From assembly GCA_030019475.1 (NCBI GenBank), contig JASEER010000007.1, positions 2,358 through 66,357 of the forward strand: DNA of 64,000 nucleotides, given 5' to 3'. Position 1 is the stretch's first letter. Every line of letters starts with the position of its first letter. The notes beneath the pieces are model-generated. The model did not search any database. It saw nothing but the letters and a program-made list of their open reading frames with translations, and was not told where the DNA came from. This document shows positions 1-64,000 of the stretch, in pieces. The position numbers and the translations under genes are program-made. This DNA is from Thermoanaerobacterales bacterium (GTDB lineage: Bacteria > Bacillota > Desulfotomaculia > Desulfotomaculales > JASEER01).

Positions 1-140
1 AGGTCCCGCGCCGGCTCCCAGACCTGGAGCCCGGTGCCTGTTAAAGGCTCCCGTCCGCCCCAATGCCGGTATCCGAATACGGCCAGGCCGATAACGGCCG
101 GAATGAGGAGCAACAGTACATAAGCAAAGCGGCGAGGCAT
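1..140 (-). CDS. N-terminus of an unidentified membrane-anchored or secreted protein (cut by window edge)
   Basis: An ATG on the minus strand (complement of 138-140) opens a frame that runs without a stop to the window edge, about 46 codons. The first residues are MPRRFAYVLLLLIPAVIGL, a short basic stretch followed by a hydrophobic segment, which reads as a signal peptide or an N-terminal membrane anchor. A GGGGG-type ribosome site lies about 7 nt upstream. The gene diverges from valS. The product cannot be identified from this fragment, and the membrane-anchor reading is inference from hydrophobicity alone. Confidence 0.5.
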   Translation of the reverse strand, partial: MPRRFAYVLLLLIPAVIGLAVFGYRHWGGREPLTGTGLQVWEPARD

Positions 141-243
141 ACTTCAACCCCCGCTCGAAAAAAATCTGCTTCATAGATACGAGCCCCGGCGGGGAATTAT
201 GCTGGTGAGAACGGTTCCTGCAACGGCGGGCCCGGCGGTTTGA

Positions 244-273
244 TTGACAGAGGAAGAGGCCTTCTATTAAGAT
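244..273 (+). promoter_or_regulatory. Sigma-A-type promoter for valS
   Basis: A perfect TTGACA (244-249) is followed after 18 nt by TAAGAT (268-273), about 30 nt before the valS start. No T-box leader (AGGGTGG..ACCGCG antiterminator motif) is visible, although aminoacyl-tRNA synthetase genes of Firmicutes often carry one; the leader here is too short. Confidence 0.5.
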
Positions 274-303
274 GATTTCTAACGAAACAGGGGAGGGTAA
301 AAA

Positions 304-2955
304 TTGGGTGCAACGGGCATGCCGCCGGTTTATAACCCCGGAGATGTGGAGGAGAAGTGGTACGCGCGATGGGAGAAGGGTGGATATTTCCACGCCGAGG
401 TAGACCCCGGCCGTACCCCCTTCAGCATCGTCATGCCTCCTCCCAACGTGACGGGGCAGCTTCATATGGGGCATGCGATGGACAACACCCTCCAGGATGT
501 CCTGATCCGCTGGCGGCGGATGCAGGGTTACAACACCCTCTGGGTGCCGGGCACCGACCACGCCGGCATTGCCACCCAGGCCAAGGTCGAAGGCCGGTTG
601 GCGGCCGAGGGCCGCTCCAAGTACGACCTGGGGCGGGAGGCGTTCCTTGAGCGGGTCTGGGCTTGGAAGGAGCAGTACGGGAATCGTATCACCACCCAAC
701 TCCGGCGGCTGGGGGCCTCATGTGACTGGGAGCGCGAGCGCTTCACGATGGACGAGGGCTGTTCGCAGGCTGTGCGCGAGGTCTTCATCCGCCTCTACGA
801 AGAGGGCCTGATCTATCAGGATTACTACATTATCAACTGGTGCCCGCGCTGCGCGACCACCATCTCCGATATCGAGGTCGAACACCTGGATGTGCCGGCG
901 CACCTCTACTTCATACGCTACCCGACCCCGGACGGCAAGGACTTCATCACCGTGGCCACGACGCGCCCCGAGACTATGCTCGGGGACACCGCCGTGGCCG
1001 TGCACCCGAAGGACAAGCGTTTCCGGCACCTGTTGGGCAAGCAGGTCGTCCTGCCCCTCCTTAACCGGCTGCTCCCGGTAATCGCCGACGACTACGTGGA
1101 CCCGGAGTTCGGTACCGGGGCGGTGAAGATTACCCCGGCGCACGACCCGAACGACTTCGAGATCGGGCGGCGCCACAAGCTGCCCGAGATCCAGGTCATC
1201 GGCCTGGAAGGACGGATGACGGAAGCGGCGGGGCCTTACGAGGGAATGGACCGCCTGGAGTGCCGTAAGAGGGTCCTGGCCGACCTGGAAGGGCGGGGTC
1301 TCCTCGTCAAGGTCGAGGACCTCGAGCATGCGGTCGGCCACTGCTACCGCTGCCGGTCGGTCATCGAGCCCATGCTCTCCAAGCAGTGGTTCGTGCGGAT
1401 GAAGCCCCTGGCCGAGCCGGCCATCCAGGTGGTGAAGGAAGGACGCCTGCGCTTTGTCCCCGAGCGCTTCACAAAGATATACCTGAATTGGCTGGAGAAC
1501 ATCCGCGACTGGTGCATCTCCCGCCAGCTCTGGTGGGGTCATCGCATCCCCGTCTGGTACTGCAAGGACTGCGGCGAGGTCATCGCCGCCAAGGAGGACC
1601 CCTCCGCCTGCACCCGGTGCGGCGGCGGCAACCTGGAGCAGGACCCCGATGTCCTGGACACCTGGTTCTCCTCGGCCCTCTGGCCTTTTTCAACCCTGGG
1701 CTGGCCCGGGGAGACCGCCGAGTTGAAGCATTTCTATCCGACCTCGGTCCTCGTTACCGGCCGGGACATCATCTTCTTCTGGGTCGCGCGCATGATCTTT
1801 ATGGGCCTCAAGTTTATGGAGGATGTTCCCTTCCGGGAGGTCTTCATCCACGGCCTGATCCTCGACGCCCTGGGGCGGAAGATGTCCAAGTCTCTGGGCA
1901 ACGGCGTGGATCCGATCGAGGTCATCGAGAAGTACGGCGCCGACTCCCTGCGCTTCATGCTGGTGACCGGGAACACTCCGGGCAACGACCTGCGCTTCCA
2001 CTTCGAGAAGCTGGAGGGAGCGCGGAACTTCGCCAACAAGCTCTGGAACGCCGCCCGCTTCGTCATCATGAACCTGGACGGCGGGAGCACGCACCCCCAG
2101 GCCCCCGCCCCTGACAGCCTGGAGCCGGCCGACCGCTGGATTATGAGCCGGTTCGCCCGGACGGCACAGGCGGTCACGGACGACCTGGATGCCTACGAGC
2201 TGGGCGAGGCGGCCCGGGAGCTTTACGATTTTACCTGGGACGAGTTTTGCGACTGGTACATCGAGCTGGCGAAGCCGCGCCTCTACCGCGGCACGCCCGC
2301 GGAACAGGCGACGGCGCGGTGGGTGCTGTCGACCGTCCTGCGCGGGACGCTGGAACTCCTGCACCCCTTCTTGCCCTTCATCACGGAAGAGATCTGGCAG
2401 CACCTGCCTCATAAAGGCGAGACCATCATGCGCTCCCCCTGGCCGGCGCCGCCCCGGGAATGGGTTGACCCGGAAAGCGAGGAGCGGGCGGGGCTGATGA
2501 TCGAAGCCGTGCGGGCGGTCCGCAGCCTGCGCGCCGAGATGAACGTGCCGCCGGGGAAGAAGGCGGAGATCATCCTCGTCGCCCCGGATGGGCCGATCCT
2601 CGAAGCCCTTGCCGCCCAGGCCCGGTATATCGGTGAACTGGCCGGCGGCGAGGCGCGCGTGACGGCCCGCCTGGAGCAAAAACCCGCCCAGGCGGCCCAG
2701 GCCGTAGCGCGGGGCGTGGAGATTTACCTGCCCCTGGCGGGGCTGATTGACATCCCCCAGGAAATCGCCCGCCTGCGCAAGGAACTGGCGACGGCCGAAA
2801 AGGAACTGGCCCGGGTGGAGGCTAAGCTGGGTAACCAAGGCTTTCTGTCCAAGGCCCCGGCGGACGTGGTGGAGAAAGAACGCGGCAAGCGGGCCGAGTG
2901 GGCGGCGAAGAAGGAGGCCGTCGCAGCCCGCCTGGCAATGCTCGAAGGGGCGTAG
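304..2955 (+). CDS. valS: Valyl-tRNA synthetase
   Basis: Charges tRNA-Val with valine in the cytoplasm. The protein has 883 aa, the usual length for bacterial ValRS. The class I signature HIGH appears as HMGH at residues 54-57 within a PPPNVTG context, and KMSKS is intact at 526-530. Editing-domain sequence lies between, including TTRPETMLGDTAVAVHP, the typical CP1 site that clears mischarged threonine. The last ~70 residues form a charged heptad-rich arm (LRKELATAEKELARVEAKL), the tRNA-binding coiled coil of ValRS. The start is TTG, chosen because GGGAGGG lies 6 nt upstream. It is followed by folC, as in Bacillus. Confidence 0.97.
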   Translation: MGATGMPPVYNPGDVEEKWYARWEKGGYFHAEVDPGRTPFSIVMPPPNVTGQLHMGHAMDNTLQDVLIRWRRMQGYNTLWVPGTDHAGIATQAKVEGRLAAEGRSKYDLGREAFLERVWAWKEQYGNRITTQLRRLGASCDWERERFTMDEGCSQAVREVFIRLYEEGLIYQDYYIINWCPRCATTISDIEVEHLDVPAHLYFIRYPTPDGKDFITVATTRPETMLGDTAVAVHPKDKRFRHLLGKQVVLPLLNRLLPVIADDYVDPEFGTGAVKITPAHDPNDFEIGRRHKLPEIQVIGLEGRMTEAAGPYEGMDRLECRKRVLADLEGRGLLVKVEDLEHAVGHCYRCRSVIEPMLSKQWFVRMKPLAEPAIQVVKEGRLRFVPERFTKIYLNWLENIRDWCISRQLWWGHRIPVWYCKDCGEVIAAKEDPSACTRCGGGNLEQDPDVLDTWFSSALWPFSTLGWPGETAELKHFYPTSVLVTGRDIIFFWVARMIFMGLKFMEDVPFREVFIHGLILDALGRKMSKSLGNGVDPIEVIEKYGADSLRFMLVTGNTPGNDLRFHFEKLEGARNFANKLWNAARFVIMNLDGGSTHPQAPAPDSLEPADRWIMSRFARTAQAVTDDLDAYELGEAARELYDFTWDEFCDWYIELAKPRLYRGTPAEQATARWVLSTVLRGTLELLHPFLPFITEEIWQHLPHKGETIMRSPWPAPPREWVDPESEERAGLMIEAVRAVRSLRAEMNVPPGKKAEIILVAPDGPILEALAAQARYIGELAGGEARVTARLEQKPAQAAQAVARGVEIYLPLAGLIDIPQEIARLRKELATAEKELARVEAKLGNQGFLSKAPADVVEKERGKRAEWAAKKEAVAARLAMLEGA

Positions 2956-3002
2956 ATCGACCTTTGTGCGATAAGCGGCAAGACATTCGGAGAAAACCTG
3001 AA

Positions 3003-3026
3003 GGGGCGGACCTCGGTGTCCGCCCG
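3003..3026 (+). repeat. 24-nt hairpin repeat, copy A
   Basis: Imperfect palindrome whose arms GGGCGGAC (3004-3011) and GTCCGCCC (3018-3025) flank a 6-nt loop. It matches copies at 3777-3800 and 9476-9499, all on the plus strand. Homology with the 9476 copy extends about 20 nt to the left (TTCGG.GAGAAAAC). This copy lies between valS and folC, in an open frame continuous with folC, and would read GADLGVRP. Confidence 0.7.
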
Positions 3027-3089
3027 TATCTTTCCGAAGCACGCGCCACGGCGCAGCCGCGTCCCTGCGCGGAAAGAGGCCTTGACGCC

Positions 3090-4388
3090 ATGATTGCACA
3101 GGTCCAGGCTCTCACCGGGACCCACTTCGCCCTCGGGCTGGGGCGTGTGCGACGCCTGCTGGCGCGCCTCGGAGATCCCCACCAAGGAAGGCGTTTTGTC
3201 CACGTCGGCGGCACGAATGGCAAGGGCTCGGTGACGGCCATGCTGGAGAACATCCTGCGGACGGCCGGCTACCGGGTCGGAGCCTTCATTTCCCCGCACC
3301 TGCAGTCCTACACCGAACGATACCGGATCGACGGCCGGCCTGTGGCGCCGGAGGAACTGGCCGCCCTGCTGGAAGGGCTGTTGCCGCACCTGGAGGCCCT
3401 GGCAGCGGAATGCGCCGCGCCCACCGAGTTCGAGGCGCACACCGCGGCGGCGCTGAGCCTTTTCGCGGCGTACGCCCTGGACCTGGCCATCCTGGAGGTG
3501 GGGCTCGGCGGGCGGCTTGACGCCACCAATGTCATCCTGCCGGAGGTCACCGTCATCACCAACGTCAGCATCGACCACGTTGCCTACCTGGGCCGGACGG
3601 TGCGGGAGATCGCCGCCGAGAAGGCCGGGATCATCAAGGACGGGGTACCCCTGGTGACCGCCGCCGCCGGAGAGGCACTGGAGGTCGTGGCCGCCGCCTG
3701 CGAGGCGCGCCGTGCCCCCCTGATCCTCGTGGGACGGGACGTGACGTGGGAAGCAGGGGGTGCCGTCCAAACCGAAGGGGCGGGCCTCCGTGTCCGCCCG
3801 GGCCAGACCGTTACGCTTTACGGGCGCCTGCAGACGTACCGGGACCTGTACATCCCCCTCCGGGGCCCTCACCAGCAGGCCAATGCCGCCTGCGCCGTGG
3901 CCGCAGCCGAGGTGCTGGCCGAACGCGGCTGGGACCGGATCACCCCCGATGCCGTGCGCACCGGCCTGGCCGAGACCCGCTGGCCCGGCCGCTTCGAGGT
4001 CTTCCCCGGTCGCCCGGCCGTCATCCTGGACGGAGCCCACAATGCCGCCGGTGCGGCCGCCTTGGCCGAGACCTTGCGGCTCCATAACCCGGTCGGTTGC
4101 TTCGTCTTCGTGCTGGGCATTCTGGATGACAAGGAAAGGGCGACGATGGTCCGCCTCCTGGCCCCCCTGGCCGTCGCCGTGGTCGTCACCCGTCCGCCGG
4201 GGCCGCGGGCCGAGGGCTGGCGTGAACTGGCATCCATCCTCAGGCAAACCGGCGTCGTCCGGGTGGAGGTCGAGGAAGAGCCCCGCACCGCCCTGGATCG
4301 GGCCCGGGGACTGGCCGGGCCGGACGGCACGGTGGTCGTCGCCGGGTCGCTCTATCTGGTAGGCGCCCTGCGCTCCCGGTTGAGGTGA
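3090..4388 (+). CDS. folC: Folylpolyglutamate/dihydrofolate synthase
   Basis: ATP-dependent ligase that makes dihydrofolate from dihydropteroate and adds glutamates to folates. It has 432 aa from ATG 3090 (GGAAAGAGG about 10 nt upstream). The frame is open further upstream, but that part is translated intergenic repeat. The Mur-ligase-type P-loop GGTNGKGSV lies at residues 40-48, and GLGGRLDATN and DGAHN-type motifs follow. Residues encoded by 3777-3800 (GAGLRVRP) come from a repeat inserted in frame, probably in a surface loop. The stop overlaps the ribosome site of the next gene. Confidence 0.93.
   Translation: MIAQVQALTGTHFALGLGRVRRLLARLGDPHQGRRFVHVGGTNGKGSVTAMLENILRTAGYRVGAFISPHLQSYTERYRIDGRPVAPEELAALLEGLLPHLEALAAECAAPTEFEAHTAAALSLFAAYALDLAILEVGLGGRLDATNVILPEVTVITNVSIDHVAYLGRTVREIAAEKAGIIKDGVPLVTAAAGEALEVVAAACEARRAPLILVGRDVTWEAGGAVQTEGAGLRVRPGQTVTLYGRLQTYRDLYIPLRGPHQQANAACAVAAAEVLAERGWDRITPDAVRTGLAETRWPGRFEVFPGRPAVILDGAHNAAGAAALAETLRLHNPVGCFVFVLGILDDKERATMVRLLAPLAVAVVVTRPPGPRAEGWRELASILRQTGVVRVEVEEEPRTALDRARGLAGPDGTVVVAGSLYLVGALRSRLR
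3777..3800 (+). repeat. 24-nt hairpin repeat, copy B, inside folC
   Basis: Same element as at 3003 and 9476, with one C-to-G and small loop changes. It is in frame with folC and is translated as GAGLRVRP. The length is a multiple of three, so the reading frame is preserved. Confidence 0.7.
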
Positions 4389-4394
4389 ACGGTT

Positions 4395-5282
4395 ATGCAT
4401 CTGACTCCGGATGAACTGGCGGCAAGGGCGGAAGAGGCCGGGTCCCTTCTCTCCGAATGCTGCCTTTGCGGACACGAATGCCGCATTGACCGCCTCGGCG
4501 GAGAAAAGGGGGTCTGCGGTGCCGGGGATCTGGCGGTCATCAGCGGCTACGGCCCACACTTCGGCGAAGAAAGCGTACTCGTGGGCACCGGGGGCTCCGG
4601 GACGATATTCTTCAGCCGCTGCAACCTGCGCTGCGTCTTCTGCCAGAACTGGGAGATCAGCGCCCTGGGCGAGGGCGACCCGGTCACCCCCGAAGAGCTG
4701 GCGGAAATCATGCTTGACCTGCAGCGCCAGGGCTGCCATAACATTAACCTCGTTTCCCCGACACACTACGTCCCGCAGATTCTCGAAGCCCTCTCTCTGG
4801 CCGCCGGTAAGGGGTTGGACCTGCCCATCGTCTACAACACCGGAGGCTACGACCATCTGGATACCCTGAAGGTCCTGGACGGCGTGATAGCCATCTATAT
4901 GCCCGATATCAAGTTCGGCGACGATGAGACGGCCCGGCGTTACACAGGGGTAAAGGATTACTTTACCGTGGCCAAAAAGGCCGTGAAAGAGATGCACCGG
5001 CAGGTCGGCGACCTGGTCGTCGACGAGCACGGTATCGCCGTAAGGGGCCTCCTCGTGCGGCACCTGGTGCTGCCGAACGGGCTGGCCGGCACGGAAACGG
5101 TAATGGAGTTCCTGGCGAACGAAGTCTCCCCGCGGACCTACATCAACATCATGGACCAGTATTATCCCGCCTATTTCGCCCACCGCTATCCCGAACTCTC
5201 CCGCCGCGTCACCGGGGCCGAGTACCTGGAAGCCCTGCGGGCGACCAGAAAGGCAAGTCCTCATTTCCGCCTGGCGGATTAG
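4395..5282 (+). CDS. PflA-like radical SAM protein (PflX/COG1313 type)
   Basis: 295 aa. The radical SAM cluster motif CxxxCxxC is SRCNLRCVFC with Cys76, Cys80 and Cys83. An N-terminal cysteine cluster (Cys22, 23, 25, 29, 41) could bind a second metal centre. The sequence resembles the uncharacterised group of pyruvate-formate-lyase-activating-enzyme homologues (PflX), but no glycyl radical enzyme is adjacent, so the substrate is unknown. ATG 4395 has GAGGTGA 5-6 nt upstream, overlapping the folC stop, so the two genes are probably cotranscribed. Confidence 0.85.
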   Translation: MHLTPDELAARAEEAGSLLSECCLCGHECRIDRLGGEKGVCGAGDLAVISGYGPHFGEESVLVGTGGSGTIFFSRCNLRCVFCQNWEISALGEGDPVTPEELAEIMLDLQRQGCHNINLVSPTHYVPQILEALSLAAGKGLDLPIVYNTGGYDHLDTLKVLDGVIAIYMPDIKFGDDETARRYTGVKDYFTVAKKAVKEMHRQVGDLVVDEHGIAVRGLLVRHLVLPNGLAGTETVMEFLANEVSPRTYINIMDQYYPAYFAHRYPELSRRVTGAEYLEALRATRKASPHFRLAD

Positions 5283-5288
5283 CGGAAG

Positions 5289-5318
5289 GCAAGAAGAAGA
5301 CATCTTTCCTTCATAATT
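5289..5318 (+). promoter_or_regulatory. Candidate sigma-G promoter of the first germination operon
   Basis: GCAAG (5289-5293, four of five to GMATR) is separated by exactly 18 nt from CATAATT (5312-5318, six of seven to CATNHTA). Germination receptor operons are forespore (sigma-G) genes in Bacillus, and a similar arrangement precedes the second operon at 11143. Confidence 0.38.
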
Positions 5319-5381
5319 CTACCTCTCATGTTGAAAAACTAGGGATGACCCCGTAACGGCATGACTGTGAGGGGGTGTCGA

Positions 5382-6488
5382 GTGCTCGAGGACGGACGCA
5401 TTTCAGCGTGGCAGGCGACCGGTCTCCTGATCAGCACCGTTCTGGCCACGGCGGTCCTCTTTGTCCCGGCGGTCACGGCCGCCGCGGCCGGGCGCGACGC
5501 CTGGCTCGCCCTTCTCCCCGCCGCCCTGCTGGGCGGCGGGATCGGGTGGCTGGCGGCCCGCCTTGCCCTGCGTTTCCCCGGGGAGACGGTGATCCGGTTC
5601 GCCCCGCGGCTCCTGGGGCGTATTCCGGGGAAGGTCGTCGGTTTCCTTTTCGTCTTCTACTTCTTCTGGGCGGGCTATGTCATCCTGGCCGAGTTCCACG
5701 TCCTGCTGGGCGCGGCCTACCTCCCGCGCACACCCGCCGTCGTGCACATGGGCGTGCTGGTGCTCCTGGCCGCCTTCATGGTCTCCCGCGGCCTGGAGAT
5801 CTACGCCCGGGTGAACGACCTCATCCTGCCCGTCCTCCTCCTGGCCGCCCTGCTCGTCTTCCTGTTCACCGCCAAGGATATCCAGGTGACCTATTTTCAA
5901 CCCCTCCTGGAAAACGGCCCGCTCCCCGTCCTGCGGGCGGCGCTCACCCCGGGCGGCTGGCTGGCGGAGACGGCGGTGATCCTGATGCTGCTGCCGTACA
6001 TCACCTGCACCGAACAGCGCCGCGCCGCGCGGGCGGTCCTCCTCGCGGCGGCCGTCCTGACGGTAGTTTTGGTGCTGGTACTCGTGGCCACCCTGGGTAA
6101 CTTCGGAGCCGGCCCGACCGCAGACGTGCTCTTCCCGACCTTCATGCTCATCCGGCAGGTGCATTTCGAGACCCTGCCGGTCTTCGAGCGCCAGGACCCG
6201 GTCTTCATGCTCATCTGGATTGCGGGGATGCTGGTCAAGGTCGGGGCCTTCTTCTACGCCGGCCTGCTGGCGCTTGGGCAATGGCTCGGCCTTGCCGATT
6301 ACCGTCCCCTGGTCCTTCCCCTGGGCGTCCTGCTGGTCGCCCTGGCCGTGCAGGGCTTCCCGAACGTGGTCTACCTGGTGCGTTACGTTACCGAGACGGT
6401 GCCTGTCTTCCTTCTGCTGGTCAACGGCGGCCTGACGGCGGTGCTTTGGCTGGCCGCGGCGCTGCGGCGTGGCAAACGACCGTCATAA
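5382..6488 (+). CDS. Spore germination permease, GerAB family (copy 1)
   Basis: Membrane subunit of a germinant receptor, an APC-superfamily transporter-like protein of the forespore inner membrane. The 368 aa form about ten hydrophobic segments. The opening LEDGRISAWQATGLLIS matches the two paralogues (EEGRISAFQAMNYEIS). GTG 5382 was chosen over the in-frame ATG at 5361 because it aligns with the paralogues' starts and follows AGGGGG by about 6 nt. This is the most divergent of the three GerAB copies (EQRRAARAV where the others have GRVDRPRMVKF or SSAEQPRMVRF). No GerAA or GerAC is paired with it directly. Confidence 0.9.
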   Translation: MLEDGRISAWQATGLLISTVLATAVLFVPAVTAAAAGRDAWLALLPAALLGGGIGWLAARLALRFPGETVIRFAPRLLGRIPGKVVGFLFVFYFFWAGYVILAEFHVLLGAAYLPRTPAVVHMGVLVLLAAFMVSRGLEIYARVNDLILPVLLLAALLVFLFTAKDIQVTYFQPLLENGPLPVLRAALTPGGWLAETAVILMLLPYITCTEQRRAARAVLLAAAVLTVVLVLVLVATLGNFGAGPTADVLFPTFMLIRQVHFETLPVFERQDPVFMLIWIAGMLVKVGAFFYAGLLALGQWLGLADYRPLVLPLGVLLVALAVQGFPNVVYLVRYVTETVPVFLLLVNGGLTAVLWLAAALRRGKRPS

Positions 6489-6593
6489 ACGCGAGCGGCG
6501 CGTTGAAGAATATGCAAAGACAGGGTGATGGTGGGACGGCGGGAGAGCCGTACCACGGGAGAGGCGGACTACGGAGAGGCAGGAGGAACGCTC

Positions 6594-7721
6594 TTGGCAA
6601 GGGAAGAGGGACAGATCTCGGCCTTCCAGGCCATGAACTACGAGATCAGCATCGTACTGGCCACGGCCATCCTCTTCGTGCCGGCGATCACGGCGCAGTT
6701 TGCCCGGCAGGACGCCTGGCTTTCCCTTCTCCTGGCCGCGGCCTTCGGCGCGCTGGTGACCTACCTGGCGGTACGGCTCGCCCTGTGCTTTCCCGGAGAG
6801 ACGGTGGTCCAGTACGCGCCGCGGGTGCTCGGGCGTGTTATTGGCAAGACGGTCGCTTTCATTTACGTTTTCTACTACTTCTTTGTGGCCTATTTCGTGC
6901 AGCGGGAGTTCGCCGAGCTGATGAACGCCGCCTACCTGCCCCGTACCCCGATGGTCGTGGTCATCGGTGTGCTGACCCTGCTGGCCGTCTATGCCCTTTT
7001 CCAGGGCCTGGAGGTCCTCTGCCGGGTGAATACCGTTGTCCTGTGGAGCGTGCTGGCGGCGATCCTGCTGATCGTCACCATGGCCGCCAAGGAACTCCGG
7101 CTGGATCCCTTCCAGCCGGTGTTTGAAAACGGTCCCGGGCCGGTGATCCTCGGCGCGGTCGCCCCCGGTTCCTGGTTCGGGGAGACGGCGGTGATCCTGA
7201 TGCTGATGCCCTTCATCGGCCGGGTCGACCGGCCCCGGATGGTGAAGTTCAACTTGCTCGCGGTGCTGATCCTGTTCGTTGTCCTAGAGCTGATCGTCGT
7301 CGCCGCCGTGGGAAGCCTCGGCCCCGCCCAGACGGCGGTCAAGCTCTTCCCGACCCTCTCCCTCGTGCGGCACATCGACATCCCGTCCCTGCCGATCTTC
7401 TCGCGCCAGGACGCCGTCTTCACCATCTTCTGGGTAGGGGGGATGCTCTTCAAGCTGGCCACCTTCTTCTATGCCGGCGCGCTGGGGCTGGCCCAATGGC
7501 TGGGCCTTAAGGACTATCGCCCCCTGCTTCTCCCCCTGGCCGTCATCCTGACCGTCCTCGCCATCCAGTCCTGGGCCGACGTCACGGAACTGAGGTCCTT
7601 CTCGGCCGAGGTCTTTCCCTTCGCTATCACCTTCGTGCAGTTCATCCTCACCGGACTGCTGCTGCTGGCGGCCGTGGCCCGGCGCGCGGCGGGGGAGCCC
7701 GGGAAAGGAGAAGAGACGTAG
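6594..7721 (+). CDS. Spore germination permease, GerAB family (copy 2)
   Basis: 375 aa and about ten membrane segments. It is closely related to the copy at 11208 and less so to the one at 5382. TTG 6594 is preferred to upstream starts because AGGAGG lies 7 nt before it and because the protein then starts with (L)AREEGQISAFQAMNYEIS, matching the paralogues. It is followed almost without gap by its GerAA partner, so it likely forms the B subunit of that receptor. Confidence 0.92.
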   Translation: MAREEGQISAFQAMNYEISIVLATAILFVPAITAQFARQDAWLSLLLAAAFGALVTYLAVRLALCFPGETVVQYAPRVLGRVIGKTVAFIYVFYYFFVAYFVQREFAELMNAAYLPRTPMVVVIGVLTLLAVYALFQGLEVLCRVNTVVLWSVLAAILLIVTMAAKELRLDPFQPVFENGPGPVILGAVAPGSWFGETAVILMLMPFIGRVDRPRMVKFNLLAVLILFVVLELIVVAAVGSLGPAQTAVKLFPTLSLVRHIDIPSLPIFSRQDAVFTIFWVGGMLFKLATFFYAGALGLAQWLGLKDYRPLLLPLAVILTVLAIQSWADVTELRSFSAEVFPFAITFVQFILTGLLLLAAVARRAAGEPGKGEET

Positions 7722-7722
7722 T

Positions 7723-9408
7723 ATGGGCGAAAGAGACCGGCGGCTGATCGTCCGCCGCCTGAGCGAGATGCTGGTCCGGGCGCGGGCGAAGCGGGAGGCC
7801 GCGGGGGAAAAGGCGCCGGGGCCGGGAGAGGGCGCGCTGCCCGTTGCGGGCCCTGCCGGCGACGCCCCGGCCCGGGACGCCGTGAACCCGGCCGTCCGTG
7901 TGCCCGAACTGGAAGGGGTGCCGCTGGCGGCATCCCTGGACGAAAACGTCGAGGTCCTGCACCGCGTCTTCCGGCACAACCCCGGCTTCGTTACCCGGGA
8001 GTTCCTGGTCGCCGGGGAGACGCGGGCGGCCGTAACCTTCATCGAGGGGCTGATCGACCGCAACCTGGTCAGCAAGACCGTCCTGAAACCCCTAATGCAG
8101 TACGACGGGTCTTGGCCCCGGAAAGGAAGTCTCCTGGATACCCTCCGCATGGCGGCCCTAACCGCCGCCCCGGTGCGCACAAGACAAACGCTCGGGGACG
8201 TGGCCCGTGACGTGCTGGAAGGGTGCGCGGTCGTCCTCCTGGACGGGGAGCCCCGCGCCCTGGCTGTGGAGAGCACCGGCTTCCCGACGCGCTCGGTCGA
8301 GGAGCCGGTCAGCGAGAGCGTGGTCCGCGGGCCGCGGGAGGGTTTCACCGAGTCCCTGGCGCAGAACCTGACCCTGGTGCAGCGCCGCCTGAAGACCCCG
8401 AACCTGGCGGTCGTCAATTACTTCCTGGGACGTGAAACCCGTACGCATGTGTCCGTGCTCTACCTCAAGGGGCTGGCCAACCCGGAGCACGTGGCGGAGC
8501 TTGACCGCCGGCTTTCACGGATCGGCCGGGACATCGACGGGGTGCTGGAAAGCTCCAATATCGAGGAAATGATCGCCGACCAGCCGCTCTCCCCCTTCCC
8601 CCAGGCGATGAACACCGAGCGCCCCGACCGGGTGGCTGCCGCCCTGCTGGAGGGCCGGATCGCCATCCTGGTCGAGAACACGCCTTTCGCCCTGGTCGTG
8701 CCCTTCGAGTTCATGGCCCTCATGCAGTCTGCGGAGGACTACTACCAGAACTACTGGTTCGCCACAGCGGTCCGCATCCTGCGCTATGTCGCCCTGGCCA
8801 TCGCCCTGGTCGGACCGGCGGTCTACGTGGCCATCACCACCTTCCACCAGGAGATGATCCCGGAGCGATTGCTCGTGCAGGTCGTGGCCGCACGCCAGGG
8901 GATACCCTTCCCGGCGGTGATCGAGATGCTGCTCATCGACTACGCTTTCGAGATCCTGCGGGAGGCCGGGATCAGACTGCCCCGGCCGGTGGGCCAGGCG
9001 GTCTCCATCGTCGGGGCGCTGGTCATCGGCCAGGCGGCGATCCAGGCCGGCCTGACCTCGCCCCTGGCGGTCATCATCGTGGCCCTCACGGGAATCGCCT
9101 CCTTTACGTTGCCGGCGTTTTCCCTGGCCTTTTCCGTGCGGGTGATCCGTTTCCCCATGACCATCCTGGGCGGCATCCTGGGTCTCTACGGAGTCATCGC
9201 CGGGGTCCTGGCCATCATCATCCACCTGGCCGGGCTGAGGACGTTGGGCCTGCCCTACCTCGGGGGCTTCACCCCCCTGCACGTCTCCGACCTGGACGAC
9301 AGCGTCGTCCGCTACCCCTGGTGGGCCATGCGCACCAGGCCGCACGAGCTGGCGAAGCGCAACCCGCGACGCCTGCGGCGGGGGCTGAAACCCCGGCCCG
9401 AGCCGTAG
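7723..9408 (+). CDS. Spore germination protein, GerAA family (copy 1)
   Basis: A subunit of a nutrient germinant receptor in the forespore inner membrane. 561 aa: a soluble N-terminal domain of about 340 residues, then the conserved FPQAMNTERPDRVAAALLEGR and PFEFMALMQSAEDYY blocks, then several membrane segments and a short cytoplasmic C-terminus. ATG 7723 starts one base after the stop of the permease gene, which suggests translational coupling. The DNA from about 8561 to 9095 is nearly identical to the second copy, while the first third is clearly diverged; see findings. Confidence 0.95.
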   Translation: MGERDRRLIVRRLSEMLVRARAKREAAGEKAPGPGEGALPVAGPAGDAPARDAVNPAVRVPELEGVPLAASLDENVEVLHRVFRHNPGFVTREFLVAGETRAAVTFIEGLIDRNLVSKTVLKPLMQYDGSWPRKGSLLDTLRMAALTAAPVRTRQTLGDVARDVLEGCAVVLLDGEPRALAVESTGFPTRSVEEPVSESVVRGPREGFTESLAQNLTLVQRRLKTPNLAVVNYFLGRETRTHVSVLYLKGLANPEHVAELDRRLSRIGRDIDGVLESSNIEEMIADQPLSPFPQAMNTERPDRVAAALLEGRIAILVENTPFALVVPFEFMALMQSAEDYYQNYWFATAVRILRYVALAIALVGPAVYVAITTFHQEMIPERLLVQVVAARQGIPFPAVIEMLLIDYAFEILREAGIRLPRPVGQAVSIVGALVIGQAAIQAGLTSPLAVIIVALTGIASFTLPAFSLAFSVRVIRFPMTILGGILGLYGVIAGVLAIIIHLAGLRTLGLPYLGGFTPLHVSDLDDSVVRYPWWAMRTRPHELAKRNPRRLRRGLKPRPEP

Positions 9409-9418
9409 CGAGGAAAGG

Positions 9419-10729
9419 ATGGAAGGAAAAAAGATGGGACGTGGACATCCCCCGGTCTTCGGGGAGAAAACTGTAGGGGCGGATCTCCGCGTCCGCCCGT
9501 GTTTAGGCGGTCTTCCGCGGCTCTTCGTGACGGTGGCGGTTGTGCTCCTGATGACGGTGGTTGCGACGGGGTGCTGGGACAAAAGGGAGGCCGAGGACCT
9601 GGGCTACGTACGGTCGACGGCGCTGGACCGCGCCCCGGGCGGTAAGGTGCGCCTGCTCGTCCAGGTGCCCAGCCCGCGGGCCATCGGCGGGGGCGGGATG
9701 GCGGCGATCACCCCCGCCGCCAGCATCGCCTCCAAGCCCTACCGGAACTTCGAAGCCGACGGGGCGACGGTCTTCGACGCCATCCGGCAACTGGCCCTGC
9801 AGTCCCCGCGGCGGCTGTTCTGGGCGCAGAACGGGACGGTCATCTTTACGGAGGACCTGGCGCGGCAGGGGATCGCCCGGCACTTGGACTTTTTCGAACG
9901 GAGTATGGAGATCCGCCGGCGTCTGAACCACGTCCTGGTAACGCCCAGCGAACCGAACATTCTGCTGGACATCCCCGCGCCGCATGAAACCAACCCCTCG
10001 GGGCGCATCGAGCGGATCATCGAACAGGAGCGGCAGTCCTCGCGCTTTGCGGTGGTCAACCTTTCGGATTTCCTTGAAATGCTGGCCACCGAGGGGCAGG
10101 ACGTCTACTGCGGGGTGGTGCGCGCGCGGCGCAATCCCGCCTTCCCGGGGCGGGTGCAGGACCCGAACGCGCCGGAGCCCGGGCTGACCCTGCAATTGAG
10201 CGGCGCCGCGGCCTTCCGCGGCGATCGTTTCGCCGGCTACCTCACCGAGCGCGAGACACGCGGTCTCCTATGGGCGCAAAACCGGCTGCTGGGAGGGGCG
10301 GTCACCGTCCCGGCGCCGGACGGCCGGAGCCGGGTGACACTGGAGATCGTGCGCGGCAAGGGGCGCATCGTCCCTGCCATCGAGGACGGGCGGCTCACCG
10401 CGACGGTGAAGGTCACGGGGGTGGAGGCTGACGTCGCCCAGAGCGAGGGCGCCCTGGACCTGTCGCGCCCGGAGACGGTCCGCGCTCTGGACCGCGCCCT
10501 TTCGCAGGCCATCGAGGGGGAGGTCCTGGCCGCGGCCGTGCGAGCGCAGGAACTCGGGGCGGACGTTCTCGGGGTGGGGGCGGCCTTCCACCGGAAGTTC
10601 CCGCGCCAGTGGCGGGAGATGAAGGCCGACTGGGCGGAGATCTTCCCCACGGTGGAGGTCACGGCGCGCGCCGAGGCGGCCGTCCGGCGAACAGGTCTGA
10701 TCGAAAAGGGCGTAACGATCAAAGACTGA
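9419..10729 (+). CDS. Spore germination lipoprotein, GerAC family (copy 1)
   Basis: C subunit of the germinant receptor, a lipid-anchored protein on the outer face of the forespore inner membrane. 436 aa. A hydrophobic segment ends in the lipobox VVATGC (Cys52) followed by WDKRE, the hallmark of GerAC. The N-terminal tail before the hydrophobic part is unusually long because a 24-nt repeat (GADLRVRP) sits in it. ATG 9434 (residue 6), 7 nt after GGAAGG, is an equally good start. Confidence 0.93.
   Translation: MEGKKMGRGHPPVFGEKTVGADLRVRPCLGGLPRLFVTVAVVLLMTVVATGCWDKREAEDLGYVRSTALDRAPGGKVRLLVQVPSPRAIGGGGMAAITPAASIASKPYRNFEADGATVFDAIRQLALQSPRRLFWAQNGTVIFTEDLARQGIARHLDFFERSMEIRRRLNHVLVTPSEPNILLDIPAPHETNPSGRIERIIEQERQSSRFAVVNLSDFLEMLATEGQDVYCGVVRARRNPAFPGRVQDPNAPEPGLTLQLSGAAAFRGDRFAGYLTERETRGLLWAQNRLLGGAVTVPAPDGRSRVTLEIVRGKGRIVPAIEDGRLTATVKVTGVEADVAQSEGALDLSRPETVRALDRALSQAIEGEVLAAAVRAQELGADVLGVGAAFHRKFPRQWREMKADWAEIFPTVEVTARAEAAVRRTGLIEKGVTIKD
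9476..9499 (+). repeat. 24-nt hairpin repeat, copy C, inside the signal region of GerAC copy 1
   Basis: GGGCGGA and TCCGCCC arms around a short loop, translated in frame as GADLRVRP ahead of the lipoprotein signal. The paralogous gene carries a visibly decayed version at the same place (about 14040-14075), so the insertion probably predates the duplication. Confidence 0.7.
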
Positions 10730-10836
10730 GACAGGCCGCGGGCCACGGCTCATCCCGAAATAGAGCGCGGGCACCGGCCGGGCGCGGCGGCAAGGCCCGG
10801 GCACAGCCATACATTTCCCCGAGTGAGGTGTTATCG

Positions 10837-11070
10837 TTGAGCATCTTCCTCCTATCCCTGCTCTTCATCGTCATCATCACCGTCGAGGTGCCCAGGCTCC
10901 TGCGGCAGAGGATGTACCGGGAACTTTGGGCCTTCGGCGGGGTTACCCTGCTGGCGATGGTTTGGAGCTTCGGGGTGGCGCTGAAGCTCCCGGTCCCGAA
11001 TGTCACGAAGGGCATCGAGGCCGTGGTCCGCCCGGTCTTCCTGGCCTTCGAGCGTTTGCTGACCCCGTGA
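10837..11070 (+). CDS. Small two-segment membrane protein of the germination operon
   Basis: 77 aa with two hydrophobic stretches (SIFLLSLLFIVIITVEV and LWAFGGVTLLAMVWSFGVAL) separated by a basic turn (RLLRQRMYREL), so probably a membrane hairpin. The TTG start has GAGGTG 6 nt upstream. It follows the GerAC gene and precedes a terminator, so it is the last gene of the first germination operon. I do not recognise the family. By position it could be an accessory subunit of the receptor, comparable in idea to the small GerD/2TM-type partners of Bacillus, but sequence similarity to those is not evident. Confidence 0.65.
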   Translation: MSIFLLSLLFIVIITVEVPRLLRQRMYRELWAFGGVTLLAMVWSFGVALKLPVPNVTKGIEAVVRPVFLAFERLLTP

Positions 11071-11093
11071 GGTCCCTTGGTTCGAAGCCATCG

Positions 11094-11130
11094 ACGGCAC
11101 CGCGCAAAGGCCCGGTGCCGTTTACTTTGG
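11094..11130 (+). terminator. Terminator of the first germination operon
   Basis: Nine-base-pair stem ACGGCACCG (11094-11102) with CGGTGCCGT (11113-11121), a 10-nt loop, then TTACTTTGG. The T-run is imperfect. Confidence 0.6.
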
Positions 11131-11142
11131 CGGTGCAGCGAC

Positions 11143-11172
11143 GAATGATAGTTGATTGAAGGTGGGATACTG
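11143..11172 (+). promoter_or_regulatory. Candidate sigma-G promoter of the second germination operon
   Basis: GAATG (11143-11147, five of five to GMATR), then exactly 18 nt, then GATACTG (11166-11172, five of seven to CATNHTA). It is directly upstream of the palindrome at 11175. Confidence 0.38.
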
Positions 11173-11174
11173 TA

Positions 11175-11194
11175 CCATGTATAGCTATACATGG
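11175..11194. promoter_or_regulatory. Perfect 20-bp palindrome before the GerAB copy 3 ribosome site
   Basis: CCATGTATAGCTATACATGG reads identically on both strands and ends one base before AGGAGG. It lies just downstream of the candidate sigma-G promoter, the usual place for a repressor operator. In RNA it could also form a hairpin beside the ribosome site. Confidence 0.5.
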
Positions 11195-11207
11195 CAGGAG
11201 GCTTTTG

Positions 11208-12350
11208 ATGGTACGCGAAGAAGGGCGGATTTCGGCCTTCCAGGCCATGAATTACGAGATCAGCATTGTCCTGGCGACGGCGATCCTCTTCGTTCCCGCC
11301 ATCACCGCCCAGTACGCCCGCCAGGACGCATGGCTTTCTCTGATCGTGGCCGGGGTCTTCGGGATACTGGTCACGTACATGGCGGTGCGCCTGGCCCAGC
11401 GCTTCCCGCGGGAGACCGTCGTCCAGTACGCCCCCCGGGTGCTCGGGCCGGTGGTCGGCAAGGCGGTCGCCTTCGTCTACGTTTTCTACTACCTTTTCGT
11501 TGCTTACTTCGTGCAGCGCGAGTTCTCGGAGCTGATGAACACGGCGTACCTCCTCAAGACGCCGCCGATCGTGATCATCGCTCTGCTGACGCTGCTGGCC
11601 GTCTATGTACTTTACCAGGGCCTGGAGGTCCTCTGCCGGGTGAACACCGTTGTCCTCTGGAGCATCCTGGCGTCCATCGTCCTCATCGTCGCCCTCGGGG
11701 CGAAGGAGATCCGGCTGGACGCTTTTCAGCCGGTGTTGGAGCACGGCGCCGGGCCGGTGGTGCTCGGGGCGGTCGCGCCCGGCTCCTGGTTCGGGGAGAC
11801 GGCGGTCGTCCTGATGCTGATGCCCTTCATCAGTTCGGCTGAACAGCCCCGCATGGTGAGGTTCAACCTCCTGGCGGTCCTGGTCCTCTTCCTGGTTATG
11901 GAGATGATCGTCGTGGCCTCCATCGGACGGTTCGGCATCGAGCAGGCCGCCACCAAGGTCTTTCCGACCCTTTCGCTGGCGCGGCACATCACTGTTCCGG
12001 CGCTGCCCATCGTTGAACGCCAGGACCCCGTCTTCATGATTTTCTGGGTGGCGGGGATGCTCTTCAAGCTGGCCACTTTCTTTTACGCGGGTACACTGGC
12101 CCTGGCCCAGTGGCTTAACCTGAAGGACTACCGTCCCCTGGTCTTGCCCGTGGCGGTCATCATCTCAGTCCTGGCCATGCAGTCCTGGACGGGCATCGTC
12201 GAACTGAAGTCCTTTTCGGCGGAGGTTTTTCCCCTGGCCATCACCTTCGTCCAGTTCCTGCTCACCGGCCTCATCCTGGCGGCGGCCCTGGTCCGGGGCA
12301 CGGCCCCGGAGCCGGAGACGGGAGGGGGTGCGAAGGGTGTCGGAAGGTAA
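11208..12350 (+). CDS. Spore germination permease, GerAB family (copy 3)
   Basis: 380 aa and about ten membrane segments, closest to the copy at 6594; they share long blocks such as LEVLCRVNTVVLWS and VAPGSWFGETAV. ATG 11208 has AGGAGG 6 nt upstream. Its end overlaps the following GerAA start. It is the B subunit of the second receptor. Confidence 0.93.
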   Translation: MVREEGRISAFQAMNYEISIVLATAILFVPAITAQYARQDAWLSLIVAGVFGILVTYMAVRLAQRFPRETVVQYAPRVLGPVVGKAVAFVYVFYYLFVAYFVQREFSELMNTAYLLKTPPIVIIALLTLLAVYVLYQGLEVLCRVNTVVLWSILASIVLIVALGAKEIRLDAFQPVLEHGAGPVVLGAVAPGSWFGETAVVLMLMPFISSAEQPRMVRFNLLAVLVLFLVMEMIVVASIGRFGIEQAATKVFPTLSLARHITVPALPIVERQDPVFMIFWVAGMLFKLATFFYAGTLALAQWLNLKDYRPLVLPVAVIISVLAMQSWTGIVELKSFSAEVFPLAITFVQFLLTGLILAAALVRGTAPEPETGGGAKGVGR

Positions 12351-13977
12351 ACGGCGGCGGTTCGTCCGCCGGCTGAGCGAGATGCTTCGCCGCATGGGTC
12401 AAGCCGCCGGCGGGCGTCGGGCGCCGCAGGCGACGGGCGGCGTGAAGGACTTCTGTGACCTTAAGGAACTGGAAAAAGTGCCGCTCACGGTGTCCCTCGA
12501 CGAGAACCTGGCGATGCTGCGCCGCGTTCTCGGAGACAGCCCCGGCTTCAACGTGCGGGAACTGCTGGTGGCCGGAGAGAGGCGCGCAGCTTTGCTGTTC
12601 ATCGAGGGTTTGGTCAACCGGCAACTGGTAACCGTCGGCATCTTGCGGCCCCTGATGGGCATGGACCGTAAATCCTACCCGTCTTCCGGGAGTGGCCGTC
12701 TCCTGGACGCCGTCCGGGCGACCGCCGTCGCTGTCGCCCCGACACGCGAATGCCGGTCGGCCGGCCAGGTGGTCCGTGACGTGCTGGACAGCGCCGCGGT
12801 GGTTCTCCTGGACGGGGAGCCCCGGGCTCTGACCGTGGAGGTCACCGGGTTCCCCACCCGGTCCATCGAGGAGCCGGTGAGCGAGACCGCGGTCCGCGGC
12901 CCGCGGGACGGCTTCACCGAGTCCCTGGCCCAGAACCTGACCATGATCCAGCGCCGGCTCAAGACCCCCAACCTGGCCGTGGAGAACCACTTCCTGGGTC
13001 GGGAAACCCATACCCAGGTGGCGGTGCTCTACCTCAAGGGGCGCGCCGACCCGAAACGCGTGGCGGAACTGCGCCGGCGCCTGGAGCGGATCGGCGACCA
13101 TGTGGACGCCGTACTGGAAAGCTCCTACATCGAGGAAATGATCGCCGACCAGCCGCTCTCTCCCTTCCCCCAGGCGATGAACACCGAGCGCCCCGACCGG
13201 GTGGCCGCCGCCCTACTGGAGGGCCGGATCGCCATCCTGGTCGAGAACACGCCTTTCGCCCTGGTCGTGCCCTTCGAGTTCATGGCCCTCATGCAGTCAG
13301 CGGAGGATTACTACCAGAACTACTGGTTCGGCTCAGCCATCCGTGTTCTCCGCTACATCTCCCTGGCCATCGCCCTGGTGGGGCCCGCGATCTACGTGGC
13401 CATCACCACCTTCCACCAGGAGATGATCCCGGAGCGATTGCTCGTGCAGGTCGTTGCCGCGCGCCAGGGGATACCCTTCCCGGCGGTCATCGAGATGCTG
13501 CTCATCGACTACGCCTTCGAGATCCTGCGGGAGGCCGGCATCCGGCTGCCGCGCCCGGTGGGCCAGGCGGTCTCCATCGTCGGGGCGCTGGTCATCGGCC
13601 AGGCGGCTATCCAGGCCGGCCTGACCTCGCCCCTGGCGGTCATCATCGTGGCCCTCACGGGGATTGCATCCTTCGCCGTGCCGGCCTTTTCCCTGGCCTT
13701 CGCGATACGCTTCATCCGTTTCCCGTTGACTATCCTGGGCGGGGTCTTCGGGTTGTACGGGGTCATCATCGGGGTGCTGGCCGTCATCATTCACCTGGCC
13801 GGGCTGCGCACACTGGGCGTACCCTACCTGGCGGGTTTTACGCCCCTGCACGTCTCCGACCTGAAGGACAGTGCCGTCCGTTTTCCGTGGTGGGCCATGC
13901 GCCGCCGGCCGCACGAACTGTCCAAGGACGACCCGCGCCGGCAGGGTCCGGGCCTGAAGCCCGGGCCGGAGGCATAG
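12337..13977 (+). CDS. Spore germination protein, GerAA family (copy 2)
   Basis: 546 aa, the A subunit of the second receptor. GTG 12337 is preferred over GTG 12328 because GGAGGGGG then lies 8 nt upstream and the start VSEGKRRRFVRRLSEML aligns with MGERDRRLIVRRLSEML of copy 1. It overlaps the permease gene by 14 nt. The hydrophobic C-terminal half is almost identical to copy 1 at both DNA and protein level; the N-terminal part, which is thought to influence germinant response in GerA proteins, differs much more. Confidence 0.95.
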   Translation: MSEGKRRRFVRRLSEMLRRMGQAAGGRRAPQATGGVKDFCDLKELEKVPLTVSLDENLAMLRRVLGDSPGFNVRELLVAGERRAALLFIEGLVNRQLVTVGILRPLMGMDRKSYPSSGSGRLLDAVRATAVAVAPTRECRSAGQVVRDVLDSAAVVLLDGEPRALTVEVTGFPTRSIEEPVSETAVRGPRDGFTESLAQNLTMIQRRLKTPNLAVENHFLGRETHTQVAVLYLKGRADPKRVAELRRRLERIGDHVDAVLESSYIEEMIADQPLSPFPQAMNTERPDRVAAALLEGRIAILVENTPFALVVPFEFMALMQSAEDYYQNYWFGSAIRVLRYISLAIALVGPAIYVAITTFHQEMIPERLLVQVVAARQGIPFPAVIEMLLIDYAFEILREAGIRLPRPVGQAVSIVGALVIGQAAIQAGLTSPLAVIIVALTGIASFAVPAFSLAFAIRFIRFPLTILGGVFGLYGVIIGVLAVIIHLAGLRTLGVPYLAGFTPLHVSDLKDSAVRFPWWAMRRRPHELSKDDPRRQGPGLKPGPEA

Positions 13978-13984
13978 GGGGGAG

Positions 13985-15289
13985 GTGGACGACAAGGATA
14001 TGAGGCATGTGCATCCGCCGGACGCCGTCCGCCCAAAAACCGTAAAGGCCGATACCTCCGACGGCACGCGGCCCGCACCCCGTTTACTCCTTGTGCTCGC
14101 GGTCCTGCTCCTGGCCGGCGGGCTTGCCGCCGGGTGCTGGGACAAGAGGGAGGCCGAGGACCTGGCCTACGTGCGGGCGACGGTGGTCGACTGTGGACCG
14201 GAAGGGGGTGTCCGCATACTCGCCCAGGTGCCCAACCCCCGCGCCATCGGCGGCGGCATAATGGCGGCGATCACTCCCGGCGTGAGTGTCGCCTCGAAAC
14301 CCTACCGCAATTATGTGGCTGACGGGAGAACGATCTTCGAGGCCATCCGGCGGATGTCCCTCGCCTCCCCGCGGCGGTTGTTCTGGGGGCAGAACGCGCT
14401 GGTCGTCTTCTGCGAGGGAATGGCGCGCGAGGGTCTCGCGCCGCACCTGGATTTTTTCGAGCGTAGCCAGGAGATCCGCCGGCGTCTGGTCAGCATTCTG
14501 ATCACCCCGAGCGATCCCTACCGGCTGTTCGACATCCCCGGCACGCACGAGCCGGCTCCGGCGGGCCGTATCGAGCGCATCATTGAGCATGAGGAACTGT
14601 CCTCGCGCTTCGCGGTGGTCAGCCTGAGCGAGTTCTTCAGGATGCTGGCCGCCGAGGGGCAGGAGGCTTACTGCGGCGTGGTGCGGATGCGGCCCAACCC
14701 GGCCCGCCCCTCCACGGCGCAGCAGCCCGAGGCGCCCGAACCCGACCCGGTCCTGGAACTGAGCGGCGCGGCGGCCTTCCGGGGTGACCGGCTCGCCGGC
14801 TACCTGGACGAGAGGGAGACACGCGGCCTGCTCTGGGTGAGGAATAAGGTGCGCGGAGGGGAGGTCACCGCTCCCGGCCCTTCGGGCGGTTATGTCACCC
14901 TGGAGGTCGGACCTGGAAAGGCGCGGATCATTCCCGCCATCCGGGAGGGGCGTCTCCTGGCGACGCTGGAGGTGAAGGGGGTGGATGCGCTCGTCGCTGA
15001 GAGCGAAAGTCCGCTGGATCTGACCCGCCCGGAAGCGGTGCGCGCCCTGGAAAAGGCGCTGGTCCGGGGAATCGAGGATGATATGCTGGCTGCGGCCGCC
15101 CGGGCGCAGACCCTGGGCTCCGACGTGCTCGGCGTGGGGGCGGCCTTTCACCGGAAGTATCCGGATGAATGGCGGGAGATGAAGGAGAACTGGCCGGAGA
15201 TCTTCCCCACCGTCGAGATCACGGCGCATGCCGAGGCCAGCATCCGGCGCACGGGCTTCATCGAACGGGGGATGACGATCAAGAACTAG
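13985..15289 (+). CDS. Spore germination lipoprotein, GerAC family (copy 2)
   Basis: 434 aa lipoprotein with lipobox LAAGC (Cys51) followed by WDKREAEDLAYV. It ends the second germination operon. The GTG start at 13985 abuts GGGGGGAG; ATG 14000 (residue 6) aligns with Met6 of copy 1 and is a credible alternative. The stretch KTVKADTSDG before the signal corresponds to the repeat-encoded KTVGADLRVRP of copy 1 in decayed form. Confidence 0.92.
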   Translation: MDDKDMRHVHPPDAVRPKTVKADTSDGTRPAPRLLLVLAVLLLAGGLAAGCWDKREAEDLAYVRATVVDCGPEGGVRILAQVPNPRAIGGGIMAAITPGVSVASKPYRNYVADGRTIFEAIRRMSLASPRRLFWGQNALVVFCEGMAREGLAPHLDFFERSQEIRRRLVSILITPSDPYRLFDIPGTHEPAPAGRIERIIEHEELSSRFAVVSLSEFFRMLAAEGQEAYCGVVRMRPNPARPSTAQQPEAPEPDPVLELSGAAAFRGDRLAGYLDERETRGLLWVRNKVRGGEVTAPGPSGGYVTLEVGPGKARIIPAIREGRLLATLEVKGVDALVAESESPLDLTRPEAVRALEKALVRGIEDDMLAAAARAQTLGSDVLGVGAAFHRKYPDEWREMKENWPEIFPTVEITAHAEASIRRTGFIERGMTIKN

Positions 15290-15438
15290 CGCGGGGGCCG
15301 CGGTGCGCCGCCGTTTCCGGCTAGCGGCTGTTGCCGCTCTCGTGAGTCATCTTCCCCCCGGGGGTCTCATAAGCTTTGCATGTCGGGGCCGGCGCCGGCG
15401 GGGCGGCGCCTTTACCGGACCCCGGGGGAGAGGATGCT

Positions 15439-16449
15439 GTGGCTTTTCTAATGCTGCCCGCGGCCCTGGCGGTTATTCTGCTGGGGGCGCGTTTTTTCAC
15501 CAACGGAGTGGAGTGGCTCGGCCTGCGCCTCGGCCTGGCGCGGGGAGCCGTCGGGAGCGTACTGGCCGCCATTGGAACCGCCCTGCCCGAGACGATGATC
15601 CCGGTGGTGGCCATCGTCCTCGGCCGGGGGGAGGACGCGGCGCAGGAGGTAGGGGTGGGGGCCATCCTCGGCGCGCCCTTTATGCTCAGCACCATGGGCT
15701 TCATTCTGGCCGGCCTGTCGGCGGTGATCCTGTTCCGCCGCGGCCGCGGGGGCCGGCTGACACCGCAGCCGGCGCTGACGCGGCGGGACCTGGGGTTTTT
15801 CCTCGGGACCTACCTGCTGGCGATCGGGTCGGCTTTTCTTCCCGGGGGCACCCGCACCTACGTCGTGTACGCCCTGCTCGGAGCCTATGTGATGTTCCTC
15901 GCGCGCGCCCTGACCCAGGGGGAGCCGGTAGGGGAAGGGGGGAACGGGGAGGGCCCGGGCCCTCTTCTCGTCGCACCGCGCCTGGCCGTCCCCCCCCTCT
16001 GGCTGATCCTGGGGCAGGTGATCGCCGCCTTTCTCATCGTTATGGGGGGGGCCAAGGTTTTCGTCAACAGCGTGGCCGACATGGCGTCCGGCTTCGGGGT
16101 GGCGCCGCTCGTCTTTTCCATGCTCGTGGCGCCCGTGGCGACGGAGTTGCCGGAGCTGTGCAACAGCGTGATCTGGATCCGCGAGCGGAAGGATACCCTG
16201 GCCCTGGGCAACATCACGGGAGCGATGGTCTTTCAGGGCTCCATCGTCCCGTGTGTCGGGATCGCCTTCACCAACTGGGAACTGACCCCGGCCGCCATGG
16301 CCAGCGCCGGCCTGGCTGTCATCTCGGCGTTCCTGGCCTACTGGTTCATCGGGCGGCGGGGTTACCTCAACGGTTGGCTCCTGATCGGAACGGGAGCTTT
16401 ATTCTACGGGCTCTTCGTGGCCGCGGTGACCACGGGGCGGTTGGCCTAA
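15439..16449 (+). CDS. Sodium/calcium exchanger family (CaCA) membrane protein
   Basis: 336 aa with about ten hydrophobic segments and the two inverted alpha repeats of the CaCA family: AIGTALPETMIP in the first half and APVATELPEL in the second, each with the conserved acidic residue that binds the cation. It probably exchanges calcium for sodium or protons at the plasma membrane; the specificity cannot be told. The GTG start follows GGGGGAGAGG by 5 nt. It could belong to the preceding germination transcript, since no terminator is evident between them; calcium transport would fit spores, but that is inference. Confidence 0.85.
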   Translation: MAFLMLPAALAVILLGARFFTNGVEWLGLRLGLARGAVGSVLAAIGTALPETMIPVVAIVLGRGEDAAQEVGVGAILGAPFMLSTMGFILAGLSAVILFRRGRGGRLTPQPALTRRDLGFFLGTYLLAIGSAFLPGGTRTYVVYALLGAYVMFLARALTQGEPVGEGGNGEGPGPLLVAPRLAVPPLWLILGQVIAAFLIVMGGAKVFVNSVADMASGFGVAPLVFSMLVAPVATELPELCNSVIWIRERKDTLALGNITGAMVFQGSIVPCVGIAFTNWELTPAAMASAGLAVISAFLAYWFIGRRGYLNGWLLIGTGALFYGLFVAAVTTGRLA

Positions 16450-16457
16450 CAGGGAGC

Positions 16458-16487
16458 TTGTCAAAGGCTTTCCCCGAATGCTACACT
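16458..16487 (+). promoter_or_regulatory. Sigma-A-type promoter upstream of DUF4321-maf
   Basis: TTGTCA (16458-16463), 18-nt spacer, TACACT (16482-16487), about 40 nt before the DUF4321 start. Confidence 0.45.
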
Positions 16488-16528
16488 GAAGGGGTACAAA
16501 CTGCCGTTTATTCGGGGGTTTTCGCAGA

Positions 16529-16786
16529 ATGAAAGGAGCGTCACGGGGGCCCAAGAGCGTCTGGGTGTTGATCATTCTCCTCATCCTGGGGGGGCTGGCG
16601 GGCAGCCTCCTGGGACAGATCCTGGGACCCACTCTCCCCATACTGAAGGCCGGGACAAGCATCGGCCTGCGGCCGGGGGTCCTGGACCTCCACTTTATGA
16701 CCATCACCTTCGGCTTTTCCGTTTCGGTCGGGCCCCTGACGCTGCTGGGGTTCGTCCTGGGCTACTTCATTTATGCCAGAGCGTAA
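16529..16786 (+). CDS. DUF4321 small membrane protein
   Basis: 85 aa with two hydrophobic segments, one at residues ~10-32 and one near the end ([15 protein letters not shown]), joined by a loop with the [12 protein letters not shown] block. This matches the uncharacterised DUF4321 family found next to maf/radC/mre genes in Clostridia. It overlaps the maf start by 14 nt. Confidence 0.75.
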
Positions 16787-17402
16787 ACCGGTTCTCTTTT
16801 CTCCGCTGATCCTGGCTTCCTCTTCCCCTAGGAGGAGGGAGCTTCTAAAGGGCCTGGGCCTGGACTTTACCGTGTTCGCCTGTGACGTGGACGAGTCCAT
16901 TGACGCAGGGGGCGCTCCCGCCCCGCAGGTGGAGGCCCTGGCGCTTCGAAAGGCGCGCGCCGTGGCGGGGCGCCTGGACTGCGGTCTCGTGATCGGCGCC
17001 GACACCGTCGTCGTCCTGGGGGGCCGCATCCTGGGCAAACCCGCCGACGCCCGGGAGGCGGCGGCCATGCTCCGGGACCTCGAGGGGGCGAGCCACGAGG
17101 TGTATACAGGGGTGGCCGTTGTCGAGGCCGGCAGCGGCCGGGCGGTGGTGGACCACGAACGGACCGTCGTGCGCTTCAGGTCCCTGACGGAGGCCGAGAT
17201 CGCCGCCTACGTTGCCACAGGGGAGCCGCTGGATAAGGCGGGGGCGTATGGTATCCAGGGGATCGGCGCCTTCCTCGTTGCCGGGATCGAGGGTTGTTAC
17301 ACCAATGTTGTCGGCCTGCCTCTGGGGCGTCTGACCGAGCTTTTGCGGGTCTTCGGCTGTGACCTTTTGGCCCGGGCGGCGCGGGTAAAAGAGCCCGGCT
17401 AG
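16773..17402 (+). CDS. maf: Maf family nucleoside triphosphate pyrophosphatase
   Basis: 209 aa. Hydrolyses non-canonical or excess nucleoside triphosphates (dTTP/UTP type) and is linked to septum control in Bacillus. Signature [14 protein letters not shown] at the N-terminus, then [12 protein letters not shown] and the [27 protein letters not shown] block. It precedes radC and mreB, the same order as in Bacillus. Confidence 0.93.
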
Positions 17403-17509
17403 ACCCTTGCCGCAAAATGCGATACCATGGAGACGTCCTGATGACGACGACCGACGACTGACGATGGGATGAGGAGGCGGGTCGTCTGTCCGTTAGTTAC
17501 CGTCTGACG

Positions 17510-18178
17510 ATGAAGGACCTGCCGGAGGAACTCCGGCCCCGGGAACGCCTGCAGCGGCATGGGGCGGAAGCGCTCTCGGAAGCGGAACTCCTGGCCATCC
17601 TTCTCCGTACCGGCACCAGTCAGGTCAGTGCCCTGGACCTGGCGGGGGAATTGCTGGCCCGCTTCGAGGGACTGCGGGGGCTCCTCGCCGCCGGCCTGGA
17701 TGAACTGGCCGCGGTCAGGGGAATGGGGCCCGCCAAGGCCGCCCAGGTAAAGGCGGCGCTTGAGCTGGCGCGACGGCTGGCCGCATCCCGGCAGGCGGCA
17801 CGGCCGGTGGTACGTACCCCGGACGACGCGGCGGCGGTGGTGATGGAGGAGTTCCGGCACCTGGACCGCGAGCACTTCGCGGCGCTGGTTCTGAACACCA
17901 AGAACCAGGTGCTGGCCGTGGAGCGGGTGGCGGTGGGGACGTTGAACACCACCACGGTACACCCGCGGGAAGTGTTTAAATGCGCCGTCCGGCGGAGTGC
18001 CGCAGCCCTGATCCTGGTCCACAACCACCCAAGCGGTGATCCAACACCCAGCCGGCAGGACCTGGAGTTGACCAAAAGGCTGGCTGCGGCGGGGGATGTG
18101 ATGGGCATCTCCATCCTGGATCATCTGATCATCGGGGATAATAGATATACAAGCCTGAAGGCGGAAGGCCACCTCTAA
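17510..18178 (+). CDS. radC: RadC-type JAB/MPN domain protein
   Basis: 222 aa from ATG 17510. A helix-hairpin-helix region lies around residues 45-85 and the metal-binding JAMM motif is HNHPSGDPTPSRQD. Function is unsettled in this family; a role in DNA repair is not well supported. The usual family N-terminus (YRLTMKDLPEE) begins before the ATG, and an in-frame CTG at 17486 has GAGGAGG 8 nt upstream, so the true protein may start there and be 8 residues longer. Confidence 0.9.
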   Translation: MKDLPEELRPRERLQRHGAEALSEAELLAILLRTGTSQVSALDLAGELLARFEGLRGLLAAGLDELAAVRGMGPAKAAQVKAALELARRLAASRQAARPVVRTPDDAAAVVMEEFRHLDREHFAALVLNTKNQVLAVERVAVGTLNTTTVHPREVFKCAVRRSAAALILVHNHPSGDPTPSRQDLELTKRLAAAGDVMGISILDHLIIGDNRYTSLKAEGHL

Positions 18179-18214
18179 CTCTGCCGGGCGAAGGCCTTGG
18201 AAAGGAGCCGTCAG

Positions 18215-19246
18215 TTGCGAATGGGTATTTTCTCCAGAGACATGGGTATTGACCTGGGGACCGCCAACACCCTGGTTTACGTGCGGGGAAAAGGGATCGT
18301 CATGCGCGAGCCGTCGGTGGTCGCCATCCAGAAAGATACCGGGCAGGTACTGGCCGTGGGCGAGGAAGCCAAGCAGATGATCGGCCGTACGCCGGGGAAC
18401 ATTGTGGCCATCAGACCGATGAAGGACGGCGTGATCGCCGATTTTGACACCACGCAGAGCATGATCAAGTATTTCATCAGCAAGGCGCTGCGCGGGAAAA
18501 CCTTCCTTATCAAGCCGCGGGTCGTGATCGGCGTGCCTTCCGGGGTGACGGCCGTCGAGGAACGCGCCGTCCGCGAGGCCGCCCTGCAGGCCGGGGCGCG
18601 CGAGGCCTATCTGATCGAAGAGCCGATGGCCGCCGCTATCGGGGCCGGACTGCCGGTCCACGAGCCGACGGGGAACATGATCGTCGACGTGGGCGGCGGG
18701 ACGACGGAGGTCGCCGTGATCTCCCTCGGGGGGATCGTGACCAGCCGTTCGATCCGCGTCGCCGGCGACGAGATGGATGAGGCCATCATCCAGCACATCA
18801 AGCGCAGCTACAACCTGATGATCGGCGAGAGAACCGCCGAAGAGATCAAGATCAAAATCGGCACGGCCTACCCGCCGGATGTCAACGACACAGAGGACGT
18901 CCGCGGGAGGGACCTGGTTACCGGCCTGCCGAAGACGGTTACGGTGACGTCTGAAGAGATCTACCGCGCTCTTTCAGAGCCGGTGGCCGCCATTCTGGAC
19001 GCCATCCGGCAGACCCTGGAGCGTACGCCGCCGGAACTGGCCTCGGACATCATGGACCGCGGCATTGTCATGGCCGGCGGCGGGGCCCTGCTGCGCGGTC
19101 TGGACCGCCTGGTCAGCGAGGAGACGCACATGCCCGTCCACCTGGCGGACGAGCCCCTGCTGGCCGTCGCCCACGGGGCGGGGCGGGTCCTGGAGAACAT
19201 CGACATTCTGAAGAGGGTGCTCATCCAGCCTAAGAAGGTGATGTAG
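18215..19246 (+). CDS. mreB: Rod-shape-determining actin homologue MreB
   Basis: 343 aa actin-like ATPase that forms membrane-bound filaments and organises the elongasome. Phosphate-binding motifs DLGTANT (N-terminus) and VDVGGGTTE are present, as is the C-terminal [15 protein letters not shown] 18215 has AAAGGAG 7 nt upstream; ATG 18221 is the alternative, two codons in. The stop overlaps the mreC start (TAGTG), so the pair is translationally coupled. Confidence 0.97.
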
Positions 19247-20082
19247 TGCGCCTTGCCTGGCTTAAGAAGGCCCTGGCCGCGGGAGTCCTGGTGGCCTGCC
19301 TGGTCGGAAGCATGTACGTCACCGCGCCGGAAGAAACGGCCCGTATCCCGCTCGGCGGGACATTTAAGGACGTCGTCGCTCCGATACAGGGCTGGGTGAC
19401 CGCCGCCGGTAACGGGATGGCGAAGGCTCTGCGGACGGTCTTTTCTTTTGGCCACGCTGGCGAGATCGAGGCTCTCAAGGCCAAAATCGATGAACTGGAA
19501 GCCGAGATCAACCGCCTGCACGAGGTGGAACAGGAAAACGCCCGTCTGCGCGGGCTCCTGGCTTACCGGATCGAAGAAAGGGACGCCGCCGGCCGCATGC
19601 TACCGGCGCGCGTGATCGGCCGGGACCCGGGAAACTGGTTCGCCATGATCCGTGTTAACCGGGGGGCGGCGGACGGGGTGCGCCGCGATATGCCGGTGGT
19701 ACTGCCGGCGGGGCTGGTCGGCCGCGCCTATGTCGTCGGCCAGCACACCACCGACGTTCTCCTGATCACCGACCCGCGCAGCGGCGTGGGGGGGCTGGTG
19801 CAGGAGACGCGGACGCCCGGAGTGGTTAAAGGCGTCTTCCAGGGGACGTCGGCCCTGCGGATGTCATACCTGAGCAAGGATGCCGATATTGAGAAGGGAC
19901 AGATGGTGGTGACCTCGGGCCTGGGCGGGCTCTTCCCGAAGGGTATCCCCATCGGGCGCATTGCCGCCGTTGAGCGGGAGCCGTCCGGTCTGACGAAAAC
20001 CGCGGACCTGGTGCCGGCGGTGGACTTTGAGCACCTGGAAGAAGTCCTTGTGGTCATCGAGCTGCCCGGAGTAAGGGGATAG
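19246..20082 (+). CDS. mreC: Rod-shape-determining protein MreC
   Basis: 278 aa: one N-terminal membrane segment, a coiled coil (about residues 65-100, EIEALKAKIDELEAEINRL), then two beta-barrel domains outside the membrane. It links MreB to PBP2 and RodA in wall elongation. The GTG start overlaps the mreB stop. Confidence 0.95.
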   Translation: MRLAWLKKALAAGVLVACLVGSMYVTAPEETARIPLGGTFKDVVAPIQGWVTAAGNGMAKALRTVFSFGHAGEIEALKAKIDELEAEINRLHEVEQENARLRGLLAYRIEERDAAGRMLPARVIGRDPGNWFAMIRVNRGAADGVRRDMPVVLPAGLVGRAYVVGQHTTDVLLITDPRSGVGGLVQETRTPGVVKGVFQGTSALRMSYLSKDADIEKGQMVVTSGLGGLFPKGIPIGRIAAVEREPSGLTKTADLVPAVDFEHLEEVLVVIELPGVRG

Positions 20083-20086
20083 GAGT

Positions 20087-20590
20087 TTGCAAACCTTCCT
20101 GCTGCTGGGGCTGCTGGGACTGGCCCTCTTGTTGCAGTCCACGGCTCTCGAGTTCGTACGCGTGGCCGGTATGAAGCCCGACCTGGTTATGGTCCTGGTC
20201 GTCTTCCACGCCATCCTGCGGGGCCCCCGGGAGGGGGCCTTTTTAGGTTTACTGGGCGGCCTGGCCGAGGACGTGCTGTCCGGTTTTTACCTCGGGATGA
20301 ACGGTTTGAGCCGGGCCGTGGCCGGGTACCTGGTGGGCCTGCTTTCCACGCGGGTTTACCGGGAGAGCACGGTACTCGTGGCGGGGCTCACCATGCTTGT
20401 TTCCTGGGGGGCCGAGGGCCTTAACTACCTTCTGCTCCTTGCTTTGGGGGTCAGCATCCCCCCCGAGGCCGCTCTTTTGAACCTCATCTTCCCGATCGGG
20501 GTTTACAACGGGGCGGTGGCCCTGCTCTTTTACCGGGGTTACCAGCGCCTGGGCCTGCGCGGCTTCTTTGACCGCCCCGGCATGAATTAG
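20087..20590 (+). CDS. mreD: Rod-shape-determining protein MreD
   Basis: 167 aa, almost entirely hydrophobic with about five membrane segments; FLGLLGGLAEDVLSGFYLGMNGLS matches the conserved MreD core. The start is TTG. It sits between mreC and the PBP2 gene, as in most rods. Confidence 0.9.
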   Translation: MQTFLLLGLLGLALLLQSTALEFVRVAGMKPDLVMVLVVFHAILRGPREGAFLGLLGGLAEDVLSGFYLGMNGLSRAVAGYLVGLLSTRVYRESTVLVAGLTMLVSWGAEGLNYLLLLALGVSIPPEAALLNLIFPIGVYNGAVALLFYRGYQRLGLRGFFDRPGMN

Positions 20591-20613
20591 AGGCCAATGC
20601 GAGGTAGGAGAAC

Positions 20614-22608
20614 GTGGACAAGCGGAAGCATCTCCAGCGCAAGAGCAATGTCTTGATCGCCTTCATCGCCGTACTGTTTCTCGTTCTGCTGGGCCGCCTG
20701 GCCTACCTGCAGATCTACGAGACGGAGCACTACCGCACCCTGGCGCGGGAAAACAGCATGCGCCTGATCACCATTCCTGCCCCGCGGGGCGAGATTTTTG
20801 ACCGCAACGGGAAAAAACTGGTCGGCAACCGCCCCCTGTACAGCGTGTCCCTGATCAATGTCGGTTTGAGCGACGAGGAACTAAATAGGGTAATTGACCG
20901 CCTGTCGGTCATCCTTGGCAAGGACCGTGTCGAGATCACCCGCCTGGTGGACGAGGGGGCCCTGCGGCGCTTCGAGCCCGTGCGGGTGGCCAAGGACGTT
21001 CCCCTGGATGTCGTGACCCGTATCGAGGAGGAACGCATGGAACTCAAGGGTGTCGTCATCGACACCACGCCGATGCGGGACTATCCCTACGGGAACCTCC
21101 TGGCGCACGTCCTCGGTTACATTCGGGAAATCTCCTCCGAACAGCTGGCCAAGTACCGTGACCGCGGCTACCGTCTTGGTGACATGTTCGGGCAGGCGGG
21201 GCTGGAAAACGCCTTTGAAAGCGAGTTGCGCGGGGAGCCGGGCGCTTACCAGCTTGAGGTCGACGCCTACGCGAACCCGGTGCGAAGCCTGGGCATCAAG
21301 AACCCGGTGCCGGGCGACAACCTGGTCCTGACCATCGACTTCGAGACCCAGAAGGCGGCCGAGGAGGCTCTGGCGCGTGTCATCGCCCAGGAACAGAAGA
21401 TGGGTAACAAGGAATGCCGCGCCGGAGCGGCGGTGGCGATCAACGTGCGGACCGGGGATATACTGGCGATGGCGAGCTACCCGGCTTTCAACCCCGGCAT
21501 GTTCGCCGGGGAGTTGTCGCCGCAGGTCGCCGAGCAGATCATCAATTCACCCGACCGCCTTTTCCTCAACCGTGCCATCCAGAGCGCCTATCCCCCGGGT
21601 TCGACCTTCAAGATGGTCGTGGCCGCGGCGGCCCTGGAAAGCGGAAAGGTTCACCCTGATTACACCATCTACGACCCGGGCTACTTCGTCCTGGGCCGCA
21701 GGTATACCGACTGGGTGAGCACCGGGCACGGGCGGGTCAACCTGGCCAGGGCGATCCAGGTTTCCTGCGACACCTACTTCTGGACGGTCGGCCGGATGGT
21801 CGGAAACGAGGCCATTTCCGACTGGGCCAAGCGTTTCGGCCTGGGCGAAAGAACCGGCCTGGGGCTCCCCGGCGAGGCGAAGGGCGTGGTCCCGACCCCC
21901 GCCTACAAGAAGGAACTCTACCAGGCCCTCCTGGACAGGAAGTACAAGCCGCAGTTCGCGGCTCTCGACGAAAAGTACGAAGCGCTGACCGCCATGGCGC
22001 CGGATGACAAAACGAAGCGGGAACTGGCCCGGCAGAAAGAGCGTGAGCGGGCGCGCATCCAGGCTGATTACGACCGCGACGCCTGGGAGTTGGAATGGCG
22101 TCCTTACGACACGCTGAACATGTCGATCGGTCAGGGCTACAACCTTTACACCCCTCTTCAACTGGCCAACTACATCGCCACCCTGGCGAACGGGGGCACG
22201 CGCTATAAGCCTTACCTGGTGAAGCAAGTGGTTTCCCCCGATGGCCGCGTGGTGCGCGAATTCAAGCCGGAGGCAGTCGGGCGCGACGGCCTTTCACCCG
22301 GCGCCCGCCAGGCCATTCTAAAGGGTATGCGGATGGTCACCCAGCCGGGCGGCACCGGCTACGGCCTCTTCAGGGATTTCCCCGTGGCGACGGCCGGGAA
22401 GACCGGGACGGCGGAAGTCTTCGGGCACCAGGCGCACGGCCTCTACGTCGCCTTCGCCCCGTTTGAGAAGCCCGATATCGCCGTTGCGGTCATTGTCGAG
22501 CACGGCCGCCACGGCAGCTCGACGGCGGGACTGGTGGCGCGGGACATGATCGCCGCCTACCTCCGCTTGCCGGTTAAGACGGAGACTGTCGTACCGGTGA
22601 CGGAATAA
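20614..22608 (+). CDS. mrdA: Penicillin-binding protein 2, elongasome transpeptidase
   Basis: 664 aa class B PBP that cross-links peptidoglycan during elongation with RodA. One N-terminal membrane anchor, a dimerisation domain starting at APRGEIFDRNG, and the transpeptidase domain with catalytic Ser330 (STFK), SCD at 384-386 (in place of SxN, as usual for PBP2) and KTGT from Lys596. An extra charged segment of about 60 residues (around 430-490, rich in K, E, R) is inserted between GEAKGVVPTPAYKK and DTLNMSIGQG. GTG start with a GGTAGGAG site. Confidence 0.95.
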   Translation: MDKRKHLQRKSNVLIAFIAVLFLVLLGRLAYLQIYETEHYRTLARENSMRLITIPAPRGEIFDRNGKKLVGNRPLYSVSLINVGLSDEELNRVIDRLSVILGKDRVEITRLVDEGALRRFEPVRVAKDVPLDVVTRIEEERMELKGVVIDTTPMRDYPYGNLLAHVLGYIREISSEQLAKYRDRGYRLGDMFGQAGLENAFESELRGEPGAYQLEVDAYANPVRSLGIKNPVPGDNLVLTIDFETQKAAEEALARVIAQEQKMGNKECRAGAAVAINVRTGDILAMASYPAFNPGMFAGELSPQVAEQIINSPDRLFLNRAIQSAYPPGSTFKMVVAAAALESGKVHPDYTIYDPGYFVLGRRYTDWVSTGHGRVNLARAIQVSCDTYFWTVGRMVGNEAISDWAKRFGLGERTGLGLPGEAKGVVPTPAYKKELYQALLDRKYKPQFAALDEKYEALTAMAPDDKTKRELARQKERERARIQADYDRDAWELEWRPYDTLNMSIGQGYNLYTPLQLANYIATLANGGTRYKPYLVKQVVSPDGRVVREFKPEAVGRDGLSPGARQAILKGMRMVTQPGGTGYGLFRDFPVATAGKTGTAEVFGHQAHGLYVAFAPFEKPDIAVAVIVEHGRHGSSTAGLVARDMIAAYLRLPVKTETVVPVTE

Positions 22609-22667
22609 GGGTCATAGACTGTCCGCATTCGGCAAAATAACAGGGAAAATCCAAGAGCTAATTTAGC

Positions 22668-22692
22668 AGGATTTGGGTACGCCTCGTTGAAT
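22668..22692 (+). promoter_or_regulatory. Candidate sigma-H promoter for minC-minD-minE
   Basis: AGGATTT (22668-22674), 14-nt spacer, GAAT (22689-22692), matching the sigma-H consensus (AGGANNT, ~14 nt, GAAT). The same layout precedes ftsZ. Sigma-H control of minCD and ftsZ at the onset of sporulation is known in Bacillus subtilis. Confidence 0.55.
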
Positions 22693-22719
22693 TAACCAGA
22701 GCGAGGTGTAGATTGGGCG

Positions 22720-23100
22720 ATGGCATTGCAATTATTCGACGGAGTAAACGAACCGCGGACAGTCGTTATGCAACGCACCTTACGTTCGGGTCAGTGCGTG
22801 CGCTTTAACGGCAATGTGGTCATCCTTGGGGACGTCAACCCGGGCGCCGAGGTTACGGCGGCGGGTAACGTGGTCGTTATGGGTGTCCTGCGGGGGATGG
22901 TCCATGCCGGCGCCACCGGGGATCCGAACGCGGTGGTTGTCGCCTTTCGGCTGCAACCTACCCAGTTGCGCATTGCAGATTATATCGCACGCTCACCGGA
23001 CGGGGAGTTCGGCGGCCCCGAGCGGCCCGAAATCGCGCGCGTCAAAGACGGCACAGTAACCATCGAGGCCTTCCCGCCGGGCGGGGAGCGGCAAGGGTAA
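22720..23100 (+). CDS. minC: MinC C-terminal domain protein (shortened septum-site inhibitor)
   Basis: 126 aa, about half the usual ~220. The visible part is the C-terminal right-handed beta-helix (SGQCVRFNGNVVILGDVNPGAEVTAAGNVVVMGVLRG) that dimerises and binds MinD. The N-terminal domain that inhibits FtsZ assembly is absent: the 111 bp upstream hold a promoter-like sequence and no coding potential. GAGGTG lies about 11 nt before the ATG. The gene precedes minD with 33 nt between. Either the C-domain alone suffices (it also contacts the FtsZ tail in E. coli), or another protein supplies the inhibitor. Confidence 0.9.
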   Translation: MALQLFDGVNEPRTVVMQRTLRSGQCVRFNGNVVILGDVNPGAEVTAAGNVVVMGVLRGMVHAGATGDPNAVVVAFRLQPTQLRIADYIARSPDGEFGGPERPEIARVKDGTVTIEAFPPGGERQG

Positions 23101-23133
23101 AATCTAGAAGGCCAAAGGGAGGAGCTAGAAGCC

Positions 23134-23928
23134 ATGAGCGAAGTTATTGTCGTGACTTCGGGCAAGGGAGGGGTGGGCAAGACCACGGCCACGGCCAACA
23201 TCGGCACCGGGCTTGCCGATCTGGGTCATAAAGTTTGCCTGGTGGACGCCGACACCGGGTTGCGCAATCTTGACGTCGTACTGGGGCTCGAGAACCGCAT
23301 TGTTTACGACCTGACCGACGTCGTGAGCGGCAACTGCCGGCTGCGCCAGGCCATCATCAAGGACAAGCGGCTCGAAGGCCTGCACCTGCTCCCTACGGCC
23401 CAAACCAAGGACAAGTCGGCCGTCAACCCCGAACAGATGAAAGAGGTCTGCCGGGAACTTCGGGAACAGTTCGATTATGTGATCATCGACAGCCCCGCCG
23501 GGATCGAGCAGGGCTTTCGGAGTGCGATCGCCGGGGCGGACAGGGCCATTGTCGTAACGACGCCCGAGGTCGCCGCGGTCCGGGACGCCGACCGGGTGAT
23601 CGGGCTCCTGGAAGCCGCCGAGTTGCGCGATCCCAAGCTGATTATCAACCGCCTGCGGCCCCAAATGGTGGCCCGTGGGGATATGATGAGTATCGACGAT
23701 ATTATCGATATCCTGGCCATTGATCTCCTCGGCGTCATCCCCGATGATGAGCAGATCGTCGTCAGCACCAACCGGGGTGAAGCGGTGGTGCTCGACGACC
23801 GGTCCCGCGCCGGGCGGGCTTTTAAGAACATCGTGATGCGCATCCTGGGCGAACCGGTGCCCCTGATGGACCTTGAGGAGCATCCCGGCCTCCTGGGGCG
23901 GCTGCGGAAGATTATGGGCCTGCGCTGA
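23134..23928 (+). CDS. minD: Septum site-determining ATPase MinD
   Basis: 264 aa ParA/MinD ATPase that binds the membrane and recruits MinC. Deviant Walker A GKGGVGKTT at residues 10-18, VDADTGLRNLD, and a C-terminal amphipathic helix (LLGRLRKIMGLR) that serves as membrane-targeting sequence. GGGAGGAG site upstream. Confidence 0.97.
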   Translation: MSEVIVVTSGKGGVGKTTATANIGTGLADLGHKVCLVDADTGLRNLDVVLGLENRIVYDLTDVVSGNCRLRQAIIKDKRLEGLHLLPTAQTKDKSAVNPEQMKEVCRELREQFDYVIIDSPAGIEQGFRSAIAGADRAIVVTTPEVAAVRDADRVIGLLEAAELRDPKLIINRLRPQMVARGDMMSIDDIIDILAIDLLGVIPDDEQIVVSTNRGEAVVLDDRSRAGRAFKNIVMRILGEPVPLMDLEEHPGLLGRLRKIMGLR

Positions 23929-23944
23929 GGCGAAGGAGGGAACA

Positions 23945-24226
23945 ATGGTGCTGGAGTTTATCGCCCGCCTCTTCGGCCGGGATACGGTGGGGAGCAAGAG
24001 TGTTGCCAAGGAAAGACTGCGGCTCGTCCTCGTTCACGACCGGGCCAACGTTTCGCCCCAGCTCCTGCAGTTGCTGAAGGCGGACATGATCAAGGTGATC
24101 TCCAACTACATGGAAATCGACGAAGAGGGGCTGGAGGTCAATCTGGAACGCGACGAGAAGTCGGTGGCCCTGGTGGCCAGTATTCCGGTGAAGAAGATGA
24201 AGCGCGTGGTGGGGACAACGGCTTAA
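23945..24226 (+). CDS. minE: Cell division topological specificity factor MinE
   Basis: 93 aa. Membrane-targeting N-terminus (MVLEFIARLFG), anti-MinCD helix region (AKERLRLVLVHDRANVSPQLLQLLKADMI) and the C-terminal dimer domain. ATG 23945 has AAGGAGGG 5 nt upstream. A MinE rather than a DivIVA-only system points to Clostridia-style oscillation or pattern formation. Confidence 0.93.
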   Translation: MVLEFIARLFGRDTVGSKSVAKERLRLVLVHDRANVSPQLLQLLKADMIKVISNYMEIDEEGLEVNLERDEKSVALVASIPVKKMKRVVGTTA

Positions 24227-24291
24227 AAGGCCTGTCAGTTGAGTAGAGGTCAGGCCCTTTTCGGCACGGTGAACGGTCACCGTGCTTTCTG
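24227..24291 (+). terminator. Tandem terminators after minE
   Basis: A first hairpin pairs GGCCTG with CAGGCC (about 24230-24256) and is followed by CTTTTC. A second, stronger one pairs GCACGGTGA (24264-24272) with TCACCGTGC (24277-24285) over a 4-nt loop and runs into TTTCTGTTT. Confidence 0.75.
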
Positions 24292-24292
24292 T

Positions 24293-24321
24293 TTGCCGCG
24301 AGAGGTTCTACCCCTTATAAT
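24293..24321 (+). promoter_or_regulatory. Sigma-A promoter of rodA
   Basis: TTGCCG (24293-24298), 17-nt spacer and a perfect TATAAT (24316-24321), immediately after the minE terminator and 16 nt before the rodA start. Confidence 0.65.
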
Positions 24322-24337
24322 CTAAAGGTGGGACGGG

Positions 24338-25480
24338 GTGAAACTGATGCTGGGCAGCAGGCGGTTCATCAAGAACCTGGATTACACCCTTCTTCTGGTG
24401 GCGGCGGTCCTTGTCGCCCTCAGCCTGGTCGCCGTCTCCAGCGCCACCCACGCCCCCGGCGGCCCGCAGAACCTGCACCTCGTCAGAATGCAGGCGGTCT
24501 GGATCCTTCTCGGGAGCGTGGCGCTGGTCACCATGCTCCTCTTCAATTACGAGGACCTGGCGCGCTATCACCGTTTGCTCTACATCGTAAACCTGGTCTT
24601 CCTGACCGCCGTGCTCATCGCCGGGCGCGAGTCCCTGGGGGCACAGCGCTGGATCCAGCTGGGGCCCTTCTCCTTCCAGCCTTCCGAGTTCGCGAAACTG
24701 ATCATCATTATCACCCTGGCCAACTTTTTGGCTCACCGCGAGGGGGAGTTAAAGACCCTGCGCGACTTGCTGCCCGTGTTTGCCTACGTCGGGGTTCCGA
24801 TACTTTTGATTATGAAACAGCCCGACCTGGGGACGTCCCTGGTCTTCCTGGCCATCACCTGGGGGATGCTCTTTATGGCCGGGGCCAACCCCCGTCTGCT
24901 GGCCGGCCTCGGCCTGGGCGGGGTGACGGCCGCCGTCGGCTGGGTGTGGGCTCACCTGTCCTACGGTATCTGGATCCCCCTCAAAGACTACCAGATTAAC
25001 CGGCTGACGATCTTCCTAAACCCCTGGGTGGACCCGCACCGGGACGGCTACAACGTCATCCAGTCCCAGATCGCCATCGGTTCGGGCGGCCTCTGGGGGA
25101 AGGGCCTCTACCAGGGCACCCAAAGCCAGTACAACTTCCTGCCGATCCAGCATACCGACTTCATTTTCTCGGTCCTGGCCGAGGAACTGGGCCTGATCGG
25201 CGGGATACTGCTCCTGACCCTGTATTTCGTCCTTCTTTACCGGGGCGCGCGCATCGCCGCCCAGGCGCGCGACACCTTTGGGACCCTCCTGGCGGCGGGC
25301 ATCGTGTCCATGCTGGTCTTTCATATCCTGGTCAATATCGGGATGAACGCCGGGATTATGCCGGTGACCGGGATACCGCTGCCGCTCATCAGCTACGGGG
25401 GGAGCGCCATGATCATGAACCTGGCCGCCTTGGGTATCCTCCTCAGCATCTGGGTACGGCGGCAGAAGATCGTCTTTTGA
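24338..25480 (+). CDS. rodA: SEDS peptidoglycan polymerase RodA
   Basis: 380 aa with about ten membrane segments; a glycosyltransferase that extends glycan strands together with PBP2. Typical SEDS blocks: QPDLGTSLVF, the DGYNVIQSQIAIGSGGLWGKGL loop, HTDFIFSVLAEELG, and PLPLISYGGSAMIMNL near the end. GTG 24338; ATG 24347 is possible. The stop overlaps the next start. Confidence 0.93.
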   Translation: MKLMLGSRRFIKNLDYTLLLVAAVLVALSLVAVSSATHAPGGPQNLHLVRMQAVWILLGSVALVTMLLFNYEDLARYHRLLYIVNLVFLTAVLIAGRESLGAQRWIQLGPFSFQPSEFAKLIIIITLANFLAHREGELKTLRDLLPVFAYVGVPILLIMKQPDLGTSLVFLAITWGMLFMAGANPRLLAGLGLGGVTAAVGWVWAHLSYGIWIPLKDYQINRLTIFLNPWVDPHRDGYNVIQSQIAIGSGGLWGKGLYQGTQSQYNFLPIQHTDFIFSVLAEELGLIGGILLLTLYFVLLYRGARIAAQARDTFGTLLAAGIVSMLVFHILVNIGMNAGIMPVTGIPLPLISYGGSAMIMNLAALGILLSIWVRRQKIVF

Positions 25481-26250
25481 CGGCCCTCTTCGACCCCCTG
25501 GCCCCGACATACGACGCCTGGTACGAGACACCGCTTGGGCGGACGGTGGACCGGCTGGAACGTCGCCTTCTTTTCGCCGTGGCCGAGCCGCGCCCCGGCG
25601 AACGGGCGCTCGACGCCGGCTGCGGCACGGGACGGCTTATAGCGGAACTGGCGTCTTTGGGCCTTTCCCTGATGGGAGTCGACCTGAGCGAGGCCATGCT
25701 CGACGTGGCGCGTGACAGGACGCGGGGCCTGGCCAACGTCACGCTGCAGAGGGGGAACGTTGAGGCCCTTCCTTTGCCCGCGGGACAGTTCGACCTGGTG
25801 ATCGCCTTTAACTCCCTGGAATTCACCCCTGACCCGGCGCGGGCCGTGGAGGAACTCTGGCGGCTGGTCCGCCCGGGAGGACGGCTGGTGGTCGCCGTCC
25901 TCAATTCCTGGAGCCCCTGGGCCTGGCGCCGGCGGCGTGCCGCCCGGGTACGGGGCGGGGTTTTCGCGCACGCCCGCTTCTTCAGCCCTCCCGAAATCAC
26001 CGGCCTCCTGCGCCGTACCGGCGGGGGGGAACCCATCCGGTGGAGCAGCACCGTCTTCATTCCTCCCGGAGCCGGTCCGGGGTGGCTGGCCGCCGCCGAC
26101 CTTTGTGAAGCGGTGGGCCGCGTGGCGGCCAGGCCGTTCGGCGCCCTGGTCATCGCCCGCATGGACCGGATCCGCGCCCCCCGGTACAGCCCCGAGATTG
26201 ATCTCTCCCGACGCCTTTCCCCCGGTCATATTTGCCGCTCGTCCACATAG
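25477..26250 (+). CDS. Class I SAM-dependent methyltransferase
   Basis: 257 aa. Motif I ALDAGCGTGRL (about residues 43-53), then GVDLSEAMLDVAR, with LPLPAGQFDLVIAFNSLEF as motif IV region: a Methyltransf_11-type Rossmann fold. The substrate is unknown; UbiE-like and small-molecule methylases share this pattern. The TTG start overlaps the rodA stop. Its stop lies inside the hairpin at 26243. Confidence 0.8.
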   Translation: MTALFDPLAPTYDAWYETPLGRTVDRLERRLLFAVAEPRPGERALDAGCGTGRLIAELASLGLSLMGVDLSEAMLDVARDRTRGLANVTLQRGNVEALPLPAGQFDLVIAFNSLEFTPDPARAVEELWRLVRPGGRLVVAVLNSWSPWAWRRRRAARVRGGVFAHARFFSPPEITGLLRRTGGGEPIRWSSTVFIPPGAGPGWLAAADLCEAVGRVAARPFGALVIARMDRIRAPRYSPEIDLSRRLSPGHICRSST

Positions 26251-26274
26251 CATGTACCACTGGATGCTATGTGG
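26243..26274. repeat. Inverted repeat at the end of the methyltransferase gene
   Basis: Eleven-base arms CCACATAGCAT (26243-26253) and ATGCTATGTGG (26264-26274) around a 10-nt loop. There is no T-run, so it is not a standard terminator. It spans the methyltransferase stop and ends beside the GGGGGTGG ribosome site of spoIVFA. A weak sigma-E-like ATATT/CATAGCAT pair (26228-26253) overlaps it. Confidence 0.6.
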
Positions 26275-26285
26275 GGGTGGAAGCC

Positions 26286-27050
26286 TTGCGCCCGATACTT
26301 GAGAGGCGGATGGACTGGCCCCCGGGGGGATCCCCCCCCGGACGACCGGGGCGCCGAAGCAGGCGCATGATTTTCCGGGTCGGGGTGGCCGCCTTGCTGC
26401 TCGTGATCATCCTGGGCCTGCGCGGGGAAGAGGGGGGCCTGGGGGGCCAGGTGAGGGACCGGTTGGCGTACGTCCTCACGACGGAGTGGGATTACCGTCC
26501 GGTTCTCGGCCGGGTGGTGGACTTCGGCCTGCAGACGGTGAGCGTCAACACGCCGCTCCTGGAAGACCTACCTTACCGCAAAGGGGAGGAACCCCCCGGC
26601 CCGCCCGCGACCGAGGTGATGAAACCCGCCGACCTGCCGGCCCTCCCGGTCTCCGGGCGGGTGCTGCGCGGCTACGGCTGGACGATCGACTCCCTGGACG
26701 GCATGGAGCGCTTTCACCCCGGGGTGGACATCACCTGCGCCGAGGGCACCCCGGTGAAGGCGGTCCTGGCCGGCACCGTCGCCCAGGTGGGGGATGACCG
26801 CCTCTACGGTCCGTACGTCCTCCTGAACCACGGGGGGGAGACCTATACCCTCTACGCTCAGGTACAGGATATCCAGGTCAAGGAGGGCGAAGAGGTGTCC
26901 GCAGGGCAGGTCCTGGCCCATGCGGGGGCGGAGGGGGAGGTCGGCGAGGCCGGCCTGCACTTCGAGTACCGGGAAGGTTCGAAGCTGGTCGACCCTCTGA
27001 CCAAGTTCGACCTCGCCCAGGAAGGTGATGTGCACCCCGCCGGGCCCTAA
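26286..27050 (+). CDS. spoIVFA: SpoIVFA-like M23-fold protein, partner of the SpoIVFB protease
   Basis: 254 aa from TTG 26286 (GGGGGTGG 5 nt before; GTG 26271 and ATG 26310 are alternatives). One membrane segment (IFRVGVAALLLVIILGL) and then a LytM/M23 domain. The first metal motif HPGVDI is kept, but the second, normally HLHFE, reads GLHFE, so hydrolase activity is doubtful; this fits SpoIVFA, which acts as a scaffold and inhibitor of pro-sigma-K processing. Identification rests on the fold and on the position before spoIVFB. Confidence 0.75.
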   Translation: MRPILERRMDWPPGGSPPGRPGRRSRRMIFRVGVAALLLVIILGLRGEEGGLGGQVRDRLAYVLTTEWDYRPVLGRVVDFGLQTVSVNTPLLEDLPYRKGEEPPGPPATEVMKPADLPALPVSGRVLRGYGWTIDSLDGMERFHPGVDITCAEGTPVKAVLAGTVAQVGDDRLYGPYVLLNHGGETYTLYAQVQDIQVKEGEEVSAGQVLAHAGAEGEVGEAGLHFEYREGSKLVDPLTKFDLAQEGDVHPAGP

Positions 27051-27062
27051 ACACCGACGTTC

Positions 27063-27230
27063 GGGGTTGGGGGTGCTTCCCTTCCGCTTCCAGTGCTCCG
27101 CGTCGTCCAGCACTCAGCCTGATGTCGTGCACGAGTAAACTACGGTAGGCGTGGCGTCGTAACTAAGGGCGTAGGCTGAGTGCTGGGTACCGACGCTCCG
27201 CAAGCCTCTTCAGAGAAGACCCCCAGCCCC
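27063..27230. repeat. Long palindromic element, copy 1 (between spoIVFA and spoIVFB)
   Basis: Three nested stems: GGGGTTGGGGGT (27063-27074) with ACCCCCAGCCCC (27219-27230, one G:T); GCGTCG (27100-27105) with CGACGC (27191-27196); and a perfect 14-bp stem CCAGCACTCAGCCT (27107-27120) with AGGCTGAGTGCTGG (27173-27186). The apical loop is 52 nt. The same architecture recurs at 56636-56801. No open reading frame of note lies inside, so it behaves like a MITE-type or structured-RNA element. Confidence 0.75.
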
Positions 27231-27250
27231 CTCTTAAATAGTAGGTTGAA

Positions 27251-28150
27251 ATGAGGATGTATCCCTTGAAGCTCGGCCGCTTCCAGGGCATCACCCTGGA
27301 GATCAACAACTGGTTCCTGGCCCTCCTGGGGGTGTACTTCGCCGCCGGGGTACTGGACCGCGGCATGGTGGCCTTCGCCACCGTGTTGCTGCACGAGCTG
27401 GCCCACGTCTGGACCGCCCGGAGGCTGGGGATGACCGTCAGCAAGGTCGAACTCCTGCCCTTCGGCGGCGTGGCCCGGATCGACAGCGCCCTCGCTCTGG
27501 ACCCGCCGCGGGAGATGCTGGTCGCGGCGGCGGGGCCGGTCAGCAACCTGATCCTCATCGGCCTCGCCCTCGGTCTGAGCCGGTACGGCTATTGGCATGA
27601 GGAACTGGGGCCCTTCTTCATCCAGACGAACCTCCTCCTTTTCCTCTTCAACCTGCTACCGGGGCTGCCCCTGGACGGGGGACGGGTGGCGCGCGCCATG
27701 CTGGCCCGGCGCGCCAGCCTTTCGGACGCCACCTACCGCACGGCCTCCTGGGGACAGGTGTGGGGAGTCATCCTGACCCTGGCGGGCTCCGCCGGGGTGG
27801 CCCTCCATTACTGCGGCCTGGACATCGTCGCCACCGGCCTTTTCCTTTTTTACGCCGCCCGGCGGGAACGGGTGGAGGTACCCTACCTCTACGCCCAGCA
27901 CCTGCTCAGCAAGGAGCGGCAGCTGGCAGCAAAAGGGCTTTTGCCGGGAGAGGTGCTGGTGGCGCGCCCCCAGACCCCGGCCTGGAGGGTGACGCGTCTT
28001 TTTGTGCCGCAACGCTACCATATCGTCTTTCTCGTGGACGAAGAGGGGCGGATTGCGGAGACGCTTGACGAGACCCGGGTCGTCCGCGCCGTTATGCGCC
28101 ACGGGGCCGGGCTTCCCCTGGGGGCGGTAAAAGAAGGTTTTCCAGAGTAG
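27251..28150 (+). CDS. spoIVFB: SpoIVFB-type intramembrane metalloprotease (M50, S2P family)
   Basis: 299 aa. Zinc site HELAH at residues 48-52 in the second membrane segment, and the distal ligand in LLPGLPLDGGRVARA. A CBS-like C-terminal domain follows the membrane part, as in SpoIVFB, where it senses nucleotides. It cleaves pro-sigma-K in the mother cell in Bacillus. The ribosome site is weak (AGGTTGAA). The 200-bp gap to spoIVFA is filled by the long palindrome. Confidence 0.9.
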   Translation: MRMYPLKLGRFQGITLEINNWFLALLGVYFAAGVLDRGMVAFATVLLHELAHVWTARRLGMTVSKVELLPFGGVARIDSALALDPPREMLVAAAGPVSNLILIGLALGLSRYGYWHEELGPFFIQTNLLLFLFNLLPGLPLDGGRVARAMLARRASLSDATYRTASWGQVWGVILTLAGSAGVALHYCGLDIVATGLFLFYAARRERVEVPYLYAQHLLSKERQLAAKGLLPGEVLVARPQTPAWRVTRLFVPQRYHIVFLVDEEGRIAETLDETRVVRAVMRHGAGLPLGAVKEGFPE

Positions 28151-28211
28151 GCAGAGAATAGGTAAGTGGGAATACTGGGCATGGGATATAACATGGGAGG
28201 AAGCTTCCGTC

Positions 28212-30074
28212 ATGCTAGAAATTGAACACCTCTTGCCCAAAGTGGAAAAACCGGCGCGCTATGTGGGCGGGGAATATAACGCGGTGGTCAAGGACTGGGA
28301 CCGGGCCGCCGTGAAGGTGGCCTTCGCCTTTCCGGATGTCTACGAGGTGGGCATGTCCCACCTCGGCTTGCAGATTCTCTACCACGTCGTAAACAGCCGT
28401 GAGGACGCGCTGATGGAGCGCGTCTTCGCACCCTGGACCGACATGGAGGGATTGATGCGCGAGGAGGGCATACCTCTCTTCAGTTTGGAGTCCCGGCGGC
28501 CGGTGAGAGATTTCGATATCCTGGCCTTCACCCTGCAGTATGAGCTTTCGTTCAGCAACGTCCTCAACATGCTGGACCTGGGCGGGATTCCGCTGCGGGC
28601 CGCCGACCGGCGGGAGGGGATGCCCCTGGTCATCGCCGGGGGCCCCTGCGCCTTCAACCCCGAGCCCCTGGCCGACTTCCTCGACGCCGTCTTTCTCGGG
28701 GAGGCCGAGGACGGTTTCGGTGAGCTGATCGAGGTTTGCCGCCAAGCGCGTGCCGCGGGGGTGGACCGGCAGGGGCTTCTCCGTGCCCTGGCGCAGGTCC
28801 CGGGGGTATATGTGCCGTCCTTTTACCGCGTGGCCTACGACAGCGCGGGGCGGGTGCGGGAGATAACGCCGGCCGACGAGTCGGCCCCGGAGCGGGTCGT
28901 GAAACGAGTGGTCGACGACCTGGACCGGGTGCCCTACCCGACGCGGCCGCTGGTGCCCTCGACGGCTGTTGTGCACGACCGGGCCGTGCTGGAGGTTTTC
29001 CGCGGCTGCTCACGCGGTTGCCGCTTTTGCCAGGCGGGGATGATCTACCGCCCGGTGCGGGAGCGGGATCCGGAAAGGCTCCTTGAACAGGCGGATGAGA
29101 TCCTGCGCCATACGGGGTACGGCGAACTCTCGCTGGCCTCGCTGTCCACCACCGACTACTCGGCGATCCGTCCCCTCGTGGAAAAGCTGGTCGAACGTTA
29201 CGCCGGGGAGAGGGTGGGCCTGGCGCTCCCCTCCACCCGGGTCGACGCCTTCGCCGTGGATCTGGCGCGGCTGATCCAGAAGGTGCGCAAGTCCAGCCTC
29301 ACGTTCGCCCCCGAGGCGGGGACGCAGCGCCTGCGCAACGTCATCAACAAGCAGGTGACCGAGGAGGATTTGCTGGCCACCGCCAGGGCGGCCTTCGAAG
29401 CCGGCTGGCTGCGCATCAAGCTCTACTTTATGCTCGGTTTGCCGACCGAGACCCTGGAAGACGTGGAGGGGATCAACCTCCTGGCCCGCCGGGTGCTGGC
29501 CGTCGGGGATGAGACCGGCGTGCCGAAGGGGCGCCTGAGTATCACCACCAGCGTGTCGACCTTCGTGCCGAAGGCGCATACGCCTTTCCAGTGGGAGCCT
29601 TTCCTGTACCTGGGCGAGGTGCGCGAGAGGCAGGCCTACCTGAAGCGGCGCCTGAAGGGCCGGGGGCTGGTCTTCCACTGGCATGATCCGGAGGCCAGCT
29701 TCCTGGAGGCCGTCTTCTCCCGGGGCGACCGGCGGCTGGGCGCCGCCCTGGAGCGGGCCTGGCAACTGGGGGCGCGCCTGGACGGCTGGCGCGAGCATTT
29801 CCGCCCCGACCTCTGGCGGCAGGCTTTCGCCGACGTCGGCCTGGCCCCCGAAGATTACGCGTACCGCCGGTATGCCTACGAGGATATACTGCCATGGGGG
29901 CATCTTGACGCCGGGGTGGGCAAGCGTTTCCTGGCCCTGGAGCACAAGCGCGCCCTGGCCGGGGAGACCACGGCCGACTGCCGCGCCGGGCGCTGCACCG
30001 GCTGCGGGCTGTGCCCGGCCCTGGAAGTCGAACCCCGCCTGCCGCAGAGGGTGGCCATCGATGCCGCGCATTAG
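28212..30074 (+). CDS. B12-binding-domain radical SAM protein, TIGR03960 family
   Basis: 620 aa. A cobalamin-binding-like N-terminal domain (DVYEVGMSHLGLQILYHVVN), then the radical SAM motif CSRGCRFCQAG (about residue 261 on), then a C-terminal cysteine cluster CRAGRCTGCGLCPAL. The family is always coupled to the next gene in Clostridia and is suspected of RNA or protein modification; the substrate is unknown. GGGAGGA about 10 nt upstream. It overlaps the next gene by 14 nt. Confidence 0.9.
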   Translation: MLEIEHLLPKVEKPARYVGGEYNAVVKDWDRAAVKVAFAFPDVYEVGMSHLGLQILYHVVNSREDALMERVFAPWTDMEGLMREEGIPLFSLESRRPVRDFDILAFTLQYELSFSNVLNMLDLGGIPLRAADRREGMPLVIAGGPCAFNPEPLADFLDAVFLGEAEDGFGELIEVCRQARAAGVDRQGLLRALAQVPGVYVPSFYRVAYDSAGRVREITPADESAPERVVKRVVDDLDRVPYPTRPLVPSTAVVHDRAVLEVFRGCSRGCRFCQAGMIYRPVRERDPERLLEQADEILRHTGYGELSLASLSTTDYSAIRPLVEKLVERYAGERVGLALPSTRVDAFAVDLARLIQKVRKSSLTFAPEAGTQRLRNVINKQVTEEDLLATARAAFEAGWLRIKLYFMLGLPTETLEDVEGINLLARRVLAVGDETGVPKGRLSITTSVSTFVPKAHTPFQWEPFLYLGEVRERQAYLKRRLKGRGLVFHWHDPEASFLEAVFSRGDRRLGAALERAWQLGARLDGWREHFRPDLWRQAFADVGLAPEDYAYRRYAYEDILPWGHLDAGVGKRFLALEHKRALAGETTADCRAGRCTGCGLCPALEVEPRLPQRVAIDAAH

Positions 30075-30747
30075 GCTCGCCTTCCGGCAGGATGGACCGG
30101 CGCGGTTCCTGGGCCACCTCGACGTCATGCGCACCTTCGAGCGCGCCTGCCGCCGGGCCGGGTTGCGCCCGGCTTACACGCAAGGTTTCAATCCCCACCC
30201 GAAAATGGGCTTCGCGGCGCCGTTGCCGGTAGGAATGAACGGGGCGCGGGAGTACGTGGACCTGGAACTGGAAAGCGAAGCGCCGGCCGCGGACGTGGCG
30301 GCGGCGCTCGCCCGGCAGTTGCCGGCAGGCCTGACGGTGCTGGGAGCCAGGCCGGTGGAGGCCGGCGGCTCCCCTCTCATGGGTCAACTGGGCCGCGCGC
30401 ACTACCGGGTTACCGGGCGGGCCGCCAACGGAGAAAAGTGGGACGATGAGAGGCTGCGCGCGGCCGTTGAGCGGTTTCTGGGCCGGGCCGAGGTTTTTGT
30501 TACCCGCCGAACCGGGAAAGGAACAAAAAAGAAGGATATCCGCCCCGGCATCCGCAGCCTGCGGGCCCGGACGGACGGCGAAACGCTGATCCTTACGATG
30601 GAACTCGCCGCGGGCGGGGGCGGCACTGTCCGCCCCGACGAGGTGCTCCGGGCGCTGCGGGAAGAGGCGGGTCTGGACCTCGTGGGGGCCGAGGTGTGGC
30701 GCACGGCGCTCCTTTCCGGTGACGGCCGCCTGCTATGGGAATGCTGA
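30061..30747 (+). CDS. TIGR03936 family protein (DUF2344), partner of the radical SAM gene
   Basis: 228 aa. RLAFRQDGPARFLGHLDVMRTFERACRRAGL and YTQGFNPHPKMGFAAPLPVG are the family signature. It is fused to the radical SAM protein in some bacteria; here it overlaps it by 14 nt. The start is ATG 30061; open frame further upstream is internal to the previous gene. Confidence 0.88.
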   Translation: MPRIRLAFRQDGPARFLGHLDVMRTFERACRRAGLRPAYTQGFNPHPKMGFAAPLPVGMNGAREYVDLELESEAPAADVAAALARQLPAGLTVLGARPVEAGGSPLMGQLGRAHYRVTGRAANGEKWDDERLRAAVERFLGRAEVFVTRRTGKGTKKKDIRPGIRSLRARTDGETLILTMELAAGGGGTVRPDEVLRALREEAGLDLVGAEVWRTALLSGDGRLLWEC

Positions 30748-30763
30748 AGAAAGGGGGGAAGGG

Positions 30764-32020
30764 ATGATCCGGAAAGAGATCGTCGTCTGTACCTGTGACG
30801 GTGTAACCAGGGTGGCCCTGTTGGAAGACGGGGTCCCCGTAGAGATATATATCGAGCCGGTTACCGAGTTTTGCATGGTCGGCAGCATTTTCAAGGGCAA
30901 AGTCGACAACGTCCTGCCGGGCATTGAGGCCGCCTTCGTCGATGTGGGAATGGGACGCAACGCCTTCCTCTACGTCAACGATGTGCTCCCGCCCCCGGGG
31001 GTTAACGGCCGGCGGGCCGGCATCCGCGAACTGTTGCGCCCGGGCCAGGAAATTGTCGTCCAGGTGGCGAAGGACCCCCTGGGCAGCAAGGGTCCGCGCG
31101 TGACGATGCGCGTCAACCTGCCGGGGCGCTATACGGTGCTGATGCCCACCGTGAACCATGTCGGCGTTTCGCGCCGTATCGAGGACGAAGCGGAGCGCGA
31201 GTGTTTCAAGCGGGTGGTTAATGAGGCGCGGCCTCCGGGCATGGGGGTCATTGTGCGCACGGCGGCCCAGGGGGCCCCGGAAGAGGCCCTCAAAGAGGAC
31301 GTGGCCAACCTGGTCCGGCTTTGGCGGGAGATTCAGGCGCGGGCCCAAAAGGCGGCCGCGCCGTCCCTCCTGTACCAGGAGTGTGCCTTGTTGCCGCGCG
31401 TAATCCGTGACCTTTTCACGGAAGAGGTCGAGCGGCTGGTGGTCAGCAACCGTGCCGACCACGCCCGGGTGATGAACGAGGTGGTCCAGTTCGACAAAAA
31501 GCTTATAAGCCGGGTCTTCCTGGATGAACGGGATGACCTGATGGACCGTTACGGGGTGACGCAGGAGATTGAAAAGGCGCTGCAGCGCCGCATCTGGCTG
31601 AAATGCGGCGGCTACCTGATCTTCGACCAGGCCGAGGCCCTGACCGTGATCGATGTGAACACCGGCAAGTACACCGGACGTACCGACCTGGAGGACACGG
31701 TCTACAAGACCAACCTTGACGCCGCCGTGGAGATCGCCCGCCAGCTCCGGCTGCGCAACCTGGGGGGCATTATCATCATCGACTTTATCGATATGTCCCA
31801 CGAGAGCCACAGGGCCAAAGTCTTGGAAGTCTTCGCGGAGGAAATCAAGAAGGACCGCCGGAGGACGCACATCCTGGGCCTCACCAGGCTCGGACTCGTC
31901 GAACTCACACGCAAAAAAGTGCACCCCAGCCTGGCGGAAACCCTGCTCACCGTCTGTCCGACCTGCCACGGGCTTGGCAAGGTGGCCGCGGACCCGGCGG
32001 TGCGGATGCAGCATGCGTGA
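30764..32020 (+). CDS. rng: Ribonuclease G/E family endoribonuclease
   Basis: 418 aa, the short RNase G form. An S1 RNA-binding domain at the N-terminus (GSIFKGKVDNVLPGIEAAFVDVGMGRNAFLY), the catalytic DNase I-like region with DQAEALTVIDVNTGKYTG and IIIIDFIDM, and the zinc-link pair CPTCHG near the end. ATG 30764 follows AGGGGGGAAGGG. Confidence 0.95.
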   Translation: MIRKEIVVCTCDGVTRVALLEDGVPVEIYIEPVTEFCMVGSIFKGKVDNVLPGIEAAFVDVGMGRNAFLYVNDVLPPPGVNGRRAGIRELLRPGQEIVVQVAKDPLGSKGPRVTMRVNLPGRYTVLMPTVNHVGVSRRIEDEAERECFKRVVNEARPPGMGVIVRTAAQGAPEEALKEDVANLVRLWREIQARAQKAAAPSLLYQECALLPRVIRDLFTEEVERLVVSNRADHARVMNEVVQFDKKLISRVFLDERDDLMDRYGVTQEIEKALQRRIWLKCGGYLIFDQAEALTVIDVNTGKYTGRTDLEDTVYKTNLDAAVEIARQLRLRNLGGIIIIDFIDMSHESHRAKVLEVFAEEIKKDRRRTHILGLTRLGLVELTRKKVHPSLAETLLTVCPTCHGLGKVAADPAVRMQHA

Positions 32021-32026
32021 AGGGCA

Positions 32027-32056
32027 TTGCCTGTTGCGGTGCCGCTGTGTTACAAT
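32027..32056 (+). promoter_or_regulatory. Sigma-A promoter of rplU-rpmA
   Basis: TTGCCT (32027-32032), 18-nt spacer, TACAAT (32051-32056). Confidence 0.6.
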
Positions 32057-32075
32057 AAAACTTGCGTGAACCGCA

Positions 32076-32126
32076 CGGGACGGGTTTAAGCGGCGCTCTC
32101 GGGCCCACCCTGCCCGGCGAGTCCCG
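32076..32126 (+). promoter_or_regulatory. Structured rplU leader (candidate L21 leader)
   Basis: The transcribed leader can fold with CGGGAC (32076-32081) pairing GTCCCG (32121-32126) and an inner CGGGC/GCCCG hairpin. Leaders of ribosomal protein L21 operons in Firmicutes carry a conserved structure used for autoregulation; whether this one matches that family was not tested. Confidence 0.45.
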
Positions 32127-32148
32127 AATACAAGGGGGTCAGCGTAGA

Positions 32149-32463
32149 GTGTACGCCATTATCGAGACCGGCGGCAAGCAGTATCGCGTCCAGGAGGGCT
32201 TGCGGCTCTTCGTGGAGAAACTGCCCGCCGAGCCCGGTGACACCGTCGTTTTCGACCGCGTGCTCGCCATCGGCGGGGACGGTGAGGAACTGGCGGTGGG
32301 CCGGCCGACGGTGGACGGCGCCCGGGTCACGGGCAAGGTCCTGAAGCAGGCGCGCGGCAAGAAGATCATCGTCTTCAAGTACAAGCCGAAGAAGAACTAC
32401 CGGCGCAAGCAGGGCCACCGGCAGCCGTTGACGCAGGTGGTCATCGAGAAGATTGAGAGGTGA
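32149..32463 (+). CDS. rplU: 50S ribosomal protein bL21
   Basis: 104 aa; starts (V)[16 protein letters not shown] and ends with the [19 protein letters not shown] block that binds 23S rRNA. GTG 32149 with AGGGGG about 10 nt upstream. rpmA follows after 6 nt; no gene for the Prp protease lies between, unlike Bacillus. Confidence 0.97.
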
Positions 32464-32469
32464 GGTCCA

Positions 32470-32736
32470 ATGGCACACAAGAAAGGTGTAGGCAGCTCGC
32501 GTAACGGCCGCGATTCCGAATCCAAGCGGCTGGGCATCAAGCGCGGTGACGGGCAGTTCGTGACCGCCGGGAGCATCCTGGTCCGGCAGCGGGGGACGAA
32601 GATCCACCCGGGCCGTAACGTAGGCATCGGCGGGGACGACACCCTGTTTGCGAAGATCGACGGGGTCGTCAGCTTCGAGCGCAAGGGCCGGGACCGCAAG
32701 CTGATCAGCGTGACGCCGGTCGCGACCACCGGTTAA
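32470..32736 (+). CDS. rpmA: 50S ribosomal protein bL27
   Basis: 88 aa, [22 protein letters not shown] at the N-terminus. The mature Ala-His-Lys-Lys start is encoded directly: there is no extra N-terminal peptide of the kind that Prp removes in many Firmicutes, consistent with the missing prp gene. Confidence 0.97.
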
Positions 32737-32754
32737 CGAAGATCCGCGTTCATA

Positions 32755-32792
32755 AGAGGGGCTGACAAAAGGGGTCAGCCTCTCTTTTATTT
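32755..32792 (+). terminator. Terminator after rpmA
   Basis: AGAGGGGCTGAC (32755-32766) pairs with GTCAGCCTCTCT (32774-32785) with one mismatch; TTTTATTT follows. Confidence 0.85.
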
Positions 32793-32888
32793 CGTTGTGT
32801 TTCGCGGCAGGATATCGGCGGGGAAAAGCCAAAAACTAAGGTAAACCATGGGATCACAAGCACAATACAGTGGAGGACGGAAAAGCTT

Positions 32889-33950
32889 ATGTGGCAACCC
32901 AACGGCCTGACGACAGGAGTGGGCAGCCTGCCCTACCGGGAACCGGAGCCCGCCCTTTACCTCATTGCCGCCAACCTGGATGTACCCCACTGGCCCCAGT
33001 TGCCGCGGCGCGGGGCGCAGGAGGGGTTTGTGCAGCAGTTTTTGACCCCCCTGGTGGACAATGGTCTTTTGGTCCGGGAGGGGGAGAAGCTTGTCTTTCC
33101 CACCGACGCGCCGGACTGGCCGGACCGCCTCGCGGCCTTCTACGCCCTCTACCTGGCGGCCGAAGAAGGGGACGAGGCGGCCCTGGAGACCTTCGCCATC
33201 CCGCGGGAAGCGGCCGTCGGTTTCTGGGCCTTCCTGCAGGCGCTCGAAAGTGAAGAGCGATGGCCCTGCCTAAAGGGACAGGTCGTGGGGCCACTGACGG
33301 CGGGGTTCCAGTTGACCGACGCCGCCGGGCGGCCGGCGTACTACGACGAGCAGGTGCGCGACCTGCTCGTCCGCAACCTGGCGATGAGCGCCCGTTGGCA
33401 GGCCGCCGTACTGGCGCGTTACGCCGGGCGGGCGATGGTCTTCGTCGATGAGCCCGGGGTCAGCATCTATGGCCAGTCGACCTACATCACCGTGACCCGG
33501 GAGATGATCGTCGAAGACATGGGGGCCATCGCCGCCGCCGTCTCCGCCGCCGGGGCCATTCCCGGCATCCACTCCTGTGCGGCGGTGGACTGGAGCCTCC
33601 TGTACGACGCCGGGGCGGCGGTGGTCAGCTTCGATGCTTACGAGTACTTTGACTCTCTACGGCCTTTCCGGCGTGAGACCCTGGACTTCCTGGACCGCGG
33701 CGGCATCCTGGCCTGGGGGGTCGTGCCCACGTCCGAGAAAGCGCGGCGAGAGACCGGGGCGACCCTGGCCGCGAGGCTGCGCAGCTACTGGCGCGAACTG
33801 GCGGAGTGGGGGGCGAGCCCGGAACAGGTCCGCGCCCAGGCGCTGATCACCCCGGCGTGCGGTACCGGGGCCCTGGAACCGGAGCTGGCGGAGCGCATTT
33901 ACGGCCTGACCCACGAGGTCGGGGCCCTGCTCCGCGAGGGAGGGGAATAG
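32889..33950 (+). CDS. MetE-like (cobalamin-independent methionine synthase family) protein
   Basis: 353 aa, one TIM-barrel domain of the UROD/MetE superfamily, half the length of true MetE. A zinc site is readable: GIHSCAAVDW (His-x-Cys) and a distal ITPACGTGAL cysteine; VFVDEPGVSIYG is also typical. Possible methyl transfer to or from a thiol; the substrate is unknown. GGAGG lies 12 nt before the ATG. It pairs with the PHP gene after it. Confidence 0.8.
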   Translation: MWQPNGLTTGVGSLPYREPEPALYLIAANLDVPHWPQLPRRGAQEGFVQQFLTPLVDNGLLVREGEKLVFPTDAPDWPDRLAAFYALYLAAEEGDEAALETFAIPREAAVGFWAFLQALESEERWPCLKGQVVGPLTAGFQLTDAAGRPAYYDEQVRDLLVRNLAMSARWQAAVLARYAGRAMVFVDEPGVSIYGQSTYITVTREMIVEDMGAIAAAVSAAGAIPGIHSCAAVDWSLLYDAGAAVVSFDAYEYFDSLRPFRRETLDFLDRGGILAWGVVPTSEKARRETGATLAARLRSYWRELAEWGASPEQVRAQALITPACGTGALEPELAERIYGLTHEVGALLREGGE

Positions 33951-33952
33951 CC

Positions 33953-34771
33953 TTGGCTGCACTGCGCCTGCCCCCGGACTACCACCTGCATACCGGGCGT
34001 TGCGGGCACGCCGCCGGCTCCGTGCGGGATTACGCCCTGCGCGCCCGGGAAATGGGTCTTGCGGAGATCGGGTTCGCAGACCACATCTATATGTACTGGC
34101 TGCCGCGGGAGGAGAGGGACCCGTCGCTGGCGATGGCCGAGGAGGAGTTGCCGGCCTACGTGGAAGAGGTCTTCTCCGTGCGGCGGGAGTTCCCCGACCT
34201 GACCATCCGCCTCGGGATCGAGGCCGACTACATCCCGGGGCGCGAGGAAGAACTGCGCCGCATCCTGGAAGCTCATCCTTTCGACTACGTCATCGGGGCG
34301 GTCCATTATATTGACGGGTGGGGCTTCGACAACCCGGACCAGGCGGGCGGCTACGAGGGGCGCGACCCCGATGCGCTTTACCAGGAATACTTCAAACTGG
34401 TCCAGAAGGCCGCCCGTTCAGGGCTCTTCGACATCCTGGCGCACCCCGACCTGATCAAGAAGTTCGGCTGCCGCGCTGCGGGGGACCTGACCGGCCTCTA
34501 CCACGGCACGGCCTGCACCTGCAACGCCTTCAACGTCGCCGTCGAGGTCAACACCGCCGGCCTGCGCGCCCCGGTCGGCGAGATCTATCCCGCCCGCGCC
34601 TTCCTGGCGTTCTGCCTGGAGCAGGAGGTCCCCGTCGTCCTGGGTTCCGACGCTCACCACCCCGACCAGGTGGGGGCCGATTTCGACAAGGCGGCGGCTC
34701 TGCTCTGTGCGGTCGGCTATCAGGATGTCGCTCTTTTCAACAGCCGGCGACGCAAAACCATCACTTTATAG
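33953..34771 (+). CDS. PHP-domain phosphatase, histidinol-phosphatase type
   Basis: 272 aa. Metal ligands of the PHP fold: DYHLHTG at the N-terminus, GFADHIY, GIEADYI, GAVHYIDG, ILAHPDLIKKFG and LGSDAHHPDQVG. Most like HisJ/HisK histidinol-phosphate phosphatases, but there are no his genes around, so the substrate is open. TTG 33953 with GGGAGGGG 7-8 nt upstream; 2 nt after the MetE-like stop, so cotranscribed. Confidence 0.85.
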   Translation: MAALRLPPDYHLHTGRCGHAAGSVRDYALRAREMGLAEIGFADHIYMYWLPREERDPSLAMAEEELPAYVEEVFSVRREFPDLTIRLGIEADYIPGREEELRRILEAHPFDYVIGAVHYIDGWGFDNPDQAGGYEGRDPDALYQEYFKLVQKAARSGLFDILAHPDLIKKFGCRAAGDLTGLYHGTACTCNAFNVAVEVNTAGLRAPVGEIYPARAFLAFCLEQEVPVVLGSDAHHPDQVGADFDKAAALLCAVGYQDVALFNSRRRKTITL

Positions 34772-34804
34772 TTCAAATAATTCAGGTCGATCATTTGCGT
34801 GGCC

Positions 34805-34882
34805 ATGGTCACCCGCGCCCTGGGCCTGGTCGTTAACGAAGAACGGAAGATTTACGATATCCTGCGCGAACTGGGGTGGTAG
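34805..34882 (+). CDS. Possible 25-residue micro-protein
   Basis: ATG 34805 opens a frame ending at TAG 34880-34882; GTG 34799 would add two residues. The peptide contains LVVNEERKIYDILRELGW, with a plausible helix and codon use like its neighbours. It lies between the phosphatase gene and a strong terminator that starts 25 nt after its stop, so it is inside the transcript. The ribosome site is weak. No family is recognised; it could also be chance. Confidence 0.35.
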   Translation: MVTRALGLVVNEERKIYDILRELGW

Positions 34883-34907
34883 ACAGGAACGCCTTTCAAA
34901 CGCTCAG

Positions 34908-34958
34908 CCCCCCGAGGACGGCTAATCGCCCGCCGCTTCTCGGGGGGTTTCCTTTTTT
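34908..34958 (+). terminator. Terminator before the mra cluster
   Basis: CCCCCCGAG (34908-34916) pairs perfectly with CTCGGGGGG (34939-34947) over a 22-nt loop, then TTTCCTTTTTT. From here to mraZ (35097) there is an AT-rich stretch, then the MraZ boxes. Confidence 0.85.
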
Positions 34959-35044
34959 GCCTGGGACCTTTTTCCCATTTTAAAAAATTTTTGGCGCTTT
35001 CGGAAAACGGGGAAGGATATCCATGCTGGACATCGAAGACTATG

Positions 35045-35069
35045 TGGTGTAAAGTGGGGGAAAGTGGTG
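35045..35069 (+). promoter_or_regulatory. MraZ operator: three TGGNG boxes with 10-bp period
   Basis: TGGTG (35045-35049), TGGGG (35055-35059) and TGGTG (35065-35069), each separated by exactly 5 nt. MraZ of E. coli and Mycoplasma binds direct repeats of TGGGN spaced by 5 nt upstream of its own gene, so this is the expected autoregulatory site. A clear sigma-A promoter was not found beside it (TTGGCG at 34991 is a possible -35). Confidence 0.65.
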
Positions 35070-35096
35070 GACCAATCCTGAGGGTGGTGGTGCGGG

Positions 35097-35534
35097 GTGT
35101 TCATCGGCGAGTATCAGCATACCATGGACGCCAAGGGACGCCTCTTCATCCCGGCCCGGCTGCGCGACGGTCTGGGTGACACCGCCGTGGCCACCAAGGG
35201 GCTGGACCGCTGCCTGTTCCTGTTCTCCGCCGAGGAGTGGCGGAACATGGAGGGCAAGCTGCGGAAGCTGCCGCTGGCCCGGGCCGACGCCCGCGCCTTC
35301 GCGCGGCTTTTCTTTTCCGGCGCCGCCGAACTGGAGATCGACAAGCAGGGCCGCATCCTGCTACCGGCCCACCTGCGCGAGTACGCCGGACTGGAGAAAG
35401 ACGTCGTGGTCCTCGGGGTCTCGTCCCGCGTGGAGATCTGGGACCGCGAGGAGTGGACCCGTTACTCGAGCGCGGCCGGCGGTTCCTACGAGGAGATCGC
35501 GGAGAAGATCGTGGACCTGGACCTGGACCTCTAG
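35097..35534 (+). CDS. mraZ: Transcriptional regulator MraZ
   Basis: 145 aa with two SpoVT/AbrB-like halves; starts (V)FIGEYQHTMDAKGRLFIPARLRD and has the second repeat ELEIDKQGRILLPAHLREYAGL. It regulates the mra/mur/fts cluster that follows. GTG 35097 gives the canonical N-terminus. Confidence 0.95.
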   Translation: MFIGEYQHTMDAKGRLFIPARLRDGLGDTAVATKGLDRCLFLFSAEEWRNMEGKLRKLPLARADARAFARLFFSGAAELEIDKQGRILLPAHLREYAGLEKDVVVLGVSSRVEIWDREEWTRYSSAAGGSYEEIAEKIVDLDLDL

Positions 35535-35539
35535 AGAGG

Positions 35540-35580
35540 GGTTTAACGCAGTGAAGCGCTGGAAACGCTGGTGTTAAACC
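35540..35580. repeat. Nested hairpin between mraZ and rsmH
   Basis: GGTTTAAC (35540-35547) pairs perfectly with GTTAAACC (35573-35580), and inside it AGCG (35555-35558) pairs with CGCT (35566-35569). No T-run follows, so it is more likely a processing or regulatory structure than a terminator. Confidence 0.55.
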
Positions 35581-35607
35581 ATCCTGGGGGTTGGGAAGGT
35601 TAGGGGA

Positions 35608-36591
35608 GTGTCTCTGGTGGTGCAGGAGGACTTTCGCCATATGCCGGTAATGCTCGGGGACGTACTGGAGGCGCTCAACATCCGGCCGGGAGGCGTGTAC
35701 GTGGACTGCACCCTGGGCGGGGGCGGGCACGCGGCGGCCATTCTGGAGCGGTTGGAAGGTACGGGGCTCCTGATCGGGCTGGACCGGGACCCGAAGGCCC
35801 TGGATGCTGCCGGGCGGCGCCTGGCCCCGTATGCGGGCCGGGTCCGCCTGGTACGGGCCAACTTTAACGAACTGGCGCGGATCGTCAGGGAGCAGGTACT
35901 GGCCGGGGTGGACGGGGTGCTGTTCGACCTGGGCGTTTCCTCCCCGCAGGTGGACGAGCCGGAACGCGGCTTCAGTTACCGCGGGGACGCCCCGCTCGAT
36001 ATGCGGATGGATCCCTCGCTGCCCCGGACGGCGGCCGACCTGGTGAACGAACTGCCCGAGGCCGAACTGGCGCGCATCATCCGGGATTACGGCGAAGAGC
36101 GCTGGGCGGAACGCATCGCGCGGCGGATCGCAGCGGAGCGCGGCAAGGGTCGCATCGAGACCACGGGGCGGCTGGCCGCGGTTGTCAAGGAAGCGATCCC
36201 CGCCGCGGCGCGGCGTACCGGGCCGCACCCGGCGCGGCGCACTTTCCAGGCGCTGCGCATCGCCGTGAACGACGAACTTAGCGCCCTGAGCGCGGCCCTG
36301 GTGCAGGCGGTGCAGGTAGTCAATCCGGGAGGACGTATCGTGGTCTTGAGTTACCACTCCCTGGAGGACCGTATCGTCAAAGAATGTTTCCGTGACTTCG
36401 CGCGCACCTGTATCTGCCCGCCGGATTTGCCGGTCTGCATGTGCCACCGTAACCCCGTGCTGAAGATTGTCACCGGCCGGCCGCTGGTCCCGTCCGCAGG
36501 CGAGGTGGCGCAAAATCCACGTGCCAGGAGCGCCAAACTTCGAGTGGCGGAGAAATTGCCCGCTGTTCTAACGGGCAAAGAGGGTGAATAG
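35608..36591 (+). CDS. rsmH: 16S rRNA m4C1402 methyltransferase
   Basis: 327 aa (MraW). [15 protein letters not shown] at the start, SAM site [14 protein letters not shown], and the [18 protein letters not shown] motif. GTG 35608; the same frame offers GTG 35617. Confidence 0.96.
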
Positions 36592-36593
36592 GC

Positions 36594-37130
36594 TTGATAG
36601 TGGCGCAGGAAAAGCCAAATTATACCTATGCGGAACAGCCCGTCGCTGCCCCGCCGCCGCGGGAACGCCGCCGGCCCAACGAAGACCGGCGCTGGTGCGG
36701 GGCCGTGACGATCCTGCTGCTGGTCTCCCTCGTCCTGGGGGTCGGCGTCAGCTTTTACAGTACGCAGGTCGTGAAGGTGGGGTACAACCTCACGACATTG
36801 AAACAGGAAATCGCCCGCCTGGATGCCGAGAACCAGAACCTTGAAGCCGCGCTCGGGCGGCTGGATTCCCTGGAACGGGTAGAGACGGTTGCCACGACCA
36901 AGCTGGGAATGGTGGCCCCCTCGGAGCGCAACGTAATGTACGTGGCCCTTAACCCGCCGGTTGACGAGCCCCCGAAGGGGGAGAAGGCCGCCGAACAGGT
37001 GAAACCCGGCAATCCCGGTGCCCGCGTGGCGCTGAACACCACCGCCGGGGAGCGGGAACCGGATGGACTGTGGCAGGCCTTCCTGCGCGTCGTATGTCAG
37101 AGGGGTACGGCCGGGGCGGGCAACGGCTGA
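36594..37130 (+). CDS. ftsL: Divisome protein FtsL
   Basis: 178 aa, longer than usual because of a low-complexity C-terminal tail. A basic N-terminus, one membrane segment (VTILLLVSLVLGVGVSFYS) and a coiled coil (TLKQEIARLDAENQNLEAAL), followed by VETVATTKLGMV. It occupies the ftsL slot between rsmH and the division PBP, the best evidence, as FtsL is poorly conserved. The TTG start is one of two close choices (GTG 36600). Confidence 0.82.
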   Translation: MIVAQEKPNYTYAEQPVAAPPPRERRRPNEDRRWCGAVTILLLVSLVLGVGVSFYSTQVVKVGYNLTTLKQEIARLDAENQNLEAALGRLDSLERVETVATTKLGMVAPSERNVMYVALNPPVDEPPKGEKAAEQVKPGNPGARVALNTTAGEREPDGLWQAFLRVVCQRGTAGAGNG

Positions 37131-37264
37131 GCCCGGGGTGCGAGCCGGCTGAAAACCTTCTGGAAGACGCAAGTTTCACCGCCCTCCGGTTGGAGCCTGA
37201 ACGGGCCGGCTGGCGCCTGGGGGCGGTTTTGCAATGATTTTGCCTTGCCGGGAGGGGAGCTGGT

Positions 37265-39406
37265 ATGCCGGCGACCAATATCCTCATCCGTCGACGGACC
37301 ACCTGGCTGCTCGGGGCCACCCTTGTCATACTGTTCCTGCTGACGTGCCGCCTGGCCTACGTGCAGTTCTTCCAGGGGGAGAAGCTGCGGAGCCAGGCGA
37401 TTGATATTCGAATGCGGGATATCCCGGTGGAGGCGAAACGCGGGACGATTTTCGACCGCAACGGCCGTGAACTGGTGACCAGCGTTTCCGCCGACTCGAT
37501 CTATGCCATCCCGGCCCAGGTCAAAGACCAGGACGGGACGGCGGCACGGCTGGCCCCGATTCTGAAGATGGACCGGGCCGACATCGCCAAGCTGCTGAAG
37601 ACCCGCGCTTCCTCGGTCTACATCAAGCGGCGGGTGGATTTCCAGACGGCGGAAAGAGTAAAGCGGGAGCGGCTGCCGGGCATCGGCCTGGTGGAGGAGA
37701 GCAGGCGCGAGTACGGGAAGGAAAGCCTTGCCGCCCATATCCTGGGCTTTGTCGGTGTCGACAACCAGGGCCTCACCGGTATCGAGAAGACGTTCGACAG
37801 TGAACTCCGGGGGATCCCGGGGCGGATCGCCGTGGAACGGGACGCCGCCGGCCGGGAGCTGCCGCTTGCCGAACGCAAGTACTTCCCGCCGGTACAAGGC
37901 CATAATCTGGTCCTGACGATTGACGAGACCATCCAGTACTTTGTCGAGCGCGAACTGGATAAGATTGTCGATACCTTTCACCCGGCAAGCGCGGTTATAA
38001 TTGTCATGGACCCGCAGACGGGCGAAATCCTGGGGATGGGCAACCGCCCGACCTACGATCCCAACCAGTGGCGGAATTACCCGCAGCAGGTCTGGGACCG
38101 CAACCCGGCCATCTGGTACAACTACGAGCCCGGTTCGACCTTTAAGATCATCACCCTGGCGTCGGCCCTGGAAGAGAAGGCCGTAAGCGAGAAGGACCGC
38201 TTCTACGACCCGGGCTACATCAAGGTGGCCGACCGGAACATTCACTGTTGGAAGGGCGGGGGACACGGAAGTCAGAGCCTGTCCGAGGTCGTGCAGAACT
38301 CCTGCAACCCCGGGTTCGTGACCATCGGCCTCAACATCGGGATCCCGAACTTCTATAAGTACCTCCGCGCCTTCGGTTTCGGCCAGTTCACCAATCTCGG
38401 CCTGCCGGGGGAAGCGAAGGGCATCCTGATCCCCGAGAAGAAGGCCACCAACCTGAACCTGGCGACGATGTCGATCGGGCAGTCGGTGGCCGTGACGCCG
38501 ATCCAGCTGGTCACCGGCGTCTCGGCGGCGGTCAACGGCGGCCGGCTGATGCAACCGTACCTGGTGAAGTCGGTGACCGACAACCAGGGGCGGGTTATTA
38601 AGTCGTTCAAGCCCCGCGAGGTCCGCCGGGTGGTCTCCGACCAGACCTCGCGCCAGCTGCGCGAGTACCTGGAGAACGTGGTGCTCAAGGGGACGGGGGT
38701 CAACGCCTACATCGAGGGTTACCGGGTCGGCGGCAAGACCGGTACGGCACAGGTCGTGGGCCCCTCGGGCGGCTATGTCCGCGGGCGTTACGTTTCGTCC
38801 TTTGTCGGGTTCGCCCCGGCCGACGACCCGCGGCTCGTGACCCTGGTAATGGTCAGCGAGCCCCAGGGCGGCGTCTATTTCGGAAGTCAGGTGGCGGCAC
38901 CGTATTTCCGCTCCGTAATGCAGGACGCCCTGCGCTACCTGGGCGTCCCGGAGCAGAAGGGCCTGCCGAAGCCGGAACGGGTCTGGCCCTACGTTGAGCC
39001 GCGCGAACTCGCGGAGGTCACGGTGCCGCAGGTCGTGAACCTGCCGGTCGACGAGGCGGTGAAGGACCTGCGCGCGGAGGGCTTGAACTTCCTGCTGCGC
39101 GGGCAGGGAGACGTCGTCTACGGACAGGTGCCGCAGGCCGGCGCACGGGTCACCGAGGGGACGACGGTCGTCCTTGATCTCAAGCCCGCCCCGACCGGCA
39201 AGGCCAAGGGGGACGTTACCATGCCGGACCTCTCCGGCATGACCATCAAGCAGGCGGGCACGCTGCTGGAGAGCCTGGAACTGCGCATGGAGCCGGTGGG
39301 CAGCGGGATCGCCTGGCGACAGTCCGTTCCGCCGGGCAAAAAGGTGGAGCGCGGCACGGCGGTGCGGGTGGAATTCCGGCCGCCGGCGTCAGAAAACGGC
39401 CCGTGA
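37265..39406 (+). CDS. spoVD: Division/sporulation class B penicillin-binding protein with PASTA domains (SpoVD/PBP2B type)
   Basis: 713 aa. N-terminal anchor, dimerisation domain from EAKRGTIFDRNG, transpeptidase with Ser291 (STFK), SCN at 346-348 and KTGTA from Lys491. Two PASTA domains close the protein (VTVPQVVNLPVDEAVKDL and VTMPDLSGMTIKQAG). The single PBP gene at this place may serve both vegetative septation and spore cortex; the spoVD name is by similarity of layout. The 134 bp before it hold no other gene. Confidence 0.92.
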   Translation: MPATNILIRRRTTWLLGATLVILFLLTCRLAYVQFFQGEKLRSQAIDIRMRDIPVEAKRGTIFDRNGRELVTSVSADSIYAIPAQVKDQDGTAARLAPILKMDRADIAKLLKTRASSVYIKRRVDFQTAERVKRERLPGIGLVEESRREYGKESLAAHILGFVGVDNQGLTGIEKTFDSELRGIPGRIAVERDAAGRELPLAERKYFPPVQGHNLVLTIDETIQYFVERELDKIVDTFHPASAVIIVMDPQTGEILGMGNRPTYDPNQWRNYPQQVWDRNPAIWYNYEPGSTFKIITLASALEEKAVSEKDRFYDPGYIKVADRNIHCWKGGGHGSQSLSEVVQNSCNPGFVTIGLNIGIPNFYKYLRAFGFGQFTNLGLPGEAKGILIPEKKATNLNLATMSIGQSVAVTPIQLVTGVSAAVNGGRLMQPYLVKSVTDNQGRVIKSFKPREVRRVVSDQTSRQLREYLENVVLKGTGVNAYIEGYRVGGKTGTAQVVGPSGGYVRGRYVSSFVGFAPADDPRLVTLVMVSEPQGGVYFGSQVAAPYFRSVMQDALRYLGVPEQKGLPKPERVWPYVEPRELAEVTVPQVVNLPVDEAVKDLRAEGLNFLLRGQGDVVYGQVPQAGARVTEGTTVVLDLKPAPTGKAKGDVTMPDLSGMTIKQAGTLLESLELRMEPVGSGIAWRQSVPPGKKVERGTAVRVEFRPPASENGP

Positions 39407-39490
39407 GTGGCATATACTACATGCCAATAATGGTTTAATTTGTTTGTCGAGTTTCCTGTCGATACTGATTTCCGTGGGAGGCGTTGGCCT

Positions 39491-40966
39491 TTGCGCCTTG
39501 CCGAATTGATTTCGGTTCTCGGAGTGCTTGAGGCCGGAGGCGACCTGAATATTGAAGCGACGGGCCTGGCCTGCGACTCGCGGCAGGTTGCCCCGGGCCA
39601 CGTTTTTGTGGCCGTTCCGGGCCACGCCACGGACGGGCATCTCTTTATTCCTCAGGCGTTGGAGCGGGGGGCGGCCGCCCTTGTGGTGGAACGCGTGGAG
39701 CCGGAATGGGCGGCGAAAGCGGCGTGGGCGAGGGTCCCGGACGCCCGGCGCGCCCTGGCCGCCGCCGCGGCCTTCTTTTACGGTTACCCTGCGCGGAGCC
39801 TTCGCCTGACCGGGGTTACCGGGACCAACGGCAAGACCACCACCACCCACCTGACCCGCGCCGTCTACCGGCAGGCCGGGCTGGCCACGGGCCTGATCGG
39901 CACCATCCATACACTGGTCGGGGACACAGTCCTGCCGGCCGAAAGGACCACCCCGGAGTCGTTGGACCTCCAGCGGCTCTGGCGCCGGATGGTTGACTCC
40001 GGCGTGACACACGTCGTGATGGAGGTCTCCTCCCACGCCCTGCGGCTGGGCCGCGTCGCACCCGCGGATTTCACGGCCGCCGTCTTTACCAACCTTACGC
40101 AGGACCACCTCGACTTTCACCGCGACATGGAAGACTACTTTGCCGCCAAGGCTTTGCTTTTCACCGGGCTCCCGCCGGGGGGGCTGGCGGTCATCAACGC
40201 CGACGACCCCTGGGGGCGGCGCCTGGCGGAAATGTGCGGGGAACGGGCGGTCACGTACGGCGTTGAGGGCGGCACGGTACGGGCCGGGGGGGTCGCGGTC
40301 GAGGCGCGGGGGGCTTCATTCAGGGTGGCGAGCCCCTGGGGTGGGTTCCCCCTGCGGTTAAAGCTCACCGGCCTGTTCAACGTCTATAATGCCCTGGCCG
40401 CGGCAGCGGCGGGCCTGGCCCAGGGGATAGAGGCGGACGCGGTGCGCGCGGGCCTGGAGGCCGTCTCCGGGGTGGCCGGGCGTTTCGAACGGGTGGATGG
40501 CGGGCAGGACTTTACGGTTATCGTCGATTACGCCCATACGCCCGACGGGCTGGAGAACGTCTTGCGGGCCGCGCGCCGGGTGACGGAGGGCCGGGTGATC
40601 TCCGTTTTCGGGTGCGGCGGCGACCGGGACCAGGGAAAGCGGCCCTTGATGGGCCGGATCAGCGGCGAACTGGCGGACTTCACGATCGTTACCTCGGACA
40701 ACCCGCGGACCGAGGACCCCCTGGCGATTATCGCCGCCATTGAGGCCGGAACACGGGCCGTTACCGCGCGCTACAGCATCGTCCCGGACCGGCGGGAGGC
40801 CATCCGGGCCGCCCTGGAAATGGCGCGGTCCGGGGATATCGTCCTGATTGCCGGCAAGGGCCACGAGGATTACCAGATCATCGGCATGACGAAATGCCCC
40901 TTCGACGACCGCCTGGTGGTGCGCGAGGCCCTGGCCGAGATGGGGTATGTGGAAAACAATGCGTAG
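39491..40966 (+). CDS. murE: UDP-MurNAc-tripeptide synthetase, meso-diaminopimelate-adding
   Basis: 491 aa. Adds the third amino acid of the stem peptide. Start TTG 39491 gives the family N-terminus (L)RLAELISVL and has TGGGAGG 9 nt upstream; the open frame further left is not conserved. ATP site GVTGTNGKTTTTHL; the motif DNPR (SDNPRTEDP) marks meso-DAP specificity. The 84 bp before it contain two TGTCGA-type sequences resembling half-sites of Spo0A boxes. Confidence 0.95.
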   Translation: MRLAELISVLGVLEAGGDLNIEATGLACDSRQVAPGHVFVAVPGHATDGHLFIPQALERGAAALVVERVEPEWAAKAAWARVPDARRALAAAAAFFYGYPARSLRLTGVTGTNGKTTTTHLTRAVYRQAGLATGLIGTIHTLVGDTVLPAERTTPESLDLQRLWRRMVDSGVTHVVMEVSSHALRLGRVAPADFTAAVFTNLTQDHLDFHRDMEDYFAAKALLFTGLPPGGLAVINADDPWGRRLAEMCGERAVTYGVEGGTVRAGGVAVEARGASFRVASPWGGFPLRLKLTGLFNVYNALAAAAAGLAQGIEADAVRAGLEAVSGVAGRFERVDGGQDFTVIVDYAHTPDGLENVLRAARRVTEGRVISVFGCGGDRDQGKRPLMGRISGELADFTIVTSDNPRTEDPLAIIAAIEAGTRAVTARYSIVPDRREAIRAALEMARSGDIVLIAGKGHEDYQIIGMTKCPFDDRLVVREALAEMGYVENNA

Positions 40967-42374
40967 CTGCACGCTGGGCGAGATTGCGGCCGCCGTGGGC
41001 GGCGTTCTGAAACAGGGGGCCCCGGGGCGCGTTGTCTCGCGGGTCGCCACCGACACCAGGGCGCTTTGCGCCGGGAGCCTCTTTTTCGCGCTCCGGGGGG
41101 AACGCTTCGACGGGCACGATTTCGCCGGCCGGGCCGCAGAGGCCGGGGCGGCCGGCGTGGTCGTGAGCCGGGAAGTCGAGTTGCCCCCCTCGGCCGCCGT
41201 CCTTGTTGTAAAGGATACCCTGGCGGCCCTGCAGGCGCTGGCCGCCTGGAACCGTTCCGCCCTGGACATGCCCATCGTGGCCGTGACCGGGAGCACCGGC
41301 AAGACCACGACCAAGGACCTCATCGCCGCCGTGTTGGGCCGCCGCTGGCCCGTGGTGGCCACGAGGGGGAACTTTAACAACGAAATAGGGGTGCCCCTTA
41401 CGCTGCTCGACCTTGACGAGAACACCGGCGCCGCCGTCGTTGAGATGGGGATGCGCGGCCCGGGCGAGATCGACTTCTTAAGCCGCCTGGTGAAACCGCT
41501 GGCGGCCGTGATCACCAACATCGGCGAGGCCCACATCGAACGCCTGGGAACGGTGGAGAACATCGCCCGGGCCAAGGGCGAGGTCCTGGAACACCTGCCG
41601 CCGGAGGGCTTCGCCTTGCTGCACGCCGGAAGCCCCTACCTGCGCGGGCAGGCGCGGCGCACGCCGGCCCGGGTGCTCTACTTCGGTGAGGACCCCGGGG
41701 CGGATTACGCCCTTACGGCGTACCGCCCCGAGGCGGGGGGCTGCGTTTTTGAAGCTTCCTGCCGGGGACGGCGGCACGCCTTCCGCCTGGCCCTTGCCGG
41801 AAAGCACCAGGCGCTAAACGCCCTGGCGGCCGTCGGGACGGGCATGGAACTCGGCCTGGGACCGGCGGAGGTCGCCGAGGGCCTGGCGGAGGCACGGCTT
41901 TCCCCTATGCGGCAGGCCGTTGTCCGGGCAGGGGACCTGACCGTCATCAACGATGCCTATAACGCGAACCCGGCCTCAATGAAGGCCGCACTGGGCTTGC
42001 TCGGCGAGATGGCCGGCGGCCGACCGCGGGTCGTGGTCCTCGGTGATATGCTGGAACTGGGATCCCGGGCGCTCGGCGGGCACCGGGAGGTCGGCGCGGC
42101 CTGCGCGGCGCTCGGGCTTGACCTTCTCGTCACGGTGGGCGAGCGGGCACGGCTTATCGCCGAGGGGGCCCGCGAGGCGGGGATGGATCCCGCGCGGATC
42201 GTCTGCTGCACGGCCAACCCGCAGGCCGTGGCCGCTCTCCGTGAACGCCTTTCCGGCCGGGAGATGGTCCTGGTGAAGGGCTCACGTGGGATGCGCATGG
42301 AGGAAATCGTGACCGCCCTGGCAGAGACGGACATCGGTCGTCGGACGGCGGGCGACAGGGAGGCCGGGGCATGA
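40947..42374 (+). CDS. murF: UDP-MurNAc-tripeptide:D-alanyl-D-alanine ligase
   Basis: 475 aa. Adds D-Ala-D-Ala to make the UDP-MurNAc-pentapeptide. P-loop VTGSTGKTTTKDL, then FNNEIGVPLTLL and NDAYNANPASMKAAL. ATG 40947 overlaps the murE end by 20 nt; ATG 40959 (residue 5) fits the family N-terminus (MRSCTLGEIAAAVGG) as well. It overlaps mraY by 4 nt. Confidence 0.95.
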   Translation: MWKTMRSCTLGEIAAAVGGVLKQGAPGRVVSRVATDTRALCAGSLFFALRGERFDGHDFAGRAAEAGAAGVVVSREVELPPSAAVLVVKDTLAALQALAAWNRSALDMPIVAVTGSTGKTTTKDLIAAVLGRRWPVVATRGNFNNEIGVPLTLLDLDENTGAAVVEMGMRGPGEIDFLSRLVKPLAAVITNIGEAHIERLGTVENIARAKGEVLEHLPPEGFALLHAGSPYLRGQARRTPARVLYFGEDPGADYALTAYRPEAGGCVFEASCRGRRHAFRLALAGKHQALNALAAVGTGMELGLGPAEVAEGLAEARLSPMRQAVVRAGDLTVINDAYNANPASMKAALGLLGEMAGGRPRVVVLGDMLELGSRALGGHREVGAACAALGLDLLVTVGERARLIAEGAREAGMDPARIVCCTANPQAVAALRERLSGREMVLVKGSRGMRMEEIVTALAETDIGRRTAGDREAGA

Positions 42375-43384
42375 AGCTCGTTCTTCCGGCCGCCGGCATC
42401 GCCCTGCTGGTGACCCTGGCCCTGGGGCCGCTGGTTATCCCGCTCCTGCGCACCCTTAAGTTCGGCCAGAGGGTCCGGTCGGACGGGCCCCGGCGGCACC
42501 TGCAGAAGGCCGGTACTCCGACCATGGGCGGGGTGATGTTTCTCGCCGGGAGCACGGCGGCCGTGGCCGCCGTGCTGTGGCTGGTCCGCGGGACGCCGGC
42601 AGCCGCCGGCGCGGGCGACGGCCTGGCGGTGCTCCTGGTGACCCTGGGCTTCGGCCTCGTGGGTTTCCTGGACGACTTCATCAAGATCGCCTTCCGGCGC
42701 CCGCTGGGTTTACGGGCCCGGGAAAAGCTTCTTGGACAGGTCCTGGTGAGCGTGGCCCTGGCGGTGGTCGCCGTTTTCGTCCTTGACCGGGGTACCGCCA
42801 TCACGCTGCCCTTTTCCGGTTTTCTGGTCCCCGGGGGCCTGAGCCTCGATCCCGGGTGGTGGGGTTTCCTGGCCTTTACGGTCCTGGTTCTGCTGGGGAC
42901 GGCCAACGCCGTCAACCTCACCGACGGCCTCGACGGGCTGGCGTCGGGCGCGACGGTCATCGCCGCCCTGGCTTTCGCCCTGATCGCCCTGGCGGCGGAG
43001 AAAACCTGGGTGGCCGTCGTCCTGGGCGCCCTGGCCGGGGGCTGCATGGGATTTCTCTATTACAACCGTTATCCGGCCCGGGTTTTCATGGGCGACACCG
43101 GCTCCCTGGCGCTCGGCGGGGGGCTGGCGGCGGCCGCCGTACTGACCCGGAGCGAGCTGTTTTTACTCTTCATCGGCGGGGTCTTCGTCCTGGAGACCCT
43201 CTCGGTTATACTACAGGTTATTTCCTACCAGCTGACGGGACGGAGGGTCTTCCGCATGGCGCCTTTGCACCACCACTTCGAGCTTTCCGGCTGGACCGAG
43301 GTGCGGGTGGTGGTCACCTTCTGGGTCCTCGGAGCGGTGCTGGCGCTCGCCGGCCTGGCCGGCATGTACCGGTTGGGAGCGTAA
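42371..43384 (+). CDS. mraY: Phospho-MurNAc-pentapeptide transferase
   Basis: 337 aa, about ten membrane segments. Forms lipid I on undecaprenyl phosphate. Catalytic motifs are present: LGFLDD-type GFGLVGFLDDFIKI, NAVNLTDGLDGLASG and the histidine loop MAPLHHHFELSGW. The ATGA overlap with murF implies coupling. Confidence 0.96.
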   Translation: MKLVLPAAGIALLVTLALGPLVIPLLRTLKFGQRVRSDGPRRHLQKAGTPTMGGVMFLAGSTAAVAAVLWLVRGTPAAAGAGDGLAVLLVTLGFGLVGFLDDFIKIAFRRPLGLRAREKLLGQVLVSVALAVVAVFVLDRGTAITLPFSGFLVPGGLSLDPGWWGFLAFTVLVLLGTANAVNLTDGLDGLASGATVIAALAFALIALAAEKTWVAVVLGALAGGCMGFLYYNRYPARVFMGDTGSLALGGGLAAAAVLTRSELFLLFIGGVFVLETLSVILQVISYQLTGRRVFRMAPLHHHFELSGWTEVRVVVTFWVLGAVLALAGLAGMYRLGA

Positions 43385-43420
43385 ATAAGTGGAAACCAAG
43401 TAGAAATTTATAGGGGTTAT
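43383..43420 (+). repeat. AT-rich dispersed repeat, copy 1 (mraY-murD gap)
   Basis: AAATAAGTGGAAA..TAGAAATTTATAGGGGT matches, with a one-base gap each way, the reverse complement of 61805-61841. It is strikingly AT-rich against the GC-rich surroundings and is non-coding. Confidence 0.6.
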
Positions 43421-43485
43421 ATAACAGGGATTCGCGGCTTACGTAACATTGGTGGTTGTTAAGTAACTTTCTGAGGTGAGCGGAT

Positions 43486-44853
43486 ATGCAACTTGAAGGC
43501 CGGCGGGTGCTGGTGGTCGGGGCGGGGAAAAGCGGCCTCGCCGCGGCGAATCTCCTGGCGCGGAAGGGAGCGCGCGCGACCTTGAGCGACGCCAAGGGAG
43601 CGGATGAACTGGGCGGCCGCCTCTCCGGCCTGGACGACCGGGTAACCCTTGCGTTAGGCTCCTATCCGGACGTGACGCGGGAGGCGTGGGACCTGGTGGT
43701 GGTGAGCCCGGGGGTGCCCGCGAACATCCCCCTGCTGGCTCAGGCCTACGCCGCCGGAGTGGAAGTCATCGGGGAAATGGAACTGGCCTGGCGGTTCGCC
43801 CGCGCGCCGATGGTGGCCGTTACGGGCACCAACGGCAAGACGACGACGACCGCCCTGGTCGGGGAGATCTTTCGCACCGCGGGACGGCGGACACTGGTCG
43901 CGGGGAACATCGGCACCCCTTTATCGGCGGCGGTGGAGGACTTCGGCCCGGAGGACGTAATCGTCCTTGAGGTCTCGAGTTTCCAGCTGGAGGCCGCGCC
44001 CACCGTCCGGCCGCACGTGGCCCTGATCCTGAACATCACCCCGGACCACCTGGACCGCCACGGAAACATGACCGCCTACACCGCGGCCAAAGCGCGGATC
44101 TTCGCCAATCAGGGGCCGGATGACTGGACGATCCTGAACGCCGACGACCCGCCGACGGCGGCCCTTGCGGCGTCATCGCCGGGACGGGTCATATTCTTCA
44201 GCCGCCGACATAGACTGGAGCTAGGCGTTTTTGTCCATCAGGGCCGGATTGTGGTCAACGGGGGAGGGCCGGAAGGCCCGCAGACCGTCTGCCCGGTGAA
44301 CGCGCTCCGCATTCCCGGCGCCCATAACCTGGAGAACGCGCTGGCTGCGGTGGGAGCCGCATGGGCGATGGACGTCCCTGTCGAGACCGTAGCCCGGGCC
44401 CTGCAAGCCTTTCAAGGAGTGCCGCACCGGCTGGAGTTGGTAGGTGTCGTCTCCGGCGTAAGGTTTATAAACGACTCCAAGGGCACCAACCCCGACGCGT
44501 CCATCAAAGCCCTGGAAGCCTTTACGGATCCGATCGTGCTCATCGCCGGGGGGCGTAACAAAGGCAACGACTTTCGGCCCTTCGCCGCCCGCTTCAGGGA
44601 CAAGGTGCGGGCCCTGGTCGTGCTTGGGGAGGCCGCGGACGAGATCGCCCGCGCCGCGGCCGAAGCCGGGTTGCGGGAGATCAGGTCCGCTCCCGACCTG
44701 CCGTCGGCCGTGCGTGCTGCCGCGGAACTGGCGCGGCCCGGGGACATAGTGCTGCTCTCGCCGGCCTGTGCCAGTTGGGACATGTTCAGGAACTACGAGG
44801 AGAGGGGCGACCTGTTCCGGCGGGCTGTAACGGAGATGGCGGAAGGCTCGTGA
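43486..44853 (+). CDS. murD: UDP-MurNAc-L-alanine:D-glutamate ligase
   Basis: 455 aa. N-terminal LVVGAGKSGLAAANLL nucleotide-binding fold, central ATP site VAVTGTNGKTTTTALV, and C-terminal INDSKGTNPDASIKAL. GAGGTGA before the ATG. Confidence 0.96.
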   Translation: MQLEGRRVLVVGAGKSGLAAANLLARKGARATLSDAKGADELGGRLSGLDDRVTLALGSYPDVTREAWDLVVVSPGVPANIPLLAQAYAAGVEVIGEMELAWRFARAPMVAVTGTNGKTTTTALVGEIFRTAGRRTLVAGNIGTPLSAAVEDFGPEDVIVLEVSSFQLEAAPTVRPHVALILNITPDHLDRHGNMTAYTAAKARIFANQGPDDWTILNADDPPTAALAASSPGRVIFFSRRHRLELGVFVHQGRIVVNGGGPEGPQTVCPVNALRIPGAHNLENALAAVGAAWAMDVPVETVARALQAFQGVPHRLELVGVVSGVRFINDSKGTNPDASIKALEAFTDPIVLIAGGRNKGNDFRPFAARFRDKVRALVVLGEAADEIARAAAEAGLREIRSAPDLPSAVRAAAELARPGDIVLLSPACASWDMFRNYEERGDLFRRAVTEMAEGS

Positions 44854-44879
44854 ACCGGTAGGGAGGAGGAGACGGGCGG

Positions 44880-45992
44880 ATGCCGCTGGTGCCACCGAAG
44901 AAGGGGCCCCCTGATTTTCTGCTCTTTATCACGGTGTTGATGCTCCTGGCGGTCGGCGTGATTATGGTCCTGAGCGCCAGCGAGTATGCCACGCTGGTCA
45001 ACTACCGGGACAGTTTCTACTTCTTTAAGCGGCAACTGGCCTGGGCATTGCTGGGACTGGGTGCGATGTGGTTCACAATGCGGGTGGACTACTGGAAGTG
45101 GCGCCAGTGGGCCGGGTGGCTCATTATCGGGTCTTTCGTCCTACTGATCCTCGTGCTTATTCCGGGAATAGGCGTCGAGGCCTACGGCGCGCGGCGGTGG
45201 CTGGGTTTCGGCTCATTCACCGTCCAGCCCTCGGAGCTGGCCAAGTTCTGCGTCATCATCTTCTGCGCCTTCGGCCTGGCGCGGCAGAGACACTACATCG
45301 CGAATTTCCGCCGCGGCGTCCTGCCCTTCCTGGCCGTGGGCGGGCTGGCGTCCCTGCTGATCGTGGTGCAGCCGGACCTTGGTACGGCGATCACCATGGC
45401 CGGGACGGTGTTCATCATGCTTTTCGCCGCCGGTGCCTCCTTGCGTGCCCTGGGCGGCCTGGCGGGACTTGGTGTAGCCGGAATCGCGCTGGCGATCTAC
45501 CTGGAACCGTACCGCATGCGGCGGCTCACCTCGTTCCTGGACCCCTGGAAGGACGCCCAGGATACCGGTTTCCAGATCATCCAGTCCCTTTACGCCCTGG
45601 GGTCCGGGGGCCTTTTCGGCGCGGGCCTGGGGCAGGGCAAACAGAAGTTCCTTTACCTGCCGGCGCAGCATACGGATTTCATCTTCGCCGTCATCGGGGA
45701 GGAACTGGGTTTTGTCGGGTGTTCCCTGGTCATTATTCTCTTCGCGCTCTTTGTCTGGCGCGGGCTGCGCGTCGCGGTGGCCGCTCCCGACGCCTTCTCC
45801 AGCCTGCTGGCGACGGGCGTGACGGCCGGCATCGCCCTGCAGGCCATCATCAACATCGGCGTGGTTACGGGAAGTATGCCGGTCACCGGCATTACCTTGC
45901 CGTTCATCAGTTTCGGTGGGACTTCGTTGCTGTTCACAATGGCGGGGGTAGGAGTCCTGCTGAACATCTCGAAGTATGCCCAGGCCAGGTAG
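44880..45992 (+). CDS. ftsW: SEDS septal glycosyltransferase FtsW/SpoVE
   Basis: 370 aa with about ten membrane segments. QPDLGTAITMAG, the DTGFQIIQSLYALGSGGLFGAGLG loop, HTDFIFAVIGEELGF and ITLPFISFGGTSLLF are family hallmarks. It polymerises septal glycan with the PBP at 37265. ATG 44880 with GGGAGGAGG about 9 nt upstream. Confidence 0.94.
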   Translation: MPLVPPKKGPPDFLLFITVLMLLAVGVIMVLSASEYATLVNYRDSFYFFKRQLAWALLGLGAMWFTMRVDYWKWRQWAGWLIIGSFVLLILVLIPGIGVEAYGARRWLGFGSFTVQPSELAKFCVIIFCAFGLARQRHYIANFRRGVLPFLAVGGLASLLIVVQPDLGTAITMAGTVFIMLFAAGASLRALGGLAGLGVAGIALAIYLEPYRMRRLTSFLDPWKDAQDTGFQIIQSLYALGSGGLFGAGLGQGKQKFLYLPAQHTDFIFAVIGEELGFVGCSLVIILFALFVWRGLRVAVAAPDAFSSLLATGVTAGIALQAIINIGVVTGSMPVTGITLPFISFGGTSLLFTMAGVGVLLNISKYAQAR

Positions 45993-46019
45993 GATGCTAA
46001 CGAAGGGTGGAAATTCCCG

Positions 46020-47162
46020 TTGCGCGTGATCATCGCCGGAGGCGGCACAGGGGGTCACATCTACCCGGCCCTGGCCATTGCGGGGGGCCTCAGACAGCGC
46101 CATCCGGAGGCCGAGATCCTCTACGTCGGCACGAGCCGCGGAATGGAAGCCGATCTCGTGCCGCGCGCCGGGTTTCCATTCACCACCATCCCGGTGGCCG
46201 GGCTGAAACGCCGGCTCTCGCCGTCCAACATCATGGCCTTGTGGCAGGCGGGACAGGGGTTCCTGGCCTCACGGGCCATACTGCGCGATTTCGCGCCGCA
46301 GGTGGTGGTAGGCACGGGGGGTTACGTTTGCGGGCCGGTCATTCTCGCGGCGGCCCTCTCCCGGGTCCCCACTCTGATCCATGAGCAGAACGCCCTGCCG
46401 GGCCTGACCAACCGCCTGCTCTCCCGCTTCGCCACGAAGACGGCCCTGACCTTCATCGAGGCCCGCCGCCACCTCCCGCCGGGGGCGCGGGTCATCCTCA
46501 CCGGGCTGCCGGTACGGCCGGAGATCCTGGGGGCGCGGCGGGACGAGGCGCGTGCCGCTCTGGGCGCGGCGGCGGGGGAGTTCGTGCTCGTCTCCTTCGG
46601 GGGGAGCCTCGGCGCGCAGAGTATCAACAGCGCCTACCGGGATGTAGTGCGCGCGTTTGCGGGGCGAAAGGGTTTTCGCCTGTTTCATGCCACCGGGGAA
46701 CAGGGCTATTCGGCTTTCATTGAAGACCTGCACGCGACGGGGCTGGACCCGGACTCGTTGCCGAACGTGACCGTCGCCCCCTACTTCCATGCCATCGCAG
46801 GGCTCCTGGCGGCCGCCGACCTCGTAATCTGCCGCGCGGGGGCTTCTACGATCGCCGAGCTTACGGTGCTGGGACTACCCAGCATCTTGATTCCGTATCC
46901 TTACGCCACGGGCAACCATCAGGAATACAATGCCCGGGCCCTGGAACGGCGGGGAGCGGCCGTCGTGATCCGGGACGCCGATCTGGATGGGGCGGCGCTG
47001 GTATCGATGATCACCTCCCTGGCGCGGGCCGACGAGGAACGGCGGGCGGCCATGGCCGCCGCCGCCCGTGCGCTGGGCAAACCGCGGGCGTTGGAAAACC
47101 TTCTCGACGCCATCGACCGCCTGGCCCGATCCTCCCGGGACAAGGGTCGTGGTTGTCAGTAG
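46020..47162 (+). CDS. murG: UDP-GlcNAc:lipid I N-acetylglucosaminyltransferase
   Basis: 380 aa GT28 enzyme that completes lipid II on the inner membrane face. GGGTGGHIYPALAIA near the start, GGSLGAQSINSAY and the C-domain SRAGASTIAEL-type stretch (CRAGASTIAELTVLGLPSILIPYPYA). TTG 46020 with AGGGTGG 9 nt upstream. Confidence 0.96.
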   Translation: MRVIIAGGGTGGHIYPALAIAGGLRQRHPEAEILYVGTSRGMEADLVPRAGFPFTTIPVAGLKRRLSPSNIMALWQAGQGFLASRAILRDFAPQVVVGTGGYVCGPVILAAALSRVPTLIHEQNALPGLTNRLLSRFATKTALTFIEARRHLPPGARVILTGLPVRPEILGARRDEARAALGAAAGEFVLVSFGGSLGAQSINSAYRDVVRAFAGRKGFRLFHATGEQGYSAFIEDLHATGLDPDSLPNVTVAPYFHAIAGLLAAADLVICRAGASTIAELTVLGLPSILIPYPYATGNHQEYNARALERRGAAVVIRDADLDGAALVSMITSLARADEERRAAMAAAARALGKPRALENLLDAIDRLARSSRDKGRGCQ

Positions 47163-47182
47163 ATCGGCTTGGGCGTTATACT
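47153..47182 (+). promoter_or_regulatory. Sigma-A-type promoter before murC
   Basis: TTGTCA (47153-47158), 18 nt, TATACT (47177-47182), at the very end of murG. It gives a leader of about 110 nt to murC. Confidence 0.45.
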
Positions 47183-47297
47183 TATACCGGTTCATAAGCA
47201 TTGGGCACGGATGGACAAGTCCCGTCACCCTTTGCCACGGGCCCTGCATAGTATGACAGCACAGGAGCAGGCCCCCGATCAGGAAGGAGAGAGGTCA

Positions 47298-48677
47298 GTG
47301 CCATTGATTCCCCAGCGCGTGCATTTTGTCGGTATCGGTGGGGTGGGGATGAGTGCCATCGCCAGGGTCCTCCTGGACTTTGGAACGAAGGTCAGCGGCT
47401 CGGACCTGAAGAAGTCTCCGACTACGGATCGCCTGCAGGCTCTGGGGGCCCGGGTTTATTACGGGCACGCTCCGGAAAACCTCGGTGAGGCTGAACTGGT
47501 GGTGATCTCCGCTGCCGTACGGCCTGACAACCCCGAGGTGGTAGCCGCGCGGCGAAGAGGCCTGCCCGTGGTGCCGCGGGCCGAGATGCTGGCCCGCCTG
47601 ATGCGTCGGCAGAGGGGCATCGCCATCGCCGGGGCCCACGGGAAGACGACCACCACGGCGATGGTGGCCCATCTCCTTTTACGCACCGGCTTTGACCCTA
47701 CGATCCTTATCGGGGGCGACTCCAGGGACCTCGGGGAGAACGCCCGTACGGGACGGGGTGAGTATCTGGTCGCCGAGGCTGACGAGTCCGACGGCTCCTT
47801 TCTGCTGCTGAACCCCGAAATCATCGTCGTCACCAACGTCGAGAACGACCACCTGGATTATTACCAGACCGTCGAGAACATCGAGCGAACCTTCAGCGCC
47901 TTCATCGGACGAGTGCCGTCACACGGACTGGCCGTCCTGTGCCACGACGACCCGTTCCTGCGCCGCCTGGCGCTGGAACTGAGGGTTCCCGTCCTGACCT
48001 ATGGCACCAGCCCCGATGCCGACTACGTCCTCGCCGCTCCGCGGGTGAACGGGGTGGGGACATGGGCGGAAGTCTACTACGGTGCCCGGCACTTGGGGCG
48101 CCTGGAGCTTCTGGTACCGGGCATGCATAACCTGAAGAACGCCCTGGCGGCTACCGCCGTGGGGCTTCATCTGGGCCTGGAGTTTGCCGAGATCGCGCAG
48201 GTATTGGCCTCTTTCCATGGGGTCAAGCGCCGCTTTGAGTTGATCGGCGAAGCGCAGGGGGTACGCATCGTGGACGATTACGCCCACCATCCGACCGAAA
48301 TCGCCGCCACCCTGGCGGCGGCCCGCCATGCCGTGGGGGGGGGACGGGTGATAGCCGTCTTCCAGCCCCACCGCTACAGCAGGACGCTTTTCCTGCACGA
48401 GGACTTCGGGCGGGCCTTCGGCGCCGCCGACCTCGTCTTCCTGAACGGGATCTACGGTGCGGGCGAGGCCCCGATCAAGGGCGTTTCGGCCGCCATGATC
48501 GCCGATGCCGTCGGACGGCATCGTGACGCCGTCCCTCCGCTTTACGAATCGCGCGAGGAACTGGTCGAGAAAGTGGCGGGCGTGGTGCGCAAGGGGGATC
48601 TGGTCCTGACGATGGGCGCGGGTGATATCTGGAAGGCCGGCGTGGCGCTATTGGAAAAGCTGGGGGGGAAAAGGTGA
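47298..48677 (+). CDS. murC: UDP-MurNAc:L-alanine ligase
   Basis: 459 aa from GTG 47298 (AAGGAG 8 nt upstream; ATG 47253 is an in-frame alternative). VHFVGIGGVGMSAIARVLL, P-loop AGAHGKTTTTAMV and DDYAHHPTEIAATL. It overlaps murB by 4 nt. Confidence 0.95.
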   Translation: MPLIPQRVHFVGIGGVGMSAIARVLLDFGTKVSGSDLKKSPTTDRLQALGARVYYGHAPENLGEAELVVISAAVRPDNPEVVAARRRGLPVVPRAEMLARLMRRQRGIAIAGAHGKTTTTAMVAHLLLRTGFDPTILIGGDSRDLGENARTGRGEYLVAEADESDGSFLLLNPEIIVVTNVENDHLDYYQTVENIERTFSAFIGRVPSHGLAVLCHDDPFLRRLALELRVPVLTYGTSPDADYVLAAPRVNGVGTWAEVYYGARHLGRLELLVPGMHNLKNALAATAVGLHLGLEFAEIAQVLASFHGVKRRFELIGEAQGVRIVDDYAHHPTEIAATLAAARHAVGGGRVIAVFQPHRYSRTLFLHEDFGRAFGAADLVFLNGIYGAGEAPIKGVSAAMIADAVGRHRDAVPPLYESREELVEKVAGVVRKGDLVLTMGAGDIWKAGVALLEKLGGKR

Positions 48678-49582
48678 AGGATCTGGCGGCGTACCTCGCC
48701 CGGCGCCTGTCCGGCGAGGTGCGCGTTGATGAGCCGATGGCCCGCCATACCACCTGGCGGATCGGCGGCCCGGCCGACCTGTTTATCGAACCCGCCGGGG
48801 TGGAGGAACTGGCCTTTGTCCTGCGTTACCTGCGGGAGCAAGGGGTGCCGACGGCGGTCATCGGCAACGGCTCGAACCTGCTGGTCGCCGACTCCGGCGT
48901 GTGCGGGGCGGTGGTCAAGCTGGGGACACGGATGGGGCGCATCGAAGTGGAAGGGACGCGCATCCGGGCCGAGGCCGGGGCGCGCCTCGCGCGGGTGGCG
49001 GGCGCGGCGATGCGCGTCGGCTTGAGCGGCTTTGAGTTCACCACCGGTATTCCCGCTTCGGTGGGCGGAGCGATAATGATGAACGCCGGGGCGCATGACC
49101 GGTCCATGGCCGACGTTGTCGGGCGGGTGACGGTTCTGGATACCGCCGGACGCCTGATGACGCGCACGGCGCAGGAGTGCGGCTTCGGGTACCGGCAGAC
49201 GGTGTTGCAGCGCGAAGGCCTTATCGTGGTCGAGGCCGCATTACGCGGTACGCCGCGGAACCCGGCCGAGATCCGGGAGGAGATGGGGGAGCTTCTCCGC
49301 CGCCGCCGTTGTGTGCAGCCGCTGGAATACCCGAGCGCAGGCAGTGTCTTCAAGAACCCGCCCGGGGACGCGGCGGGCCGCCTGATCGACCGGGCGGGGG
49401 GTAAGGGCCTGCGCGTCGGGGACGCCGAGGTTTCCATACGCCATGCGAACTTCATCGTCAATCTTGGCTCGGCGAAGGCGCGGGACGTACGGGAGCTGAT
49501 CGCGCGCGTCCGGGAATTGGTGGCGGCGCGCTTTGGGATTACTCTGGAACTGGAGGTGAAGCTTCTCGGGGAGGATCCGTAG
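48674..49582 (+). CDS. murB: UDP-N-acetylenolpyruvylglucosamine reductase
   Basis: 302 aa FAD enzyme. TTWRIGGPADLFIEP, GNGSNLLVAD (flavin site), GIPASVGGAIMMNAGAHDRSM and the catalytic-serine region YPSAGSVFKNPPG mark a type II MurB. The GTG start overlaps the murC stop. Confidence 0.96.
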   Translation: MKDLAAYLARRLSGEVRVDEPMARHTTWRIGGPADLFIEPAGVEELAFVLRYLREQGVPTAVIGNGSNLLVADSGVCGAVVKLGTRMGRIEVEGTRIRAEAGARLARVAGAAMRVGLSGFEFTTGIPASVGGAIMMNAGAHDRSMADVVGRVTVLDTAGRLMTRTAQECGFGYRQTVLQREGLIVVEAALRGTPRNPAEIREEMGELLRRRRCVQPLEYPSAGSVFKNPPGDAAGRLIDRAGGKGLRVGDAEVSIRHANFIVNLGSAKARDVRELIARVRELVAARFGITLELEVKLLGEDP

Positions 49583-49616
49583 AAGACCGCATGACTTTTT
49601 GCGGGCGGGGTGAAAG

Positions 49617-50870
49617 ATGGACCGGATCATTATCAAGGGCGGCCGCCCTCTCATGGGGGCGGTGCGGGTAAGCGGCGCGAAGAACGCCGTACTTCCGATT
49701 ATCGCGGCGACTCTGTTGTGTCAAGGGGAATGTGTGATCCAGGATGTGCCGAGGTTGAAGGACGTGCAGGTTATGCTCGCCGTCCTGGAACACCTCGGCG
49801 CAACAGTTTCATGGGAAGGGGACGTGCTGCGCGTCGACACCTCGGTTATCAACTCCAATGAGGTTTCGGAGGAGCTGATGCGCGAGATGCGGGCCTCGAA
49901 CCTGTTCCTGGGGCCGCTTCTCGGGCGCTTCGGGCGGGCGCGCATTTCCCATCCCGGGGGCTGCAACATCGGTTCCCGGCCTATGGATCTGCACCTTAAA
50001 GGGATACAGATCCTGGGGGCGCGGATCTTGGACCACCACGGGTATATCACGGCGGAGGCGCCGGACCTTGTGGGCCGGGATGTTCATCTGGACTTCCCCA
50101 GCGTGGGGGCGACGGAGAACATCATGATGGCCGCCGTTTTCGCCCAGGGGACGACGCTGATCCATAACGCCGCGAAGGAGCCGGAGATCGTCGACCTGCA
50201 GAACTTCCTCAACAACGCCGGGGCCTCGATCAAGGGGGCCGGTACCGGTACCATCCGCATCGAGGGCATGGCGCGCCTCGGCAACTGCCGGCACCAGGTC
50301 ATACCGGACCGTATTGAGGCGGGGACCCACCTGGTGGCGGGCGCCATCACCGGCGGCGACGTCACGGTGACCAACGTGATTCCAGAACACGTCGAGCCGG
50401 TGATCGCCAAGCTGCGCGAGGCCGGGGTCGAGGTGACCGTGAAAGATGACTCGGTACGCGTGCGCGCCCGTGGACGGACCCAGGCGGTGGACATCAAGAC
50501 AATGCCCTACCCCGGGTTCCCAACCGATATGCAGGCGCCTTTTCTGGCCTTTCTCTGTCTTTGCGAGGGCACCAGCGTGGTCCACGAGACCATCTTCGAA
50601 GACCGGTTCAAGCACGTGCCGGAGCTTCGGCGGATGGGCGCCTCGGTGAAGATCGAGGGGCAGACGGCGATCGTCCGCGGTATGGCCTACCTGGGGGGCG
50701 CGACGGTTCAGGCCACCGACCTCCGGGCGGGGGCGGCCCTGGTTCTGGCCGGGCTGGCCGCCGAAAACACGACGGTGATCGAACAGCCCCTGCACATCGA
50801 CCGGGGATATGACGACCTGGTGGGTAAATACCAGAAACTGGGTGCTATGATTACCAGGGAGCGGGACTAA
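49617..50870 (+). CDS. murA: UDP-GlcNAc 1-carboxyvinyltransferase
   Basis: 417 aa; first committed step of peptidoglycan synthesis. The PEP-reacting cysteine is Cys116 in SHPGGCNIGSRP, so the enzyme should be fosfomycin-sensitive in type. KNAVLPIIAATLL at the N-terminus. A terminator overlaps its stop. Confidence 0.96.
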   Translation: MDRIIIKGGRPLMGAVRVSGAKNAVLPIIAATLLCQGECVIQDVPRLKDVQVMLAVLEHLGATVSWEGDVLRVDTSVINSNEVSEELMREMRASNLFLGPLLGRFGRARISHPGGCNIGSRPMDLHLKGIQILGARILDHHGYITAEAPDLVGRDVHLDFPSVGATENIMMAAVFAQGTTLIHNAAKEPEIVDLQNFLNNAGASIKGAGTGTIRIEGMARLGNCRHQVIPDRIEAGTHLVAGAITGGDVTVTNVIPEHVEPVIAKLREAGVEVTVKDDSVRVRARGRTQAVDIKTMPYPGFPTDMQAPFLAFLCLCEGTSVVHETIFEDRFKHVPELRRMGASVKIEGQTAIVRGMAYLGGATVQATDLRAGAALVLAGLAAENTTVIEQPLHIDRGYDDLVGKYQKLGAMITRERD

Positions 50871-50888
50871 CCCCGCCGTTTTTTGCTT
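50861..50888 (+). terminator. Terminator overlapping the murA stop
   Basis: GCGGG (50861-50865) pairs with CCCGC (50872-50876) around the stop codon, followed by CGTTTTTTGC. The stem is short. Confidence 0.55.
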
Positions 50889-50894
50889 TGCTCT

Positions 50895-50924
50895 TGGACA
50901 GGCCCCCTGGGCCGGCGTTATAAT
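50895..50924 (+). promoter_or_regulatory. Sigma-A promoter of ftsQ
   Basis: TGGACA (50895-50900), 18-nt spacer, perfect TATAAT (50919-50924), 25 nt before the ftsQ start. Confidence 0.6.
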
Positions 50925-50949
50925 TAATTGGTCAGGGAGGGGTACCCGC

Positions 50950-51654
50950 GTGGCGGAACGTCGCTTTAACTGGTGGGAAAGTGTTTTTTTCGCGGCGCTG
51001 GTCCTGGTGGCCGCCTTCATCCTCATCCGTTCCTCCCTGTTCGAGGTGCGCCAGGTTACCGTCCGGGGCAACGTCCTCCTCCCGGCGCGCCAGGTCGTGG
51101 AGGCCAGCGGGATCGCCCTGGGCACCAACATCTTCCGCGTGCAGCTTGCCGAGGCACAGGCCAGGCTCAAGGGCCTGGCCCTTGTCAAGGAAGCGCGTTT
51201 GAGCCGCGACCTGCCGGGCACGGTTGTTATCGAAATCACCGAGCGCCGGCCGGTAGCGCTGATAAACATCCGGGGCCGTTATTGGAGCGTGGCCGAGGAC
51301 GGGGTACCCCTGCGCGAGGAGTCGCTGGGCGCCCGCGACTTGCCCCTGATTACCGGGGTCGCTCCCGAAGGCCCCGGTCTCGGCCGGGTACTGAGGATCG
51401 TCGCCGCTTTTCCCGGCCAAGCCGTGGCGGAACTCTCGGAAATCCACGTGCGGCCCGACCGGTGCCTGGTCGCTTACACCCTGGAAGGTATTGAGGTGCA
51501 CCTGGGGACGGCAGAAAAGCCGTGGGCGCAGGGTTCTATGTTATTGAGTATCCTTCACGCGGTACGGCGTGACGGCCGCCCGGTGACCTATATAGACTTG
51601 TCGGACCCGGAGAAGGCGGTGGTGATGTATGCTGAAAACGGCCTGGATGGCTAA
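50950..51654 (+). CDS. ftsQ: Divisome protein FtsQ/DivIB
   Basis: 234 aa: short cytoplasmic N-terminus, one membrane segment (VFFAALVLVAAFILI), a POTRA domain (SLFEVRQVTVRGNVLLPARQVVEASGI) and the FtsQ beta domain with SRDLPGTVVIEITERRPVALI. GTG with GGGAGGGG 7 nt upstream. It overlaps the next gene by 26 nt. Confidence 0.93.
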   Translation: MAERRFNWWESVFFAALVLVAAFILIRSSLFEVRQVTVRGNVLLPARQVVEASGIALGTNIFRVQLAEAQARLKGLALVKEARLSRDLPGTVVIEITERRPVALINIRGRYWSVAEDGVPLREESLGARDLPLITGVAPEGPGLGRVLRIVAAFPGQAVAELSEIHVRPDRCLVAYTLEGIEVHLGTAEKPWAQGSMLLSILHAVRRDGRPVTYIDLSDPEKAVVMYAENGLDG

Positions 51655-52360
51655 CATCAAGAGCGTCCAGTGGGGCGTGGTCCTGGTCGCCTTGACTCTG
51701 GGGGTAATGCTCTCGCTCCAGTTTCGTTTCGCCGACGAGAGTTCACGCACTTTAACCATTCAGCGAGTCCAACAGCTGAAGGCCGAACTGGACCGGGAGA
51801 CGGCGGAGCGTGACCGCCTGCAGGCGCGTCTCGAGGACCTGCGCCGGCAGCTGGACCAGGTCACGGCCAACCCCGCGCTCAGCCGGTTACGCGGCGAGCT
51901 GGACACCCTGGGGATCCAGGCAGGGGTAGCGGCCGTTGCCGGACCGGGGGTGGAAGTGACCTTGAACGACAGTGAGGCCCCTCTCCAGCCGGGGCAGGAC
52001 CCTAACTTCTACGTCCTGCACGACGAGGACCTCCTGAAGGTCATCAACGAACTCCGGGCCGCGGGAGCGGAGGCGCTGGCGATCAACGGCGAGCGTATCC
52101 TGGCCACCACCGAGATCCGCTGCAACGGCCCGGTGGTCATCGTCAACAGGACCAGGCACCTGGCGGCCCCGTTCGTCGTGTCCGCCATCGGTGATCCGGA
52201 TACGCTGGTGTCAGCCCTGAAGATGAAGGGCGGGGTCCTCGATATCCTTGGTTTCTGGGGCATCAAGTCCACGGTGAAGAAGGTCTCCCGCGTCCAAATC
52301 CCGGCCTATTCGGGCGCCGTCAGCCTGCAGTACGCGCGTCCCAAGGGAGGGGAGGGCTAA
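51629..52360 (+). CDS. DUF881 family protein (YlxW/YlxX type), copy 1
   Basis: 243 aa: one membrane segment, a coiled coil (VQQLKAELDRETAERDRLQARLEDLRRQL), then the DUF881 domain (LLKVINELRAAGAEALAINGERI). Extracellular; found between ftsQ and ftsZ in many Firmicutes, function unproven. ATG 51629 or Met7 at 51647. Confidence 0.88.
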   Translation: MLKTAWMANIKSVQWGVVLVALTLGVMLSLQFRFADESSRTLTIQRVQQLKAELDRETAERDRLQARLEDLRRQLDQVTANPALSRLRGELDTLGIQAGVAAVAGPGVEVTLNDSEAPLQPGQDPNFYVLHDEDLLKVINELRAAGAEALAINGERILATTEIRCNGPVVIVNRTRHLAAPFVVSAIGDPDTLVSALKMKGGVLDILGFWGIKSTVKKVSRVQIPAYSGAVSLQYARPKGGEG

Positions 52361-52366
52361 GGCGCC

Positions 52367-53095
52367 ATGGCCAGCAAGTATTCGATCGGCGTTGTGGCCC
52401 TTCTCCTGGGGCTGATGATGGCCTTTCAGTTCCGTACCAGCGCGCTGCCGCCGGCCACCGTCTCGGCCGACCGGGTCCAGGGCCTGACCATGGAACTGAA
52501 GGACCTGACGGCGGAACGGATGAGCATCGAGGCCGAGATTCGCGACCTGGAAAGCCGGCTGTCGGCGGCGCGGAAGGGCAACGACGAGTTGGAAGTGGCC
52601 CTGCGCAAGGAGATCGAGCGTACCAAGGTGATGGCCGGTGTTACGCCGGTGGAGGGCCCGGGCATCGAGGTCATCCTGCGCAACCCTCCGCCCACGGATG
52701 GGACGTTGGGCGGTGGCGGTGATCATCTGTTCACGGTACGCGACGAGGATCTGCTGCGCGCCGCCAACGAACTGCGGGCGGCCGGAGCCGAGGCCCTGGC
52801 GATCAACGGCCAGCGCCTGACCGGATCCTCGGAGATCAGGCTGGCGGGGGCCTTCATCAACGTCAACATGAACCGTATCACGCCCCCTTACAGGATCCAG
52901 GCTATCGGCGACCCGGAGGCCCTCCGTGCCGCCCTGGAGATGACCGACGGCCTGGCCGCGGCGTTGCGCGAATGGGGCGTGGATGTGGAGATCAAGACCC
53001 ATCCACATATTGAAATCCCGGGCTATCAGGGCCCCAGCACACTTCTCTTCGCGCAGCCCGTGAGGGGGCAGTCTGCGAAAACGGAAGGGTCCTAA
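52367..53095 (+). CDS. DUF881 family protein (YlxW/YlxX type), copy 2
   Basis: 242 aa with the same plan: an N-terminal membrane segment, a coiled coil around residues 40-90 and the DUF881 core DLLRAANELRAAGAEALAINGQRL. It lies 6 nt after copy 1, a tandem paralogue as in Bacillus (ylxW-ylxX). Confidence 0.88.
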   Translation: MASKYSIGVVALLLGLMMAFQFRTSALPPATVSADRVQGLTMELKDLTAERMSIEAEIRDLESRLSAARKGNDELEVALRKEIERTKVMAGVTPVEGPGIEVILRNPPPTDGTLGGGGDHLFTVRDEDLLRAANELRAAGAEALAINGQRLTGSSEIRLAGAFINVNMNRITPPYRIQAIGDPEALRAALEMTDGLAAALREWGVDVEIKTHPHIEIPGYQGPSTLLFAQPVRGQSAKTEGS

Positions 53096-53146
53096 ACAAA
53101 GAAAGCCGGGTTGTCCGGCCTTTGCGGGAAGAGGAGGAACCGAAGA

Positions 53147-53488
53147 ATGTGGCTGTCGATCTGGTTGGCCGTCATCGGGCTTATCGCCGGCGTGGGTATC
53201 GGCCTTAATCTGCCGTTGTTCTTGCCCCAGGCCTACTCGAAGTATCTCGGTATCGCCATCCTGGCCGGCCTGGACTCGGTGTTCGGAGGCATCCGCGCCG
53301 CCCAGGACGACCGCTTCGATAATGTCATTTTCCTCTCCGGTTTTGTGGGCAACGCCCTGGTGGCCGGGTTGCTGGTGTTTATCGGGGACCGGTTGGCCGT
53401 CGACCTCTACCTGGCCGCCATCGTCGCTTTTGGGGTTCGCCTCTTCCAGAACCTGGCGCTGATCCGGCGGCACCTGTTTCACAAATAA
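53147..53488 (+). CDS. sbp: Small basic protein, DUF1290 family
   Basis: 113 aa with three or four hydrophobic segments; SKYLGIAILAGLDSVFGGIRA and FGVRLFQNLALIRR are family signatures. ATG 53147 with GAGGAGG 9 nt upstream. In Bacillus ftsA follows; here ftsZ follows directly. Confidence 0.88.
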   Translation: MWLSIWLAVIGLIAGVGIGLNLPLFLPQAYSKYLGIAILAGLDSVFGGIRAAQDDRFDNVIFLSGFVGNALVAGLLVFIGDRLAVDLYLAAIVAFGVRLFQNLALIRRHLFHK

Positions 53489-53510
53489 AATAAATTTCCC
53501 GCGCCGTTAA

Positions 53511-53535
53511 AGGAATAGCGGTCGCAGTGTTGAAT
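53511..53535 (+). promoter_or_regulatory. Candidate sigma-H promoter of ftsZ
   Basis: AGGAATA (53511-53517), 14-nt spacer, GAAT (53532-53535), the same arrangement as before minC. B. subtilis ftsZ is known to have a sigma-H promoter used when sporulation begins. Confidence 0.55.
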
Positions 53536-53582
53536 CTTCCTGCTATAGCTGGAAGTGGCACAAACCCCGAAGGAGGAGCGGG

Positions 53583-54635
53583 ATGATCGACCTTGAACTG
53601 GAACCCACCGGCGTGGCGAACATTAAGGTTATCGGAGTCGGCGGAGGGGGCAATAACGCGGTCAACCGCATGATCAGCGCCGGGCTGAGGGGCGTGGAGT
53701 TTATCGCCATCAACACCGATGCCCAGGCCCTGACCATGTCGTTGAGCAGCCAGAAGGTGCAGATCGGCGCCAAGCTGACCAAGGGGCTCGGCGCCGGGGG
53801 AAACCCGGAAATCGGGCAGAAGGCGGCGGAGGAAAGCCGGGACGAGATCGTTGAGTGCCTGAAGGGAGCCGACATGGTCTTCGTCACCGCCGGCATGGGC
53901 GGCGGCACCGGAACCGGGGCGGCGCCGGTGGTGGCCGAGATCGCCCGCGAGCAGGGCGCCCTGACGGTGGGGGTGGTCACCAGGCCCTTTACCTTCGAGG
54001 GACGGAAGCGCTACTCCCAGGCCAATACCGGCATTGAAAACCTCCGGACCCGCGTTGACACCCTGATCACCATCCCCAACGACAAGCTGCTGCAGGTCAT
54101 CGATAAGAACACCTCCATCATCGAAGCCTTCCGTATCGCGGACGACGTCTTGCGCCAGGGCGTGCAGGGGATCTCCGACCTGATCGCCGTCCCCGGCCTC
54201 ATCAACCTGGATTTTGCCGATGTGAAGACGATCATGCGGGAAACCGGCTCGGCCCTGATGGGCATCGGGACGGCCAGCGGGGAGACCCGGGCGGTAGACG
54301 CGGCGCGCCTCGCCATTTCCAGCCCGCTGCTGGAGACCTCGATTGAGGGAGCGCGGGGAGTTCTACTGAACATCACCGGCGGTTCTTCGCTGGGCCTCTT
54401 CGAGGTGAACGAGGCTGCGGAGATCATCGCCCAGGCCGTGGACCCGGATGCCAACATCATCTTCGGCGCGGTGATTGACGAGACCCTGAACGACGAGGTG
54501 CGTGTAACCGTCATTGCCACCGGTTTCGAGGCGCCGGTCGAGCGCGTCTCCAGGGATGAGATGGAGATCAAGCCGGTGGCGCGGCCCGGCGTGCAGGATA
54601 TCGAAATACCGGTTTTCCTGCGCCGCCGCCGTTAG
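53583..54635 (+). CDS. ftsZ: Cell division GTPase FtsZ
   Basis: 350 aa tubulin homologue forming the Z ring. [13 protein letters not shown] near the start and the GTP loop [13 protein letters not shown]; the C-terminal binding peptide is [13 protein letters not shown]. The linker before it is short. ATG with GAAGGAGG about 7 nt upstream. Confidence 0.98.
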
Positions 54636-54706
54636 GCGAAAGGGAAAGCGCAAAATTAGGCCGTAAAAGGTTTTCTGCACCGGACAAGGGACGACACAGG
54701 ATTCTT

Positions 54707-54745
54707 ACCCCGGTCTTCTATAATGGAAGCCGGGGTATTTCATTT
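54707..54745 (+). terminator. Terminator after ftsZ
   Basis: CCCCGGTCTTC (54708-54718) pairs with GAAGCCGGGG (54726-54735), with one bulged T, over the 7-nt loop TATAATG; TATTTCATTT follows. A TATAAT lies in the loop but lacks a -35 at normal distance. Confidence 0.75.
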
Positions 54746-54805
54746 CCGTCATAGCTGTCCAGGGATGGCTCATATATATTTGGTAGCGGACTGGGGGCGA
54801 GGGGG

Positions 54806-55750
54806 ATGACCTATACCGTCTACCTGGACGAGGTGCTGGCCGGAAACCTGGTGATGAACTTCGCCATCCTCTGGGTGACCGCCCGTTTCAGCCGGTGCCC
54901 CGCCCCCCTATGGCGCCTGGCCGCCGCGGCGGCCCTCGGGGCGCTTTACGTCATGGCAATCTTCCTTTGCCCGGTGCCGCTGGCCGCCGGGCTGCCGGCG
55001 AAACTCGCCCTGTCGGTGGTCATGCTCCTTGTCGCCTTCGGCTTCCCCCCGTGGCGGACCCTGGGAGGGATCCTGGTCCTGTTCTATCTTTGCTCCTTCG
55101 GCCTGGGGGGCCTGGTCTTCGGCTTGAGTTTCCTGCTTGGGGGCGGCCCCGGGGATCCCAGTCAGCTGTTTGCTATGCCGCAGCACTTTTTCTGGCCGGC
55201 GGTTGCCATCTCCCTTCTCATAGCCTGGGGCGTTGGGCAGGCGGGCCGGACCTTCTTGCGGCGCCGGCAACTGAAGGGCCTGTTCCACCTGCCGGTGACG
55301 ATCACCCTGTACGGGCGGCGCCTGCGCCTGGAAGCGTTGCTGGACACCGGCAACCAGCTGGCGGACCCTCTGTCGCATGCGCCGGTGATCGTCGTGGAAT
55401 ACGAGGCCGTACGCAAGCTCCTGCCTGAAGCGGTCCAACGGCTCCTTTCCCGGGCCGACGGGCGGGACCCCGACTATGCAGCCATTCTGGAGTCCCTGCG
55501 GGATACACGCTGGGCGACAAGGTTCCGCCTGATCCCGTTTTCTTCGCTCGGGCGCGCCCACGGGCTGCTGCTCGGCTTTCGGCCGGACGAGGTCGAGGTT
55601 GTTTTCGGGAGGGAAAGGCTCAAGATACGCGACGTGATCGTGGCCATCTACCAGAGGCGCCTCAGCCCGGAGGCGGGATACCGGGCGCTCTTGAACCCCA
55701 GGCTTCTGGAAACAGGGGCGGGCATACCCTTTCAACTGGCGCCCAATTAG
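54806..55750 (+). CDS. spoIIGA: Sporulation sigma-E processing peptidase SpoIIGA
   Basis: 314 aa. Five hydrophobic segments in the first half and a cytoplasmic aspartic-protease-like domain with ALLDTGNQLADPLS, catalytic Asp180. It cleaves pro-sigma-E in the mother cell once SpoIIR signals. ATG after a G-rich GGGGGCGAGGGGG site. sigE follows after 45 nt. Confidence 0.93.
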   Translation: MTYTVYLDEVLAGNLVMNFAILWVTARFSRCPAPLWRLAAAAALGALYVMAIFLCPVPLAAGLPAKLALSVVMLLVAFGFPPWRTLGGILVLFYLCSFGLGGLVFGLSFLLGGGPGDPSQLFAMPQHFFWPAVAISLLIAWGVGQAGRTFLRRRQLKGLFHLPVTITLYGRRLRLEALLDTGNQLADPLSHAPVIVVEYEAVRKLLPEAVQRLLSRADGRDPDYAAILESLRDTRWATRFRLIPFSSLGRAHGLLLGFRPDEVEVVFGRERLKIRDVIVAIYQRRLSPEAGYRALLNPRLLETGAGIPFQLAPN

Positions 55751-55795
55751 GGGACCGGGCACACAGGACCTTGCGGGGGGAGGAGGGACGATGCG

Positions 55796-56527
55796 TTGTC
55801 GCTGATTACGGGCGTCCGCCGGTTTGGGGAGCGGATCCTGCTCCGGCTTCGTCTGTGGTGGCGGCGGAGGCAAGGGGAGGTACACTACGTCGGGTCCAGC
55901 GAGACCCTGCCCCCGCCCCTCTCGGTGGACGAGGAGATTGGGCTGATCAGCCGTCTCGAGGCCGGGGACAGCGCCGTGCGCACCGTCCTCATCGAGCGCA
56001 ACCTGCGCCTGGTGGTCTACATCGCGAGAAAGTTTGAAAACACCGGGGTGGGGATCGAGGACCTGGTGTCGATCGGGAGCATCGGGCTCATCAAGGCGGT
56101 TAATACCTTTGACCCCTCGAAGCGGATCAAGCTGGCCACTTACGCCTCCCGCTGCATCGAGAACGAAATCCTGATGCACCTGCGCCGCAACGCTCGGACG
56201 CGGAGCGAGATCTCCTTCGAGGAGCCCCTGAACGTCGACTGGGACGGCAACGAACTCCTGCTCTCCGACGTCCTGGGCACCGAAGGGGACATTATCTACA
56301 AGAACCTGGAGGATGAAGTGGACCGTAAGCTCCTGCGCCTGGCGCTGCAGAAGCTTTCGGGGCGGGAGCGGATGATCATGGAGCTGCGCTTCGGGCTGGC
56401 CGGGGACGGCGTGGAAAAAACGCAGAAGGAGGTCGCGGACCTGCTAGGCATTTCTCAGTCTTACATCTCCCGGCTCGAGAAGCGGATCATCAAGCGCCTG
56501 CGCAAAGAGATCAGCCGGCTGGGATAA
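55796..56527 (+). CDS. sigE: Mother-cell sigma factor SigE precursor
   Basis: 243 aa. The N-terminal pro-sequence is recognisable: a basic, hydrophobic stretch ending before [15 protein letters not shown], the SpoIIGA cleavage region. Regions 2 ([26 protein letters not shown]) and 4 ([20 protein letters not shown]) are complete. TTG 55796 with GGAGGAGGG 8 nt upstream. Confidence 0.96.
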
Positions 56528-56528
56528 G

Positions 56529-56555
56529 GGGAAGTGGGAAGTGGGAAGTGGGATG
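56529..56555 (+). repeat. Heptameric tandem repeats, GGGAAGT type
   Basis: Right after the sigE stop come about three units of GGGAAGT and a GGGATG end. Related heptads in the opposite orientation lie at 56818-56862, and GGGATGTGAGATGCGGGATG lies at 57779-57798. Confidence 0.55.
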
Positions 56556-56635
56556 CTTGAAGGAATTCGCTTCGCCAATCCCCATCAAGTCTGATGATTG
56601 ACGACCGTTATGCACGCCAGAACCGGGTGTAGCAG

Positions 56636-56801
56636 AAGAGGTGAGGGGCAGAGGAATCCCCCTCCGCTTCCAGTCCAGCACTCAACTTTATACTTTGGTT
56701 GAATTGCAAACCTAAGTACAGACGGCTTTCCTAAGGCAGTAAGTTGAGTGCTGGAAGCCGAGTCGGGGGAATCCCCTGCCCCTCCCCCCATACCACCTCT
56801 T
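56636..56801. repeat. Long palindromic element, copy 2 (between sigE and sigG)
   Basis: Nested stems: AAGAGGTG (56636-56643) with CACCTCTT (56794-56801); GGGGCAGAGGAATCCCCC (56645-56662) with the 18 nt at 56765-56782, two mismatches; perfect 14-bp CCAGCACTCAACTT (56675-56688) with AAGTTGAGTGCTGG (56741-56754). The apical loop is 52 nt, as in copy 1. It fills most of the 452-bp sigE-sigG gap; the rest is heptad repeats and the sigG leader. Confidence 0.75.
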
Positions 56802-56817
56802 ATATCCCACATGTGTT

Positions 56818-56862
56818 CTCACCTCTCACCTCTCACATCCCACATCCCACATCTCACATCAT
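56818..56862 (-). repeat. Heptad repeats, CTCACCT/CACATCC type
   Basis: Two CTCACCT units followed by three or four CCCACAT/TCTCACAT units, the reverse-complement type of the array at 56529. The two arrays bracket the long palindrome. Confidence 0.5.
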
Positions 56863-56979
56863 AGCTGACTGGCGCTTTCCGGCGGGAAAGCGCTTTTTTG
56901 TTTGGCCATGGCCGCGTATAGCCCCAGATGGGCGGGGCAATAATGAGTAACGCATAAAGCATAGGGGAGGCCGTGGCCT

Positions 56980-57750
56980 GTGGTCAACAAGGTGGAGATC
57001 TGCGGTGTCAACACCTCCAAGCTTCCCGTCCTCACCTCCGCCCAGATGCGCGAACTCTTCGTAGCGATGCACAACGGTGACCCCTCCGCCCGGACTAAGC
57101 TCGTTAACGGTAACCTCCGCCTGGTTCTCAGCGTTATCCAGCGCTTCACCAACCGCGGCGAGTTCGTCGACGACCTCTTCCAGGTGGGCTGCATCGGCCT
57201 GATAAAGGCCATCGATAACTTCGACCTCTCCCAGAACGTCAAGTTCTCCACTTACGCCGTGCCGATGATCATCGGCGAGATCCGGCGGTACCTCCGCGAC
57301 AACAACCCGATCCGCGTCTCCCGCTCCCTCCGGGACGTCGCCTACAAGGCGCTCCAGGTGCGGGACAGCCTGGCCAACCGTTTCTCCCGGGAACCCTCGG
57401 TGACCGAGATCGCCCAGGAACTGAAGATCCCCCGGGAGGAGATCGTGTTCGCCCTGGACGCCATCCAGGAGCCGGTTTCCCTTTTTGAACCGATCTACCA
57501 CGACGGCGGGGACCCGATCTTCGTGATGGACCAGATCTCGGACGAGAAGAACCACGACAGCACGTGGCTGGAGGGGATCGCCATCCGGGACGCGCTGGAC
57601 AAGCTGAGCGACCGGGAAAGGCTGATCCTCACCCTGCGCTTCTTCGAGGGCAAAACGCAGATGGAGGTGGCGGAGGAGATCGGAATCTCCCAGGCGCAGG
57701 TATCCCGCCTCGAGAAGGCCGCCTTGAACCATATGCGTAAGTACGTATAA
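56980..57750 (+). CDS. sigG: Forespore sigma factor SigG
   Basis: 256 aa. The N-terminus VNKVEICGVNTSKLPVLTSAQMRELF is the SigG signature; region 2 contains DLFQVGCIGLIKAIDNFDLS and region 4 EVAEEIGISQAQVSRLEKAALNHMRKYV. It directs late forespore genes, including the germination operons. GTG with AGGGGAGG about 9 nt upstream. Confidence 0.97.
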   Translation: MVNKVEICGVNTSKLPVLTSAQMRELFVAMHNGDPSARTKLVNGNLRLVLSVIQRFTNRGEFVDDLFQVGCIGLIKAIDNFDLSQNVKFSTYAVPMIIGEIRRYLRDNNPIRVSRSLRDVAYKALQVRDSLANRFSREPSVTEIAQELKIPREEIVFALDAIQEPVSLFEPIYHDGGDPIFVMDQISDEKNHDSTWLEGIAIRDALDKLSDRERLILTLRFFEGKTQMEVAEEIGISQAQVSRLEKAALNHMRKYV

Positions 57751-57871
57751 GCGCCGTGAAAAGCGTCGCCTGGTATCCGGGATGTGAGATGCGGGATGTT
57801 TTGCCGCCCGCATAACCGGCCATACTATCAGATGAACCGACATTCATCAACTATTTGCGGAGGAAAGACCG

Positions 57872-58453
57872 ATGCGCTGTCCGAGAGTAGTGGCCTGCAC
57901 GGTGGCCGCCGCCCTGATCCTGACCGGTGCCGCCTTCTGGCACTGGGCGGGACAGGCGGTACGGGCCTACAACCCCGAGAACCTGATCCGGTTTCACGTA
58001 ATAGCCAGCAGCGATACCGAGGAGGACCAGGAACTGAAGCTCAAGGTCCGGGATGCCGTGGTCGGGGAAATGGCCCCCCGCCTAAAAGGAGTGCAAGACG
58101 TAACCGAAGCGCGCGAACGGGTACGCGAGAACCTCGACCGTATCCAGGAAGTGGCGGCCCGGACGGTAAAGGCGTCCGGGAAGGATTACCCGGTTCGTGT
58201 CTACTACGGGCACTTCGATTTCCCGGAGAAGGAATACGGCTCTCTGAAGGTCCCCGCGGGCAATTACGAGGCGGTGCGGGTAGTCATCGGCGACGGCCAA
58301 GGGCGGAACTGGTGGTGCATTCTCTTCCCGCCGCTCTGTTTCGTCAGTGCCAAGGAGGACGCCGTCCCGGCCGCGGCGTCGCCCCTGCCGCCGGTGGAGA
58401 TCCGGTGGCGCCTGAAGGTCGTGGAGTTATGGGAGCAATACGTAAAGCTATAA
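57872..58453 (+). CDS. spoIIR: Stage II sporulation signal protein SpoIIR
   Basis: 193 aa with an N-terminal signal/anchor (VVACTVAAALILTGAAFW) and the conserved ENLIRFHVIASSDTEEDQELKLKVRDAV block. Secreted from the forespore, it triggers SpoIIGA. A CATACTA matching the sigma-F/G -10 consensus lies about 45 nt upstream, but no good -35 was found. A GGAGGAAAG site precedes the ATG. Confidence 0.93.
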   Translation: MRCPRVVACTVAAALILTGAAFWHWAGQAVRAYNPENLIRFHVIASSDTEEDQELKLKVRDAVVGEMAPRLKGVQDVTEARERVRENLDRIQEVAARTVKASGKDYPVRVYYGHFDFPEKEYGSLKVPAGNYEAVRVVIGDGQGRNWWCILFPPLCFVSAKEDAVPAAASPLPPVEIRWRLKVVELWEQYVKL

Positions 58454-58475
58454 ACTTAAACGCAGACCTTAAGAA

Positions 58476-58506
58476 CGCCGCTCCGGGAAGGGGCGGCGAT
58501 TTTCAT
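58476..58506 (+). terminator. Terminator after spoIIR
   Basis: CGCCGC (58476-58481) pairs with GCGGCG (58493-58498), extended by CC/GG, followed by ATTTTC. Confidence 0.65.
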
Positions 58507-58562
58507 GCCCGGGGGTGTTGGCTGCTCCGTATCACGCATATAGATATGGCGAGGTGATCCTC

Positions 58563-58826
58563 ATGGTAAAAATGTCTGACCTGCGGATGCGGGAAGTGGT
58601 CAATGTCCACGACGGCCGTCGCCTGGGGCTGATCAAGGATGTCGACATCGACCTCGAGACCGGACGGATCACGGCCCTGATCCTGCCCGGCGCATCGCGC
58701 CTGATGGGCTTTTTCGGGCGGGAAGAAGAAGTGGTTGTTCCCTGGGAGAAAATCGTCCGGATCGGGGTTGACGTGATCCTGGTGGAGGCACCCAACTTCA
58801 CGGAGGCCCGGTACCCAAGACGATAA
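58563..58826 (+). CDS. YlmC/YmxH family PRC-barrel protein
   Basis: 87 aa, one PRC barrel (MREVVNVHDGRRLGLIKDVDIDLETGRITALILPG). A small sporulation-linked family of unknown role that follows sigG/spoIIR in many spore formers. ATG 58563 with GAGGTGAT 5-6 nt upstream. Confidence 0.9.
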   Translation: MVKMSDLRMREVVNVHDGRRLGLIKDVDIDLETGRITALILPGASRLMGFFGREEEVVVPWEKIVRIGVDVILVEAPNFTEARYPRR

Positions 58827-58854
58827 ACCCCCGCATTCTTCGCGTCATTCCCGG

Positions 58855-58894
58855 AAGGCCCTGTGCAAGTCCGAGCGGGGCCTTTCTTGTTTTT
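58855..58894 (+). terminator. Terminator after ylmC
   Basis: AAGGCCC (58855-58861) pairs with GGGCCTT (58878-58884) over a 16-nt loop, then TCTTGTTTTT. Confidence 0.75.
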
Positions 58895-58904
58895 CCGAGG
58901 GTCA

Positions 58905-58933
58905 TTGCCAGGCACAGACATTAACGATAAAAT
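58905..58933 (+). promoter_or_regulatory. Sigma-A promoter of the Hint-domain gene
   Basis: TTGCCA (58905-58910), 17-nt spacer, TAAAAT (58928-58933, five of six to TATAAT). It is just past the ylmC terminator, so the next gene is its own transcription unit. Confidence 0.65.
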
Positions 58934-58981
58934 TTTAGGCAGATCATTGCCGGTCAGTTGGCTGCAAAGGGAGGACGAGTT

Positions 58982-59866
58982 TTGCTAAAGATCTTCCAGG
59001 GGTTGATCACCCAGCCGCACCCCGCCGCGAGCGTTCAGGAAAGCTTTCCCGCGTCCGGCCTTAACCCGCCGGTGACGGACGTCAACCCTTACCTGCTGGA
59101 TGCCGGCGCGCGGATCTGGGTCTGGGAGTTTTCAACCCGCCACCTGGGCTGCCTGCCGGTGGGCGAGGTCGCTTCCGGTTTCGGCGACCACCGCTACCGT
59201 GTGGTAAGCATGAACCTGCTTACCGGGCAGATGCGCCTCAAGGCGGTAACCTCGGTCCGCGGGCCCGGCCGGTCGCCGACGATGGTGCGCCTGACCCTGG
59301 CGTCGGGCCAGTCGATCGTAACCACTCCCGGCTGTCCCGTCCTGACCATCAGTGAGCGGGGGCAGATCACCACCGTCCCCGCGGTGGATGCCGAACTCGC
59401 CCTTGTTCCCCGGCGAATAGAGATGTGCTACGAGGTACGGGACAACGCCAGGCAGTTCGCCGGCATTCTTGACGTCTGCAGGGTGGACCCGGAGGCCCAC
59501 GTTGAATACGGGTGGATCCGGCCCCTGGTAACGAAAGCCTGGGGCTGGGACCGCCTGGAGGGCTACCCCCGGGTGGGGGAAGAGGTAATCGAAGAGCTTC
59601 GCGCCGACATCGAGCGGCGAGCCCGAAAGATGAACGCCCACAAGCTGAGTAAAATGGACTGCCTGGATTGCCTGGTGAAGGTGGCCGATAACTTCGCCCA
59701 GAGCATCTCCCTGCTCCTAACTTTTGCCATCCTTGACCGGGTCTTCCCGGTCAGGGTGACGTCCGTTGAAACCCTGCCGGGCTCCGATGCGGTTTGGGGT
59801 TTGACGATTGAGGACAACGAGAACTTCCTGACCGCCGAGGGGGTATACCTGGGCCAGCCCGAATGA
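58982..59866 (+). CDS. Free-standing Hint-fold (intein-like) protein without catalytic residues
   Basis: 294 aa from TTG 58982, with AAGGGAGG 7 nt upstream. Residues ~37-145 follow intein N-terminal blocks: LDAGARIWVWEFSTRHLGCLPVGEV resembles block A, RYRVVSMNLLTGQMRLKAV the next strand, and SIVTTPGCPVLT block B. Residues ~256-292 (PVRVTSVETL, then VWGLTIEDNENFLTAEGV) match the C-terminal blocks. Every catalytic site is changed: the first Cys is Leu/Asp, the block B His is Cys118, the HNF His is Glu280, and the terminal HN is GQ. Between the halves is a linker with CLDC (227-230) and no LAGLIDADG motif. There are no extein sequences. Own promoter and terminator-isolated. Function unknown; a domesticated dead intein is inferred. 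Confidence 0.7.
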   Translation: MLKIFQGLITQPHPAASVQESFPASGLNPPVTDVNPYLLDAGARIWVWEFSTRHLGCLPVGEVASGFGDHRYRVVSMNLLTGQMRLKAVTSVRGPGRSPTMVRLTLASGQSIVTTPGCPVLTISERGQITTVPAVDAELALVPRRIEMCYEVRDNARQFAGILDVCRVDPEAHVEYGWIRPLVTKAWGWDRLEGYPRVGEEVIEELRADIERRARKMNAHKLSKMDCLDCLVKVADNFAQSISLLLTFAILDRVFPVRVTSVETLPGSDAVWGLTIEDNENFLTAEGVYLGQPE

Positions 59867-59973
59867 CGGCGGCCGCTTGTCCGTTATCGAAAGTACAAGG
59901 AATTTCGGCGAGAAATCCCGGCTGAACGGTTATTTGTGGCCATTTGCCGTGTTAGAGCAGCTTCATCAGTTTT

Positions 59974-60002
59974 GACAAGTCATGCCAGCAGGATTATATA
60001 AG
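59974..60002 (+). promoter_or_regulatory. Strong sigma-A promoter of the radical SAM/SPASM gene
   Basis: Perfect TTGACA (59974-59979), 17-nt spacer, TATATA (59997-60002). The start codon lies about 360 nt downstream. Confidence 0.65.
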
Positions 60003-60364
60003 GAATAAGGCTGACCGGGCTAGACAGGGCTTGACCACCGTTACACCACCGCAATTAGCCGCCGGGACGAAAAACCCACCCAGGATTTCACCTTCATCCA
60101 AATCATAAACCACCGTTCCTCAACAGGGATCAGAGAGCAGCCAGCCCACACCCGGACGTATTCATGGCCGAGAAAGGGGTGATACTTGCCGGGGCTACCC
60201 GGAGGCCGCTCAGAACCCTGCCCGACCTTACCGGGCGGCGGAAGCGTCCGTGCTCTTGTACACCGTTACGGCCCACACCGTCTGACGTTATCTGCATGCG
60301 ACTCTCTTCGGTACCGATTATCCTCTTCTGGAGGCGGACGATGACGGAAGGAGGATGAAATGCG
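60003..60364 (+). other. Long transcribed leader without a recognisable gene
   Basis: This and the preceding 59867-60002 make a 498-bp gap. No convincing coding frame is seen in the gap (the 64-codon frame from 60164 lacks a ribosome site and family features). Several hairpins can form: CCGGG/CCCGG around 60190-60205, GCCCG/CGGGC around 60220-60237, CCGT/ACGG near 60265. AAGGAGG at 60348-60354 serves the next gene. No known riboswitch core was matched by eye. Confidence 0.4.
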
Positions 60365-61762
60365 GTGCTATCCCTCAAGCCAAACCTGGACTTCGCCAAG
60401 CGCTATGTAGAGGAACAGACCCTACGGCAACTCCTGGACTACATCGGCAAGGACCCGGGAAAAAACCTGCCCCGAATCGCCTCCCTAGCCCGTCTGGTGG
60501 CCAGAGCGGAGCATCACCGGAGGCACGTTGATATGATCCTGAGGCATCACCAGGAGAATCCCGTCATCCGGGATTTCATCCACCGGCTGTTCACCAGGAC
60601 GCATCCCAAGGTGAAGGAGCGCCTGCTGTACAACTGGTTCATTAACGCCCAAATCATCGGCATCCCCCGGCAGAGGCAACTGTCCGAGCAACTGGGCATC
60701 AACATACCGAACTTCTTCCTTATCGACCCCACCAGCAGCTGCAACCTGGCCTGCACGGGCTGCTGGGCCGGGAGGTATGCCCCCAAGGACGTCCTGGGCT
60801 TCGAAACCCTGGATCGCCTGCTGAAGGAGGCCAAGGAGCTGGGCATCTACTGGGTGGTAATGTCGGGCGGGGAGCCCTTCAAGTACCCGCGGCTGATAGA
60901 ACTCTGCTCCCGGCACAGCGACATGGCCTTCATGCTTTACACCAACGGCACGTTGATCACGGAGAAAGTGGCCGATGCCATACTAAACGCCGGTAACATG
61001 ACGCCGTCCTTCAGCCTGGAGGGGTGGCGTGAGGCTACTGACGCCCGCCGCGGACCGGGGGTCTTCGACCGGGTCATGCGGGCGATGGACCTGCTGCGTG
61101 AAAGGGGCATGGTCTTCGGGGTTTCCGTAACGATCACCAGGCACAACCTCGATGAGATCGTCAGTGACGCATTTATTGATTTCTTATTGGAGAAGGGTGT
61201 GACCTACGGCTGGTCGTTCCATTACGTGCCCGTGGGACGCAACCCGGACCCCGACCTGATGATCACGCCTGAACAGCGGGCCTACCTGGCGGAACGCATA
61301 CCCTACATCCGCATGCATAAGGGCCTCATGATCGCCGACTTCTGGAACGACGGGGAATTGACCGGGGGGTGCATCGCCGGCGGGCGACGCTACTTCCACA
61401 TAACAGCGGCCGGGGACGTGGAGCCGTGCGCCTTCGCCCACTTCGCGATGGATAATATCAAAGAGAAGAGCCTCAAGGATGTGCTGTCCTCGCCCCTCTT
61501 CAAGGCCTACCAGAAAAGGCAGCCCTTCGCCGAGAACCTTCTGCGGCCCTGCCCCATCATCGACTGTCCCGCGGCCCTGCGGGCGATCGTGGCGGAATCG
61601 GGAGCCCGGCCGACGCACGAAGGGGCCGATGCCATCCTTTTCGGGGACCTGGCCGCCGCGCTCGACCGCCGTTCCGCCGCCTGGGCCGAAGTGGCCGACC
61701 CAATCTGGGAGGCCCGCCAGACCGCCAGGCAGCAGGCCGAGAAAAGCGCAGCCGCCGGTTGA
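60365..61762 (+). CDS. Radical SAM protein with SPASM-like C-terminal cysteines
   Basis: 465 aa. About 120 residues of helical N-terminus precede the radical SAM motif SSCNLACTGCW (Cys126, Cys130, Cys133); VVMSGGEPFKYPRL follows. C-terminal cysteines in GGCIAGGRRYFHITAAGDVEPCAF and LRPCPIIDCPAAL suit auxiliary iron-sulfur clusters (SPASM/twitch). Such proteins modify peptides or cofactors, but no precursor peptide is evident. GTG start 10 nt after AAGGAGG. Substrate unknown. Confidence 0.85.
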   Translation: MLSLKPNLDFAKRYVEEQTLRQLLDYIGKDPGKNLPRIASLARLVARAEHHRRHVDMILRHHQENPVIRDFIHRLFTRTHPKVKERLLYNWFINAQIIGIPRQRQLSEQLGINIPNFFLIDPTSSCNLACTGCWAGRYAPKDVLGFETLDRLLKEAKELGIYWVVMSGGEPFKYPRLIELCSRHSDMAFMLYTNGTLITEKVADAILNAGNMTPSFSLEGWREATDARRGPGVFDRVMRAMDLLRERGMVFGVSVTITRHNLDEIVSDAFIDFLLEKGVTYGWSFHYVPVGRNPDPDLMITPEQRAYLAERIPYIRMHKGLMIADFWNDGELTGGCIAGGRRYFHITAAGDVEPCAFAHFAMDNIKEKSLKDVLSSPLFKAYQKRQPFAENLLRPCPIIDCPAALRAIVAESGARPTHEGADAILFGDLAAALDRRSAAWAEVADPIWEARQTARQQAEKSAAAG

Positions 61763-61775
61763 TCACAGTAAAACG

Positions 61776-61800
61776 GCCCGGACGTCAGCCCGGGCTTCTT
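61776..61800 (+). terminator. Terminator after the radical SAM gene
   Basis: GCCCGG (61776-61781) pairs with CCGGGC (61790-61795), followed by TTCTTATC. Confidence 0.6.
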
Positions 61801-61804
61801 ATCA

Positions 61805-61841
61805 GGACCCCTACAAATTTCTATCCATTTCCACTTAATTT
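61805..61841 (-). repeat. AT-rich dispersed repeat, copy 2
   Basis: Read on the minus strand it is AAATTAAGTGGAAA..ATAGAAATTTGTAGGGGT, matching 43383-43420. It sits between two GC-rich hairpins of near-identical sequence. Confidence 0.6.
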
Positions 61842-61842
61842 C

Positions 61843-61862
61843 GCCCGGGCGTCAGCCCGGGC
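61843..61862 (-). terminator. Palindromic hairpin at the fmdB end, probably its terminator
   Basis: GCCCGGGC (61843-61850), loop GTCA, GCCCGGGC (61855-61862): a perfect 8-bp stem, near-repeat of the hairpin at 61776. Read on the minus strand, fmdB transcription runs into it; the T-run is weak. Confidence 0.5.
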
Positions 61863-61875
61863 TAATTTCTACAAC

Positions 61876-62100
61876 TTAATGACACCCCGCGCAGCTTGAG
61901 GAATTGCACCCGCTGCAGCCGCCGCCCGCGCCGCCGGCGGGGCCCCCGTCCGTCCCGCGCGCGGCGAAGGTTGAAAGAAGCCGCTGGGGCCCGGCGGCGC
62001 CGCACTCCGGGCAGTGAATGCTTTTCGTATCGTCCCCGAGGGCGCAGAGCTTTTCGAAACGTTTGCCGCAGGCCGGGCAACGGAACTCGTAGATCGGCAC
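61876..62100 (-). CDS. FmdB-type zinc ribbon regulatory protein
   Basis: 74 aa. MPIYEFRCPACGKRFEKL with Cys8/Cys11 and a second pair CPECG (Cys30/Cys33) form the zinc ribbon. A glycine-rich linker leads to a cysteine-rich tail (CSGCNSSSCAGCH) that may bind a metal or cluster. The start is GTG (complement of 62098-62100) with GGGAG upstream. The only complete minus-strand gene here, divergent from the nuclease gene. Confidence 0.88.
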   Translation of the reverse strand: MPIYEFRCPACGKRFEKLCALGDDTKSIHCPECGAAGPQRLLSTFAARGTDGGPAGGAGGGCSGCNSSSCAGCH

Positions 62101-62143
62101 GGTTATCCATCTCCCTCATGCGTTGACTTCCACCAACTAGCTT

Positions 62144-62162
62144 AGCCCCCCCGTGAGGGGCT
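62144..62162. repeat. Hairpin in the fmdB/nuclease divergent region
   Basis: AGCCCC (62144-62149) pairs with GGGGCT (62157-62162) over 7 nt. No T-run on either side; possibly regulatory. Confidence 0.35.
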
Positions 62163-62189
62163 GTCAAGCCGGGGCGGAAAAGGGTTCGC

Positions 62190-62219
62190 TTGTGACGGCG
62201 CAAACCTTTCCGTTATAAT
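62190..62219 (+). promoter_or_regulatory. Sigma-A promoter of the beta-CASP nuclease gene
   Basis: TTGTGA (62190-62195), 18-nt spacer, perfect TATAAT (62214-62219). Confidence 0.6.
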
Positions 62220-62256
62220 CTAGTTAATCCTAAAGTCGAGCGGGGGAGGTTTTTGT

Positions 62257-63825
62257 GTGTTTTTAACTTTTTACGGGGCTGCTGATACCGTAACCGGGTC
62301 CTGCTTCGTTCTCGACACCAGTTACTGCCGGATTATGGTGGACTGCGGCCTCTTCCAGGGGTCCAAAACCGTTAAGCAGCGCAACTATGATCCTTTTCCT
62401 TTCCCGCCGCGGAGCATCGATTACGTGCTGTTGACCCACGCCCATATCGACCACAGCGGCCTCATCCCGAAGCTGGTGAAACACGGGTACAACGGTCCGA
62501 TTATTACCACCCGCTGCACCATGGACCTGTGCGGCGCCCTTTTGCCGGACAGCGCCCACGTACAGGAAACAGAGGTGGAAAACAAGAACCGCAAGGCGCG
62601 GCGGGCCGGGCGCCCGCTGATCCAGCCTATCTATACAGTGGATGATGCCCTGGCGGCGATGCGCTTGTTTCAGGGTGTCGGTTACGATGAAGAGGTCCAG
62701 CTCTGCCGGGGGGTCCGCGCCCGTTTCCGGGATGCGGGGCATATCCTGGGCTCGGCGCTGATCGAACTCTGGGTGCGGGACGGCGACCAGGAGACCAAGT
62801 TTGTCTTTTCCGGGGACCTGGGCAACTACGGCCGGCCCTTCGTCGAAGACCCCACCGACATCTGGGAGGCCGACTGCCTCTTGCTGGAATCCACTTACGG
62901 CGACCGCATCCATAACCCCGAGGGCCTGGATATGAAGGCCCGGTTGCGGGACGTTATCCAGCGCACCTACAAACGGGGCGGGAACGTCCTTATCCCCGCC
63001 TTCGCCGTTGAGCGCACCCAGGAACTGATCTACGACCTGTCCCTCCTCAGCAGGGCCGGCGAACTCCCGCCGGTGCAGATCTATGTGGACAGTCCCCTGG
63101 CGGCCGCGGTGACGAGGGTCTTCACCAACCACCACGAGTGTTACGACGACGAGACGCGGGAGCTGGTGGCGGCCGGGGCGGCCCCGCTTGAAATGCCGAA
63201 CCTCCGGTTCTCGCAGACCGCCGAGGAATCCCGGATGCTCAACGCCACGCCGAGCGGGCTGGTGATTATCGCCGGAAGCGGAATGTGCGACGCCGGGCGT
63301 ATCCGGCACCACCTGAAGCATAACCTGTGGCGGCCGGAATCGAGCGTGGTCTTCGTCGGCTACCAGGCCGAGGGCACGCTGGGGCGGCGCCTGCTGAACG
63401 GCGAGAAGGACGTGCGCATCTTCGGCGACGACATCTGTGTCCGGGCGGAAATCGTCAACATCGACGGCTTTTCCGCCCACGCCGACCAGCGCATGCTGGT
63501 CAACTGGTTAAAGAAGTTCTCTGTGCTTCCCCAGCAGTTCTTCCTCGTCCACGGCGAGCCGGCGGCCGCGCGGGCGCTCCAGGACCGGATCGTTAAGGAC
63601 GTCGGCCTTCTGGGGGTTATACCCCGCTGGCAGGAGACCGTGGCCGTGCGGGGCGGGCGGCACGTGCAGGACAAGGTCCGCCAGGCCTGCGCCGGCTTCT
63701 GGGCGCGGCTGGAGAACTTCCTGGAGCAGAACCCGGACCGCGCGGTCTATGACGAGGTTATGTCGCGGCTCAATGAACTGCAGCAGCTCATCGACGAGAA
63801 AGCCGGGGGTAAAGGTGTGGCCTGA
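62257..63825 (+). CDS. Metallo-beta-lactamase/beta-CASP ribonuclease-like protein
   Basis: 522 aa. Metal motif THAHIDHSG, distal RDAGHILGSA and FSGDLGNYGRP; beta-CASP motifs in IPAFAVERTQELIY, VIIAGSGMCDAGRIRHHL and the C-terminal GFSAHADQ, VHGEP. It resembles the YSH1/CPSF-like mRNA 3'-end nuclease group rather than RNase J (no long C-terminal domain). Likely RNA-processing enzyme in the cytoplasm. GTG 62257 with GGGAGG 7 nt upstream. Confidence 0.93.
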   Translation: MFLTFYGAADTVTGSCFVLDTSYCRIMVDCGLFQGSKTVKQRNYDPFPFPPRSIDYVLLTHAHIDHSGLIPKLVKHGYNGPIITTRCTMDLCGALLPDSAHVQETEVENKNRKARRAGRPLIQPIYTVDDALAAMRLFQGVGYDEEVQLCRGVRARFRDAGHILGSALIELWVRDGDQETKFVFSGDLGNYGRPFVEDPTDIWEADCLLLESTYGDRIHNPEGLDMKARLRDVIQRTYKRGGNVLIPAFAVERTQELIYDLSLLSRAGELPPVQIYVDSPLAAAVTRVFTNHHECYDDETRELVAAGAAPLEMPNLRFSQTAEESRMLNATPSGLVIIAGSGMCDAGRIRHHLKHNLWRPESSVVFVGYQAEGTLGRRLLNGEKDVRIFGDDICVRAEIVNIDGFSAHADQRMLVNWLKKFSVLPQQFFLVHGEPAAARALQDRIVKDVGLLGVIPRWQETVAVRGGRHVQDKVRQACAGFWARLENFLEQNPDRAVYDEVMSRLNELQQLIDEKAGGKGVA

Positions 63826-63827
63826 GA

Positions 63828-64000
63828 ATGCGGGGAGATGAAAAGAAGGCGCTTTTCGCGGCGGAGTCACGTAACGGGGTGCCCCTCTACCTGCCGTTTG
63901 CCGGCCTGGAGGGCATCATCGCCGGCTTCACCACGCGGCACGGAGGTTGCAGCGAGGGCCCTTACGCCACCCTGAACCTGGGGCTGCACGTTGGTGACGA
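63828..64000 (+). CDS. pgeF: Polyphenol oxidase/purine nucleoside phosphorylase YlmD family, N-terminal part
   Basis: About 57 codons before the window ends. IIAGFTTRHGGCSEGPYATLNLGLHVGDD is the start of the PgeF/YlmD (multicopper-oxidase-like, DUF152) family. It follows the nuclease gene after 2 nt. In Bacillus ylmD also lies downstream of sigG-ylmC, so the order agrees. Confidence 0.85.
   Translation, partial: MRGDEKKALFAAESRNGVPLYLPFAGLEGIIAGFTTRHGGCSEGPYATLNLGLHVGD

Follow-up and report, generated by a model that had tools for sequence, protein, structure and literature searches.

Positions 58982-59866 of the window, the 64,000-nucleotide stretch of contig C7 that was analysed from the 2.28 Mb genome of a spore-former-like bacterium, encode a free-standing protein (hereafter the orphan) that carries both halves of a Hint domain and is of intein ancestry. 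Inteins are generally held either to be selfish or to be retained in their hosts as splicing switches. This gene is quite probably the domesticated relic of an intein from the ribonucleotide reductase NrdD, inserted at the NSMH-S site, and may serve as a non-catalytic binding protein. The whole path appears visible, from an active-looking nrdD intein in relatives, through deletion of the host operon, to a selected, splicing-dead orphan in the slot; a genetic parasite has seemingly been turned into a cell protein.

The orphan frame runs through 294 codons with 0 internal stops. Upstream lie sigE, sigG, spoIIR and ylmC, and downstream a radical-SAM gene, an FmdB-like zinc-ribbon gene and a metallo-beta-lactamase-fold gene (Table 1). 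The terminator-like hairpin behind ylmC sets the orphan apart from that gene, and the uninterrupted frame, good ribosome site, own promoter and upstream terminator described in the first-pass annotation were all found between 58853 and 59866. In the orthologue of a second genome (G001), AGAAAGGAGG precedes the start codon. Separating the orphan from the FmdB-like gene, the radical-SAM gene (60365-61762) is distinct from nrdG, and the corresponding slot in G058 lacks it.

Table 1. Positions in the window of the orphan gene, its signals, its parts and the borders of the former nrdR-nrdD-nrdG slot.
Feature	Position	Strand	Evidence
ylmC, upstream border of the former nrdR-nrdD-nrdG slot	58515-58826	+	
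Terminator-like stem and T-run between ylmC and the orphan	about 58853-58894	+	
Sigma-70-like promoter, TTGCCA-17-TAAAAT	58905-58933	+	1 found versus 0.2 expected in shuffles
Ribosome-binding site AAAGGGAGG, 7 nt before TTG	58966-58974	+	Sequence
Orphan Hint gene, 294 aa, TTG start	58982-59866	+	ORF, Pfam, HMM, AlphaFold2, Foldseek
Hint N half, aa 38-150, intein profile positions about 1-112	59093-59431	+	HMM, AlphaFold2
TPGC in place of block B TDNH, in the Hint N half	59324-59335	+	
Helical insert, aa 151-252, remnant of the intein's post-endonuclease domain	59432-59737	+	
YxWLRxLxxxAWGWDRxE, best conserved orphan-specific motif, in the helical insert	59507-59560	+	
Cys227-x-x-Cys230, in the helical insert	59660-59671	+	
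Hint C half, aa 253-292, with VWGLTIEDNENFLTAEGV	59738-59857	+	
Metallo-beta-lactamase-fold gene, downstream slot border, likewise in G058 and G024	62257-63825	+	

Both sequence profiles and structure prediction place the protein among the inteins. Its sole Pfam match, to Intein_splicing (PF14890, residues 70-288, E=1.6e-6), scored 28.4 bits and did not reach the curated cut-off of 35.8, while an HMM built from seven NrdD inteins matched it with 80.3 bits in three collinear blocks that include both ends of the splicing domain. AlphaFold2, run on an 8-row alignment, modelled the two Hint halves (about residues 33-145 and 252-290) at a pLDDT of about 80-90, with long beta strands at 84-106 and 254-276, and the helical insert between them at low confidence. 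Compared with the PDB using Foldseek, this model gave 45 matches at E<=0.001, led by 2lqm (E=6.7e-8), with inteins in all the top places; BIL2 and hedgehog domains were also recovered. Sequence searches of the PDB matched an archaeal intein (E=8e-9 with a three-sequence profile), and a Rieske-like match of the single sequence (residues 30-69, E=0.05), which the profile search does not reproduce, was rejected as chance. PHROGs and PADLOC searches returned no meaningful match. The intein fold with both halves in order, for which structure prediction had been suggested as a check, is thus upheld by Pfam, the NrdD-intein HMM, AlphaFold2 and Foldseek alike.

The first-pass annotation had looked to a class II ribonucleotide reductase, NrdJ, as the source of this intein. 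In phmmer comparisons, however, the orphan scored 56-75 bits against the seven NrdD inteins and 8 bits against the NrdJ intein of its own genome, and the NrdJ inteins of the window genome and G001, together with the second NrdD intein of G001, all remained at <=8 bits. This difference points to an NrdD intein rather than a class II intein as the source, and the NrdJ origin was rejected; judged from its sequence, the orphan derives from the Ser-type intein of the class III (anaerobic) enzyme. The seven parental inteins (from G024, G056, G090, G147, G240, G282 and G317; 521-528 aa) are inserted between NSMH (or NTMH) and SRAGAQ or SRAGSQ, begin with Ser and end with His-Asn. Across the order, intein halves were matched inside NrdD frames of 1171-1211 aa, and a sample of the phylum (399 genomes) added four more inteins, whose frames are 1205-1241 aa long; the window gene aside, this sample contained only inteins within NrdD-sized frames.

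On the NrdD-intein HMM the window protein covers profile positions 3-112, 317-374 and 477-524 of 526, in order; what it lacks is the LAGLIDADG endonuclease along with a portion of the helical domain that follows (the full parental intein model, at pLDDT 47, was too poor for use). The orphan therefore shares with the parental inteins a collinear arrangement of Hint N, part of the helical domain and Hint C, as well as the block F Glu, and it occupies the genomic slot that they use after ylmC-nrdR in G024 and G056. In contrast to them, it has no exteins, LAGLIDADG endonuclease, Ser1, intact block B or terminal His-Asn, and possesses its own promoter and start. Further inteins were seen in the carrier genomes. 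The class II NrdJ of the window genome (G000:C24:26114-28888) contains an intein of 376 aa, which has Cys1 and LAGLIDADG motifs and shares its insertion place with the one in G001, and the other NrdD of G001 (C34) contains a different LAGLIDADG intein at another site, after GYLSVY and before CVGWDLKQ.

The genomic surroundings indicate how the intein came to stand alone. In G024 and G056 the gene order is ylmC-nrdR-nrdD(intein)-nrdG, followed in G024 by FmdB-like, metallo-beta-lactamase and ylmD (pgeF)-type genes. The same flanks enclose the orphan alone in the window and in G058, with the radical-SAM gene in addition in the window, while in G001 the contig ends directly beyond the orphan. In G003, G017 and G022, ylmC is followed by nrdR, or the nrdR neighbourhood, and nrdD. 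Searches of whole genomes found nrdR in G024 and G056 and failed to find it in G000 (the window genome), G001, G058, G049, G005 and G020. Given the shared flanks and the missing nrdR, the operon was evidently lost and the intein stayed behind, in agreement with the earlier proposal that the intein had lost its host gene: nrdR-nrdD-nrdG is gone from the slot in the window and G058. No credible match to leftovers of NrdR, NrdD or NrdG exteins was found in the three orphan slots (E=0.005 at best, the database being tiny), consistent with the reported lack of a flanking extein. The window genome retains another NrdD without an intein, as well as the intein-bearing NrdJ (contig C24). A ribonucleotide reductase host in the slot after ylmC had thus been correctly anticipated, but it was of class III and not class II. 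In this order, the slot behind ylmC-nrdR is occupied by a reductase of either class II or class III; the gene order of ylmC, nrdR and a class II gene given in the first-pass annotation does occur in a relative (ylmC-nrdR-nrdJ in G004, C157), but it is not where the intein came from.

We propose that nrdR-nrdD-nrdG was deleted from behind ylmC in the ancestor that the window organism shared with G001 and the Desulforudis-like genomes, and that the intein within nrdD would have remained, its LAGLIDADG endonuclease being either absent beforehand or lost at that point. The stranded intein would then have acquired its own start and promoter. Its splicing residues disappeared, ending both splicing and homing, while purifying selection preserved the Hint scaffold and a helical insert in which a Trp-rich motif is new. 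The host gene and the slot are documented by the comparisons above, and the deletion presumably dates to that ancestor.

Position 1 is Leu, Phe or Gly among the three known orphans (Leu38 in the window), the nucleophile having indeed been lost, although the parental residue is Ser and not the Cys assumed earlier. The block B motif T-x-x-H reads TPGC in the window, where Cys118 replaces the His as described, and SNRD or AEGH in the other orphans. The terminal His-Asn has become GQ (Gly291-Gln292, likewise as described) or RD in the two complete copies, and the Ser that follows the intein C-terminus is Pro293 in the window protein, leaving no Cys, Ser or Thr at +1. Across the orphans there is no nucleophile or intact block B in 3/3 and no His-Asn in 2/2 complete copies. 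In contrast, the supposed loss of a block F His did not hold, since Glu, seen here as Glu280, is the normal and ancestral state of the parental NrdD inteins (VYDISVADNENFLTA). A new site that includes Cys118 is not supported, this position being Asp in G001 and His in G058, and in the Cys pair Cys227 aligns with a Cys found in 7/7 parental inteins, so that only Cys230, which G001 also possesses, is new. Loss of the splicing residues implies that the orphan would no longer be able to splice or cut DNA, and hence to home. Residual peptide-bond chemistry with substitute residues, such as Cys118 or the C-terminal Gln, is very improbable; inteins with unusual residues do occur, some of them ending in Gln, but here none of the substitutes at position 1, block B or the C-terminus is conserved, and exteins are missing.

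Among 113 genomes of the order, the family numbers three members. The two orthologues, which have short frames, come from a Peptococcaceae MAG (G001; about 32-35% amino-acid identity to the window protein) and a Desulforudis MAG (G058; 31%), and both keep their place in the ylmC slot. A single-protein scan of the genome contigs returned no orthologues, an alignment scan only these two, and a scan of viral contigs none. In G058 (SURF_60; L018 8967-9692, minus strand) homology ends after about 205 residues, so that the C half is lost, and the frame beyond is antisense to a small conserved gene that adjoins the FmdB-like gene in G049. An FtsZ tree places the three carriers inside a supported clade of nine genomes (96/91), in which G000 is followed by G001 with G058 and G049, and these by five Desulforudis-like genomes. 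The orphan is absent from G049, a congener of G058, and from the five Desulforudis-like genomes, indicating that the gene is dispensable.

The simplest history is a single orphaning in the ancestor followed by repeated loss. Had each lineage orphaned its intein separately, part of the selection signal described below would stem from active inteins; the long branches between the orphans would fit such a history, but it is quite improbable in view of the common slot, the clade-wide loss of nrdR, the identical endonuclease deletion and the features specific to the orphans. These comprise their grouping as one clade against the seven inteins (98/98, to be taken with caution given the long branches) and ten aligned residues that all three share and none of the inteins has, most of them located in the helical insert (YxWLRxLxxxAWGWDRxE, RAxK).

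Assuming this single orphaning, sequence evolution since the split of the one complete pair (window and G001; the third copy is shortened) can be used to ask whether the protein has been maintained. Identity at codon positions 1/2/3 is 0.51/0.55/0.27, against chance values of 0.27/0.25/0.24, and the pattern of high first and second and chance-level third positions is repeated in every part of the protein. Over 267 codons the alignment contains 0 stops, against a neutral expectation of 9.9, and amino-acid identity is 0.32 against a neutral mean of 0.17 and maximum of 0.25 (2000 runs). The absence of stops and the conservation of first and second but not third positions indicate that, with the host gene gone, the protein remained under purifying selection, though weaker than on SpoIIR (57% identity) or YlmC (73%). 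The orphan is thus a fast-evolving gene, at 34% identity against the 57% of SpoIIR. NG86 gave a dN of about 0.77 with dS undefined or 2.1, and YN00 was saturated. GC by codon position (0.65/0.45/0.82) matches that of the neighbouring genes, whereas flanking intergenic DNA has 53-56% GC.

An alternative is that the gene is a non-functional fossil, an intein remnant in decay whose frame in the window is still open as a matter of time. The shortened G058 copy, its frame running into an antisense neighbour, the absence from G049 and other close relatives and the low identity among orphans are compatible with decay, but the missing stops, the codon-position pattern, the coding-type GC3 of 0.82 and the preserved promoter and Shine-Dalgarno sequence make it unlikely. 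The view of the first-pass annotation that the gene is a kept relic and not a decaying scrap is therefore sustained; its further suggestion of a purpose such as protein binding agrees with retention under selection, the binding itself being conjecture.

If the relic is kept as a protein, its most likely role would be that of a non-catalytic folded binding protein with the helical insert, the most conserved part between the window and G001 (37%), as contact surface; folding in the cell, a binding function and a partner are all presumed in this model. The orphans are acidic (pI 5.3-5.7, versus 8.7-9.3 in three parental inteins) and deletion has removed the most HTH-like part of the intein's helical domain (about 375-450), so that binding to protein, tentative and somewhat short of an even chance, is favoured over binding to DNA. 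WhiA is a regulator of LAGLIDADG protein descent, and by analogy the post-endonuclease helical insert might retain DNA recognition without cutting. The strong conservation of the insert, the basic parental inteins and the adjacency of the helical domain to the endonuclease would suit such a regulator, which nevertheless appears a little less likely even than a fossil, given the acidic orphans, the deleted HTH-like stretch and the lack of a Pfam domain match. That the lineage exapted a dead intein as a free-standing protein seems on balance likely, perhaps with a part in ribonucleotide reductase control, a speculative link that is conceivable because the clade has lost the reductase repressor NrdR.

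Bacterial intein-like (BIL) and hedgehog Hint domains are autoprocessing domains joined to other domains. The orphan shares their fold, as the Foldseek matches show, but stands alone, has no nucleophile and is nearest in sequence to NrdD inteins. Yeasts have stand-alone intein-derived proteins in HO and WHO, which retain their endonuclease (PMC7282813). Like them, the orphan has no exteins or C-terminal splicing motif, and HO is likewise domesticated (PMC7282813); however, HO and WHO, which occur in yeast, kept the endonuclease and gained a C-terminal zinc finger, whereas the bacterial orphan, whose host gene is lost, retains a dead Hint scaffold with the endonuclease block gone and no match to a zinc-finger family. 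Intein-derived stand-alone proteins are thus already known, and what would be new is a splicing-dead, nuclease-free one in a bacterium, a putative counterpart of HO in which the scaffold was retained rather than the nuclease and which opens to test what a Hint fold does without its chemistry. No bacterial case was found in the open-access literature on orphan, stand-alone or domesticated inteins, the scope of the search, and in a review devoted to exapted mobile elements of prokaryotes inteins appear solely as conditional splicing switches (PMC8987985). The Pyrococcus horikoshii RadA intein, as cited there, has also lost its endonuclease and been retained to the cell's benefit, but it still splices within its host, unlike the hostless orphan (PMC8987985).
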